DNA from: a virus
DNA: 35,630 bases
Virus record (IMG/VR): IMGVR_UViG_3300048927_000186
Location: 1 to 35,630 of that record
Direction: 5' to 3' (one strand)
In this document: positions 1-35,630 of the stretch, one piece after another
How positions within the stretch are numbered: position 1 is the first letter of the stretch
How the letters are laid out: every line of letters begins with the position of its first letter
Program-made: the position numbers and the translations under genes
The notes under the pieces: generated by a model
Database searches by the model: none
Told to the model about the DNA's origin: nothing
The model's input: the letters and a program-made list of their open reading frames with translations, nothing else

Positions 1-243
1 GCTGGATTAATCGTCGAGTTCGCCGAGCTGGTGGCTGTGGGCAAAATGACGCTGGAGGCCGCTTTGGGTGATATGGATGTCAGCGCCGAGAGCGACGAAA
101 TGGAGTACGGCGACGGTTTCGACCCAGACCTGCACGGCGGTGAAGATGACAACACCCCGCCGCTGGAGATAATCATGGCAGGCGGACAAGCTGCCTGGGA
201 CTACCAGAACGAGAAAAACGCCTGGCTTGACTCTCGCATTTAA
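1..243 (+). CDS. Hypothetical protein, 5' end outside window
   Basis: The frame is open from the first base, so only the C-terminal 80 residues are visible and the true start probably lies upstream; an internal GTG at position 31 has no clear ribosome site. The visible part is acidic in the middle (many D and E residues around positions 95-150) and ends in a W-rich, charged tail. No signal peptide, membrane segment or recognised motif can be seen. It is followed after 8 bases by a GAAA-capped hairpin and then the collagen-like gene, so the two may share a transcript. I do not recognise the family and assign no function. Confidence 0.55.
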   Translation, partial: AGLIVEFAELVAVGKMTLEAALGDMDVSAESDEMEYGDGFDPDLHGGEDDNTPPLEIIMAGGQAAWDYQNEKNAWLDSRI

Positions 244-250
244 CTACCCC

Positions 251-266
251 GCCCCCGAAAGGGGGC
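251..266 (+). other. GNRA-capped hairpin in intergenic gap
   Basis: A perfect 6-bp GC stem (GCCCCC/GGGGGC) is closed by a GAAA tetraloop just after the upstream stop codon. No T-run follows, so it does not look like an intrinsic terminator. The same stem recurs at 1929-1944 with a GAGA loop. An mRNA-stabilising or processing element is the inference. Confidence 0.6.
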
Positions 267-291
267 AACCTTAACCTTTGAAGAGACATTA

Positions 292-1110
292 ATGATGAAA
301 CGTATCACTGCCATTGCTTTAACGATCGCCGCTGTTCTGGGCACCTCCTACGTCGGCAGCGCATCAGCGTACGACTTTGCCACTGATGCGCAGGGTTCCA
401 CCCAGTGGGCACAAAACACCGAGGGTAAGGTCGACGGCCTTTCTAACGATGTGTGGGGCCTGGGCGAGCGCAACACTCAGCAGGACAAAGCCATCGGGGA
501 TAACGCCTCCGCTATCGGGCACATGAGCCAGCACGTAGGGCAAAACTCCATGCTGATTCAGGCCAACAAAGACGCGATTGACGCGCTGGCTAACGCCCCG
601 AAACCGAAAGACGGTAAAGACGGCGCAGCAGGCCGCGACGGTGTTGATGGTGCTGACGGTCGCAACGGCGCGGACGGGCACGACGGTAAAGACGGCAAGG
701 ACGGCGCGCGCGGGGCTACTGGTGCGGCTGGTGTAGACGGTGCTGTGGGTGCCACTGGCGCCACTGGTGCCACCGGGCGTAACGGTCGCGACGGTAAAGA
801 CGTGTCGCCAGCCGTGGCTAAACAGGTGCAGGCTAACACCAACAAGCTGCGCCAGCACGACCAGCAGATCAGCGACCTGCGCGATGACGTAAAAGGGATC
901 GGCAATAACGCCGCTGCCATGTCCAGCCTGCATTTTAACGGGAACCGCGACAGCTGGGCGATCTCTACCGGATCATACAACGCTGACGGTGTTGCCTTTG
1001 CTGGCGGCTTGCAAAAATCGATCGGTGGTCATCTGGCTACCACGATGCAGGCCTCCTTTGACGGCGAAGGTAATACGATGGTTGGCGCAGGTCTGCACGG
1101 TGATTTCTGA
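292..1110 (+). CDS. Secreted collagen-like protein with YadA-type outer-membrane anchor
   Basis: This 272-residue protein has the layout of a trimeric autotransporter. Residues 1-26 form a signal peptide (basic start, hydrophobic core, likely cleavage after SASA). Residues 60-100 are polar with heptad-like spacing, as in a stalk. Residues 108-170 are 21 uninterrupted Gly-X-Y collagen-type triplets rich in GKD, GRD and GAT. Residues 175-210 look like a coiled coil. Residues 212-272 alternate in four strand-like segments rich in glycine and end in an aromatic residue (HGDF), as YadA anchor barrels do. The family normally trimerises and threads its stalk to the cell surface. I infer that it decorates the infected host's outer membrane, perhaps blocking receptors or acting as an adhesin; a virion fibre is less likely given the signal peptide. 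The start could be 292 or 295. Its stop overlaps the next start. Confidence 0.75.
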   Translation: MMKRITAIALTIAAVLGTSYVGSASAYDFATDAQGSTQWAQNTEGKVDGLSNDVWGLGERNTQQDKAIGDNASAIGHMSQHVGQNSMLIQANKDAIDALANAPKPKDGKDGAAGRDGVDGADGRNGADGHDGKDGKDGARGATGAAGVDGAVGATGATGATGRNGRDGKDVSPAVAKQVQANTNKLRQHDQQISDLRDDVKGIGNNAAAMSSLHFNGNRDSWAISTGSYNADGVAFAGGLQKSIGGHLATTMQASFDGEGNTMVGAGLHGDF

Positions 1111-1430
1111 TGACCCTCGCCGAGTCCATTTTAAAGGCTGCCGCTGGCGGCCTTTATCTCACCCCAAAACCGATCGTAGGCCCTGGCATTCATACAGGAC
1201 GTAAAGAACAGAAGGCGCATAAATATCGCTGGGGTGATGATGACGACCACACCCTGCTGTCTATGCGCACTTTAGGCCTCAGCTGGGACGCCATAGGTAA
1301 AGCTATGGAACGATCGCACGAAGCCTGCCGCCAGCGGCACCTGCTGCTGACGATGCCGCGAGAAGAACATGAGCGCCGGAAAGCGCACAAACGCCTGAAG
1401 AGGAGGAAAAACGATGTCGCTGGCTACTGA
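1110..1430 (+). CDS. Myb/SANT-like helix-turn-helix protein
   Basis: The 106-residue product starts at an ATG overlapping the stop of the collagen-like gene (TGATG), implying translational coupling. Residues 42-80 resemble a Myb/SANT or GcrA-like DNA-binding unit: an acidic D-D-H-T-L-L helix, the turn G-L-S-W-D-A-I-G, then M-E-R-S-H-E-A-C-R-Q-R-H. The C-terminal 25 residues are strongly basic, which fits nucleic-acid binding. The next gene encodes a shorter protein with the same N-terminal signature and the same helix pattern, so the two look like tandem paralogues. The target is unknown. A regulatory role is inferred. Confidence 0.6.
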   Translation: MTLAESILKAAAGGLYLTPKPIVGPGIHTGRKEQKAHKYRWGDDDDHTLLSMRTLGLSWDAIGKAMERSHEACRQRHLLLTMPREEHERRKAHKRLKRRKNDVAGY

Positions 1431-1638
1431 TATTTTGAGTCGAGCCAGACGGGGCGAACCGCAGGTGTTCGGTATATTCGGCGACTATGACGCCACAATG
1501 TGGCAGCCAGAGGATGACGCTATGCTGATAGAGTTTCGTTCCCGTGGTCTGGTCTATAAACAGATCGCGCGTTTACTGGGAAAAACGGAAAGCGCCTGCG
1601 CTGCCCGGCATTGTCGCTTAATGGAAAAAACAAAGTGA
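1414..1638 (+). CDS. Small Myb/SANT-like helix-turn-helix protein
   Basis: This 74-residue protein overlaps the end of its neighbour by 17 bases and has a good ribosome site (AGGAGG, 1399-1404). It begins L-A-T-D-I-L-S-R-A-R-R-G, matching the start of the preceding protein. Residues 31-70 carry the same helix-turn-helix pattern (D-D-A-M-L-I, G-L-V-Y-K-Q-I-A, G-K-T-E-S-A-C-A-A-R-H). The two are probably products of a gene duplication. The stop codon overlaps the -35 box of the promoter at 1635-1662, so transcription of the following gene is restarted here. Confidence 0.6.
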   Translation: MSLATDILSRARRGEPQVFGIFGDYDATMWQPEDDAMLIEFRSRGLVYKQIARLLGKTESACAARHCRLMEKTK

Positions 1639-1662
1639 CAATGCAGTGCAATCTGTTATTAT
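1635..1662 (+). promoter_or_regulatory. Sigma70-like promoter A with TGCA-type palindrome in spacer
   Basis: GTGACA (1635-1640) and TATTAT (1657-1662) are separated by 16 bp. The spacer contains the inverted repeat TGCA-G-TGCA (1642-1650), a likely operator. With the leader down to 1685 it matches the element at 7954-8004 at 36 of 51 positions and in exact spacing, so the two are copies of one regulatory cassette. Confidence 0.7.
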
Positions 1663-1672
1663 GGGTTCTCAG

Positions 1673-1685
1673 GGCGACAACCGCC
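1673..1685 (+). other. Leader hairpin of promoter A
   Basis: GGCG-ACAAC-CGCC forms a small hairpin near the predicted 5' end of the transcript. The same sequence with one more base pair follows promoter B at 7991-8005. The position suggests 5'-end mRNA stabilisation. Confidence 0.5.
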
Positions 1686-1708
1686 GAACGACACCAAAGG
1701 AAATGATC

Positions 1709-1921
1709 ATGACCGACAGCCGCTACCCTAAATACGACGCCAATGGTAAAGCGATCCGCGCGTTCGAAGTTATCGAAGTGCAGACAAACGGGCACGAGGT
1801 CAGCAAAGGCTCTTTCCCTGTTGATGCCGAGCTGTCAGCGCACAATCTGGCGGATAACCTGAATGATGCTTTCGGTTATTCCGGTGTTGAATATTTCGTT
1901 CGCGTACGCCGTTACGCTTAA
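1709..1921 (+). CDS. Hypothetical 70-residue protein
   Basis: The start chosen is the ATG at 1709, seven bases after the ribosome site AAAGGA (1696-1701); an in-frame ATG at 1703 is too close to that site. The product is soluble, with an N-terminal stretch rich in Y, P and K and a C-terminal half of mixed charge ending V-R-V-R-R-Y-A. No family is recognised. It is the first gene behind promoter A, so it may be expressed independently of the upstream genes. It is followed by a GAGA-capped hairpin. Confidence 0.65.
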   Translation: MTDSRYPKYDANGKAIRAFEVIEVQTNGHEVSKGSFPVDAELSAHNLADNLNDAFGYSGVEYFVRVRRYA

Positions 1922-1928
1922 CCCACCA

Positions 1929-1944
1929 GCCCCCGAGAGGGGGC
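1929..1944 (+). other. GNRA-capped hairpin in intergenic gap
   Basis: GCCCCC-GAGA-GGGGGC, the same stem as at 251-266, sits between a stop codon and the ribosome site (AAGGA) of the next gene. It has no T-run. Confidence 0.6.
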
Positions 1945-1964
1945 GCTACTTAAGGATCATCACT

Positions 1965-2384
1965 GTGAAAAAATTAGCTTTCGTTTTACTCCTTACCGCG
2001 TGCAGCACTCAGGCCGCCAGCTTTTCCGACAAAGTAAACGCGCTCAAATCAGCGCACCCGGTGCCTGCCACCAGCGAAGCCCCGCACCCGGCAGACCGTC
2101 AGGCCATCAGCCTGCACCGTATCAATGTGCAGGAGCGCGATGCAGCGTTAACCGAACTTTATCGGGCAATGAAGGTCACCCACGCGAGCGCTAAAGATCG
2201 TCATCAGATGATCCAGGCTGGCGAACGCGCCACGGGGTACGCCGTGGATACTGACGAGTGCGTTACGGCTTCGCGTCTGGCAGCTGCTGCGCTGGTGGCG
2301 GATAACCCAACTTTAGACGGTGACGCTACCGCTAATTTCTTTAACTGGGCTTGCCGTGCGCGCATATCTCGGGGTGCTTTATGA
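1965..2384 (+). CDS. Small lipoprotein of unknown function
   Basis: The GTG at 1965 is the best start, with an AAGGA site 8 bases upstream. It gives a 139-residue protein with a short lipoprotein signal: two lysines, the hydrophobic run L-A-F-V-L-L-L and a lipobox L-T-A-C at residues 9-12. The mature part is polar and mostly helical in composition, with two further cysteines near the end (D-E-C-V-T and N-W-A-C-R) that could pair. The last codons overlap the next gene (ATGA), which also encodes a lipoprotein. Presumably it is exported and anchored in the host envelope; a lysis or exclusion role is possible but unproven. Confidence 0.7.
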   Translation: MKKLAFVLLLTACSTQAASFSDKVNALKSAHPVPATSEAPHPADRQAISLHRINVQERDAALTELYRAMKVTHASAKDRHQMIQAGERATGYAVDTDECVTASRLAAAALVADNPTLDGDATANFFNWACRARISRGAL

Positions 2385-2722
2385 AAATGATGGTACTCGC
2401 TGCCGCGGTGGTTTTGTCCGGCTGCACCAGCGCGCAGGTGGCCTACACTTTCGGAACCGGACAAAGTCCGCAGCGGTTGCAAGAGCTGGCGGCACAACGC
2501 GACCAGCAGCGCTACGAACAGGACAGGGCTATGGAGCGCGCGGAGTATTACCGCACCCGTTGCACTCGCAACCACTGCAAAAGTGATGAGGATCTGGCGC
2601 CAGTACGTTACAGCTGTGCGGATCCGAGCTTGTCCGAGTCTCGCCGCCTGGCGTGCAATTTGCCGGGTATGACTGTTACTACTGACGGAACCGGGCGCGT
2701 TATCGAACTGGGGGTCGAATGA
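2381..2722 (+). CDS. Small lipoprotein, cysteine-containing
   Basis: Translation most likely starts at the ATG overlapping the previous stop (ATGA, 2381). The 113-residue product has a clear lipoprotein signal with lipobox L-S-G-C at residues 12-15, then a charged helical segment (residues 28-55, rich in Q, R and E) that could be a coiled coil. C-T-R-N-H-C, S-C-A-D and A-C-N-L follow, giving four cysteines for periplasmic disulfides. It may work together with the preceding lipoprotein because the two are translationally coupled. The family is not recognised. Confidence 0.7.
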   Translation: MKMMVLAAAVVLSGCTSAQVAYTFGTGQSPQRLQELAAQRDQQRYEQDRAMERAEYYRTRCTRNHCKSDEDLAPVRYSCADPSLSESRRLACNLPGMTVTTDGTGRVIELGVE

Positions 2723-2943
2723 TACCAGAGCATATCCGGAAAAAGGCCATAGCCGCTGCCGAGAAAATGGCGGCCGGAGAACTGCGCCCCCGCTTATTGC
2801 GGTTGACTCGTACCCCGTGGCGTGTTGTTGACCTGTCGAAACGCTGGCGGTTCATAAGCCATGATGGGGTGACCTGGCGTGTTGTCAGCCATGAAACGTA
2901 TTCGAAACTGACAGCCACCCACAGGAATAACAATCATGCTTAA
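2719..2943 (+). CDS. Small protein resembling phage ParE-like toxin-domain proteins
   Basis: The start at 2719 overlaps the previous stop. The 74-residue product has a basic helical N-terminus and a core W-R-V-V-D-L ... W-R-F-I-S-H-D-G-V-T-W-R-V-V-S-H-E-T-Y. That hydrophobic-aromatic pattern is, from memory, typical of short phage proteins carrying a ParE-like toxin fold label. Whether it is toxic is unknown, and no antitoxin partner is adjacent. It overlaps the spanin gene by 8 bases, so co-expression with lysis genes is likely. Confidence 0.55.
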   Translation: MIPEHIRKKAIAAAEKMAAGELRPRLLRLTRTPWRVVDLSKRWRFISHDGVTWRVVSHETYSKLTATHRNNNHA

Positions 2944-3391
2944 ACACTGGTTAGCAATAGGCGCTGTCGTCGCGCTGGTGGTCGCTGGGCAGCTCGCCCT
3001 CACCAAAGCATACAATGAGGGTGTCGAGTTTCAGAAAGGCATACAGGCGCAGGCTGATGTCCTGCTGGCAGACCTGCGCAACGCAGAGAAGGAAAGGATC
3101 GAAGATGATGCGAAAAAACGAATTGCCGGGGCTGATGCTGCTCGTGATCGGGCTGTTGATGCTCGTGCCGGGTTGCAGCGACAGCTCGCCGACATCAAAC
3201 GGATCGCCGAAAACAATTCCGGCGTTATCACCCCTGGGGGAACAGCCCGCGACGCCATCGTATTGCTTGCCGACCTGCTCGGACAATGCGCAGCTCGATA
3301 TCAGCAAATGGCAGGATTCGCTGACAAAGCGCACGACGCCGGGCGCACCTGTCAAAATCAATACCAATCACTCCGAGGGGCTGTGAAATGA
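2936..3391 (+). CDS. Rz: Rz-like inner-membrane spanin
   Basis: The 151-residue protein has one N-terminal membrane segment (residues 5-23, A-I-G-A-V-V-A-L-V-V-A-G) and then a long charged, alanine-rich helical region typical of the periplasmic coiled coil of i-spanins; it looks like the DUF2514 type. A second reading frame inside it encodes a proline-containing lipoprotein that fits Rz1. This nested arrangement is diagnostic of Rz/Rz1 pairs, which link inner and outer membranes and fuse them in the last step of lysis. The start overlaps the end of the preceding gene by 8 bases. The holin and endolysin are not adjacent; candidates lie at 34663-35628 on the other strand. Confidence 0.85.
   Translation: MLKHWLAIGAVVALVVAGQLALTKAYNEGVEFQKGIQAQADVLLADLRNAEKERIEDDAKKRIAGADAARDRAVDARAGLQRQLADIKRIAENNSGVITPGGTARDAIVLLADLLGQCAARYQQMAGFADKAHDAGRTCQNQYQSLRGAVK
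3105..3386 (+). CDS. Rz1: Rz1-like outer-membrane lipoprotein, nested in Rz
   Basis: This gene lies entirely inside the Rz gene in another frame. The ATG at 3105 (or 3108) follows AAGGA by 6 bases. The 93-residue product has a strong lipoprotein signal (hydrophobic run L-M-L-L-V-I-G-L-L-M-L, lipobox V-P-G-C at about residues 21-24). The mature part is rich in serine, proline and threonine, as expected of an o-spanin. It would be lipid-anchored in the outer membrane and bind the Rz C-terminus. It is longer than lambda Rz1, but the nested position and lipobox make the call firm. Confidence 0.85.
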   Translation: MMRKNELPGLMLLVIGLLMLVPGCSDSSPTSNGSPKTIPALSPLGEQPATPSYCLPTCSDNAQLDISKWQDSLTKRTTPGAPVKINTNHSEGL

Positions 3392-3693
3392 CAACACTTG
3401 AAAACCGCATTGAAACCGCGCGCGAACACGTAGCGAAGCTGGAAAAGGAACTCGCGCAAGCCCGTGCTGACCTGCTCCTCGCTATCGAAAAATTTTACGG
3501 ACTTGTACCTGGTGTAACACGCGTACGGGTGACAGAGGTTACCCAGCCCAGCGTTAAAGTCGGCACAGAATTTATTTACTTCGGGATCACCCAGCAGTGG
3601 CCAACACGTCCATGGATTAATGGTGTACGCCCTGGCGGTAAACAAATTCGTAACTTGTACAGCTCCTGGGAGGTGGTCAATGATCAACAGTAA
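3388..3693 (+). CDS. Hypothetical protein with N-terminal coiled coil
   Basis: The start overlaps the Rz stop (ATGA). Residues 3-35 form a heptad-rich helix (I-E-T-A-R-E-H-V-A-K-L-E-K-E-L). The rest is a compact beta-rich domain with W-P-T-R-P-W-I-N-G-V. No signal or membrane segment is seen. The family is not recognised. It belongs to a chain of coupled genes from 2381 to 5145. Confidence 0.7.
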   Translation: MTTLENRIETAREHVAKLEKELAQARADLLLAIEKFYGLVPGVTRVRVTEVTQPSVKVGTEFIYFGITQQWPTRPWINGVRPGGKQIRNLYSSWEVVNDQQ

Positions 3694-3991
3694 AGACATT
3701 GCGCCAGGCACCACCGTGTATATTGGTCGGCGCGGCCTGCTGGCTACCCACGACGTTCTTTTTATGGTGGAAGAGCATACCGTGGTTAAACGTACTTCAT
3801 GCGGGTACAAAGTGGCGCACCGCGCCTATAACCACGGCAGACTGTTGATGGACGCTAGCTACTACATCAGCGCCAGCAAAGAAGAGGTAGTTAAAGCGCT
3901 TATGGCTGACGCTGACGAACAGATCAAACAGCTACAGGCAAGCATTGAGCGCATGATGCTGGTAAAACTTAAACTGTGGGCAAGCTACTAA
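3680..3991 (+). CDS. Hypothetical protein, 103 residues
   Basis: The chosen start is the ATG at 3680, preceded by GGAGG at a suitable distance and overlapping the previous gene by 14 bases; upstream in-frame starts lack a ribosome site. The N-terminal half is beta-rich (I-A-P-G-T-T-V-Y-I-G-R-R-G). The C-terminal third is a helix with heptad spacing (E-E-V-V-K-A-L-M-A-D-A-D-E-Q-I-K-Q-L). No family is recognised. The stop overlaps the next start (TAATG). Confidence 0.7.
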   Translation: MINSKDIAPGTTVYIGRRGLLATHDVLFMVEEHTVVKRTSCGYKVAHRAYNHGRLLMDASYYISASKEEVVKALMADADEQIKQLQASIERMMLVKLKLWASY

Positions 3992-4302
3992 TGAGCGCAT
4001 TAATGCCTGAGGGTACCCGGTGGTGCACTTTCATCGGCGGCAGCGTCGACGGTAAACGAAGTCTTATCCGCGACGATGTCGAGTTCTGGGAAATGGCGGA
4101 TTACCCAGCAAAACCTGAATTACTGTCGGTTGAGAACGCCACTCCGCTGGTGGAGTTACATCTTACAGTTTACCGTTATCGTCGGGTCATCCTGATGTGG
4201 CACCAACGACCGATCCATGTTTTTGTCTGGGAGGGGTTGCACGAATCCGACATCATACCCGCGCTGATAGGAGGTTATCGCCGTGATAAAGGGCAGTATT
4301 AA
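3991..4302 (+). CDS. Hypothetical protein, 103 residues
   Basis: Translation starts at the ATG within TAATG at 3991. The product is rich in aromatic residues (R-W-C-T-F-I-G-G near the start, then V-Y-R-Y-R-R-V-I-L-M-W-H-Q-R, V-F-V-W-E-G), which suggests a small beta-sheet domain. Its last 13 codons lie in the first copy of the 113-bp tandem duplication, so the duplication did not damage it. Function unknown. Confidence 0.65.
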   Translation: MSALMPEGTRWCTFIGGSVDGKRSLIRDDVEFWEMADYPAKPELLSVENATPLVELHLTVYRYRRVILMWHQRPIHVFVWEGLHESDIIPALIGGYRRDKGQY

Positions 4303-4497
4303 AGAGCAACGCGACCACCTGATCGCCACTTCGCCATACTGGTTTTGGCCTGACGCGCTGGTGACGCTCCAGATCGCTGATAGGAGGTTATCGCCGTGAT
4401 AAAGGGCAGTATTAAAGAGCAACGCGACCACCTGATCGCCACTTCGCCATACTGGTTTTGGCCTGACGCGCTGGTGACGCTCCAGATCGCTGATAGG
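4262..4497 (+). repeat. Exact 113-bp tandem duplication (2.1 copies)
   Basis: Bases 4262-4374 are repeated without a mismatch at 4375-4487, and the identity continues to 4497. The unit carries the 3' end of the upstream gene plus the AGGAGG site, GTG start and first 31 codons of the downstream gene. Because 113 is not a multiple of three, the first copy reads into a stop that overlaps the second GTG. Confidence 0.95.
4283..4399 (+). CDS. 38-codon upstream ORF created by the duplication
   Basis: The first copy of the 113-bp duplication keeps a full AGGAGG site and GTG start. The frame encodes the same first 33 residues as the downstream gene, then R-L-S-P and a TGA. That TGA overlaps the GTG of the intact gene (GTGA at 4396-4399), so ribosomes finishing this peptide could restart directly. 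The peptide is probably a by-product rather than a functional protein. Expression is inferred from the ribosome site only. Confidence 0.5.
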   Translation: MIKGSIKEQRDHLIATSPYWFWPDALVTLQIADRRLSP

Positions 4498-4749
4498 CTG
4501 GCGCAGCTGGACAAGCGGAACCGGAAAGAGGCGTTGCGCGTTTGTGCTCGCCAGCTGGTGGAGCGATGCCCGGCAGCATGTCAGGATTTGCAAAAGCGGC
4601 TGATCCAGATGTCGACTGAATTTTTCCCTGAGGCCTCGCTTACGGTTATCAAAGCAAAGGTCGAACGGCTTAATAAGCGCATGGACGTGCGGCTCTCACA
4701 GGACAACGACGTCCACCATTGGCTTACCCCGGAGGTAGTCGATGACTAA
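4396..4749 (+). CDS. Hypothetical protein, 117 residues, GTG start
   Basis: The intact reading frame begins at the GTG of the second repeat copy, 8 bases after AGGAGG. The product is helical and charged, with W-F-W-P-D near residue 20 and two cysteines in the middle (R-V-C-A-R, R-C-P-A-A-C). No signal peptide or known motif is seen. It overlaps the next start by 8 bases. Its 5' end exists twice because of the 113-bp duplication, so its translation may be altered by the upstream copy. Confidence 0.7.
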   Translation: MIKGSIKEQRDHLIATSPYWFWPDALVTLQIADRLAQLDKRNRKEALRVCARQLVERCPAACQDLQKRLIQMSTEFFPEASLTVIKAKVERLNKRMDVRLSQDNDVHHWLTPEVVDD

Positions 4750-4909
4750 ATCCGAGATAAAACACGCTGCGGACGTACTGGAAGAGTTAATCAAGTGGTC
4801 ACGCAAAGTAACAGAATCCGAGGGGGTTTATTTTCCTGGCCTCCACCCGTTGAATAATGCCGAGACGACTTTGCGTTTCCTCCGGTTGAAAGAAGAGGAT
4901 AAACTTTAA
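4742..4909 (+). CDS. Hypothetical 55-residue protein
   Basis: A small ORF fills the gap between two coupled genes: its ATG lies 8 bases before the end of the previous frame and its TAA overlaps the next ATG (TAATG at 4907-4911). The product is helical and charged, beginning M-T-K-S-E-I-K-H-A-A and ending in a K-E-E-D-K-L tail. The coupling on both sides is the main evidence that it is real. Confidence 0.65.
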   Translation: MTKSEIKHAADVLEELIKWSRKVTESEGVYFPGLHPLNNAETTLRFLRLKEEDKL

Positions 4910-5145
4910 TGATTTATCGTAAACGCCCCTACACCCCGCCGCCTCTGCGCCGGGTCTCCGGAGTTGAGCACAGGATTACGGCGACAGCCCCAGATGGCAC
5001 CACCTTCAGCATTTCGTGGTGTATCCGTGACGACGAGGCGGAACTCATGCGCTACCCGCGCAGTTACATGGCCGAACGGCTGCGGAACATGCGACGCGTG
5101 CTGCGTGAACGGCTGGTACAGTACCAGAGCCGGGTTGAGGTCTGA
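4909..5145 (+). CDS. Hypothetical basic protein, 78 residues
   Basis: This is the last gene of the left plus-strand block. The start overlaps the preceding stop. The product is arginine-rich, with a proline run near the N-terminus (P-Y-T-P-P-P-L-R-R) and a C-terminal basic helix (A-E-R-L-R-N-M-R-R-V-L-R-E-R-L) that could bind nucleic acid. A strong terminator follows 6 bases after the stop. Family not recognised. Confidence 0.65.
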   Translation: MIYRKRPYTPPPLRRVSGVEHRITATAPDGTTFSISWCIRDDEAELMRYPRSYMAERLRNMRRVLRERLVQYQSRVEV

Positions 5146-5151
5146 CCCAAT

Positions 5152-5185
5152 AAAAAAGGCACCCTGTGGGGTGCCTTTTGTTTTT
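5152..5185. terminator. Bidirectional intrinsic terminator
   Basis: AAAAGGCACCC-TGTG-GGGTGCCTTTT is an 11-bp perfect stem flanked by an A-run on the left and TTTTGTTTTT on the right. It lies between convergent genes (plus ending at 5145, minus ending at 5204), so it can end both transcripts. Confidence 0.9.
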
Positions 5186-5203
5186 ACTGCGACCAGACCG
5201 GGC

Positions 5204-6145
5204 TTACGCCAGCACTCCCGTGATCTTAACGATACACAGCGGCTGGTACACGATCAGGCCGCCTGTGCGCGCGTCACAGACCACTTTAGCGTGGAGGTTG
5301 TTCCACTGTGCTGGATGCTGGCGGAACGCCTGCGACAGCTCAATGGCGGCAACGTCGGTTGACTTCTCAAACGCCAGCGCCACTTTCGCGTCGTCCAGCT
5401 CCTGCGCATAAGCAATGACCAGACCCGGGTTTTCCTGCATCAGATAAGTTTTATAACTGATCTGCGTGTTAGGCATCTGGGTGGTCAGCGTCTGCTGCAC
5501 GCCGATCGGGAACACCAGGGTGTTGATCTGGTGCAGGCCTTTGGTCGACGCCATAACGGCGGTGATAGCCTTGTTGATATCGGTCAGCATCGCTGCGGCA
5601 CCAGCTGCGGTTGGCGCCCATACAGCTGACGCACCGATCGCGGTGATGTTCGGATGATCCAGCACACCAACGATGCCGTAGTCGGCGTCGCCGTTCCACA
5701 CCAGATCGTTGATCTTCGCGTCGATACCGCGGCGTGCAGCCACAGCCAGACGCTCAGACAACGCTTTACCTGTTGCGATGGCCTTCTCGATCTCCGCCAT
5801 GCTGAACTGGTACGCGTCGGCAACGGTATACAGCGTTACTGTTGCGGAAGCGCCCCAGATGCCCACCATAGGGATATCATCAGAATAGTCACTGATAATA
5901 CGAGCCATACCGAACGAACCGATCACGCGCACGGTCAGGGTTTCCTGCCAGCTCGCAGCGTCGGATTGTACCGGGAATACATTCAGCGCGTTGTACTGGA
6001 CGACTTCCTGCTCGTAGATACGAGCGCGGAGTGCATCCAGCTCGCGCGCCAGGAAAATAGACCCTGCATCATCGAGGCGCTCGGTGCCTGTGTGCTCGCG
6101 GAAATAGCGATATTCCGCTTCATCGTAGTGCGTATGTTTTGGCAT
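5204..6145 (-). CDS. Major capsid protein (DUF2184/major_capside family)
   Basis: The 313-residue protein has the size and features of the DUF2184-type HK97-fold capsid protein: a helical N-terminus (F-L-A-R-E-L-D-A-L-R-A-R-I-Y-E), a middle with S-M-A-E-I-E-K-A and L-A-V-A-A-R-R-G-I-D-A-K, and the typical V-W-N-G-D-A-D-Y-G-I-V-G-V-L-D-H-P segment at about 150-170. It would form the icosahedral shell. The start is supported by GAGG and AGGA sites just upstream. It is the last gene of the DUF2213-cement-capsid unit, ends before a bidirectional terminator, and is 15 bases from the cement-like gene. Confidence 0.85.
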   Translation of the reverse strand: MPKHTHYDEAEYRYFREHTGTERLDDAGSIFLARELDALRARIYEQEVVQYNALNVFPVQSDAASWQETLTVRVIGSFGMARIISDYSDDIPMVGIWGASATVTLYTVADAYQFSMAEIEKAIATGKALSERLAVAARRGIDAKINDLVWNGDADYGIVGVLDHPNITAIGASAVWAPTAAGAAAMLTDINKAITAVMASTKGLHQINTLVFPIGVQQTLTTQMPNTQISYKTYLMQENPGLVIAYAQELDDAKVALAFEKSTDVAAIELSQAFRQHPAQWNNLHAKVVCDARTGGLIVYQPLCIVKITGVLA

Positions 6146-6159
6146 GTTGTCCTGGCCTC

Positions 6160-6744
6160 TTATGCGCGGTTAATTTCGACTTCGGCGATCAGCTGGCCGT
6201 CATCATCGGTTTCAGTACGACCCGTGAAGGTCCAGCCTGGCAGGTGGTTATCGCCGTCAGCGATTGCTGCCGATTTGGCCTCAACCCAGCCAGTTACCTC
6301 TTTGCCCGGAGTGGTGCCCGCTGCCGCGACATACACCGCTTTATCGTAGGCGATGTTGGCAAAAGCTTTTACCAGCATCCAGATGCGCCCGGTGTTAACC
6401 ACGTTCAGCGCGGTTTCCGGCGCGTAGTCATTACGACCGATACCGTTCACTTCTGGGTGGCGTGCGCCGTTGTGAGAGAACGCTACCGCACCGACTTTTT
6501 TGCCCGCGGTGCTGGCTGCATCGGTCGCAGTGTCACCTTTCTGGTTACTGCGGGAGGTAACGCCAGTAAACACGAACACGGTACCCGCGCGGGTGTATTT
6601 GCTGCCGGAGATAGTACCGTCGTTAAACGCGGTGCTGACATCCAACAGGGAGGTATCGGAGATCAGACCCGCGAAACCTTTTTTCGGCAGCTGTGCGGTG
6701 TTCAACAGCTGGCCTGTAAATGCTGGAGGGATTAAATTACCCAT
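6160..6744 (-). CDS. Putative capsid cement or decoration protein
   Basis: The 194-residue protein sits between the protease/scaffold and the major capsid protein, where cement proteins are often found. It is beta-rich and low in charge, with many glycine and threonine residues (G-T-V-F-V-F-T-G-V-T-S-R, A-V-Y-V-A-A-A-G-T-T-P-G-K-E), as in structural cement (DUF2190-like) folds. AGAGG lies five bases before the start. No catalytic motif is seen. The call rests on position and composition rather than a diagnostic motif. Confidence 0.65.
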   Translation of the reverse strand: MGNLIPPAFTGQLLNTAQLPKKGFAGLISDTSLLDVSTAFNDGTISGSKYTRAGTVFVFTGVTSRSNQKGDTATDAASTAGKKVGAVAFSHNGARHPEVNGIGRNDYAPETALNVVNTGRIWMLVKAFANIAYDKAVYVAAAGTTPGKEVTGWVEAKSAAIADGDNHLPGWTFTGRTETDDDGQLIAEVEINRA

Positions 6745-6756
6745 AATAACCTCTTA

Positions 6757-7305
6757 TTAGCGAACAAGGCCGAGCTTAGCCAGCATACGCTGCTCAGCTG
6801 CTGCGGCGGAGTGATCGTCTTCAGCGCTGTCATTGCGCTGCCCTTTCTCTTTACCACCGCCGATGTGGTCGCGGCGTTCGTCGCGTTTCCCGCCAGTCGG
6901 TGCCGGGTGAGCCGCCAGCGCATAATCAAACGCACCGCAGATCTCCAGGTCGTCTTTACCGTCCAGGTTAATAGCTGGCATGACAGCTTTAACAAAGGCG
7001 GCTTTTACTTCGACGTCAGATTTACCTTCTACGTCGGTGACTTTGTGAGCCACAGACGCGATCAGTTTGGCTGACGCTTTCAGCTCGTCGGCAGCATCGA
7101 GGCGCGCCTGTTTCAGTTTCTCGTCGAAACCGTCAACAGTATTTTTCAGCGCATCACGTTCGGCAGATACGGCAGTGAGGGTGCCCTTAGTCGTTGACAG
7201 GGTAGCCTCTGCACCATCAAGGCGAGTTTGCAGGCCGCCAATATGATCCGCGACTTCCTGCGCGACTTCGATCTCGGTGCCGTTCGCCAGTTTAATTTTT
7301 GGCAT
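6757..7305 (-). CDS. Possible nested scaffold protein from internal start
   Basis: In frame with the DUF2213 protein, an ATG at 7305 (residue 199) is preceded at 7 bases by GAGGA. The 182-residue product would contain only the coiled-coil and charged tail. Lambda makes its Nu3 scaffold from an internal start in the C protease gene in the same way. Here the case rests on the ribosome site and the domain boundary only. Confidence 0.4.
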   Translation of the reverse strand: MPKIKLANGTEIEVAQEVADHIGGLQTRLDGAEATLSTTKGTLTAVSAERDALKNTVDGFDEKLKQARLDAADELKASAKLIASVAHKVTDVEGKSDVEVKAAFVKAVMPAINLDGKDDLEICGAFDYALAAHPAPTGGKRDERRDHIGGGKEKGQRNDSAEDDHSAAAAEQRMLAKLGLVR

Positions 7306-7899
7306 GGGGTTGTCCTCGTGGTCGAAATAATCCTCGTTACCGTCCAGGTTTAGTCTGGCTACTTCGCCAGCCCTCCCCATCGGAACCATCGCGAGGTGGT
7401 TAACAACAAGATTGCGCTGGATGGCGTCAAACGGTTCGAAACCATCTTTCGGCGTGTCGCTGATCTCATTGGTTGCCGCAGAATAGTAACCGCGCCGTTC
7501 TTCGAGATCTAATCTGTATCCGAGCGATAAATATTTGTGTGTCGTACGGCCTGCGGTTTGCGCTTGCTCGTCGTGGATCACGATCTGGTTGAACGTAACC
7601 CCCTGCATGGAGTCGAAGCGCGCCGACAGCATTGTGCCGACGTTACGAGAACGCGCCGTTTTGCCGTTGACCATACCGCCTTTGTGAGTGATCACAACAG
7701 GCTTGCCAATCATGCTTTGCAGCGAGGCAGCGCTCCCGGCGTCCTCCGGTAATCGCAGCTCGCGCCGCGGGGTGCCGTCAGCATTGCGGTAATGCAGGAT
7801 CCCGGTTCGCCCGGTTGCTGCTTCTGTGTATAAAAACCCGTCCTGATCCTGGCGCGTTAGCACTGACATCGGGGCGGAGTCGTAGCGGATAACGGTCAT
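6757..7899 (-). CDS. DUF2213 prohead protease with C-terminal scaffold-like region
   Basis: Residues 1-195 match the DUF2213 pattern: G-R-T-G-I-L-H-Y-R near 32, P-V-V-I-T-H-K-G near 68 (candidate catalytic histidine), K-Y-L-S-L-G-Y-R near 123 (candidate serine) and N-H-L-A-M-V-P-M-G-R-A-G near 168. Residues 215-280 are coiled-coil-like and residues 335-380 are low complexity and charged, as in scaffolds. Capsid protease-scaffold fusions cleave themselves and the shell proteins during head maturation. GGGAGGG precedes the start by 7 bases. An internal ATG at 7305 with a GAGGA site could give a separate scaffold form. It heads the minus-strand capsid operon. Confidence 0.8.
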   Translation of the reverse strand: MTVIRYDSAPMSVLTRQDQDGFLYTEAATGRTGILHYRNADGTPRRELRLPEDAGSAASLQSMIGKPVVITHKGGMVNGKTARSRNVGTMLSARFDSMQGVTFNQIVIHDEQAQTAGRTTHKYLSLGYRLDLEERRGYYSAATNEISDTPKDGFEPFDAIQRNLVVNHLAMVPMGRAGEVARLNLDGNEDYFDHEDNPMPKIKLANGTEIEVAQEVADHIGGLQTRLDGAEATLSTTKGTLTAVSAERDALKNTVDGFDEKLKQARLDAADELKASAKLIASVAHKVTDVEGKSDVEVKAAFVKAVMPAINLDGKDDLEICGAFDYALAAHPAPTGGKRDERRDHIGGGKEKGQRNDSAEDDHSAAAAEQRMLAKLGLVR

Positions 7900-7930
7900 A
7901 AGTGTGCCCTCCCGTGCGGATTATGCGGCG

Positions 7931-7970
7931 TTGCAGATATTTGCAGAAATTTGTAGACAATGCACTGCAT
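7931..7970 (+). repeat. Helically phased TTGCAGA repeats upstream of promoter B
   Basis: Three 10-bp units in direct succession begin TTGCAGA (7931), TTGCAGA (7941) and TTGTAGA (7951), followed by the palindrome TGCACTGCA at 7961. Exact 10-bp phasing places each unit on the same face of the helix, as in binding sites for a cooperative regulator. The third unit overlaps the -35 box. Confidence 0.65.
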
Positions 7971-7981
7971 TGTGGTATCTT
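7954..7981 (+). promoter_or_regulatory. Sigma70-like promoter B with perfect palindrome in spacer
   Basis: TAGACA (7954-7959) and TATCTT (7976-7981) are 16 bp apart. The spacer holds the perfect inverted repeat ATGCA-C-TGCAT (7960-7970), a probable operator. The whole element to 8004 has the same spacing as promoter A (1635-1685) and agrees at 36 of 51 positions. Confidence 0.7.
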
Positions 7982-7990
7982 TATCGAACA

Positions 7991-8005
7991 GGGCGACAAC
8001 CGCCC
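7991..8005 (+). other. Leader hairpin of promoter B
   Basis: GGGCG-ACAAC-CGCCC lies at the expected 5' end of the transcript, ahead of the AAGGA site of the 8027 gene. The same leader follows promoter A. Confidence 0.5.
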
Positions 8006-8026
8006 ACCACTTAAAAGGAAAACATC

Positions 8027-8647
8027 ATGGCTAACGTTAAATTTGTGACTATCGACGGTAAAGATTATGCACTGTGTGTCTACGAAGATGGGTACAAGCA
8101 TTATGCGGTCATGACTGAGCGCCGTAACCAGTACGGGCTGCGTATCCAGCGCACCCTCAACACCCCAGCGATCAAGGCAAAAATTGACGCCGCTGTGTTT
8201 GAAGCTGACCACACCGAAGCGATCCAGATGAATGCTGACCTGTCACCTGTGGCTGTTGCTGCTGCGCACGACGAGGCGCTTCTTGCAAACATGGGGGTTG
8301 AGTTTTTGAATCGCGTGCGCCTGTATCCTGAAACGGTAGTTAGCCCAGACGAGGCGCACGCCGAAGCGCTGGATATGAACGAAGAGACCGATCGCCGCCG
8401 GGCTGACGCCGTACGCCGTTCAATGCTGGCTACGCTGGAGGAGTCCGGCACCCTGCCAGCGCTGGTGGAAGCCTGCCACGCCGAAGCGTTGGAAGAAAAC
8501 GCGCGCTTTGACTGGTTACGTGCTCGCTTCGGGGTGTTCCACGTGTCGCTGGATGCTATCAAACAGCAGATAGTCGAAGAGGCGCACGACGAGGCTCTGC
8601 GCATAGCTGCCGAAAGAGGCACCGCAACGTTAGAGGCGCACCTGTGA
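8027..8647 (+). CDS. Hypothetical protein with five H-x-E-A-L repeats
   Basis: This is the first gene of the inserted plus-strand island and is controlled by promoter B; AAGGA is 7 bases upstream. The 206-residue protein starts with a small beta-rich segment (V-K-F-V-T-I-D-G-K-D-Y-A-L-C-V-Y). From about residue 60 it carries five diverged repeats built on H-[D/A/T]-E-A-[L/I], for example A-H-D-E-A-L-L-A-N, A-H-A-E-A-L-D-M-N and C-H-A-E-A-L-E-E-N. Regularly placed histidines and glutamates could bind metal or form a helical solenoid. Family unknown. The stop overlaps the next GTG start (GTGA). Confidence 0.7.
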   Translation: MANVKFVTIDGKDYALCVYEDGYKHYAVMTERRNQYGLRIQRTLNTPAIKAKIDAAVFEADHTEAIQMNADLSPVAVAAAHDEALLANMGVEFLNRVRLYPETVVSPDEAHAEALDMNEETDRRRADAVRRSMLATLEESGTLPALVEACHAEALEENARFDWLRARFGVFHVSLDAIKQQIVEEAHDEALRIAAERGTATLEAHL

Positions 8648-8931
8648 GCAAGAACAAAAACCGGATCACGGCTGCCCGGGTGCAGCCGGGGATGTCCATC
8701 CGCAATAACAAAGAGTGGGTTGCTATTAGCCACGTATCGATCGGCGACAAAAACACAACCCTGCGTCTGGTAAACGGTCGCCAGGTGGTGACGGTTCACT
8801 GCACAAAGCTGCAATTCAGGGCTGCGGGCAACCAGCACAGCGACGGGCGCACCGCACAGTATTGCGAGCGCATGACCGAGGATAACCGCGCCGACAGCGA
8901 CAATGGCTGCGACCTGATGAGGCACAAATAG
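8644..8931 (+). CDS. Hypothetical protein, GTG start
   Basis: The 95-residue product starts at a GTG that overlaps the previous stop (GTGA). The first 60 residues look like a small beta-barrel (V-Q-P-G-M-S-I ... E-W-V-A-I-S-H-V ... T-L-R-L-V-N-G-R-Q-V-V-T-V), a pattern seen in SH3-like nucleic-acid-binding folds. The C-terminal third is polar and probably disordered. No diagnostic motif. The stop overlaps the next GTG (TAGTG). Confidence 0.65.
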   Translation: MSKNKNRITAARVQPGMSIRNNKEWVAISHVSIGDKNTTLRLVNGRQVVTVHCTKLQFRAAGNQHSDGRTAQYCERMTEDNRADSDNGCDLMRHK

Positions 8932-9179
8932 TGGGTAAGAACTACATCCGGTATTCGAGCCATATGGGGCGCACGTACACGCAGCCCCTCGTATGGTGGC
9001 GGCATGAGGGGATCAATAACGGCTTTTATGCCAGCCAGATCCCCGCCGACGGTGCTGTAAAATGTCTGGCCTGTAATAGCAATAACTGGACGGATAACGG
9101 CGAGCACATGAACCAATACGAATGCGCTACCTGTGGGGCATTCATCACTACGGAGCCAAAAAACGATGCCGATGCGTAG
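8931..9179 (+). CDS. Small zinc-ribbon protein
   Basis: This 82-residue protein starts at a GTG overlapping the previous stop. Residues 45-72 contain C-L-A-C and C-A-T-C about 24 residues apart, a plausible four-cysteine zinc ribbon. The N-terminus is aromatic (Y-I-R-Y-S-S-H-M). Zinc ribbons of this size usually bind nucleic acid or protein; the partner is unknown. It overlaps the next gene by 14 bases. Confidence 0.65.
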   Translation: MGKNYIRYSSHMGRTYTQPLVWWRHEGINNGFYASQIPADGAVKCLACNSNNWTDNGEHMNQYECATCGAFITTEPKNDADA

Positions 9180-9564
9180 GCTATCGCCAGATGAGTTCTG
9201 GCGCAGGGTGAAAGAGGCGAACGGCGACCGCTATGACTACAGCAAAGCGGAGTTTACCAAAACCACTCTTCCGATCACTGTTACCTGTCGGGTTCACGGT
9301 GATTTTGAGGTGCAGGCTGGCGCGCACATGCGGGGGAGTAATTGCCTTAAATGCAAACATGAAGACACGCGCCGCCGTATGTCTGGCAACCGCAACGCTG
9401 CCGTCGATCAGCGCGACCTGTTCGAGCAGGTGTTCCCGATGCCTGCCACAGTAGAACGTCACGGTGTGGGGTACCGCACTGCTGCATACGATTCTATTTT
9501 TATTAGACGCTGGGAGGGCTGGTTGGCTTGCTCGGAAAACATGAAGAGGCGCAGACATGGATAA
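9166..9564 (+). CDS. DUF723-like treble-clef zinc-finger protein
   Basis: Residues 8-66 fit the DUF723 repeat often attached to homing endonucleases: F-W-R-R-V-K-E-A-N-G-D-R-Y-D-Y-S-K-A, then I-T-V-T-C-R-V-H-G-D-F-E, then H-M-R-G-S-N-C-L-K-C-K-H. The C-x-x-H and C-x-x-C pairs would hold one zinc ion. Here one repeat stands without an obvious HNH or GIY-YIG nuclease domain. The C-terminal 60 residues are unrecognised. It could be a remnant of a mobile endonuclease or a DNA-binding protein. ATG at 9166 (GGAG upstream) is preferred over 9172. Confidence 0.65.
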   Translation: MPMRRLSPDEFWRRVKEANGDRYDYSKAEFTKTTLPITVTCRVHGDFEVQAGAHMRGSNCLKCKHEDTRRRMSGNRNAAVDQRDLFEQVFPMPATVERHGVGYRTAAYDSIFIRRWEGWLACSENMKRRRHG

Positions 9565-9817
9565 GTTAATGCCAATCGTTGCCGGGTGTCATGCGCTCGT
9601 AGTGCACGGGTCGTGGAAGGGTAAAAATGTCCGGGTTATCGAAGCGTCAAAAGTGGCGGGTAGATGGATTTGTGAAACGTCACAGCTGGCTGTAAGTTTT
9701 CATGAGTCTCATCTTATGCGCATAGACGGCTACGAGCCGAAGATGCAGAGCACAGGGGTGGATCGGCTGATCGGTGCGCAGATATCGATCAAAATCAATA
9801 AGAGGACTAAAAAGTGA
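9557..9817 (+). CDS. Hypothetical protein, 86 residues
   Basis: GAAGAGG precedes the ATG by 7 bases; the start overlaps the previous gene by 8 bases. The product is predominantly beta in character (A-L-V-V-H-G-S-W-K-G-K-N-V-R-V-I-E), with an SH3-like look, and ends in a basic tail (I-N-K-R-T-K-K). The stop overlaps the GTG of the next, frameshifted gene. Not recognised. Confidence 0.65.
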   Translation: MDKLMPIVAGCHALVVHGSWKGKNVRVIEASKVAGRWICETSQLAVSFHESHLMRIDGYEPKMQSTGVDRLIGAQISIKINKRTKK

Positions 9818-10078
9818 CTAACCAGAAAGCAAAACTGACCAAAAAAAGAACTGGCCTGGCTGGACGAAATACAGGAGGTGATCGACCGCTGTCCGTCACC
9901 GGGTAAGATCGGTTTCTACACGATCGGCGACCCAGCGATCCATCTGTATGACCTGCGCAAAGAGCCGCAGATTTCGGCAACTAATGATGACCTCGTCGTT
10001 GTTGTGCAGCGTAACGGCTGGGGTTTTAACGAGGTAGACATCACTTTCCCTTCGCCAGTTAATGGGGTATGCGGCTAA
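9814..10078 (+). pseudogene. Hypothetical gene with frameshift at an A7 run
   Basis: A GTG overlapping the previous stop (GTGA), with GAGG upstream, starts a frame that ends after 30 codons. Removing one A from the seven at 9841-9847 joins it to the downstream frame, giving one 87-residue protein whose segment K-K-E-L-A-W-L-D-E-I-Q-E-V-I-D-R-C-P continues into F-Y-T-I-G-D-P-A-I-H-L-Y. The downstream part alone (9878-10078) has only an internal GTG. The stop overlaps the next ATG (TAATG), so both ends show the coupling of an intact gene. Possibilities are a sequencing or assembly indel, a real mutation, or slippage at the A-run. Confidence 0.7.
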
Positions 10079-10383
10079 TGAAATCACCAACGTTACGCAA
10101 CACCGCCCAAAAGATCGGGCTGATCATCCATCAGTCAGCGTACGCCGGAAAGATGCAGGCCGAGGTTGTGCGCGAACTGCTGGCGCAGGGCTACGAGCTG
10201 GGGGTGCACGACGAGCTGATCGCTACTGGCGCCGTCCAGGATCCGGACGTTGACAAAATCATGGCTGATATCGAGAAGATGCGCGAGCGCATGACGACGA
10301 CCAGAGGTGCAGCTATGCGTGACCAGTACTGCCCTTTCTGCCTTACTGGATGGGGTGTTAGGGAGAATCACAAATGCAAATAA
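10078..10383 (+). CDS. Hypothetical protein with C-terminal zinc-binding motif
   Basis: The ATG overlaps the previous stop. The 101-residue protein is helical in its first 80 residues (M-Q-A-E-V-V-R-E-L-L-A-Q-G-Y-E-L-G) and ends in C-P-F-C ... H-K-C, a likely zinc site. The tail is translated over the start of the next gene. Function unknown. Confidence 0.65.
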   Translation: MKSPTLRNTAQKIGLIIHQSAYAGKMQAEVVRELLAQGYELGVHDELIATGAVQDPDVDKIMADIEKMRERMTTTRGAAMRDQYCPFCLTGWGVRENHKCK

Positions 10384-10568
10384 CTGAATTGACCGATTCC
10401 CAGCTGATCGCCTGCTGGAGACAAACACGCCGCCTCATTGTGCACAAGCAGCATCAGCTGGCGGAACTGCGACAGCAGCTTGCCGCGCTAGAGGATCAAA
10501 GCATCGAGTACACCGTGGAGCTGGCTAAACGCGGGTTCAAAGTGACACTGCCAATAAGGATCGACTAA
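10374..10568 (+). CDS. Small coiled-coil protein
   Basis: This 64-residue product overlaps its neighbour by 10 bases. Residues 8-45 form one long amphipathic helix (H-K-Q-H-Q-L-A-E-L-R-Q-Q-L-A-A-L-E), a probable dimerising coiled coil. No enzymatic motif. The start lies inside the zinc-motif codons of the previous gene. Confidence 0.6.
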   Translation: MQITELTDSQLIACWRQTRRLIVHKQHQLAELRQQLAALEDQSIEYTVELAKRGFKVTLPIRID

Positions 10569-10798
10569 TGCAAACAGGTGACGTTTACACGCTTGACGAC
10601 GGGTCGCACGTTCTGGTGCTGCGGCTCAACGTTGCACGAGGTAAACACCTCTTCCGGGTGTGGCATGCAGGGTGTAAGAAAGCCCAGCCAGACATAATGA
10701 TCGGGCGGCAGACACTGAAGTTTTACAACGCTGTGCTGGTGGGTAAAAACTGCCGCCTGAACAGCCAGCGGAGAGGCAGATATCTTGCGCAAAGGTGA
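10568..10798 (+). CDS. Hypothetical protein, paralogue of next gene
   Basis: The 76-residue product starts at the ATG following directly on the previous stop (TAATG). Its beginning (T-G-D-V-Y-T-L-D-D-G) and end (A-V-L-V-G-K-N-C-R-L) match the beginning and end of the next protein (G-D-L-Y, A-L-L-V-G-R-N-V-R-I), so the two are diverged tandem copies. A small beta-barrel is likely. Function unknown. Confidence 0.65.
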   Translation: MQTGDVYTLDDGSHVLVLRLNVARGKHLFRVWHAGCKKAQPDIMIGRQTLKFYNAVLVGKNCRLNSQRRGRYLAQR

Positions 10799-11006
10799 TT
10801 TATACCTGATGGAGCAATCCAGTGTCTATCCGCTGGCTAAATGCTGGTGTCTGGTGCTTGCCCCGTCGAAGTCAGGCGGGTGGCCGGGCACGCTGGTGCG
10901 ACCAATCTGGAGCGATGACCCGTACACTGGGTCGTTTATGGCGGAACAAGATCACCCCAGCGCGCTGCTGGTGGGGCGAAACGTAAGGATTAAACAGCAT
11001 GGCTAA
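10785..11006 (+). CDS. Hypothetical protein, TTG start, paralogue of previous gene
   Basis: The TTG at 10785 is preferred because it preserves the G-D-[VL]-Y opening shared with the paralogue just upstream and has a GAGAGG site; an ATG at 10809 would remove it. The 73-residue product ends with A-L-L-V-G-R-N-V-R-I-K-Q. It has several tryptophans and two cysteines (K-C-W-C). It overlaps both neighbours by 8-14 bases. Confidence 0.6.
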   Translation: MRKGDLYLMEQSSVYPLAKCWCLVLAPSKSGGWPGTLVRPIWSDDPYTGSFMAEQDHPSALLVGRNVRIKQHG

Positions 11007-11223
11007 CCCCGAATCCTGCCCCCATTGCGGGGGCGTTAACGGTGTGCACACGAAAGAGATTGTCGATTACAAATCATTCTACAACTGGGACGGCACCTAC
11101 GACTCCGGCGAGCACAACCGCAGCATAAGAGGCGGTAAGGCGTTCTACTGCTGCGACTGCGGGCGCAATGTCACACACCTGATGGAGCATATTAGCTGTC
11201 GTAATCTGACCCCGCCCAGTTAG
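10999..11223 (+). CDS. Small zinc-ribbon protein
   Basis: The last gene of the island encodes 74 residues with C-P-H-C at 7-10 and C-C-D-C at about 51-54, a four-cysteine ribbon. Its middle is rich in aromatic and polar residues (Y-K-S-F-Y-N-W-D-G-T-Y). Its 3' end overlaps the 3' end of the head morphogenesis gene on the other strand by 32 bases, so the two transcripts are antisense there and no terminator separates them. Confidence 0.65.
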   Translation: MANPESCPHCGGVNGVHTKEIVDYKSFYNWDGTYDSGEHNRSIRGGKAFYCCDCGRNVTHLMEHISCRNLTPPS

Positions 11224-12055
11224 GGTTTCGATAGCATCGACAGCGGACGGCCTGCCCGGGCTGTTCGCCTTTCGTCGGCGTTCGCCGTACCTGCCCGACT
11301 TTACCTACCCTCCGCAGATCCTCATTTGTCATAGGCTGTCCGTCATTTCGGAAGGTCTCCCCCTCCTGTGCAACGTGCGCAGCTCGCTCGCGTTCGTCCA
11401 GCATACCCGCCCAGTCGTAATAGCTGACGTTGGCGTTAATGAGGCGCTGGTGCCCCAGATCGCTGTTAAGCGTCAGGATCTGGTCAGTGGCAATCAGGTC
11501 GGCGCGAGCCTCGGCACTGAAGCGCGTGCCTGACAGCATGTCGATCTCCGACAGCCCGGTGTTCGGATCCTTCTCCAGCAGGCTGCGCTTTAAAGCGTTC
11601 TTTGACCAGCCGTTAACAACAGCGTTTTCCACATGGTTGCGCAGGGCTGCGTTGCGCTGGCTGTCAAACGTCTTAATCATCGAGGTGGATTTATCGATCC
11701 AGCTGGATGCCCTGGCAGCGATGCCCGGTTCGTTCCACGGCTGCACCGCCGGGAGTTCAATTTTCGACGGTGATTCTTTCACGAACCTGCGCCAGTTTCG
11801 CCAGCTGAAGAGGCTGACGTGCGCCGCCAGCTCGCTCATGTGGCTGTTACTGACCAGATTAAAAAGTTCAGTCTGTGACTGTTCGGTCGCCCGGTTAAGC
11901 CATGCGTCAAAACTGGCCGGATCCCATGACAACGGCATTACGTAGTCGTCGAGGTTCCCGATCACGTCGTTGCGCCACTGGTTGACCCAGCCGCGCAGCT
12001 CTTTTGACCAGCTTAATTCAAGCGCCCGGGGCTGGAGGGGTCTTATCTTTGCCAC
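11192..12055 (-). CDS. Phage head morphogenesis protein (Mu gpF / SPP1 gp7 type)
   Basis: The 287-residue protein carries the C-terminal signature of minor head proteins: a helical region ending in D-Q-I-L-T-L-N-S, then M-L-D-E-R-E-R-A-A-H, G-E-T-F and finally P-G-Q-A-V-R-C-R-C-Y near 268-278. Such proteins are incorporated in a few copies at the portal and help head assembly or DNA entry. The start is a GTG with GAGG upstream that overlaps the end of the portal gene by 38 bases. The order terminase, portal, head morphogenesis is canonical. Its end is overlapped by a plus-strand gene. Confidence 0.85.
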   Translation of the reverse strand: MAKIRPLQPRALELSWSKELRGWVNQWRNDVIGNLDDYVMPLSWDPASFDAWLNRATEQSQTELFNLVSNSHMSELAAHVSLFSWRNWRRFVKESPSKIELPAVQPWNEPGIAARASSWIDKSTSMIKTFDSQRNAALRNHVENAVVNGWSKNALKRSLLEKDPNTGLSEIDMLSGTRFSAEARADLIATDQILTLNSDLGHQRLINANVSYYDWAGMLDERERAAHVAQEGETFRNDGQPMTNEDLRRVGKVGQVRRTPTKGEQPGQAVRCRCYRNPNWAGSDYDS

Positions 12056-13352
12056 GGGTAGCCTCGATCTCTTCGTTGGTTGGTTCTGCTGGCATAGGCG
12101 GCACTGGCTTAGTCGAACTCATCGCGTAATCGCCGCGTTTTTTGAGGGTGTCGCGTATCTCGTCGATCGTCAGGATATAGTTAGTCGCGTACACGCTGTC
12201 GGCCTGACTCTGTTTGTACAGGCGTTCGGCGAGCTGCGCGAGGGTCTCCTCCTGAATAGGCCGCCACACCACGGAAAACTCCAGGTCCGGGTAAAGAATA
12301 CTGACCAGACGACTCACTGCCGGGGTACCGTGGTTTACCTGTTCGCGTGCCAGATAATTTTGCCACGACTGCATGGCACCCTCGGCGCTGTTGTTCAGCG
12401 CGCCGGATGCGTCGCCTGCCAGCACAATCTGCGGGATACCAGACGACTGGGTCAGCTTAGACTTTTTGGTGTCCAGCACGTCTTTGACACCTGTCAGCGA
12501 GCCGTTGAGTAACGCCACGTCGTCAGTATCTTTGTCGATCGCAATCGTCGACCGGACCGAGCGCACACCATCCACAAAGTCGACTTTGCGCTGTAGCGCT
12601 GCTGTTCCCGCCCGGCTCTCACATTGGTCACCTGCGCCTTCGGTTTTATAGACCAGCTGCTGAAGGCGCTGCAAAAGCAGTGTCGCCCACTGGTGGCAGT
12701 CGTCAAAGTCGTAGATGTCGCCGAGGATGCCCTGCAAAACCGACAGACCGAAATACTTCTGGCTGCTGCCCATGTTTTTGCGCAGGGTTGGCGGGATCGG
12801 GCGGCCTTTGATTTTGATCAATCGGCTGTTGTGCACCTGGATGTCAGTACCGCCCATCAGCGGGTTGACCGCCCAAAACAGCGGCATACCGAACTCGTTA
12901 GGGTCGGTCTTCTCGTTGCCCGGCCACATGTCCAGCTCGGTGCGGGATACAGAGCGCAGATCGGTAATCTCTTCCCCCGGCAGCAGCTCCTGCATGTCAT
13001 CAGCAGCAGTCATCACAACCACAGCGCCGCCGCCGTCGAGTCGTGACCACATGTATGCCTCTGCCAGATGCCGATCGGCGTGCAGCTCATCCCAGCGGCT
13101 GCGGAACAACGCGGCGTCGAATTCAACCCCTTCCGCTACCTCGATGTCGAAACCACAACGGAACAGCTCATCCGGTACGCAGGTGACAATACGCGCCGCG
13201 GTTGCCGAGTTCAGAAAAGCCTCTTGTAACTCGTGTTCGGGTAACAGCCCACGCGCCCCGCGGCGGTTTGCCGTCGGACGGTAGGCCTGCGCGTAACTGT
13301 CTTCGCGCTCGTTAGCCTTCGTTCTGTATTGCGCTTTAGGGGTACGCTTCAT
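12018..13352 (-). CDS. Portal protein (DUF1073 / phage_portal_3 type)
   Basis: The 444-residue protein fits the HI1409-type portal family: an N-terminal segment with L-P-E-H-E-L-Q-E-A-F-L-N-S and A-A-R-I-V-T-C-V-P-D-E-L-F-R, a core W-S-R-L-D-G-G-G-A-V-V-V-M, the R-L-I-K-I-K-G-R-P-I-P segment and the stem-like F-G-L-S-V-L-Q-G-I. Later, L-T-Q-S-S-G-I-P-Q-I-V-L-A-G and W-Q-N-Y-L-A-R-E-Q are typical of crown and wing regions. Twelve copies would form the DNA channel at the unique vertex. ATG overlaps the previous stop (ATGA). Position next to terminase supports the call. Confidence 0.85.
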   Translation of the reverse strand: MKRTPKAQYRTKANEREDSYAQAYRPTANRRGARGLLPEHELQEAFLNSATAARIVTCVPDELFRCGFDIEVAEGVEFDAALFRSRWDELHADRHLAEAYMWSRLDGGGAVVVMTAADDMQELLPGEEITDLRSVSRTELDMWPGNEKTDPNEFGMPLFWAVNPLMGGTDIQVHNSRLIKIKGRPIPPTLRKNMGSSQKYFGLSVLQGILGDIYDFDDCHQWATLLLQRLQQLVYKTEGAGDQCESRAGTAALQRKVDFVDGVRSVRSTIAIDKDTDDVALLNGSLTGVKDVLDTKKSKLTQSSGIPQIVLAGDASGALNNSAEGAMQSWQNYLAREQVNHGTPAVSRLVSILYPDLEFSVVWRPIQEETLAQLAERLYKQSQADSVYATNYILTIDEIRDTLKKRGDYAMSSTKPVPPMPAEPTNEEIEATRGKDKTPPAPGA

Positions 13353-13660
13353 CGGTTCAATCTCTCTTGACGTTGTAGGCGACGATCTTGTGTTCGTTTC
13401 TTCTCCTGGTCAAATCCGATCGAGTGGGCAGCCTGCACGACCCCGTGTTTGGTACCGGGCACGCCCTCCTGTCGCATAAGCCCCAGAATGGCCTTAATTT
13501 GGGTGCTCAGGGGTGCAAAAGCCCCTTCAGCGGTCTGACCCCCGCCAAACGCCTGCAACGCGACAGGGGCTTTCCTGCGCACGCCCAGGGCACCATTCTC
13601 CTCGTCCATGTAGCGGATCTCGTAATTTCTACGCAGCCAGTCCCGCAGATTGCTCGTCAT
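13349..13660 (-). CDS. Hypothetical protein between terminase and portal
   Basis: The 103-residue product has GAGGGGG five bases before its ATG and overlaps the terminase 3' end by 32 bases and the portal start by 4. It is basic at both ends (L-R-R-N-Y-E-I-R near residue 10; R-R-L-Q-R-Q-E-R-L-N-R at the end) with a glycine-rich middle. Located inside the packaging operon, it may assist portal or terminase, but no family is recognised. Confidence 0.65.
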   Translation of the reverse strand: MTSNLRDWLRRNYEIRYMDEENGALGVRRKAPVALQAFGGGQTAEGAFAPLSTQIKAILGLMRQEGVPGTKHGVVQAAHSIGFDQEKKRTQDRRLQRQERLNR

Positions 13661-15263
13661 TCACGCCCCCTCGCATCGGTGTGTAAGCCATTACGATCGC
13701 GTCGCCGTTGTTGGTGGACGGCACGTTGCGCTGTGCCATTTGCTTTTTGGTCTCGACCTGCAATTTACCCTCGTTCATTATCCATCGCGGTTCGCATAGC
13801 TCGCCTTTCGCTTTCTCCCAGAGGGTAGGGTCGATCCTGACGGTGTCGATGCTCATCAGGTGCCGCATACGCTCGGCGCCCATTTTCTCCTCTACTGCGA
13901 TCAGTTTCTCGTAATGGCTGCCTTCGGCCTCAGTGTAATACTTCCGCACCAGGAATGCGTTTTCCGCGCGCTTTGCGATGTCATACCAGCTCTGCGCCTT
14001 CGCATTCAGGAAGTGATCCGAGTTCTTACGCTTCGGCATGATCAGCTGGTTCGGGTTGACCACTGCCCCGCCAGCATCGTAAGGCCGGAACGTCAGTGTC
14101 GCCTCGCCGTTGTCATCGAGAGCGTCGTTAAGTTCACGAACAGCGCCTTTTGCCCCCAGACCCACACCGATCACGTCGTAGCGCACTTCGGCACACTCCA
14201 TGCGACGCGCTTCATGCCACACGTATTTAGCCGATGCCACCGGGTCGACTTCGCGGAACTCGTTGAGGTAGCACAGCACGTTATTCATGTGCATAGCCAC
14301 CACTGATGGGTCGCCCTGGCTCGTGCCGCCGACGTCATACCCGGCAATGAGGTGCGCGCCATTCTCGTAATCGACCTGGAGCATTTCGTGCAGGTTCTCG
14401 GCTGCTGCCAGCCATTTGGTTTTGATAATCGACATCGGGCTGTCGCCGACGGGTTGGCCGAGCCAGATATGAGCGTGCAGGTCTTCGTCGGCATCCCGCA
14501 GCAGGCGCTCGTCCATCGCCAGGCTGGTCATGTTGTGCCACGGGTTCTGGTCAAAGTTGATGTGTTTGCTGATCCGGAACCGGGTACCATCCGGGCGGTA
14601 GTCCGGATAAATACACTCGCTGACGAACATCTTCCATGTGGCACTGATGGTGCTGATCGGGTTCCACGTCACCCAGATCTGCGCGTTCGGCAAACGGATC
14701 GTCGGGGTCAGGCGGTTCCAGCTGTCTTTAGTCACCGTCGCGGCCTCTTCCACCCAGCACTGGTCGTAGCTGGAGTACCCGCGCACCTTCTCGCCCGTCT
14801 TCGCCAGACCGATGTATTTCACCCGGCCGCCCTGCTTCGCTTTGATGTACTTATCGGTGATGACGCACTCGTCCAGCGCGCCCAGGTCTTTGACGGCCTG
14901 CACCAGCTCTGCGTGGCTGGACTCCTCGATCGAGTCCTGAATTTCACGACAGCAGAGGAGTTTTGACCCGCGCCAGATGACTTTGATCATCAGCAGGCGG
15001 GCGAACGATAGCGATTTGCCCGAGCTGCGCCCGCCCCTTGCCTCGTTCCATCGAGCGTTATTCTCCCAGTATTCCCGGTAGCAGTCCGCGATCGCGATGA
15101 TGATCGCCCCGTTAGCAGTGCGCTGGCCGGGAACGAAGGCGCGCGCCTCTTCCTCGGTTTTAACCCACTGGATAACGGGTTCAGGCGTTCTGACTTTGCC
15201 CCTGATCTTTTTCTTGTTCGCCAGCTGGCGCAGCACGCTGTTGATCTGGTTTATGGTTGGCAT
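13629..15263 (-). CDS. terL: Large terminase subunit (PBSX/terminase_3 type)
   Basis: The 544-residue protein has the two terminase domains. In the ATPase, the Walker A motif is G-G-R-S-S-G-K-S at 77-84, C-C-R-E near 110 follows, Walker B with catalytic glutamate is C-W-V-E-E-A near 170, and the coupling motif T-W-N-P is near 200. In the RNase H-like nuclease, A-G-Y-D-V-G-G near 312 and G-D-A-I-V-M-A-Y near 522 supply acidic residues. It cuts concatemeric DNA and pumps it into the prohead through the portal. The start lies 83 bases inside the small zinc-finger ORF upstream and has only a weak ribosome site, suggesting coupling. Confidence 0.92.
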   Translation of the reverse strand: MPTINQINSVLRQLANKKKIRGKVRTPEPVIQWVKTEEEARAFVPGQRTANGAIIIAIADCYREYWENNARWNEARGGRSSGKSLSFARLLMIKVIWRGSKLLCCREIQDSIEESSHAELVQAVKDLGALDECVITDKYIKAKQGGRVKYIGLAKTGEKVRGYSSYDQCWVEEAATVTKDSWNRLTPTIRLPNAQIWVTWNPISTISATWKMFVSECIYPDYRPDGTRFRISKHINFDQNPWHNMTSLAMDERLLRDADEDLHAHIWLGQPVGDSPMSIIKTKWLAAAENLHEMLQVDYENGAHLIAGYDVGGTSQGDPSVVAMHMNNVLCYLNEFREVDPVASAKYVWHEARRMECAEVRYDVIGVGLGAKGAVRELNDALDDNGEATLTFRPYDAGGAVVNPNQLIMPKRKNSDHFLNAKAQSWYDIAKRAENAFLVRKYYTEAEGSHYEKLIAVEEKMGAERMRHLMSIDTVRIDPTLWEKAKGELCEPRWIMNEGKLQVETKKQMAQRNVPSTNNGDAIVMAYTPMRGGVNDEQSAGLAA

Positions 15264-15351
15264 GGCATTGCTCGCAGTCCGTTAGAAATGGGTCTTTGTT
15301 CCGGTTCAGTGTCCGGTACACTCCGGCACCGTTGCATTGTTTGCAGTTCAT
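15181..15351 (-). CDS. Small DnaJ-type zinc-finger protein overlapping terL start
   Basis: A 56-residue ORF begins at an ATG overlapping the stop of the small-terminase gene (ATGA at 15348-15351) and ends inside terL in a different frame. It encodes C-K-Q-C-N-G-A-G at residues 3-10 and C-E-Q-C at 29-32, the CxxCxGxG plus CxxC pattern of DnaJ zinc fingers, followed by a polar tail. The pattern, the coupled start and the fact that it fills an otherwise empty 85-base gap support it. It may be a chaperone-like or terminase-assisting factor; the exact role is unknown. Confidence 0.75.
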   Translation of the reverse strand: MNCKQCNGAGVYRTLNRNKDPFLTDCEQCHANHKPDQQRAAPAGEQEKDQGQSQNA

Positions 15352-15881
15352 TCGCCGTCTTCCTCTTCGCCTTCCAGGTCATCGCACGCAGCATTCAGGG
15401 CGCGCGTATGAGCTGCGTTTAGCTGAATCTCGCCGAGGGTTCGAACAACCTCGACAGCCACCTTGACGCTCGCCGGGTCTGCGCCTTCTTCCAGCATCTT
15501 TTTGGTGATGCGCTTCGCCGTGCGCTCGATGGCTTGAGGGGTGTCGAGACCTGCCCGATCGAGTTGAACGGGTTGGGTCCGGATCTTCCCGTAAACGCGT
15601 TCGACCATGACCTTTGCTATCCCCGGGTCGCCCTCGTTCAGCAGTTCCATCACTTTGACCTGTAGCATTTCCAGCCCCGAGCTGGTGGCCTCCAGCATAG
15701 CAACCTCAGCTGCCAGCGATTTGGGCACAGGCTTGTCGCCGTACGCCTCTTTGGTGGCCTGTAGCCGTGCCAGCTCCCGCCGTTTCCACACGTCAAACGA
15801 ATCGTTCAGGAACATGCGGAACTCTTGACGGGGGCGGCCTTTGGGATTGTTTGCGGGTTTCCCCTTCAGACCGTGCGCCAT
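15348..15881 (-). CDS. terS: Putative small terminase subunit
   Basis: The 177-residue protein lies directly upstream of terL in the usual position of the DNA-recognition subunit. The N-terminus has N-N-P-K-G-R-P-R, a K-G-R-P motif common in phage small terminases and DUF5681-type proteins, then helical segments (W-K-R-R-E-L-A-R-L, V-A-M-L-E-A-T-S-S-G-L-E-M-L). The C-terminus is strongly acidic (D-L-E-G-E-E-E-D-G-E). It would bind the packaging site and regulate the large subunit. No clear helix-turn-helix is visible, so the call leans on context. AAGGA lies 13 bases before the start. Confidence 0.7.
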   Translation of the reverse strand: MAHGLKGKPANNPKGRPRQEFRMFLNDSFDVWKRRELARLQATKEAYGDKPVPKSLAAEVAMLEATSSGLEMLQVKVMELLNEGDPGIAKVMVERVYGKIRTQPVQLDRAGLDTPQAIERTAKRITKKMLEEGADPASVKVAVEVVRTLGEIQLNAAHTRALNAACDDLEGEEEDGE

Positions 15882-15885
15882 TTTG

Positions 15886-16140
15886 TTAAATTTCCTTATT
15901 AAGTTTTTGCAGGATGGTTACATCTTCCGCTGAGAGTTCGACGAGCCGAAAAACACGATCGCGCAGCGGCTGCCACTCTTCACGGGATGTTATGTTGCGT
16001 TCAGGCAGGATTGAAGGCTTTTCGCCTGTAACGTCGCCGACGCGCAATAAAACGAGTTCGCCAGCATGTGCTAAAAGCATCATTTCGAGGCTACCTTCTC
16101 GTAACAATTTGCGCGGGTTAAAAATGTGAGGTTTCGGCAC
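15886..16140 (-). CDS. Hypothetical protein, GTG start behind hairpin
   Basis: I choose the GTG at 16140 because AGAGGG lies 7 bases upstream; the frame extends to a GTG at 16173 that has no ribosome site. The 84-residue product has I-F-N-P-R-K-L-L-R-E-G-S-L-E near the start, a central L-V-L-L-R-V-G-D-V-T-G and V-F-R-L-V-E-L-S-A-E-D-V-T-I-L-Q-K-L near the end. The last motif recurs as V-F-A-L-V-E-L-T-D-E-Q-I-E-K-L in the gene at 16805-17083, so the two are related. A strong stem covers its ribosome site. Confidence 0.6.
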   Translation of the reverse strand: MPKPHIFNPRKLLREGSLEMMLLAHAGELVLLRVGDVTGEKPSILPERNITSREEWQPLRDRVFRLVELSAEDVTILQKLNKEI

Positions 16141-16145
16141 TGGTG

Positions 16146-16189
16146 CGCCCTCTCGTGGTTGTGTGGTTGTCACAGTTTACGAGAGGGCG
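16146..16189 (-). promoter_or_regulatory. 11-bp inverted repeat sequestering a ribosome site
   Basis: CGCCCTCTCGT (16146-16156) and ACGAGAGGGCG (16179-16189) are perfect complements with a 22-base loop. In the minus-strand mRNA the AGAGGG ribosome site of the 16140 GTG is part of the stem. Translation would be blocked unless the stem opens. No U-run follows. Confidence 0.65.
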
Positions 16190-16199
16190 AAGTGGTGGG

Positions 16200-16643
16200 T
16201 CAATCTTGTGGGTTAGTGGCTCGTGCTTCTGCGCGGTCGAGGCGTTCGACCTCTGCCACGATCAGAGCGCCAGCTTTGACCAGATTGCGACGTTCTCCGC
16301 TGTCTTTGAAATCACCCGCACCCCAGGGCCATACGTCGCCTGCGAATGCCAGGCCACTGGTGCGCACCAGCGCATAGGCCGCTGCAGCGTCCGCCATTTG
16401 CCCGTCGGTGTACTGATCGTCGTCCTCGGGCAGGCGCTTCAGTTCTTCGATCTGGCGCGTACGTTCGCGACGAATATCTGCCAGCGCCGCCGTGTCGTCT
16501 GGCGCGTTCAGTGCTTCGAGAGCGAGGTCAAAAATGGCCTGGAGGGTAGCGTCGCCGCCGAACTCTACTGTGCCGTCGGCAGCAATAGCCGCAGCGACGT
16601 CCTCTTTCATTTTGCGGATAAGACTTTCAGTGATAATTGGCAT
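16200..16643 (-). CDS. Conserved phage protein with W-P-W/K-A-G-A-L-I-V-A-E motif
   Basis: The ATG at 16643, with AAAGG upstream, is preferred over the longer frame to 16721. The 147-residue product has a C-terminal half matching a motif widespread in phage proteins: R-R-E-R-T-R-Q-I, then D-D-D-Q-Y-T-D-G-Q-M-A-D-A-A-A-A-Y-A, then W-P-W, then R-R-N-L-V-K-A-G-A-L-I-V-A-E-V-E-R-L-D-R. From memory this domain recurs at the C-termini of otherwise unrelated phage ORFs; its biochemical role is not established. The N-terminus is a separate helical segment. Confidence 0.7.
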   Translation of the reverse strand: MPIITESLIRKMKEDVAAAIAADGTVEFGGDATLQAIFDLALEALNAPDDTAALADIRRERTRQIEELKRLPEDDDQYTDGQMADAAAAYALVRTSGLAFAGDVWPWGAGDFKDSGERRNLVKAGALIVAEVERLDRAEARATNPQD

Positions 16644-16644
16644 G

Positions 16645-16845
16645 TTATTTACCTTTGTTTTTGCGAAGTTCTGCGTAGAAAATTTCGGCTGCGCGGGTTG
16701 CTGCGTTCGCACAGCCTGCAATTTTGGTATCGCTCAGGATCCGCCCCAGTTCGCTGGCAATGCTGCGCGCGAAAATATCAGCCGCTAGTTTTTCAACGTT
16801 CTGGCTATCTTCCGGCAACGTGATGTTGAGTATTCGCTGTCCCAT
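16645..16845 (-). CDS. Hypothetical 66-residue protein
   Basis: The start at 16845 follows GGAGG by 9 bases and overlaps the preceding gene by 41 bases. The product opens with a short strand (R-I-L-N-I-T-L-P), followed by helices (V-E-K-L-A-A-D-I-F-A-R-S-I-A-S-E-L) and a basic end (L-R-K-N-K-G-K). This strand-helix-helix outline could be ribbon-helix-helix-like, but the match is weak. Function unknown. Confidence 0.6.
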   Translation of the reverse strand: MGQRILNITLPEDSQNVEKLAADIFARSIASELGRILSDTKIAGCANAATRAAEIFYAELRKNKGK

Positions 16846-17083
16846 TATGTTCTGCCTCCAGTTTCTCAATCTGTTCGTCGGTGAGTTCCACAAGGGCAAA
16901 CACTCGGCCTACGAGGTCAGCAGGGGCTTTGCTGTTCCCCTGTAGACGTGTTCCGCGTACACCAACCTGCCCGAACGATGCCGCGCCCACACGCACCACA
17001 ACACGATCGCCGTTAACGACATCCTGCATGGCACTTACAACACCGCTACGCACCAGCGTGTTAGGGGAGTGGATTTTAATCAT
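16805..17083 (-). CDS. Hypothetical protein, 92 residues
   Basis: Its ATG overlaps the stop of the upstream gene (ATGA). The product is beta-rich (D-R-V-V-V-R-V-G-A-A-S-F-G-Q-V-G-V-R-G-T-R-L-Q-G) and then has V-F-A-L-V-E-L-T-D-E-Q-I-E-K-L, a motif shared with the gene at 15886-16140. The two may be diverged paralogues. Not recognised. Confidence 0.65.
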   Translation of the reverse strand: MIKIHSPNTLVRSGVVSAMQDVVNGDRVVVRVGAASFGQVGVRGTRLQGNSKAPADLVGRVFALVELTDEQIEKLEAEHNGTANTQHHVAGR

Positions 17084-17406
17084 TGCACGTACTCCATCAG
17101 GGCTGGAGCCATGATCGCCTGCGCGGCAGCCAAAGAATCAGCGTCTTTCAGGCAGGTGCGGTTGACCTGGGCTAGCTCTGCGCGAAGCGCCGCGTGCTGG
17201 CTGGTGGTGTACAGACGCACAACAGCGGTAACCCCGGTGCCCCCTTCGATGTCACTCGAAATCACAGGTGTGGTATATGCTTTATCTTCGGCCTGAGTGG
17301 TTACCCAACCAACAACGCGGCGGGTCTCCAGGCGATAGCCTTTTTCTTTTGAGTGGGTCAGTTCAACCTTGATCGCGATCCCGGTCTCAGTGGTGAATGT
17401 AGACAT
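17080..17406 (-). CDS. Hypothetical protein, 108 residues
   Basis: AAGGA six bases upstream supports the ATG at 17406. The protein is mainly beta in its first 75 residues (A-I-K-V-E-L-T-H-S-K, R-R-V-V-G-W-V-T-T, G-T-G-V-T-A-V-V-R-L-Y-T-T) and helical at the end. The leader between the previous stop and this start contains TGCACTGCA, the palindrome also found in promoters A and B. Function unknown. Confidence 0.65.
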   Translation of the reverse strand: MSTFTTETGIAIKVELTHSKEKGYRLETRRVVGWVTTQAEDKAYTTPVISSDIEGGTGVTAVVRLYTTSQHAALRAELAQVNRTCLKDADSLAAAQAIMAPALMEYVQ

Positions 17407-17436
17407 ATCTTTTCCTTTTGGTAGTTTGCAGTGCAA

Positions 17437-17976
17437 TTATGCGACAACCACAGAGACAACACAACCCTTGCCTGCATGTTCTTCAGCAAGTTCTTTTGCA
17501 GCGTTCAGAACTTCGGCAAGTGCGCGCTCTGATTCGTTGAAACATTCGATCGTTTTCGCCAGTGCATCCCATTCGTCAAAACGCCGTCTATGGAAACTGT
17601 ACGCCGTCAGCTCAACGCGGAAATATTCATGGTAAGCATCGTCCTCAGTGAATACATAAGGTTCTTCGCTGAAATGCGCCTGAAATTTGATCCCCTCGTA
17701 CCCAGATTTACCTACCTGGAAATACCGGGTAATTGCTTTGGCTTTACGTTTGGCCTCTTCTGCCTCCTCTTTGGTGGCAAACACACCGAGGCTCACGCCG
17801 TTAGCGTACGCGTAATGCTTTTCTTTGAGCACGGGTTTAGCCTCGTAGGTCTGCCCCACCCACTCCGCGATCGCCGTTCTGAATGCGTCTACGCGTGAAA
17901 TACCCAATTCATTGGCTTTTTGCTCCACCAGCTCAATGATCGAAGTGTCCAGCATGACGTTAACTTGTGCTTTCAT
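17437..17976 (-). CDS. Ribbon-helix-helix DNA-binding protein with C-terminal domain
   Basis: Residues 1-42 fit a ribbon-helix-helix domain: strand A-Q-V-N-V-M-L, helix D-T-S-I-I-E-L-V-E-Q-K-A-N-E-L, turn G-I-S-R-V-D, helix A-F-R-T-A-I-A-E-W. The rest (residues 50-179) is an unrecognised alpha/beta domain ending in a charged helix and V-V-S-V-V-V-A. It is the first gene of the minus-strand block downstream of the AT-rich region, which holds nine ATGCA sites. A natural hypothesis is that this protein binds those sites and controls its own operon or replication. The ribosome site is weak (GAGAG). Confidence 0.7.
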   Translation of the reverse strand: MKAQVNVMLDTSIIELVEQKANELGISRVDAFRTAIAEWVGQTYEAKPVLKEKHYAYANGVSLGVFATKEEAEEAKRKAKAITRYFQVGKSGYEGIKFQAHFSEEPYVFTEDDAYHEYFRVELTAYSFHRRRFDEWDALAKTIECFNESERALAEVLNAAKELAEEHAGKGCVVSVVVA

Positions 17977-18223
17977 AAAAAATACGCTCTCAAATGCAAA
18001 TAAGTTATTGATGTGAAAGGGAATAATGCAAAATGCAATTTTTACCCCGAAAAGTTAGAGTCTATTTTGTTGTTGCTTTATAAAAAATACTATAATTTAT
18101 TATTAAATAATACTACTAACTAACTAACTAACTTAATATAAATATTGCATTTATGCATTTTAGTGTTGTAGAACAGCGATTTAACTGCATTCCATTTTGC
18201 ATCTGAAATGCAGTTTTTTGCAT
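17977..18223. other. AT-rich iteron-like region, candidate origin or operator array
   Basis: This 247-bp gap is far richer in A and T than the rest of the window. It holds nine ATGCA/TGCAT sites (17994, 18026, 18033, 18146, 18153, 18186, 18198, 18208, 18219; one is ATGCAT), with consensus near aATGCAaa, plus TAAC repeated four times (18117-18132) and a 9-bp inverted repeat. It follows the stop of the primase-helicase gene. Origins bound by P4-type helicases have this kind of layout, which makes a replication origin the leading inference. Dense operator sites for the ribbon-helix-helix gene are the alternative. Confidence 0.55.
18183..18215. repeat. 9-bp perfect inverted repeat with iteron cores
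   Basis: AACTGCATT (18183-18191) and AATGCAGTT (18207-18215) are perfect complements separated by 15 bases, and the spacer contains another TTGCAT. It is not followed by a T-run on either strand, so a protein-binding site is likelier than a terminator. Confidence 0.7.
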
Positions 18224-20770
18224 TTATCGCAGACATTCAGCCGGACACGCGAGCTTTAACTCCACATAACGGCCATTTACTTTCTTCTCAAAGACGACTT
18301 TTCGACGGTTAAGCTCCACCAGCAACCTGTTGGTAAAGTCGCGTGTTTTGATAAAGCGAACATCGTAATTCTGCAATTCGCACCAGATATCGAATGCGTG
18401 CCGCAGGTTTTTAGTCGGTTTTGCACCATTCGGATCGTCCTGGCGCAGCTTGCCACCGATGACAATCCATTTATCTGTCTCCACCAGCAGGCTCGCGAAC
18501 TCAGCGATCGGATCCGACTCGCGGGCGATCTCCTGTGCGCGTTCACTATGTTTACGCCAGAAGTCCAGCTCGGCCTTTGACCCTTCCGGGAACATGTCGA
18601 CCAGGTAACTGATGATCTCCGGCAGTTCGGCAATGATCCGCTGGTCGAAGTCCAGGATGCGCTTATGCTCGGGCACCACATAGTCGAACGGGATGATCAC
18701 ACGGCGGACGTTCAGGCCTTCGGTGGTATCGTCCCACTCGACGGGTTTATTGCCCGCCAGCAGCACGGATGCGTTTGCCTTTACCGAATACGCCGCGCCG
18801 CCCAGCGGGCGTATGCGCACGGTGTCGCCGCCTGTGAGCTGTTTAATCTTGCGGGAGCGCGCCTTGCCGCCGTCCGTTTCCGGGATGTATACCATTCGGC
18901 TGGTTTCGTACGACGCCAGCGCGTGCTGGTCGCGGTTGAGCGCTTCCAGGTCGGTAGCCAGCACGTTTACCTCGCCACCCACCAGCGCCGCGCACAGGTT
19001 CGCATACACCGATTTACCGCCGTTCGGTGCGCCCACCAGCTCGATAAAACATTTGTAAGAGGCGAAGCTGCCCAGGACGTAATAAAGGCCTGCCAACATG
19101 ACCATACGCAGGTCTTCGTCGCCCTGGCTGATCTCACCCATCCATGCAAGGAAGGTCGATGGCTGCGTGCGGCCTGCCGGGTCGTAGTCGATTTCCATGC
19201 GGTTGCGCAGGCCGTGGTCGCGGCTGTGCACCATGAAAACGCCGGAGCGCACGTTGAGCGTGCCATTATTGAAGGCGATCAGGTTAGGCTGCGGATCCGG
19301 AAGGCGATCGAGGCGCTTAACCAGCGTTGATGCGATGGCATCCAGCGTGCGGGCATCCGGTGCGGACATGTCGCGCTCTATGCACTCGCTGATGTGACGA
19401 TCGAACATGTCGAACTCAACCCAGCAGCCCGCGTGGTAGCGCATGATGCCGTGGGAGCCGGAATCCGATTTTTTACGCGCCGGGTCGAACCGGAGGTTCC
19501 CCGCCCATGCGCGGGCAATATCGAGCGCGATAACGCCGGGTGCCGCCAGTGACTCTTTTTTCTTGAGCATCACCAGCCAGCTGGGGTACTCGGGGTATCC
19601 CTGCGCTTTGAGGTGCTCGCGGTAGGCCTGCTTGATCGCCGACTTAAGCTTAATCGCTGCGGTGTTGATAGGACCCTTCAGGTTGTTCCGGCTTTTGTGG
19701 GAAACCTCTCCGGTTTCGGTGTCAACCGTCCACCCTTTCTCCAGCTCGTTCTCTTCCAGCGCGCGGATGAGTTCCGCCCGGGCCTGGGCAACAGGGTCAA
19801 CAGCTTGCTGGTCTGCCTGCGGATCTTTCTTTTTGAACTCGACAGCCTCGGCACCTTCCACAAAGCGATTACTCTGCGTGATCCGGTGGTTTTCCCGCTT
19901 CATGGCGAGCGCCAGCTCTTCGTAACCGCAGGTGGTCAGCACGGCATACATCGAATACCCGCGGTTGATGTCCCGTTTATCGGTGTCGTGCAGCCACTCG
20001 ATGCGCCACTGGTCGTATTTACCCCGAACCGGAGGCATGATGAGAATGTCGTCTTTGCTGGTGGGGCTGGAGTAATCCGTGCGGTATGACTGGAGCTTGT
20101 AACCTTTATCGGTCTCGACCCCTGCCTCCGCCAGCAGCTCAAGGAAAGAGCCATCCGTGCGCAGCTCGCGATCGCTGGCGCGGGTGTTTTCTTTCTTCGG
20201 TGCTTCACCCCACTGATCGACGTCCAGCACGTCGCCGTCCATGACGAAGGCCTGCCCGCCATGAATACCTGCGTAAATTGGCTGGCTCGCCTTCCACACC
20301 GATACGTCATATTCGACGTTGCCCGGCAGCCCGGCGGTGAATTGTGCGCCCACGAAAGGCAGCTCGTGATGTTCTACCGGGCGTGACAGCTCCACCAGCA
20401 CGCGGAAACGGCGTTCGCCGTCGCCCCGGCGGTTATCCCCGGCGGTGGTGTAAAAGCAGTGCGACAGCCCGCGCAGGGCACGCTTAATGGCGACCATGTT
20501 GTGGCTGGTGCAGTTATGGTCAACGTCGATCGGCAGCCACAGACGCGGCTGTGCTGCTGCATTGTTGCGTTTGCCGCCTTCACAGTCGGCCGTGATGTAG
20601 GGCAAGTGCGCTTTCAGGTATGCGTACTGTTCGTCGTCTGACAGATCCGCATCCGTCTCGGGGAAACGGTCGATAAAGCCTTCGCACATGTCGCGGAACG
20701 TTGGCGCAGTCAATTGCACCACGTCGCTGTTTTCGGATGTCTCACCGTAGGAAAATCTGATCTCTGGCAT
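18224..20770 (-). CDS. Primase-helicase (AEP-like N-terminus, SF3/D5 helicase)
   Basis: The 848-residue protein begins with an archaeo-eukaryotic-type primase-like domain: L-P-I-D-V-D-H at 79-85 supplies the paired aspartates, and G-E-R-R-F-R-V-L-V-E-L-S-R-P near 117-130 and V-E-Y-D-V-S-V near 150 follow. The C-terminal half is an SF3/D5 ATPase: Walker A G-A-P-N-G-G-K-S near 580, Walker B M-V-Y-I-P-E-T-D, sensor A-S-V-L-L-A-G-N-K-P. Such proteins open origins and prime DNA synthesis, as in P4 alpha. AGAGG is upstream of the start. The helix-turn-helix gene precedes it and the iteron region follows it. Confidence 0.85.
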   Translation of the reverse strand: MPEIRFSYGETSENSDVVQLTAPTFRDMCEGFIDRFPETDADLSDDEQYAYLKAHLPYITADCEGGKRNNAAAQPRLWLPIDVDHNCTSHNMVAIKRALRGLSHCFYTTAGDNRRGDGERRFRVLVELSRPVEHHELPFVGAQFTAGLPGNVEYDVSVWKASQPIYAGIHGGQAFVMDGDVLDVDQWGEAPKKENTRASDRELRTDGSFLELLAEAGVETDKGYKLQSYRTDYSSPTSKDDILIMPPVRGKYDQWRIEWLHDTDKRDINRGYSMYAVLTTCGYEELALAMKRENHRITQSNRFVEGAEAVEFKKKDPQADQQAVDPVAQARAELIRALEENELEKGWTVDTETGEVSHKSRNNLKGPINTAAIKLKSAIKQAYREHLKAQGYPEYPSWLVMLKKKESLAAPGVIALDIARAWAGNLRFDPARKKSDSGSHGIMRYHAGCWVEFDMFDRHISECIERDMSAPDARTLDAIASTLVKRLDRLPDPQPNLIAFNNGTLNVRSGVFMVHSRDHGLRNRMEIDYDPAGRTQPSTFLAWMGEISQGDEDLRMVMLAGLYYVLGSFASYKCFIELVGAPNGGKSVYANLCAALVGGEVNVLATDLEALNRDQHALASYETSRMVYIPETDGGKARSRKIKQLTGGDTVRIRPLGGAAYSVKANASVLLAGNKPVEWDDTTEGLNVRRVIIPFDYVVPEHKRILDFDQRIIAELPEIISYLVDMFPEGSKAELDFWRKHSERAQEIARESDPIAEFASLLVETDKWIVIGGKLRQDDPNGAKPTKNLRHAFDIWCELQNYDVRFIKTRDFTNRLLVELNRRKVVFEKKVNGRYVELKLACPAECLR

Positions 20771-20785
20771 GGTGGCCTCTGTGGT

Positions 20786-21028
20786 CTATTTGAACCATTC
20801 TTTAACGTCTGGGCGCAGGTCAGCTTTTCGGTATTCGCCTTTTGTTTTCTCCTCCAGCTGTGCTGCCGCGGTAGCGCTGATGCGCCCGCGCTTAAGCCAT
20901 TCATTTACCGCCTGCGGGGTGACGCCCAGAAATTCGGCGAGGCGAGCCTGCGAACCAAAATCCTGCACCAGTTTTTCCAGCGCTGCTTTCTCCTGCGCAG
21001 CGATGCGTTCAGCAATTGATTTAGACAT
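20786..21028 (-). CDS. Cro/YdaS-like helix-turn-helix repressor
   Basis: The 80-residue protein has a single helix-turn-helix: Q-A-R-L-A-E-F-L-G-V-T-P-Q-A-V-N-E-W-L-K-R-G-R at about 27-49, then the A-A-Q-L-E-E-K-T segment and an L-R-P-D-V-K-E-W tail as in Cro and YdaS-type proteins. It is transcribed with the primase gene from a promoter that overlaps the opposing plus-strand promoter at an inverted repeat. It probably represses one or both. A GGGAG site precedes the start. Its operator is inferred, not proven. Confidence 0.8.
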   Translation of the reverse strand: MSKSIAERIAAQEKAALEKLVQDFGSQARLAEFLGVTPQAVNEWLKRGRISATAAAQLEEKTKGEYRKADLRPDVKEWFK

Positions 21029-21055
21029 ACCTTTATTCTCCCGTTTAAAAAGTGC

Positions 21056-21089
21056 TTGCGATAATAGATCAGGCGGGTCTATTATTCAA
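21056..21089. promoter_or_regulatory. Fully overlapping divergent promoters with shared inverted repeat
   Basis: Plus strand: TTGCGA (21056-21061), 18 bp, TATTAT (21080-21085). Minus strand: TTGAAT (complement of 21084-21089), 17 bp, TATTAT (complement of 21061-21066). The two -10 boxes are the arms of a perfect 8-bp inverted repeat, ATAATAGA (21061-21068) and TCTATTAT (21078-21085). RNA polymerase cannot occupy both, and one dimeric repressor could cover both. Confidence 0.75.
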
Positions 21090-21126
21090 CCGCAGCATAA
21101 GCTGTAACGAAACCGAGTAACCCATC

Positions 21127-22551
21127 ATGAAAGATAAAGAGCTGTTAGGCCTTTTTAAAAAATGGCTGCTGTCTGACGATAACGAGTTTTACCTCGACGG
21201 CATCGCAGGCTGTGGTAAATCCACCCAGGTAGCAATCTCACTGCTGCCGTATTACCTCGAACAATTCCCCGGTCACATTGTGCAGGTCATCGCGCCAACG
21301 CACGCTGCAAAGCAAGAGCTACAGGCCAAAATCGACTATCTCGACGAGAGTAATTTCCACACGATGCATAGTTATGTTGGCATGGCGCCGGAAACGAATG
21401 AGGGCGCTGTTGACCTGAATAACCTGCAACGCAATCGCCGTGTCCGTGAAGCGATGGAGGCTCATTTCGTGGTAATCGACGAGGCCGGGATGGCGGATGA
21501 GGAGTGTGCAGGCGTAATCAAAACGCTGCTGAAGACGAAAACCGTTTCCCGCGTCATGTACCTGGGAGATAAGCATCAGTTACTGCCTGTGAAGGGCAAG
21601 CAGCTCCTGACGGCACCGGAAGGTTTCAAATGGCATTACGTGCTGCGCACCAACTATCGCGCCCGCAAAACGCCAGACGTCCAGCAGTATGTTTATGATC
21701 TGTATGCGCGCATGGAGAAAGGGGGTAAATCCTTCCGCTTTGCGCCGGAGGCCTCCGAGAATCTGGGCTTTGTCAGCATCGCCGAGGCCAACATTGACCC
21801 TCGTTTCGACCGTGCGCTGGCGTTCACGCGCCGCGGCGTGCAGGAGTTCAACGAGGCAGTGGTGGGGCGCGATCACGCCATCGTCGGAGACATTGTGTTT
21901 TCGCCCACCAGCAAAAAGCATTATCGGGTTGAAAAGCAACAGTCTGGCGACATGGCGGAAATGATCAAGGTCCGCACCGCGCGGGGCAATTGGCTGGACG
22001 ACAACAGCGATAAATTCCACACCCGCGGATTCATCGGTAACCTGGTTGATGTTGTTGAAGGGTTAAAGCTGCTACAGCTCCAGCAGGTCGAAGTGCGGGG
22101 TGGTGAGTGGGCACCCGTGCCGGGTACGTTGCCAGAGTGGATGTTTGCCACCTACGGCACGCACCGACACGGCGCGCAGCTGGCCGCCTGCCGCGAGGGG
22201 GCTATCAATGCCAACAACAAAATCGTCGAGGCTGAGCCGTCCTATTTTGCCGGGCTGACGGGGGAGCAGGTGCACGAGCGCATCATGCAGATCTCACAAG
22301 AGCACTGGAGCAACCCACTGGTGCAGGCTCGCCGTAAGGCCTGGCGCAAGATGTATTCGTGGGAGCAGACGATCCTTTGCATTGATGCGCCGTTCTGCAC
22401 AACGGTGCACGCCGCCCAGGGCGCGACCCATCGCCGCAGCTTTATCGACCATGACGACCTTAAATACGCCCGTTCGCATGGCGACACTTACGTGCGCCTG
22501 TTGTACGTGGCAATCAGCCGGGCAACCGAGGGGGTTTACTTTGTCAACTAA
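21127..22551 (+). CDS. SF1 DNA helicase (Dda/RecD2-like)
   Basis: The 474-residue protein contains the SF1 motifs in order: Walker A G-I-A-G-C-G-K-S-T at 25-33, Ia I-A-P-T-H-A-A-K, II V-V-I-D-E-A-G-M near 114-121, III Y-L-G-D-K-H-Q-L-L-P-V near 141, IV-V region T-T-V-H-A-A-Q-G-A-T-H near 426 and VI Y-V-A-I-S-R-A-T at about 464-471. Helicases of this group move 5' to 3' and often remodel replication forks. It is the first gene of the plus-strand replication block and is served by the promoter at 21056-21085. The ribosome site is weak. Confidence 0.88.
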   Translation: MKDKELLGLFKKWLLSDDNEFYLDGIAGCGKSTQVAISLLPYYLEQFPGHIVQVIAPTHAAKQELQAKIDYLDESNFHTMHSYVGMAPETNEGAVDLNNLQRNRRVREAMEAHFVVIDEAGMADEECAGVIKTLLKTKTVSRVMYLGDKHQLLPVKGKQLLTAPEGFKWHYVLRTNYRARKTPDVQQYVYDLYARMEKGGKSFRFAPEASENLGFVSIAEANIDPRFDRALAFTRRGVQEFNEAVVGRDHAIVGDIVFSPTSKKHYRVEKQQSGDMAEMIKVRTARGNWLDDNSDKFHTRGFIGNLVDVVEGLKLLQLQQVEVRGGEWAPVPGTLPEWMFATYGTHRHGAQLAACREGAINANNKIVEAEPSYFAGLTGEQVHERIMQISQEHWSNPLVQARRKAWRKMYSWEQTILCIDAPFCTTVHAAQGATHRRSFIDHDDLKYARSHGDTYVRLLYVAISRATEGVYFVN

Positions 22552-22705
22552 ACAAGAGCTGAAAGACGCGATCTACAAATATGGCGATCTCTGTATGACC
22601 TACGGGGAGCGCCTGGTGGTGAGCGCCGAGGACATCGTACCGATGCGCGAGCAGTGGCAGAAGATTAACGCGATGATCGAGGAGCTGATCCCGGATGACA
22701 AATAA
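22541..22705 (+). CDS. Hypothetical 54-residue protein, TTG start
   Basis: No ATG is available near the 5' end; the TTG at 22541 has GAGGGGG upstream and overlaps the helicase stop. The product is a charged helix (T-K-Q-E-L-K-D-A-I-Y-K-Y-G-D-L) with a second helix at the end (R-E-Q-W-Q-K-I-N-A-M-I-E-E-L). It is tightly packed between helicase genes, so it may be a small helicase or replication accessory. Not recognised. Confidence 0.55.
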   Translation: MSTKQELKDAIYKYGDLCMTYGERLVVSAEDIVPMREQWQKINAMIEELIPDDK

Positions 22706-22883
22706 ATTGATGGTCTGCCAGCTGCGCAAGGGCGACGTCATCGTCGGCGGCTCCGGCAAGCGCTACGAAGTCAAAGAGGTCACTATGCTGCACCAGGAGG
22801 TGCGTTTAGTTACGGACAAACATGAGGCCGTGGTGCCGTGGTTCGCATCGGTTGTGGTGGAGCTGGGTAAAGATGATATTTGA
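22695..22883 (+). CDS. Hypothetical 62-residue protein
   Basis: The ATG lies 11 bases before the end of the previous frame. The product is beta-rich (L-R-K-G-D-V-I-V-G-G-S-G-K-R-Y-E-V-K-E-V), which suggests a small SH3-like barrel. It overlaps the following helicase start by 11 bases. Function unknown. Confidence 0.6.
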   Translation: MTNKLMVCQLRKGDVIVGGSGKRYEVKEVTMLHQEVRLVTDKHEAVVPWFASVVVELGKDDI

Positions 22884-24813
22884 ACCGCGTTACTACCAGG
22901 CGGCTGCCATTGCCGCCCTTAAGAAGTTCAAAAAGTTTAAGCGCCGTTTGATTGTGCTGCCAACGGGCGCAGGCAAGGCCATCGTTGCGGCGCTGCTGTC
23001 GGAGTGGCTTACTGACGAACACCCTGGGCAGAAGGTGCTGATGCTGGTGCCCACCCAGGAGCTGGTGAAGCAGAACATGGAAAAGCTGGACGCGATCGGG
23101 GTCAATGCCTCGACCTGGTGCGCGTCCATTGGACCGAAGAAGATGCGCGGCGACATTGTTATTGGCACGCCCCAATCGGTGTATCGGAACATGCACATGT
23201 TCACAAATGGGAACTTTGCGGCCTGCGTCTGGGATGAATGCCACGACGTGCACCCTACCAATCAGGCAATCATTGAGTCACTGGAGGCGGCGAACGAGGA
23301 TTTCTTCACCCTCGGCATGACGGCCACACCGTGGCGCACAGGTGACGGCTGGATCTACGGCGACCACGTTGACTACGGCGTTACGCCAGCCGACCAGACG
23401 AACGCCCCGTTCTTTGAGTTCTGTTGTTATGAGGTGAAGCCGCACGAGCTGATCGGGGCGGGGTATCTGACCGCGCCGCTGCCAACCATGCAGATGGAGA
23501 GCTACGACGAGGAAGGCCTGAAGATGTCCGGCGGCAAGTACACGAATGCGTCGCTGGACAAAGTGATCGGTGGTCAGTCGGCCAAAACCCAGCGTATAAC
23601 GGCACAGATTGTGCGTGACTCGCACGACTGCCGATCGGTGATCATTTTCGCCGCCAGCCGCCGACATGCACAGCAGATCTGTGATTGCCTGCCTGTGGGT
23701 GAGTGGGCGTACATCGACGGCAGCATGGACGCCGCCGCGCGCAAACGTGCGATCTCTTCGTTTAAAAATTTCGAAAAGAAATACATCGTAAACGTTAACA
23801 TTCTCACAACTGGGTTTGACCACCCCGAACTCGACCATGTGGCGATCACCCGCCCTATGGAATCCTCTTTGCTGTGGGAACAAATGATCGGCCGAGGCTG
23901 CCGTATTGCCCCCGGCAAAAAGTGGTTCAAGATCTCCGACTTCGGCGGCAACGTTGCGGAGTTCTTCCCTGACGGCGACGTGTTCACACCAACCATGAAG
24001 GTGGCCTATCGGGGCAGCCCGCTGGCGCGCATCGACATTGATTGCCCTGTGTGCGGGTACACCAATAAAGCCGCGCTGCTAAACGAGTACAACGTTGCCG
24101 AAGGCGTGCCGCTGCCGTACGACTCGCACGGGTGGGTCATCGACGCCGTAGGCGAGCCGATGCTGCTGGATTACCCGTACGTGGGGGCGAAAGGCGAAGT
24201 GATAAACGAAATGCGCCAGGTACCTGCGCACATGCTCCAGCGTTGCTGTGGTGTGGAGGTTGTTGACGGTGCGCGCGTGCAGTGTGACCACATGTGGAAC
24301 TTTAAGCGGTGCTCCTGCGGCCATCGCAATACTTTGTCCGCAAAAATCTGTTCTGGGTGCCAGAAAGAGCTGCACGATGTTAATGCGAAGCTGAAAGCCG
24401 ACCGCGCCGCTATCCGTGAAGTTCATGCGATGGAACGGGAACAGATCGAGCGCATCAAAGCGGAGATCCAGCGCATCGCCGCTGCTGACCCACACGAATA
24501 CCGCCGCGCGCCTGTCGAGCGTGTGGCGATCGAGAAGTACATCACCCGTAAGCGTGAAACCATCCTGCGGGCGGTGGTGAAGCTGCCACGCCCGCTGGGT
24601 AACATCGAGGTGTTTCTGCTGAAAGATAGCGCACAGCGCAAGCTGATCTGCGAAGCGCTGTTTGGCAGCTACATCGCGAAAGATAACGACCTGCTGAAGC
24701 GGTTTAACCATCCGATCGAGTGGATGAAGCCACGCAAGGTCACACACGTAGAATTTAAGGTGCCCCGCAGCAAAAAGGGCTACCCCCATATCAGAAAATA
24801 TGAGGTTCAATGA
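22873..24813 (+). CDS. SF2 (DEAD/DEAH-like) helicase with C-terminal zinc fingers
   Basis: With the ATG at 22873 the 646-residue protein starts at its Q-like motif (R-Y-Y-Q). Motifs: I P-T-G-A-G-K-A at 30-36, Ia L-V-P-T-Q-E-L at 58-64, II D-E-C-H at 121-124, III T-A-T-P at 150-153, V T-T-G-F-D-H-P near 311, VI Q-M-I-G-R-G-C-R at 336-343. The usual Ser/Thr at the end of motif I is alanine. After the helicase core come C-P-V-C at 390-393 and a cysteine cluster (C-S-C-G ... C-S-G-C) near 480-500, likely zinc sites. It probably serves replication or recombination. Confidence 0.85.
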   Translation: MIFEPRYYQAAAIAALKKFKKFKRRLIVLPTGAGKAIVAALLSEWLTDEHPGQKVLMLVPTQELVKQNMEKLDAIGVNASTWCASIGPKKMRGDIVIGTPQSVYRNMHMFTNGNFAACVWDECHDVHPTNQAIIESLEAANEDFFTLGMTATPWRTGDGWIYGDHVDYGVTPADQTNAPFFEFCCYEVKPHELIGAGYLTAPLPTMQMESYDEEGLKMSGGKYTNASLDKVIGGQSAKTQRITAQIVRDSHDCRSVIIFAASRRHAQQICDCLPVGEWAYIDGSMDAAARKRAISSFKNFEKKYIVNVNILTTGFDHPELDHVAITRPMESSLLWEQMIGRGCRIAPGKKWFKISDFGGNVAEFFPDGDVFTPTMKVAYRGSPLARIDIDCPVCGYTNKAALLNEYNVAEGVPLPYDSHGWVIDAVGEPMLLDYPYVGAKGEVINEMRQVPAHMLQRCCGVEVVDGARVQCDHMWNFKRCSCGHRNTLSAKICSGCQKELHDVNAKLKADRAAIREVHAMEREQIERIKAEIQRIAAADPHEYRRAPVERVAIEKYITRKRETILRAVVKLPRPLGNIEVFLLKDSAQRKLICEALFGSYIAKDNDLLKRFNHPIEWMKPRKVTHVEFKVPRSKKGYPHIRKYEVQ

Positions 24814-25014
24814 ATGGCTAAACGTAAACCGGACTACCATATGCAAGCTAAATTCTGGCATCCGCAATTCACCCAGGAATGCGCAGGTACAGCGCCCTTT
24901 GTTATCGGTCAGTGTTTTATGTTACTGCCGCACGACCGCCGCGAGCAATTGATCCGCGAGCTGACAGACTGGCATAACGAACACCCAGCGGAGGCGACGC
25001 CAGATGGTAAGTAA
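24814..25014 (+). CDS. Hypothetical 66-residue protein
   Basis: The ATG directly follows the helicase stop. The product is basic at the start (A-K-R-K-P-D-Y-H) and contains a helix P-H-D-R-R-E-Q-L-I-R-E-L-T-D-W-H. Two cysteines (Q-E-C-A-G, G-Q-C-F) are present. It overlaps the next gene by 11 bases. No family recognised. Confidence 0.6.
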   Translation: MAKRKPDYHMQAKFWHPQFTQECAGTAPFVIGQCFMLLPHDRREQLIRELTDWHNEHPAEATPDGK

Positions 25015-25198
25015 CCGTAAAGCCCGCCTGCTCCTGAAAGTACCCGCTGTTGCTGTGGGTGACGAGGGCTATTACCGGGTGAGCAACACCCGCAATCTTT
25101 ATTTCGTCGGCGTCCTTAGCGCAACAGCCAGAAAGTATCGCAACGCCCGACAACAACGTGCCATTAACAGAGCGAGGAGTATTGGTTATGACTTTTAA
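25004..25198 (+). CDS. Hypothetical basic 64-residue protein
   Basis: Strongly basic, with R-K-A-R-L-L-L-K-V near the start and R-N-A-R-Q-Q-R-A-I-N-R-A-R near the end; a nucleic-acid-binding role would fit. The middle is beta-like (G-Y-Y-R-V-S-N-T-R-N-L-Y-F-V-G-V-L). It overlaps the following gene by 11 bases. Not recognised. Confidence 0.55.
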   Translation: MVSNRKARLLLKVPAVAVGDEGYYRVSNTRNLYFVGVLSATARKYRNARQQRAINRARSIGYDF

Positions 25199-25577
25199 CG
25201 AATGGTGGGCAGGTCAAAACCTGCCGGAAGAATCGCGCGTTGTCGCCCTCGCAGCCTGGTATGCGTCCCAGCTGTATGGCGAGCACACGGCGCACCCTGC
25301 TGTGTTTACTGCCCCGCGCGGGCTATCCATGGCGCACGGCCACCAGCTGGATGTGATCGGCGCGACTCTGGGTTTGACGAGAACGCAAGGAACAGAAAAC
25401 AACCCTCCTGAAACCGATCAGAGTTACCGTGAAAGGTTGTGCCAGAAGCGGCGCGAGATTATCGCGAAAGATCACGATGCACGGATCACTCCCCCTCGCC
25501 GTGATGGACTTTGTGCCCACCAATGGATCAGGACTGAAAGCAAAGATATATGTTCTAAATGCGGGGTTCCCCTATGA
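25188..25577 (+). CDS. Hypothetical protein with C-terminal zinc-binding pair
   Basis: The ATG at 25188 follows GAGGAG by 8 bases. The 129-residue product has an aromatic N-terminus (F-N-E-W-W-A-G-Q-N), a central L-D-V-I-G-A-T-L-G-L-T-R-T-Q-G-T-E and Y-R-E-R-L-C-Q-K-R-R-E-I. It ends in C-A-H-Q-W ... C-S-K-C-G, a probable zinc site. The central segment resembles a short motif of baseplate proteins, but the length and location do not fit that role. The stop overlaps the next ATG. Confidence 0.6.
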   Translation: MTFNEWWAGQNLPEESRVVALAAWYASQLYGEHTAHPAVFTAPRGLSMAHGHQLDVIGATLGLTRTQGTENNPPETDQSYRERLCQKRREIIAKDHDARITPPRRDGLCAHQWIRTESKDICSKCGVPL

Positions 25578-25960
25578 ATTGCCCAGACGATATCCCGTTC
25601 TTTGACAGTCAGAAAGGAACAGGTGATGAGGCCTACCACCAGCAGACCTTTTTTAACCAGCTGCGCAAGCATCATCCTGACCTGGCGAGCATCGCGATCC
25701 ATGTCGAAAACGAGGGCAAGAAAACGGCGGCGCAGAGTCAGCACTCTCGCCTGATGGGGCAGGTCAAAGGCGCCTCCGACATTATCCTGCCTGCGCGGGT
25801 GCCGCTGGTGATGGAATTGAAGATCTGGACGGGTCGCCTGTCGAAAGAGCAGATCGAATATTTGCGTAATGCGCAGACCCACGGTGCTTTCAGCTGTGTG
25901 GCGGTGGGTTTCTACGGAGCGTGGGACGCGTTCAATTATTGGCTTGACAAGTTTAAATAA
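25574..25960 (+). CDS. VRR-NUC family endonuclease
   Basis: The 128-residue protein matches the compact VRR-NUC nuclease: a helix with E-A-Y-H-Q-Q-T-F-F-N-Q-L near 16-27, then N-E-G-K-K, then K-G-A-S-D-I-I-L-P as the first acidic motif, V-M-E-L-K-I-W as the E-x-K motif and L-S-K-E-Q-I-E-Y-L as the glutamine motif. Members cut branched or flap DNA in a PD-(D/E)XK manner. The start overlaps the preceding stop (ATGA). It sits upstream of the recombination module. Confidence 0.8.
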   Translation: MNCPDDIPFFDSQKGTGDEAYHQQTFFNQLRKHHPDLASIAIHVENEGKKTAAQSQHSRLMGQVKGASDIILPARVPLVMELKIWTGRLSKEQIEYLRNAQTHGAFSCVAVGFYGAWDAFNYWLDKFK

Positions 25961-25971
25961 TCATTTACTAT
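25944..25971 (+). promoter_or_regulatory. Sigma70 promoter for recombination module
   Basis: A consensus TTGACA (25944-25949), a 16-bp AT-rich spacer and TACTAT (25966-25971) lie across the end of the VRR-NUC gene. The following ACGTTTAGTTTTT (25973-25985) is repeated exactly behind the promoter at 32193-32221. Confidence 0.75.
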
Positions 25972-26002
25972 CACGTTTAGTTTTTGATTGAGGCAACAAA
26001 AC

Positions 26003-26842
26003 ATGGCTCTTAACGATGTACTGAAAAAACCAGGAATTGAAGCGCCGATTATCCTGTTGGCGGGTAACCCGAAAGTGGGCAAAACCTCTTTTGCGTTGAA
26101 CCACCTTAAAGCGCTTAAACCGGTGATCATTCCATCTGAAGATTTAACCGGGGTGTTCGACATGCTGCCGGAGGATGAAGTGCCTATGGCCTTCCCTAAG
26201 CTGTCAGAACCCACTGCCGCTCGCCCCTTCGCTCCGCTGGATGAGGCGAAAAAGTATCTTAAAATGCTGTTGAACGAGGAGCACGACTTCAGCCTGCTGA
26301 TCCTCGACACTCTCTCAAGCCTGGAGCCGAAACTAATCAATGCTCTTTGCCTGAGCGAGAATGTACGCTCGATCAAAGCAGCATGTGGGGGTTACGGTCG
26401 CGGCTATGATGTGCTGGTGTCCTACTGGCAGGAGATCCTCGACCTTATCCTCCAGCTGCGCACCAAAAGAGAAATGGCTGTGCTGCTGCTTTGCCACGCT
26501 GAACCGCGCAAGGTACGCAACAGTGCCACTGAAGAGGAGTACGTGACGAATGGCCTTAATCTGGCACCATTAACGGAGTCACTATTCCTTAAGAATACCG
26601 ACGCGATCATGTTCTTACGCCTGAAAACGCTGATCCGTGACAGTGAACAGGATAAGGGCGGGAAAACCGTTAAGGCTGGCAAGGCTAAAACGTACGCCGA
26701 TCGCCAATTAATTACCGATGCGTCGGCAATGGTGGGGTACACCGTTGCGGGTAATCGCTGGGGTCTGGATCCGATGTATACGATCAAGCCCAACGACACG
26801 ACGCTGCAATTGACTGATCTGATTCCATTCTATTTTGATTAA
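26003..26842 (+). CDS. Sak4-like RecA-fold recombinase (AAA_24)
   Basis: GAGG lies 8 bases before the ATG at 26003. The 279-residue protein has one RecA-like domain: Walker A A-G-N-P-K-V-G-K-T-S near 20-29, Walker B L-L-I-L-D-T-L near 91-97 and L-L-L-C-H-A-E-P near 160, as in the AAA_24 family. Sak4-type proteins pair single strands with help from a phage SSB. The next gene encodes a likely SSB, which is the usual partner arrangement. Transcribed from the promoter at 25944-25971. Confidence 0.8.
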   Translation: MALNDVLKKPGIEAPIILLAGNPKVGKTSFALNHLKALKPVIIPSEDLTGVFDMLPEDEVPMAFPKLSEPTAARPFAPLDEAKKYLKMLLNEEHDFSLLILDTLSSLEPKLINALCLSENVRSIKAACGGYGRGYDVLVSYWQEILDLILQLRTKREMAVLLLCHAEPRKVRNSATEEEYVTNGLNLAPLTESLFLKNTDAIMFLRLKTLIRDSEQDKGGKTVKAGKAKTYADRQLITDASAMVGYTVAGNRWGLDPMYTIKPNDTTLQLTDLIPFYFD

Positions 26843-26858
26843 AGAGGCTTGATTTTAT

Positions 26859-27476
26859 ATGACTATGATTCTCAGCATGGCAGGTGTTTGGTCTACCGCT
26901 AGCGGCACCAAAGTTGAAGCGCAGGAGCGCGTAAAAGTAGGCGGCGGCGTTATGCCTGATGGCTCTTGCGGTATTTTCCGCGTTGTTAAAGCCGAACTGG
27001 GCACCGCTAAAGTGTACGACAAAGACGGCAAGGACACGGGCAACCAGGACGACGTCGTAAAAATCCAGTGGAAATGTGTTGAAGGACACACCCCAGACGG
27101 CGACGACATCGTCAACCGCGTGCAGTTCCAGACCCTGCGCCTGTGGGATGAGGATGATGCGAAGTGCGACAACGCACGCCGTATGTTTGCCTCGATCGAC
27201 CTGCTGGTCAACGAGGGCAAGCTGGCTGAAGCCGAAGCCGAGATCGACAACGAGACCCTTGCCGATCTGGTCGATGGCGAAGCGATGCTGACTGTGGGTA
27301 TGTTCAAAGGCCGTAACGGCGGGCAGGATGGTAACTACGTATCTGCTATCGCCCCGGATGAAGATTATGAGCCGTTCCAGGGTGAGGAGGATACAACCCC
27401 TACCCGTACGCCGCGCACCACTCAGCAGGAAGAAAAAACGACTGAGCGCCCGCAACGTACTCGTCGCAGCCGTTAA
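26859..27476 (+). CDS. Putative phage single-stranded DNA-binding protein (DUF669-like)
   Basis: The 205-residue protein follows the Sak4-like gene by 16 bases. Its first 150 residues could form an OB-like domain (G-I-F-R-V-V-K-A-E-L-G, V-V-K-I-Q-W-K-C-V, V-Q-F-Q-T-L-R-L-W, A-M-L-T-V-G-M-F-K-G-R). The tail is disordered, changing from acidic (D-E-D-Y-E-P-F-Q-G-E-E-D) to basic (R-P-Q-R-T-R-R-S-R). The call relies on context and this layout. The start may be 26859 or 26865. A GTAA-capped hairpin follows the gene. Confidence 0.6.
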   Translation: MTMILSMAGVWSTASGTKVEAQERVKVGGGVMPDGSCGIFRVVKAELGTAKVYDKDGKDTGNQDDVVKIQWKCVEGHTPDGDDIVNRVQFQTLRLWDEDDAKCDNARRMFASIDLLVNEGKLAEAEAEIDNETLADLVDGEAMLTVGMFKGRNGGQDGNYVSAIAPDEDYEPFQGEEDTTPTRTPRTTQQEEKTTERPQRTRRSR

Positions 27477-27483
27477 CCACTAC

Positions 27484-27503
27484 CGGGGGCGGTAACGCCC
27501 CCG
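27484..27503 (+). other. GNRA-capped hairpin in intergenic gap
   Basis: CGGGGGCG-GTAA-CGCCCCCG, an 8-bp perfect GC stem with a GTAA tetraloop, lies between a stop and the next ribosome site. It lacks a T-run, like the hairpins at 251 and 1929. Confidence 0.65.
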
Positions 27504-27533
27504 CCTCACCCTTTAATAACTGGAGCTTTAATT

Positions 27534-28055
27534 ATGTTTTCCATCACTGTATCAGGCGAAACACTGGCAGAAGTAGCATTTAACGCGGCACGTCTGGCTG
27601 AAGAACTGACAAAACAGTCGTTCGTCCAGGAGCAGAAGGACGCGCCGAAAGACGAGCAGCAGGACGAGCCGCAGCCGGAGACCCCAGCGCCGGAAAAAAC
27701 CGAACAGCCAAAAGGTCGCGGCCGTCGTACTCAGACCCCGGCGAAGGAAGAGCCGAAGGAAGAGCCGAAAGACGAAAAACCTGCCAAGCCAACACGCAAC
27801 CGTCGCGGCGCTAAAGCTGACAAAGTAGTCGAAGAGACCGAAGACCAGAAAGCGGATCGCCAGTACATTAATGAATGCTTCAGCGACCTGGGCGACCTGG
27901 CACAGACCGACACCGAAGTGCGTGATGCTGTCGGCGAAGTGCTGGCGCGTAATGGCCTGGCTAACATCGCGGAGCTTAAAACCGACCAGCTGGATCAGAT
28001 GCTGGATGATGTTAACGAGCTGATGGATCGTTTCTTCGAACCTGCGCAGCAGTAA
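27534..28055 (+). CDS. Hypothetical protein with long charged linker
   Basis: The 173-residue protein has a short folded N-terminus (F-S-I-T-V-S-G-E-T-L-A-E-V-A-F-N-A-A-R-L), then about 80 residues of disordered, P-, E-, K- and D-rich sequence with repeated A-K-E-E-P-K-E-E-P-K, then a helical C-terminus (I-A-E-L-K-T-D-Q-L-D-Q-M-L-D-D-V). The layout suggests a scaffold linking two partners, perhaps within the recombination complex given its neighbours. No family recognised. A terminator follows 18 bases after its stop. Confidence 0.65.
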   Translation: MFSITVSGETLAEVAFNAARLAEELTKQSFVQEQKDAPKDEQQDEPQPETPAPEKTEQPKGRGRRTQTPAKEEPKEEPKDEKPAKPTRNRRGAKADKVVEETEDQKADRQYINECFSDLGDLAQTDTEVRDAVGEVLARNGLANIAELKTDQLDQMLDDVNELMDRFFEPAQQ

Positions 28056-28072
28056 CCCACCAGCAACAGGAG

Positions 28073-28096
28073 AGGCCGCCCCGCGCGGCCTTTTTT
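28073..28096 (+). terminator. Intrinsic terminator
   Basis: GGCCGC, a 5-base loop and GCGGCC are followed by six T residues. It lies between the 27534 gene and the nuclease gene, whose ATG is only 5 bases beyond the T-run. Confidence 0.8.
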
Positions 28097-28101
28097 ACGA
28101 C

Positions 28102-28845
28102 ATGGCAAAACGCAGATTAATTAAACCGTCAGCCCTGAAAGAGCTGTTGAACTGCCGTATGTCCGCAGTGCTGTCGCAATGGGCGCCCTTCACGCAGACC
28201 CATCAGGCGCTTGCTGGTACCGTGCAACACTACGTTGCCGAGCAGGTACTGAAAGGCAACATGCACAGCGTTGCTGATGCGGTCGGCAAGGTGTACGAGA
28301 AAGTTATAAAGTTCGATAAGAAAATGGCAGCTGTCACTGGGGCGTACACGAACTATGTGCAGGAGCTGGCGCGCCAGCCCGGGGCGCAGCTGTGGGTCGA
28401 AAAGAAGTACGATCTAACCCAGCATTTCGGACGCGAGGGCAAGAAAGAGATCGTTGCCCTCGCCGACGCCGTTGTCTGGACGCCCGACCGCACGCTGCAC
28501 GGTATCGACCTGAAAGCGGGTAACAGCCCCGTAGTCGCCGACAACAACCCCCAGCTGCTATCCTACGGCCTCGGCGCGCTGTTCTGCACGCAGTGGCTTT
28601 ACCCGATCGATAAGGTCGCGCTGACCATCCACCAGGGCGGCAGGCCGGACACGTACACCATAGCGCCTGCTGGCCTGTGGATCTGGCAGAAATTTATCCG
28701 TCAGCGTGTTGCAGAGGCTTACGACCTCGCGGAACGGTATGACAAGGGTGAAGTGATCGAAGTCAAATGGTACTCACCATCACCGAACAATTGCAGATTC
28801 TGCAAAGGCAAGACCAAATGCCCGGCAGCTGACAAGGGGGTCTAA
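28102..28845 (+). CDS. PD-(D/E)XK exonuclease (DUF2800, Cas4/RecB-like)
   Basis: The 247-residue protein has an N-terminal P-S-A-L-K-E-L-L-N-C segment and H-Q-A-L-A-G-T-V-Q-H-Y as in RecB-type nucleases. It has catalytic motifs V-A-L-A-D-A-V-V-W and L-H-G-I-D-L-K-A-G (D and x-D-x-K type), then N-P-Q-L-L-S-Y-G-L-G-A, the glutamine motif of DUF2800. It ends in C-R-F-C-K-G-K-T-K-C, which with an N-terminal cysteine could hold an iron-sulfur cluster. It would resect DNA ends for recombination. The start has no visible ribosome site and follows a terminator. The stop overlaps the polymerase start (TAATG). Confidence 0.8.
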   Translation: MAKRRLIKPSALKELLNCRMSAVLSQWAPFTQTHQALAGTVQHYVAEQVLKGNMHSVADAVGKVYEKVIKFDKKMAAVTGAYTNYVQELARQPGAQLWVEKKYDLTQHFGREGKKEIVALADAVVWTPDRTLHGIDLKAGNSPVVADNNPQLLSYGLGALFCTQWLYPIDKVALTIHQGGRPDTYTIAPAGLWIWQKFIRQRVAEAYDLAERYDKGEVIEVKWYSPSPNNCRFCKGKTKCPAADKGV

Positions 28846-31076
28846 TGAGCGATTTTGACGTACTCCATTACGACTGCGAGACCCGCAGCAAACTGGAACT
28901 TAGCGACGTTGGCGCGGCGCGGTACGTGCGCCACAAAAGCACAGAGGTGCTGTCTATACACTGGGCGTTCAACGACGAAGACGTGGTTAACTGGCAGCCC
29001 CTGCGCGGTGAGCCTATGCCGGAACGCCTGCGCAAAGGTCTGGCTGACCCTGACGTGGCAAAATGTGGGTGGAACATCCTCGGCTTTGATAACGGGCTGA
29101 TGCGCGAGAAGTACGGGATCAATATCCCGGTGGAGAGCTGCATCGACGGCATGATCATCGCCATGATGCACAACCTCCCGGCTGGCTTGGACGCCTGCGC
29201 GCGCGCGGTCCGGTCGCCGGAACTCAAAGACCAGGCAGGTAAAGGCCATATTGGGCGGTTTTCTAAACCACTGCCTGCAAACGCCGTACTGCGCCGCCAG
29301 GGTTATGATTTCCGGGACTGGACCACAGACCCGGAGGAGTGGGACGGGTTCATGGGCTACGGCGACCAGGACGTTGTGACCTGCCGCGACACCGTGAACC
29401 GGATCCCCCGCTGGAACTGCACCGACTTTGAGCTGCGCGTGTTACAGGTTAACTGTGCCATTAACGAGCGCGGGATCCCCCTCGATGCTGACATGTGCCG
29501 CAGTGTTGTTCAGCTGGCAGGGCATAAAAAAGCCGAACTAATCCAGCGAGCGATTGAGATCACAGGAGGGATCCGGCCTACCCAGCGCGAGAAATATAAA
29601 CAATGGCTGCTGACCCAGGGCATCGTTATCAGCAACACCCAGAAGGGCACGATGGAGGAGATCCTCCGCCGTAAAAGCACGCCCGACCATGTGCGCACCG
29701 TGGTGCTGGCTGGGCTGGAGCTGGGTAAAACCTCCACCAGCAAATACCAGACGGCACTTGATTGCCTGTGCCCTGACGGTACCGTTAAATGGTCGATTCA
29801 GTACGCTGGCGCACACACGCTACGCTTTGCCGGGCGAGACCTTCAGCCCCATAACTTCCCCCGCGGGACTGTTGAAGCGCAGCGGGTGAAGCTGTTCACT
29901 AAAGGGCATACCGTTACCGGACGAGTACCCCGTGGTGATTTCTTCGCTGATGCGTCCAGCTCTCTTCGTAACATCTTCAAAGCGCCGGAAGGCTGGGACT
30001 TCTCACAGAGCGACTTGTCAGCGATTGAGGGTCGCGGCACCGCATGGATCGCTGGTGAGCAATGGGTGCTGGATGAGTACGCAAAAGGCGCTGACATGTA
30101 CGTTATGGACTTCGCCATGTGCTTTGGCATGGACTACGAAGAACTGTTTGAACGGTTCAAGGCCGGAGACAAAGACGCGAAAGACATGCGCCAGAAGGGT
30201 AAGCCGATCAACCTCGCCTTCGGTTACGCCGGGGGTGTTAATGCTTTCGTGAACATGGCGAAGAACTACGGGATTGACCTCGTGGAAATGGCGCGCGGGT
30301 TGTGGAAAGGCGGCTTGCTGCGAGAGGATGATATTGCCGCAGCGAAAAGGCTATTCCATATGCCTAAATTTAAACACAACATTGTCGCGTCTGGGTTCGC
30401 CGATGATATGGACACATGGGTAGCACTGGATTGTGTCAAGCGCGCATGGCGCAGGGCACACTGGCGCACGGCGGCATTCTGGCGCGAACTGGACTACGCC
30501 ATCCGGCAGGCCGTTGACAACCCCTGCACCTACGACCGCAAAACCGGAGAACTGAAAAAACGTTGCGTGTATACATGTGGCGTCAATGACTGCCTGGAGG
30601 TCGAAGTAGTCAGTCACCTCGGCGATGACTGGCTGCGGATCCGGTTGCCGTCCGGCAGATACCTGTCCTACCTGTGGCCTAAAATTTCTGGACGGAAAAA
30701 ACAACCTGTCTTCACCGGGGAAGTTAACGAGGACGGCAGCCTTGTACTCGAAGACGAGGACGAAGACGACACCGTGATCAGCTACTACGCGCCGAACAGC
30801 GGCGGGATCATGGTTAAGAAGTACATGCACGCCGGAGTTTTCACCGAGAACATTGTGCAGGCGTTCTGTCGTGATGTGCTGTGCGAAGGCTTGATCCGGT
30901 GTGAAGAAGACCCGGAGTTAACACCAGTGTTGCACGTCCACGATGAAGTGGTCTGTTTAACCAAAGGCAACAAAGTCGACCGGATCACCAGCCACCTATG
31001 CCAGCCCGTAGCGTGGGCGCCTGGCCTACAGCTGGCAGGCGAAGGGTGGTTCTTTAACAGGTACCAAAAAGACTAA
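28845..31076 (+). CDS. Family A DNA polymerase, phage type, with 3'-5' exonuclease
   Basis: The 743-residue protein begins with an exonuclease domain: D-C-E-T at 10-13, G-F-D-N near 85 and G-Y-G-D-Q-D-V-V near 170. Polymerase motifs follow: A S-D-L-S-A-I-E-G-R near 388-396, B R-Q-K-G-K-P-I-N-L-A-F-G-Y near 448-460 and C H-V-H-D-E-V near 696-701. It replicates the phage genome. An acidic run (E-D-E-D-E-D-D) lies between B and C. There is no 5'-3' exonuclease domain. Start and stop are both coupled to neighbours (TAATG). Confidence 0.9.
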   Translation: MSDFDVLHYDCETRSKLELSDVGAARYVRHKSTEVLSIHWAFNDEDVVNWQPLRGEPMPERLRKGLADPDVAKCGWNILGFDNGLMREKYGINIPVESCIDGMIIAMMHNLPAGLDACARAVRSPELKDQAGKGHIGRFSKPLPANAVLRRQGYDFRDWTTDPEEWDGFMGYGDQDVVTCRDTVNRIPRWNCTDFELRVLQVNCAINERGIPLDADMCRSVVQLAGHKKAELIQRAIEITGGIRPTQREKYKQWLLTQGIVISNTQKGTMEEILRRKSTPDHVRTVVLAGLELGKTSTSKYQTALDCLCPDGTVKWSIQYAGAHTLRFAGRDLQPHNFPRGTVEAQRVKLFTKGHTVTGRVPRGDFFADASSSLRNIFKAPEGWDFSQSDLSAIEGRGTAWIAGEQWVLDEYAKGADMYVMDFAMCFGMDYEELFERFKAGDKDAKDMRQKGKPINLAFGYAGGVNAFVNMAKNYGIDLVEMARGLWKGGLLREDDIAAAKRLFHMPKFKHNIVASGFADDMDTWVALDCVKRAWRRAHWRTAAFWRELDYAIRQAVDNPCTYDRKTGELKKRCVYTCGVNDCLEVEVVSHLGDDWLRIRLPSGRYLSYLWPKISGRKKQPVFTGEVNEDGSLVLEDEDEDDTVISYYAPNSGGIMVKKYMHAGVFTENIVQAFCRDVLCEGLIRCEEDPELTPVLHVHDEVVCLTKGNKVDRITSHLCQPVAWAPGLQLAGEGWFFNRYQKD

Positions 31077-32218
31077 TGAATTATTTGAACGAGTTCCATA
31101 AACCCACAGCAGCCTGGCTGCGCGAACTGTCGCGCGCGGGCTGCATTGACGAGGCTGTTGTAGATGACCGATCAATCCTCGACGTCAAAGCGTCAGACCT
31201 TATCTGGTTCAACCAGTGCCATTTCTTCGCAGGCATTGCCGGATGGTGCGAAGCCCTGCGCCTCGTCGGGTGGCCTGCCGACATTCAGATCTGGACGGGT
31301 TCCCCGCCGTGCCAGCCCTTCAGCCGCTCGGGTAAAAAGAAGGCCAAAGCAGACCCACGACACCTCGCCCCGCAGTGGCTCGACCTTATTACCGAGGGCA
31401 AGCCTAAATTCATTGCTGGCGAACAGGTTGCGGACGCGATTGCCTGCGGCTGGGTCGATGATCTATGCCTTCACCTGGAAGAACAAGGTTACGCCGTCGG
31501 GTACGTCGTACTCCCAGCTTGTAGCGTCGGCGCACCGCACGAGCGCAAAAGGCTATTCTTTTGTGGTGTCCATGAGTCAGTGCCTGCCGCCGATCGCGAG
31601 CGCCTCGCCGTTGCCGCCCAACGCTATTATGGCACCGCTGGCAGCCTGGCAGTCCCCGACAGTGACACAGATCAGCGTACGCTCGCCAGAAGCAATGGCA
31701 AAGCGCGCCGAACACCGCGCAAAAACCGGGCGTACCAGCCTGGCACCGGGCAACCTTGCGGAGCAAGTGACGCTGTATCTGGGGTCGTGGCCGACAGCGT
31801 CAGCACGCGACGGGAAAGGCGGGTACCTCGGCGGGCGCGTTCGGAACGGGAAGATCAGCACGGATGTGCTGGACGTGACCGCGCAGCTGGCAGCATGGAC
31901 AACGGCGTCGGCGTCGGACGGGCGCAGGGGCGGGACGCTTACGCCGAACATGACCGGGTCGTCACTGGTGCAGCAGGCGCGGTTGACGGAGAGGCTGCCG
32001 GGGCAAACAGACTTACCTTTCCCGATCCGCTTGCTAACGAGTGGTCAGGTGCTGATTGGCTACTCTGCAAAGATGGACGGTTCCGGGCAGTTGCACCCGG
32101 CACATTCCCGCTGGCTGATGGGGTACCGCATCGAGTGGGACGCCTGCGCGGTTACGGCAATGCAATCGTGCCCCGAGTAGGCGCTGAATTTCTTGCGGCC
32201 TTTATGCTTTCGTTGTAA
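31076..32218 (+). CDS. DNA (cytosine-5) methyltransferase
   Basis: The 380-residue protein shows C5-methyltransferase motifs in order: I F-F-A-G-I-A-G-W near 49, IV G-S-P-P-C-Q-P-F-S near 74-82 with the catalytic cysteine, VI G-E-Q-V near 114 (variant of E-N-V), VIII G-A-P-H-E-R-K-R-L-F near 151-160, and X G-Y-G-N-A-I-V-P near 359. Between VIII and X lies an unusual R-, A- and D-rich stretch (about 190-300). The same bases are open for 338 codons in another frame. It could protect phage DNA from host restriction. The start is coupled to the polymerase stop. Confidence 0.85.
   Translation: MNYLNEFHKPTAAWLRELSRAGCIDEAVVDDRSILDVKASDLIWFNQCHFFAGIAGWCEALRLVGWPADIQIWTGSPPCQPFSRSGKKKAKADPRHLAPQWLDLITEGKPKFIAGEQVADAIACGWVDDLCLHLEEQGYAVGYVVLPACSVGAPHERKRLFFCGVHESVPAADRERLAVAAQRYYGTAGSLAVPDSDTDQRTLARSNGKARRTPRKNRAYQPGTGQPCGASDAVSGVVADSVSTRRERRVPRRARSEREDQHGCAGRDRAAGSMDNGVGVGRAQGRDAYAEHDRVVTGAAGAVDGEAAGANRLTFPDPLANEWSGADWLLCKDGRFRAVAPGTFPLADGVPHRVGRLRGYGNAIVPRVGAEFLAAFMLSL
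31164..32180 (+). CDS. Alternate-frame ORF inside the C5 methyltransferase gene
   Basis: A second frame is open for 338 codons within the methyltransferase gene. Its product contains F-T-W-K-N-K-V-T-P-S-G near 101-111, W-P-T-A-S-A-R-D-G-K-G-G-Y, N-G-K-I-S-T-D-V-L-D-V-T-A-Q-L and, at the end, H-S-R-W-L-M-G-Y ... E-W-D-A-C-A-V-T-A-M. From memory these motifs occur in database proteins annotated as parts of phage cytosine methyltransferases. A genuine overlapping gene is therefore plausible; a widely predicted shadow frame is the alternative. The start is uncertain (31164, or 31458 just before the first motif). Confidence 0.45.
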   Translation: MTDQSSTSKRQTLSGSTSAISSQALPDGAKPCASSGGLPTFRSGRVPRRASPSAARVKRRPKQTHDTSPRSGSTLLPRASLNSLLANRLRTRLPAAGSMIYAFTWKNKVTPSGTSYSQLVASAHRTSAKGYSFVVSMSQCLPPIASASPLPPNAIMAPLAAWQSPTVTQISVRSPEAMAKRAEHRAKTGRTSLAPGNLAEQVTLYLGSWPTASARDGKGGYLGGRVRNGKISTDVLDVTAQLAAWTTASASDGRRGGTLTPNMTGSSLVQQARLTERLPGQTDLPFPIRLLTSGQVLIGYSAKMDGSGQLHPAHSRWLMGYRIEWDACAVTAMQSCPE

Positions 32219-32221
32219 AGT
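32193..32221 (+). promoter_or_regulatory. Sigma70-like promoter before exonuclease gene
   Basis: TTGCGG (32193-32198), 17 bp, then TAAAGT (32216-32221), followed by ACGTTTAGTTTTT (32222-32234), which is identical to the sequence behind the promoter at 25944-25971. Confidence 0.55.
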
Positions 32222-32254
32222 ACGTTTAGTTTTTAACTGATAAGGATCTTAACA

Positions 32255-32839
32255 ATGCTTGTACTGCCGCCACTCGTGTATAACCTAAAAGCTGAAATAA
32301 CTGACTTTGCTGTGGACATGGAAACATTCGACACAGCGCCAACAGCGAAAATGATCTCGCTGGCGCTGGTTGGGTACAACCGTTTTTCCTGTGAAGTAGC
32401 GGAAGAGATTTACGCGCGTTTTGACGTTAAGCTCATGCCGGGCACCGTTAGCCGTTCGACCATTCAATGGTGGAAAAAACAGGATGCCATTAACCCTGGC
32501 TTGTTGGCTGAAGCCACAAACGGAACCACCGACCCTCTGGAGTTCTTCGACGACTTCACCCGCGGATACCCGAAAGGGGCGAAAGTGTGGGGTAACGGTG
32601 CGACATTTGATGTGACCATCCTGGAAGAGACTTTGAAGTCGTTGAATTGCCCGGTTCCGTGGCCGTTCTGGGATGTTCGCGACCTGCGCACACTGCTAGA
32701 CGTTGCCGACGTGAACGCGCGCCAGTGCCATTTTGACGGCGACAAACATAACGCTTTGCATGATGCGCGTCATCAGGCGAAAATGGCTATGTACGCTAAA
32801 CGTAAAATCCGGGAGGCTCTCGATGCTGATCGCGGTTGA
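32255..32839 (+). CDS. DEDDh 3'-5' exonuclease (Rv2179c-like)
   Basis: AAGGA precedes the ATG by 8 bases. The 194-residue protein has the exonuclease motifs: D-F-A-V-D-M-E-T-F-D near 17-26 (D and E), W-G-N-G-A-T-F-D near 112-119 (D) and H-N-A-L-H-D-A near 164-170 (H and D). The family degrades RNA or single-stranded DNA from the 3' end. It is the first gene behind the promoter at 32193-32221 and is followed by a phosphatase of the PNKP type, suggesting end processing of nucleic acid. Confidence 0.82.
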   Translation: MLVLPPLVYNLKAEITDFAVDMETFDTAPTAKMISLALVGYNRFSCEVAEEIYARFDVKLMPGTVSRSTIQWWKKQDAINPGLLAEATNGTTDPLEFFDDFTRGYPKGAKVWGNGATFDVTILEETLKSLNCPVPWPFWDVRDLRTLLDVADVNARQCHFDGDKHNALHDARHQAKMAMYAKRKIREALDADRG

Positions 32840-33254
32840 TATCGACGGCACCCTGTTCGACTGCCGCGCCCGTGCGCATCTGATCCCCGCTGACCCGTCG
32901 CGCGCAGAGAATTGGACGGTGTACAACAGTGCGCGCCATCTGGATGTACCTCGCGAGGCGGTGATTAATATGGTGCAGCTTCTCAGCTGGTCGTATGAGG
33001 TCATATTAGCTACCTCAGCAGGGCAGGCCGCTCTCGGTCGCATAGCCGATCAAATGGATAGCGTGGCGCTCTCTGAGGCTACGCTTGATATGCGCCCAAT
33101 GAATGATCACCGCAGCGCGCTGGAGTACAAAATGGAACGCTACCGCGAACTGAAACCGGATCTGATTATTGAAGATCATCCGGGCATCGTCGCGGCCTTG
33201 CGTGCCGAGGGGTTCACCGTCCTCCAGATTGACAGCATGGATCCCACCCTTTAA
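32823..33254 (+). CDS. HAD-superfamily phosphatase, PNKP-like
   Basis: GGAGG lies six bases before the ATG at 32823, which overlaps the exonuclease gene by 17 bases. The 143-residue protein opens with A-V-D-I-D-G-T-L-F-D, the HAD nucleophile motif. It continues with V-I-L-A-T-S-A-G (motif II) and I-I-E-D-H-P-G-I-V near 115 (acidic motif III-IV). The layout resembles the 3'-phosphatase half of T4 polynucleotide kinase without the kinase. It could remove 3'-phosphates from nicked DNA or RNA. A general nucleotidase is the alternative. Confidence 0.75.
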   Translation: MLIAVDIDGTLFDCRARAHLIPADPSRAENWTVYNSARHLDVPREAVINMVQLLSWSYEVILATSAGQAALGRIADQMDSVALSEATLDMRPMNDHRSALEYKMERYRELKPDLIIEDHPGIVAALRAEGFTVLQIDSMDPTL

Positions 33255-33260
33255 CCTTAA

Positions 33261-33285
33261 GCGCGACAACCACAGAGGGTCGCGC
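33261..33285 (+). promoter_or_regulatory. Hairpin enclosing the ribosome site, abutting the start codon
   Basis: GCGCGAC (33261-33267) pairs perfectly with GTCGCGC (33279-33285) around an 11-base loop that carries most of the AGAGGG ribosome site. The stem ends at the base before the ATG at 33286. It begins with the G-C-G-A-C-A-A-C-C sequence also present in leaders A and B. Confidence 0.6.
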
Positions 33286-33735
33286 ATGAAACTGGACGAG
33301 CTGCTGCGAAGCCAGCGGGCAATTGACACGGAAAAAATGGAATACACCAGGTTACCCGCTGGCGCTAAAAGGCCGTGCCGTAACAGACACACCGCCGAGC
33401 GCGGGATCACTTATATGAAGGGTACGGGACGTTACCGTGCTTTCGCCCATCGCCCTTTTTACCACTTCGTCGGTACATACCCAGATCTGGGTCTGGCTGT
33501 GGCAGCACGCGATCAGGCCGAACTTTTGGGTATGCGCCGACTGCACGAGGCAGTACCGGAGCTACTCAACGAAGATGCACAGGACGCAGTGCAGATCAAA
33601 CGAGTGAACCGGAGCCAGTTTTCAGTGGTGTATGTGGTAAGCGGCGGCGCGATGTCCACAGATTGCGAGTCCTACGATGATTGTCTGGCATGGCTGCGGG
33701 ACTGCCGCCAACAAATAAGAGAAAGCAATGCGTAA
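33286..33735 (+). CDS. AP2-like DNA-binding protein
   Basis: The ATG at 33286 has AGAGGG six bases upstream. In the 149-residue protein, residues 37-75 resemble the AP2/ERF fold found in phage and homing-endonuclease proteins: R-G-I-T-Y-M-K-G-T-G-R-Y-R-A-F, then H-F-V-G-T-Y-P-D, then A-V-A-A-R-D-Q-A-E-L. The remainder has a mixed beta and helical C-terminus (S-V-V-Y-V-V-S-G-G-A). It may be a regulator. No nuclease motif is seen. It overlaps the methyltransferase start by 8 bases. Confidence 0.65.
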   Translation: MKLDELLRSQRAIDTEKMEYTRLPAGAKRPCRNRHTAERGITYMKGTGRYRAFAHRPFYHFVGTYPDLGLAVAARDQAELLGMRRLHEAVPELLNEDAQDAVQIKRVNRSQFSVVYVVSGGAMSTDCESYDDCLAWLRDCRQQIRESNA

Positions 33736-34309
33736 ACGTTACAAAGTTATCTACGCGGATCCGCCGTGGTCATATGACAACAAAGGCAGCCGCAACACCG
33801 CGGACAAGCAATACGTCACGACTGGCATTGATGCTTTAAAACGGATGATGGTTTCCTCTCTGTGTGATGAAGACGCGATCTGTTTTATGTGGGTTACGTT
33901 CCCGATGTTGCAGGAAGGGATCGACCTCCTGAAAGCGTGGGGTTTTACGTACAAAACTGTGGCTTTTGTCTGGGTGAAGCAAAACCCGAAAGCAGGTTCC
34001 CCGTTTATGGGGATGGGGAACTGGACGCGTACCAATGCCGAAATGGTCATTATGGGTACGCGAGGAAGCCCTAAACGTCTGGGGAAAGGTGTTCATCAGA
34101 TTATTGAGGAGTTGCAGGGCGATACCCTGGCAGCCCCCCGCGCTGCCCACTCAGTTAAACCTAAACAGATAGCTGATAGAATTGTCGAGTTAATGGGGGA
34201 CGTCCCCCGCCTGGAAATGTTCGCTCGTGAATCTGCGCCCGGCTGGGACGTATTCGGGAACGAGGCACCGGGATCCATAACTGTAAGGACTAAAAAAGCT
34301 CATGGCTAA
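33728..34309 (+). CDS. MT-A70 family adenine-N6 DNA methyltransferase
   Basis: The 193-residue protein has the class signature D-P-P-W at 11-14 preceded by Y-K-V-I-Y-A, then C-F-M-W-V-T near 52 and V-W-V-K-Q-N-P near 82. The MT-A70 segment G-M-G-N-W-T-R-T-N-A-E-M-V-I-M-G-T-R-G follows near 95-113, then A-H-S-V-K-P-K-Q near 139 and E-M-F-A-R near 158. It would methylate adenine in phage DNA, complementing the cytosine enzyme encoded upstream. Its start overlaps the previous gene by 8 bases and its end overlaps the next. Confidence 0.88.
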   Translation: MRKRYKVIYADPPWSYDNKGSRNTADKQYVTTGIDALKRMMVSSLCDEDAICFMWVTFPMLQEGIDLLKAWGFTYKTVAFVWVKQNPKAGSPFMGMGNWTRTNAEMVIMGTRGSPKRLGKGVHQIIEELQGDTLAAPRAAHSVKPKQIADRIVELMGDVPRLEMFARESAPGWDVFGNEAPGSITVRTKKAHG

Positions 34310-34598
34310 ACCAACCAAACGTACTCATGAACAGCGTATCCGTATGCTGGAAAACTCTATACTTAACCTGCACGACAATGTGCTGCCTGCGATGAATAAC
34401 GCCATTGCAGAACGCGACAGCGTGATCCACGCGTGCGTGCTCCAGCTGCGTAATCTAGACCCGACCCGTAAACTGGTTAAAATTGCAGGACCTGAAGGTC
34501 ATTTCTGGATGTTTGCCACAGAGGAAGAGGCCGACGCGGCGGCTGCCCCGGCTCCCGCGGTTGACACAGAAGAGAATGCGGATAATACTGCTGGTTAG
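34302..34598 (+). CDS. Hypothetical protein, 98 residues
   Basis: The last plus-strand gene before the right terminator overlaps the methyltransferase by 8 bases. It has an N-terminal helix with heptads (R-I-R-M-L-E-N-S-I-L-N-L-H-D-N-V-L) and a C-terminal acidic, alanine- and proline-rich tail (A-A-A-A-P-A-P-A-V-D-T-E-E). It is probably a small helical partner protein. Not recognised. Confidence 0.65.
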   Translation: MAKPTKRTHEQRIRMLENSILNLHDNVLPAMNNAIAERDSVIHACVLQLRNLDPTRKLVKIAGPEGHFWMFATEEEADAAAAPAPAVDTEENADNTAG

Positions 34599-34631
34599 TA
34601 GCCTGACAAGTCTACTTTCAGTGGTGGCTTT

Positions 34632-34661
34632 AAGACCCGGCAGCGATGTCGGGTCTTTTTT
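34632..34661 (+). terminator. Intrinsic terminator ending the replication block
   Basis: AAGACCCG pairs with CGGGTCTT; the stem can extend inward to a GCGA tetraloop, and six T residues follow. It lies between the last plus-strand gene and the stop of the endolysin gene on the other strand. Confidence 0.85.
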
Positions 34662-34662
34662 A

Positions 34663-35061
34663 TTACGCCAGTTCGAAATGCGGAGAGTCAGTTTCCCCTT
34701 TTTCGTGTGGCCTGCCGTTCTGATTCCAGTCAGCCCCCCAGCGCAGGGTAACCCCCAGCTCCTTAGCGGCGGCAAACATAGCGCGGCTAATCTCGACGAA
34801 ATCGCCATTCCATCCGCCCACTACTGGCAGTAAATCCACCGCCACACCATCGAGGTGCTTTGACTTCATCGTCCAGGTAACGACTTTGCCCGGTGCGGTT
34901 CGACCCTGAGCATAAAGCTGTCGCTGACGCTCCAGTGTGCGCAGGCCTTCGATGACAATAAAGTCAGTTTTTGTCAGCTCAAGCGCACGGCGAACAACAG
35001 CCACGAGAGAAGGGTGCACTCCCTTCAAATTGTCTTCGCTTCGTTTACTGAATCTAAACAC
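34663..35061 (-). CDS. Endolysin, M15-family peptidase
   Basis: The 132-residue protein fits the single-domain VanY/M15 endolysin type (as in T5): E-G-L-R-T-L-E-R-Q-R-Q-L-Y near 38-50, S-K-H-L-D-G-V-A-V-D-L near 67-77 supplying histidine and aspartate zinc ligands, and D-S-P-H-F-E near 125-130 supplying the second histidine. Such enzymes cut the peptide stem of peptidoglycan. No signal peptide is visible, so a holin is needed; two candidate membrane proteins lie just upstream on the same strand, the nearer overlapping it by 8 bases. Spanins are encoded about 32 kb away in the window. Confidence 0.88.
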   Translation of the reverse strand: MFRFSKRSEDNLKGVHPSLVAVVRRALELTKTDFIVIEGLRTLERQRQLYAQGRTAPGKVVTWTMKSKHLDGVAVDLLPVVGGWNGDFVEISRAMFAAAKELGVTLRWGADWNQNGRPHEKGETDSPHFELA

Positions 35062-35362
35062 GGCGATTTAGCTCCCATATTTTTATGATCCCCCGAATGG
35101 CGATCAATAACAGAATAGACCTGATCACATTATGAGGTAGCTGCCCCGAAAGCCCGATCATAAAACCCGCCGCTGCCGCAGTACCGAACAGGCAGTGCCA
35201 GATGGTGTCCACGATCGAAGCGTTTTTCTTAGGGTGCAGCACGCGGATCAGACTGGTGATAAACATCGTCCCAGTGCACACCAAAACTAACGGGCTGTGC
35301 CAGAACGAAGTGGTGTTCGGCGTATCGGTACCGAAACCGAGCCATGTTAAAAAATTATTCAT
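35054..35362 (-). CDS. Putative holin with three membrane segments
   Basis: The 102-residue protein has hydrophobic segments near residues 22-42 (S-P-L-V-L-V-C-T-G-T-M-F-I), 50-75 (T-I-W-H-C-L-F-G-T-A-A-A-A-G-F-M-I-G) and 80-95 (I-R-S-I-L-L-L-I-A-I-R-G-I), with a charged end (W-E-L-N-R-R-V). Size, topology and its place directly before the endolysin suggest a holin. Holin sequences are too varied for a family call. It overlaps the upstream gene at a TAATG-type junction. Confidence 0.7.
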   Translation of the reverse strand: MNNFLTWLGFGTDTPNTTSFWHSPLVLVCTGTMFITSLIRVLHPKKNASIVDTIWHCLFGTAAAAGFMIGLSGQLPHNVIRSILLLIAIRGIIKIWELNRRV

Positions 35363-35628
35363 TACGGTTTACTCCCTGATCGAGCTGCAAACCAGCGCTT
35401 TATAAACTCGCTGCCTTCTGCTACTACCACTTGCCACAGTGCCCCCATAGTAAACCCCATGCCAATAAGTGCATTAGGTGATTTTACGCCGAAATACTCA
35501 CACGCCCACGGCGTTATGAATAGCGCCACGAAGAGCGCCGACAGTAAATACGCGATCCTCTGCCCCACGGTTAGATCCTGCTTTGAAGTGGTCAGCGTGA
35601 TAAACCCCCCAGCGACTCCGGCGAACAT
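35362..35628 (-). CDS. Second holin-like membrane protein, may be incomplete
   Basis: The 88-residue frame begins at an ATG two bases from the window edge, so a longer version cannot be excluded. It has a short N-terminal hydrophobic stretch (A-G-V-A-G-G-F-I), then I-A-Y-L-L-S-A-L-F-V-A-L-F-I and I-G-M-G-F-T-M-G-A-L-W, and a basic end (F-I-K-R-W-F-A-A-R-S-G). It is probably a holin or antiholin paired with the next gene. Assignment is by context. Confidence 0.6.
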   Translation of the reverse strand: MFAGVAGGFITLTTSKQDLTVGQRIAYLLSALFVALFITPWACEYFGVKSPNALIGMGFTMGALWQVVVAEGSEFIKRWFAARSGSKP

Positions 35629-35630
35629 GA

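Follow-up and report, generated by a model that had tools for sequence, protein, structure and literature searches.

A putative C5-cytosine methyltransferase gene of a phage contains, in its +1 frame, a second long open reading frame (ORF). Is this second frame a gene, and if so, what does its product have that the methyltransferase lacks? The window, that is, the whole stretch of DNA analysed, comprises positions 1 to 35,630 (35,630 nucleotides) of IMG/VR record IMGVR_UViG_3300048927_000186. Capsid, portal, terminase and helicase genes elsewhere in the window identify it as DNA of a tailed phage. We refer to the methyltransferase frame (frame 0) as alpha and to the +1 frame as beta; their features are collected in Table 1.

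Table 1. Features of the alpha and beta frames, in positions of the window
Feature	Position	Strand	Basis or remark
alpha	31076..32218	+	380 aa; C5-cytosine methyltransferase with motifs I-VIII and X
Shine-Dalgarno-like GAGG	31151..31154	+	9 nt 5' of the beta ATG
beta	31164..32180	+	gene nested in alpha in the +1 frame; product of 338 aa with WPT-type modules and motif IX
beta ATG of the window	31164..31166	+	over alpha Asp30-Asp31; ATG there in 39% of loci
alpha motif IV (PPCQ, catalytic Cys79)	31304..31315	+	invariant, alignment A4
beta helix and beta-hairpin, residues 77-125	31392..31538	+	overlies alpha motifs VI-VIII, dual coding; AF2 pLDDT 64-91
alpha motif VI (EQV)	31421..31429	+	invariant, alignment A4
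alpha motif VIII (GAPHERKR)	31529..31552	+	alignment A4
alpha residues 190-316, neutral disordered linker replacing the recognition domain	31643..32023	+	AF2 pLDDT 30-46; dN/dS ~1.1 in relatives
beta module, degenerate WPT start (WQSPTVTQ...)	31644..31787	+	sequence, alignment A3
beta module WPTASARDGKGGY...TAQLAA	31788..31895	+	one of a cluster of 23, whose members occupy module positions 1-4 depending on the phage
beta module WTTASASDGRRGG...	31896..32030	+	module clustering
beta motif IX (GQLHPAHSRWLMGYRIEWDACAV)	32085..32153	+	hhalign to motif IX of single-frame actinophage methyltransferases
alpha motif X (GYGNAIVP)	32150..32173	+	conserved, alignment A4

Results

Alpha and its surroundings

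The alpha ATG shares the last base of an ORF directly 5' of it (28845-31076), which is likely to encode a family A DNA polymerase (the match is below the Pfam cut-off). A preliminary description, made from the sequence alone, had proposed the overlapping pair; both ORFs were found at the stated coordinates, all four motifs it quoted are present in the +1 ORF, and GYGNAIVP (alpha) and AVTAMQS (+1 frame) are indeed read from identical nucleotides. An MT-A70 family methyltransferase, adenine type by family, lies ~1.5 kb downstream (33728-34309). Another ORF of the window (292-1110) contains collagen-like triple-helix repeats and is likely to encode a tail or fibre protein.

Alpha matches the Pfam family PF00145 (DNA_methylase) at 5e-19, above the cut-off, and phrog_363 at 7e-63. 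The C5 methyltransferase motifs I, IV, VI and VIII (FAGI, PPCQ, EQV and GAPHERKR) occur in this order. AlphaFold predicts the first 185 residues of alpha with high confidence and residues 190-316 as disordered, and a Foldseek search with the model matches M.HaeIII and M.HhaI. The alpha polypeptide has neither motif IX nor a recognition domain of its own: the region between motifs VIII and X is neutral and disordered, and motif IX is found in beta. That alpha forms 5-methylcytosine is inferred solely from its motifs and family.

Both frames are open in all related loci

Phage records, IMG/VR and bacterial genomes yielded 253 related loci (226 distinct), representing phages, prophages and bacterial contigs; 160 of them were picked by methyltransferase similarity alone, as the best 80 matches in each of two collections. 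A beta-type ORF is open in 253 of 253 loci, always in the +1 frame and always overlapping, and covers a median of 86% of the methyltransferase ORF. With the alpha protein and its codon counts held fixed, 624 stop codons would be expected in the +1 frame of the overlap, summed over 176 loci (~5.8 for the window locus alone), and none is observed. This zero is in part a matter of construction, as it is the beta ORF that sets the limits of the overlap. The +2 frame contains 2409 stops where 2196 are expected, that is, more than expected. The reciprocal count, with the beta protein fixed, gave no stops in the alpha frame of the variable region against 343 expected (148 loci), counted within ORFs that had already been chosen as open. 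Thus, alpha is held open through the variable region although its protein sequence is neutral there.

A tblastn search with beta matched 219 phage records, and the depositors of K1ind2 and PhiXhv-18 annotated both frames. We found no standalone homologue of beta among the loci and genome matches examined. In 248 genomes from the phylum to which locus L180 belongs, the sole beta match was the nested pair of L180 itself, and in 299 genomes from the phylum of L174 every beta match overlaps a methyltransferase ORF. Plasmid matches of beta fall on annotated cytosine methyltransferases, save for two short and weak ones. The N15 gene has no near match in complete E. coli genomes. Nine loci from different alphaproteobacterial genera (L220, L224, L226, L228, L239, L241, L245, L249 and L251) are ~85-94% identical in nucleotide sequence over this region, suggesting either recent spread or strong dual constraint.

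Constraint is divided between the frames

To locate the constraint in each frame, we compared 38 independent pairs of close relatives, scoring substitutions by codon position and by their effect in both frames; neighbouring genes served as controls in 30 of the 38 pairs. The controls diverge by.093,.060 and.279 at codon positions 1, 2 and 3, respectively. Over the first 80 residues of alpha, divergence is much like that of the controls and it is mainly alpha that is constrained; no constraint is apparent over the first ~50 residues of beta. Both frames are constrained at alpha residues 121-145, around motif VI. From motif VIII to motifs IX/X, the periodicity is reversed, with divergences of.185/.042/.035 and.171/.053/.035 in the two halves of this segment, and dN/dS is 1.1 for alpha (95% interval, 0.85-1.48) and 0.17 for beta (0.12-0.22). 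Constraint in both frames is seen again at motifs IX-X. In the conserved C-terminus, the synonymous codons used by alpha are those that preserve beta residues, for example a Trp over Val354 in 216 of 225 loci.

We also scored the frames against synonymous shuffles, but the +2 frame exceeds the shuffles as well, and this score was dropped as proof of frame. The frame assignment therefore rests on the stop codon counts and the codon periodicity.

The preliminary description had proposed that both frames of the pair are conserved across phages, and named two observations that would refute it: stops in the alternate frame of relatives, or constraint confined to the methyltransferase frame. Neither was made; no stop interrupts beta in any of the 253 loci, and between motif VIII and motifs IX/X beta is the only constrained frame. 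The claim that both frames are conserved across phages thus stands, with the correction that constraint is not shared evenly but divided by segments.

Beta probably has its own start site

The start used in the window (31164) was rejected as a universal start of beta, because only 39% of loci have an ATG at this site. Relatives most often have, as the start, an ATG that overlies alpha Asp36-Val37 (61% of loci). Shine-Dalgarno matches of at least 4 nt accompany 70% of the ATGs at position 36 and 57% of those at position 30, against 14.5% of internal ATGs, and an ATG with such a match is present in 161 of 226 loci. The codons of alpha are biased accordingly: Asp36 is encoded by GAT in 76% of cases (background, 34%) and Arg32 by AGG in 27% (background, 4%), and AGG at Arg32 can form, with the next codon, an AGGAG 8 nt before the ATG at position 36. 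This enrichment favours independent initiation of beta over a frameshifted fusion, although separate expression is inferred from sequence features only. Independent initiation is also favoured because one polypeptide cannot hold both readings of the bases that encode motifs VI-VIII.

Beta corresponds to a segment of single-frame methyltransferases

Beta matches phrog_31772 (3e-25) and phrog_1008 (1e-24) in PHROG, and no family in Pfam or NCBIfam. Both PHROG families are labelled 'DNA methyltransferase', yet beta has no catalytic motifs. The AlphaFold model of beta is poor overall (mean pLDDT, 57), ordered at the helix-hairpin (pLDDT 84, 70, 89 and 91 within residues 81-120) and fairly so at motif IX. 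A fold search of the PDB with this model returned nothing significant, and the literature on 'Mte8-like' and 'WPTP' provided no explanation.

An answer comes from C5 methyltransferases of Mycobacterium and Gordonia phages, in which motifs I-VIII, motif IX (EWMMGWPAGW) and motif X follow one another in a single ORF; in Estave1 and Rita, LPTP/STP modules lie between motifs VIII and IX. The beta profile aligns with the VIII-IX segment of the single-frame actinophage enzymes (hhalign E-value, 5e-10) and with the second halves of split ones (6.5e-13), and motif IX of beta alone aligns with the actinophage motif IX (2.5e-5); these E-values refer to single pairwise comparisons. The actinophage segment in turn aligns weakly with M.HhaI over motifs IX-X. 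At the level of profile comparison, the homology of beta to the VIII-IX segment is thus demonstrated, and the 'unknown partner' of the preliminary description is a real gene but not an unrelated one, as it has the modules and motif IX of the single-frame actinophage enzymes.

The actinophage-type loci (L288-L371) comprise 23 with one ORF and 49 that are split, where a +1-frame ORF encodes the C-terminal part and the overlap is long. Motif X is encoded with the C-terminal part in some split loci (L316) and in alpha in others (L342); the window is of the latter type. In Gordonia phage Float294 (L291), the two halves are annotated as two 'DNA methylases'. In Stenotrophomonas phage SOVA965 (L293, 1755-2501), the +1 ORF at 1978-2478 is annotated as 'DNA-cytosine methyltransferase', and no annotation is given to the ORF overlapping it, which contains the catalytic motifs. 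Nine loci from the phylum of L174 (L268, L270-L274, L280, L281 and L285) encode distant, differently built C5 methyltransferases and also contain a +1-frame ORF with motifs such as LNPLFVEALMGWPTGWT at its end. Judged by these putative genes, the arrangement is wider than the nested family described here.

The modules of beta have a median length of 40 aa, and most proteins contain one to four. They recur at differing positions with up to 89% identity, even where the alpha backgrounds are less than 55% identical. Such recurrence suggests an apparent shuffling of recognition modules and is compatible with swappable recognition units, the function of the modules being itself inferred. Motif IX of the window has Arg (MGYR) where relatives almost always have Pro (MGYP/MGLP), and this copy might be impaired.

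Discussion

That beta is a real gene is well supported. The likely product of the locus is, in our view, a two-subunit C5-cytosine methyltransferase encoded by nested frames, with expression, assembly and activity all being inferred. Alpha would be the catalytic half, which binds AdoMet and carries out catalysis, and consists of motifs I-VIII, a long neutral linker and motif X. Translation of beta would begin at a separate ATG within alpha, and its product would consist of a weakly conserved leader, followed by the helix-hairpin, by one or several WPT-type modules and by motif IX. We read beta as the target-recognition and motif IX half because it is homologous to the VIII-IX segment and alpha lacks motif IX and a recognition region; beta would supply both. 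The two chains may then associate into one heterodimeric enzyme, with phage DNA as its substrate and with beta determining the methylated target. Association and target choice by the modules are, like separate expression, inferences. By analogy with the usual role of phage methyltransferases, the methylation would probably counter host restriction. Several observations count against a two-subunit enzyme: the poor model of beta, the lack of a PDB match, the unconstrained leader, the placement of the recognition domain in M.EcoHK31I (see below) and the Arg in motif IX. More tentatively, and with the odds in our view somewhat against it, beta could be a swappable specificity subunit, whose modules are separate recognition units that phages rearrange and combine so as to alter or broaden the set of methylated sequences; alpha would contribute a neutral open linker, and the modules would be readable in both frames.

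How firmly can other explanations be set aside? Programmed +1 frameshifting after motif VIII would yield a single fused methyltransferase and no free beta. Fused single-frame relatives do exist and the first ~50 residues of beta are unconstrained, as this mechanism would allow, but it leaves unexplained the enrichment of Shine-Dalgarno sequences and ATGs, the maintenance of alpha as an open frame up to the conserved motif X, and the helix-hairpin lying over motifs VI-VIII of alpha, where both frames are constrained and could not be held by one polypeptide. We regard frameshifting as unlikely. We give even less credence to beta being a separate protein with another job, such as a regulator or anti-restriction factor, nested in alpha by chance. 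The absence of a structural match leaves room for it, as the function of beta is only inferred; yet beta shares homology with the VIII-IX segment of C5 methyltransferases, always overlaps a methyltransferase ORF in the loci and genome matches examined, and contains exactly the part that alpha lacks.

Finally, the +1 frame could be a shadow ORF, open and conserved merely through the conservation of alpha and a high GC content. High GC does lower the frequency of stop codons, and the synonymous shuffle score is not frame-specific, given that the +2 frame is also above the shuffles. A shadow ORF would account neither for the Shine-Dalgarno and ATG enrichment nor for the homology of the product to single-frame methyltransferases. 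It is rejected on account of the reversed codon periodicity relative to neighbouring genes, accompanied by an alpha dN/dS of ~1 between motif VIII and motifs IX/X, and we consider it hardly credible. The two-subunit methyltransferase remains our preferred interpretation.

Two-polypeptide C5 methyltransferases are known and have been described as exceptions, and fragments of several monomeric enzymes complement one another (PMC3404938). In M.AquI (CYCGRG), the catalytic part and the recognition/motif IX part are on two polypeptides (PMC3404938). The window shares this division, but has motif X on alpha, whereas M.AquI has it on the small subunit; some of the actinophage relatives (L316) resemble M.AquI. 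The small subunit of M.EcoHK31I, like beta, is read from a different frame within the gene of the large subunit. In M.EcoHK31I (YGGCCR), the large polypeptide carries motifs I-VIII and X and the small one motif IX, and the predicted recognition domain is assigned to the large subunit (PMC3404938). The distribution of motifs is the same in the window, but its recognition-like modules are in beta and the corresponding region of alpha is neutral. The methyltransferases of the Mycobacterium phages Estave1, Rita and Graduation and of the Gordonia phage Neville share motifs I-VIII and motif IX (EWMMG..GW) with the window, and differ in being encoded in one frame as one polypeptide.

It is rare for a long same-strand overlap to have one frame dominant in one segment and the other frame in another. 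Three aspects of the present family appear to be new: the wide occurrence of the nested form in phages and prophages, the division of constraint along the gene between the two frames, and the coexistence of fused, split and nested forms. Our survey covered only literature under open licences, and an earlier description is possible.

The overlap is found repeatedly, in phages, prophages and bacterial contigs alike, and would explain a common misannotation, in which two 'DNA methyltransferases' are assigned to one place or only a single frame is annotated. The fused, split and nested forms offer a ready comparison for studying the origin of overlapping genes. A clean test is possible, as synonymous changes could remove one product and leave the other intact. 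The two-subunit reading would place the methylation specificity of a phage family in a frame that often goes unannotated.
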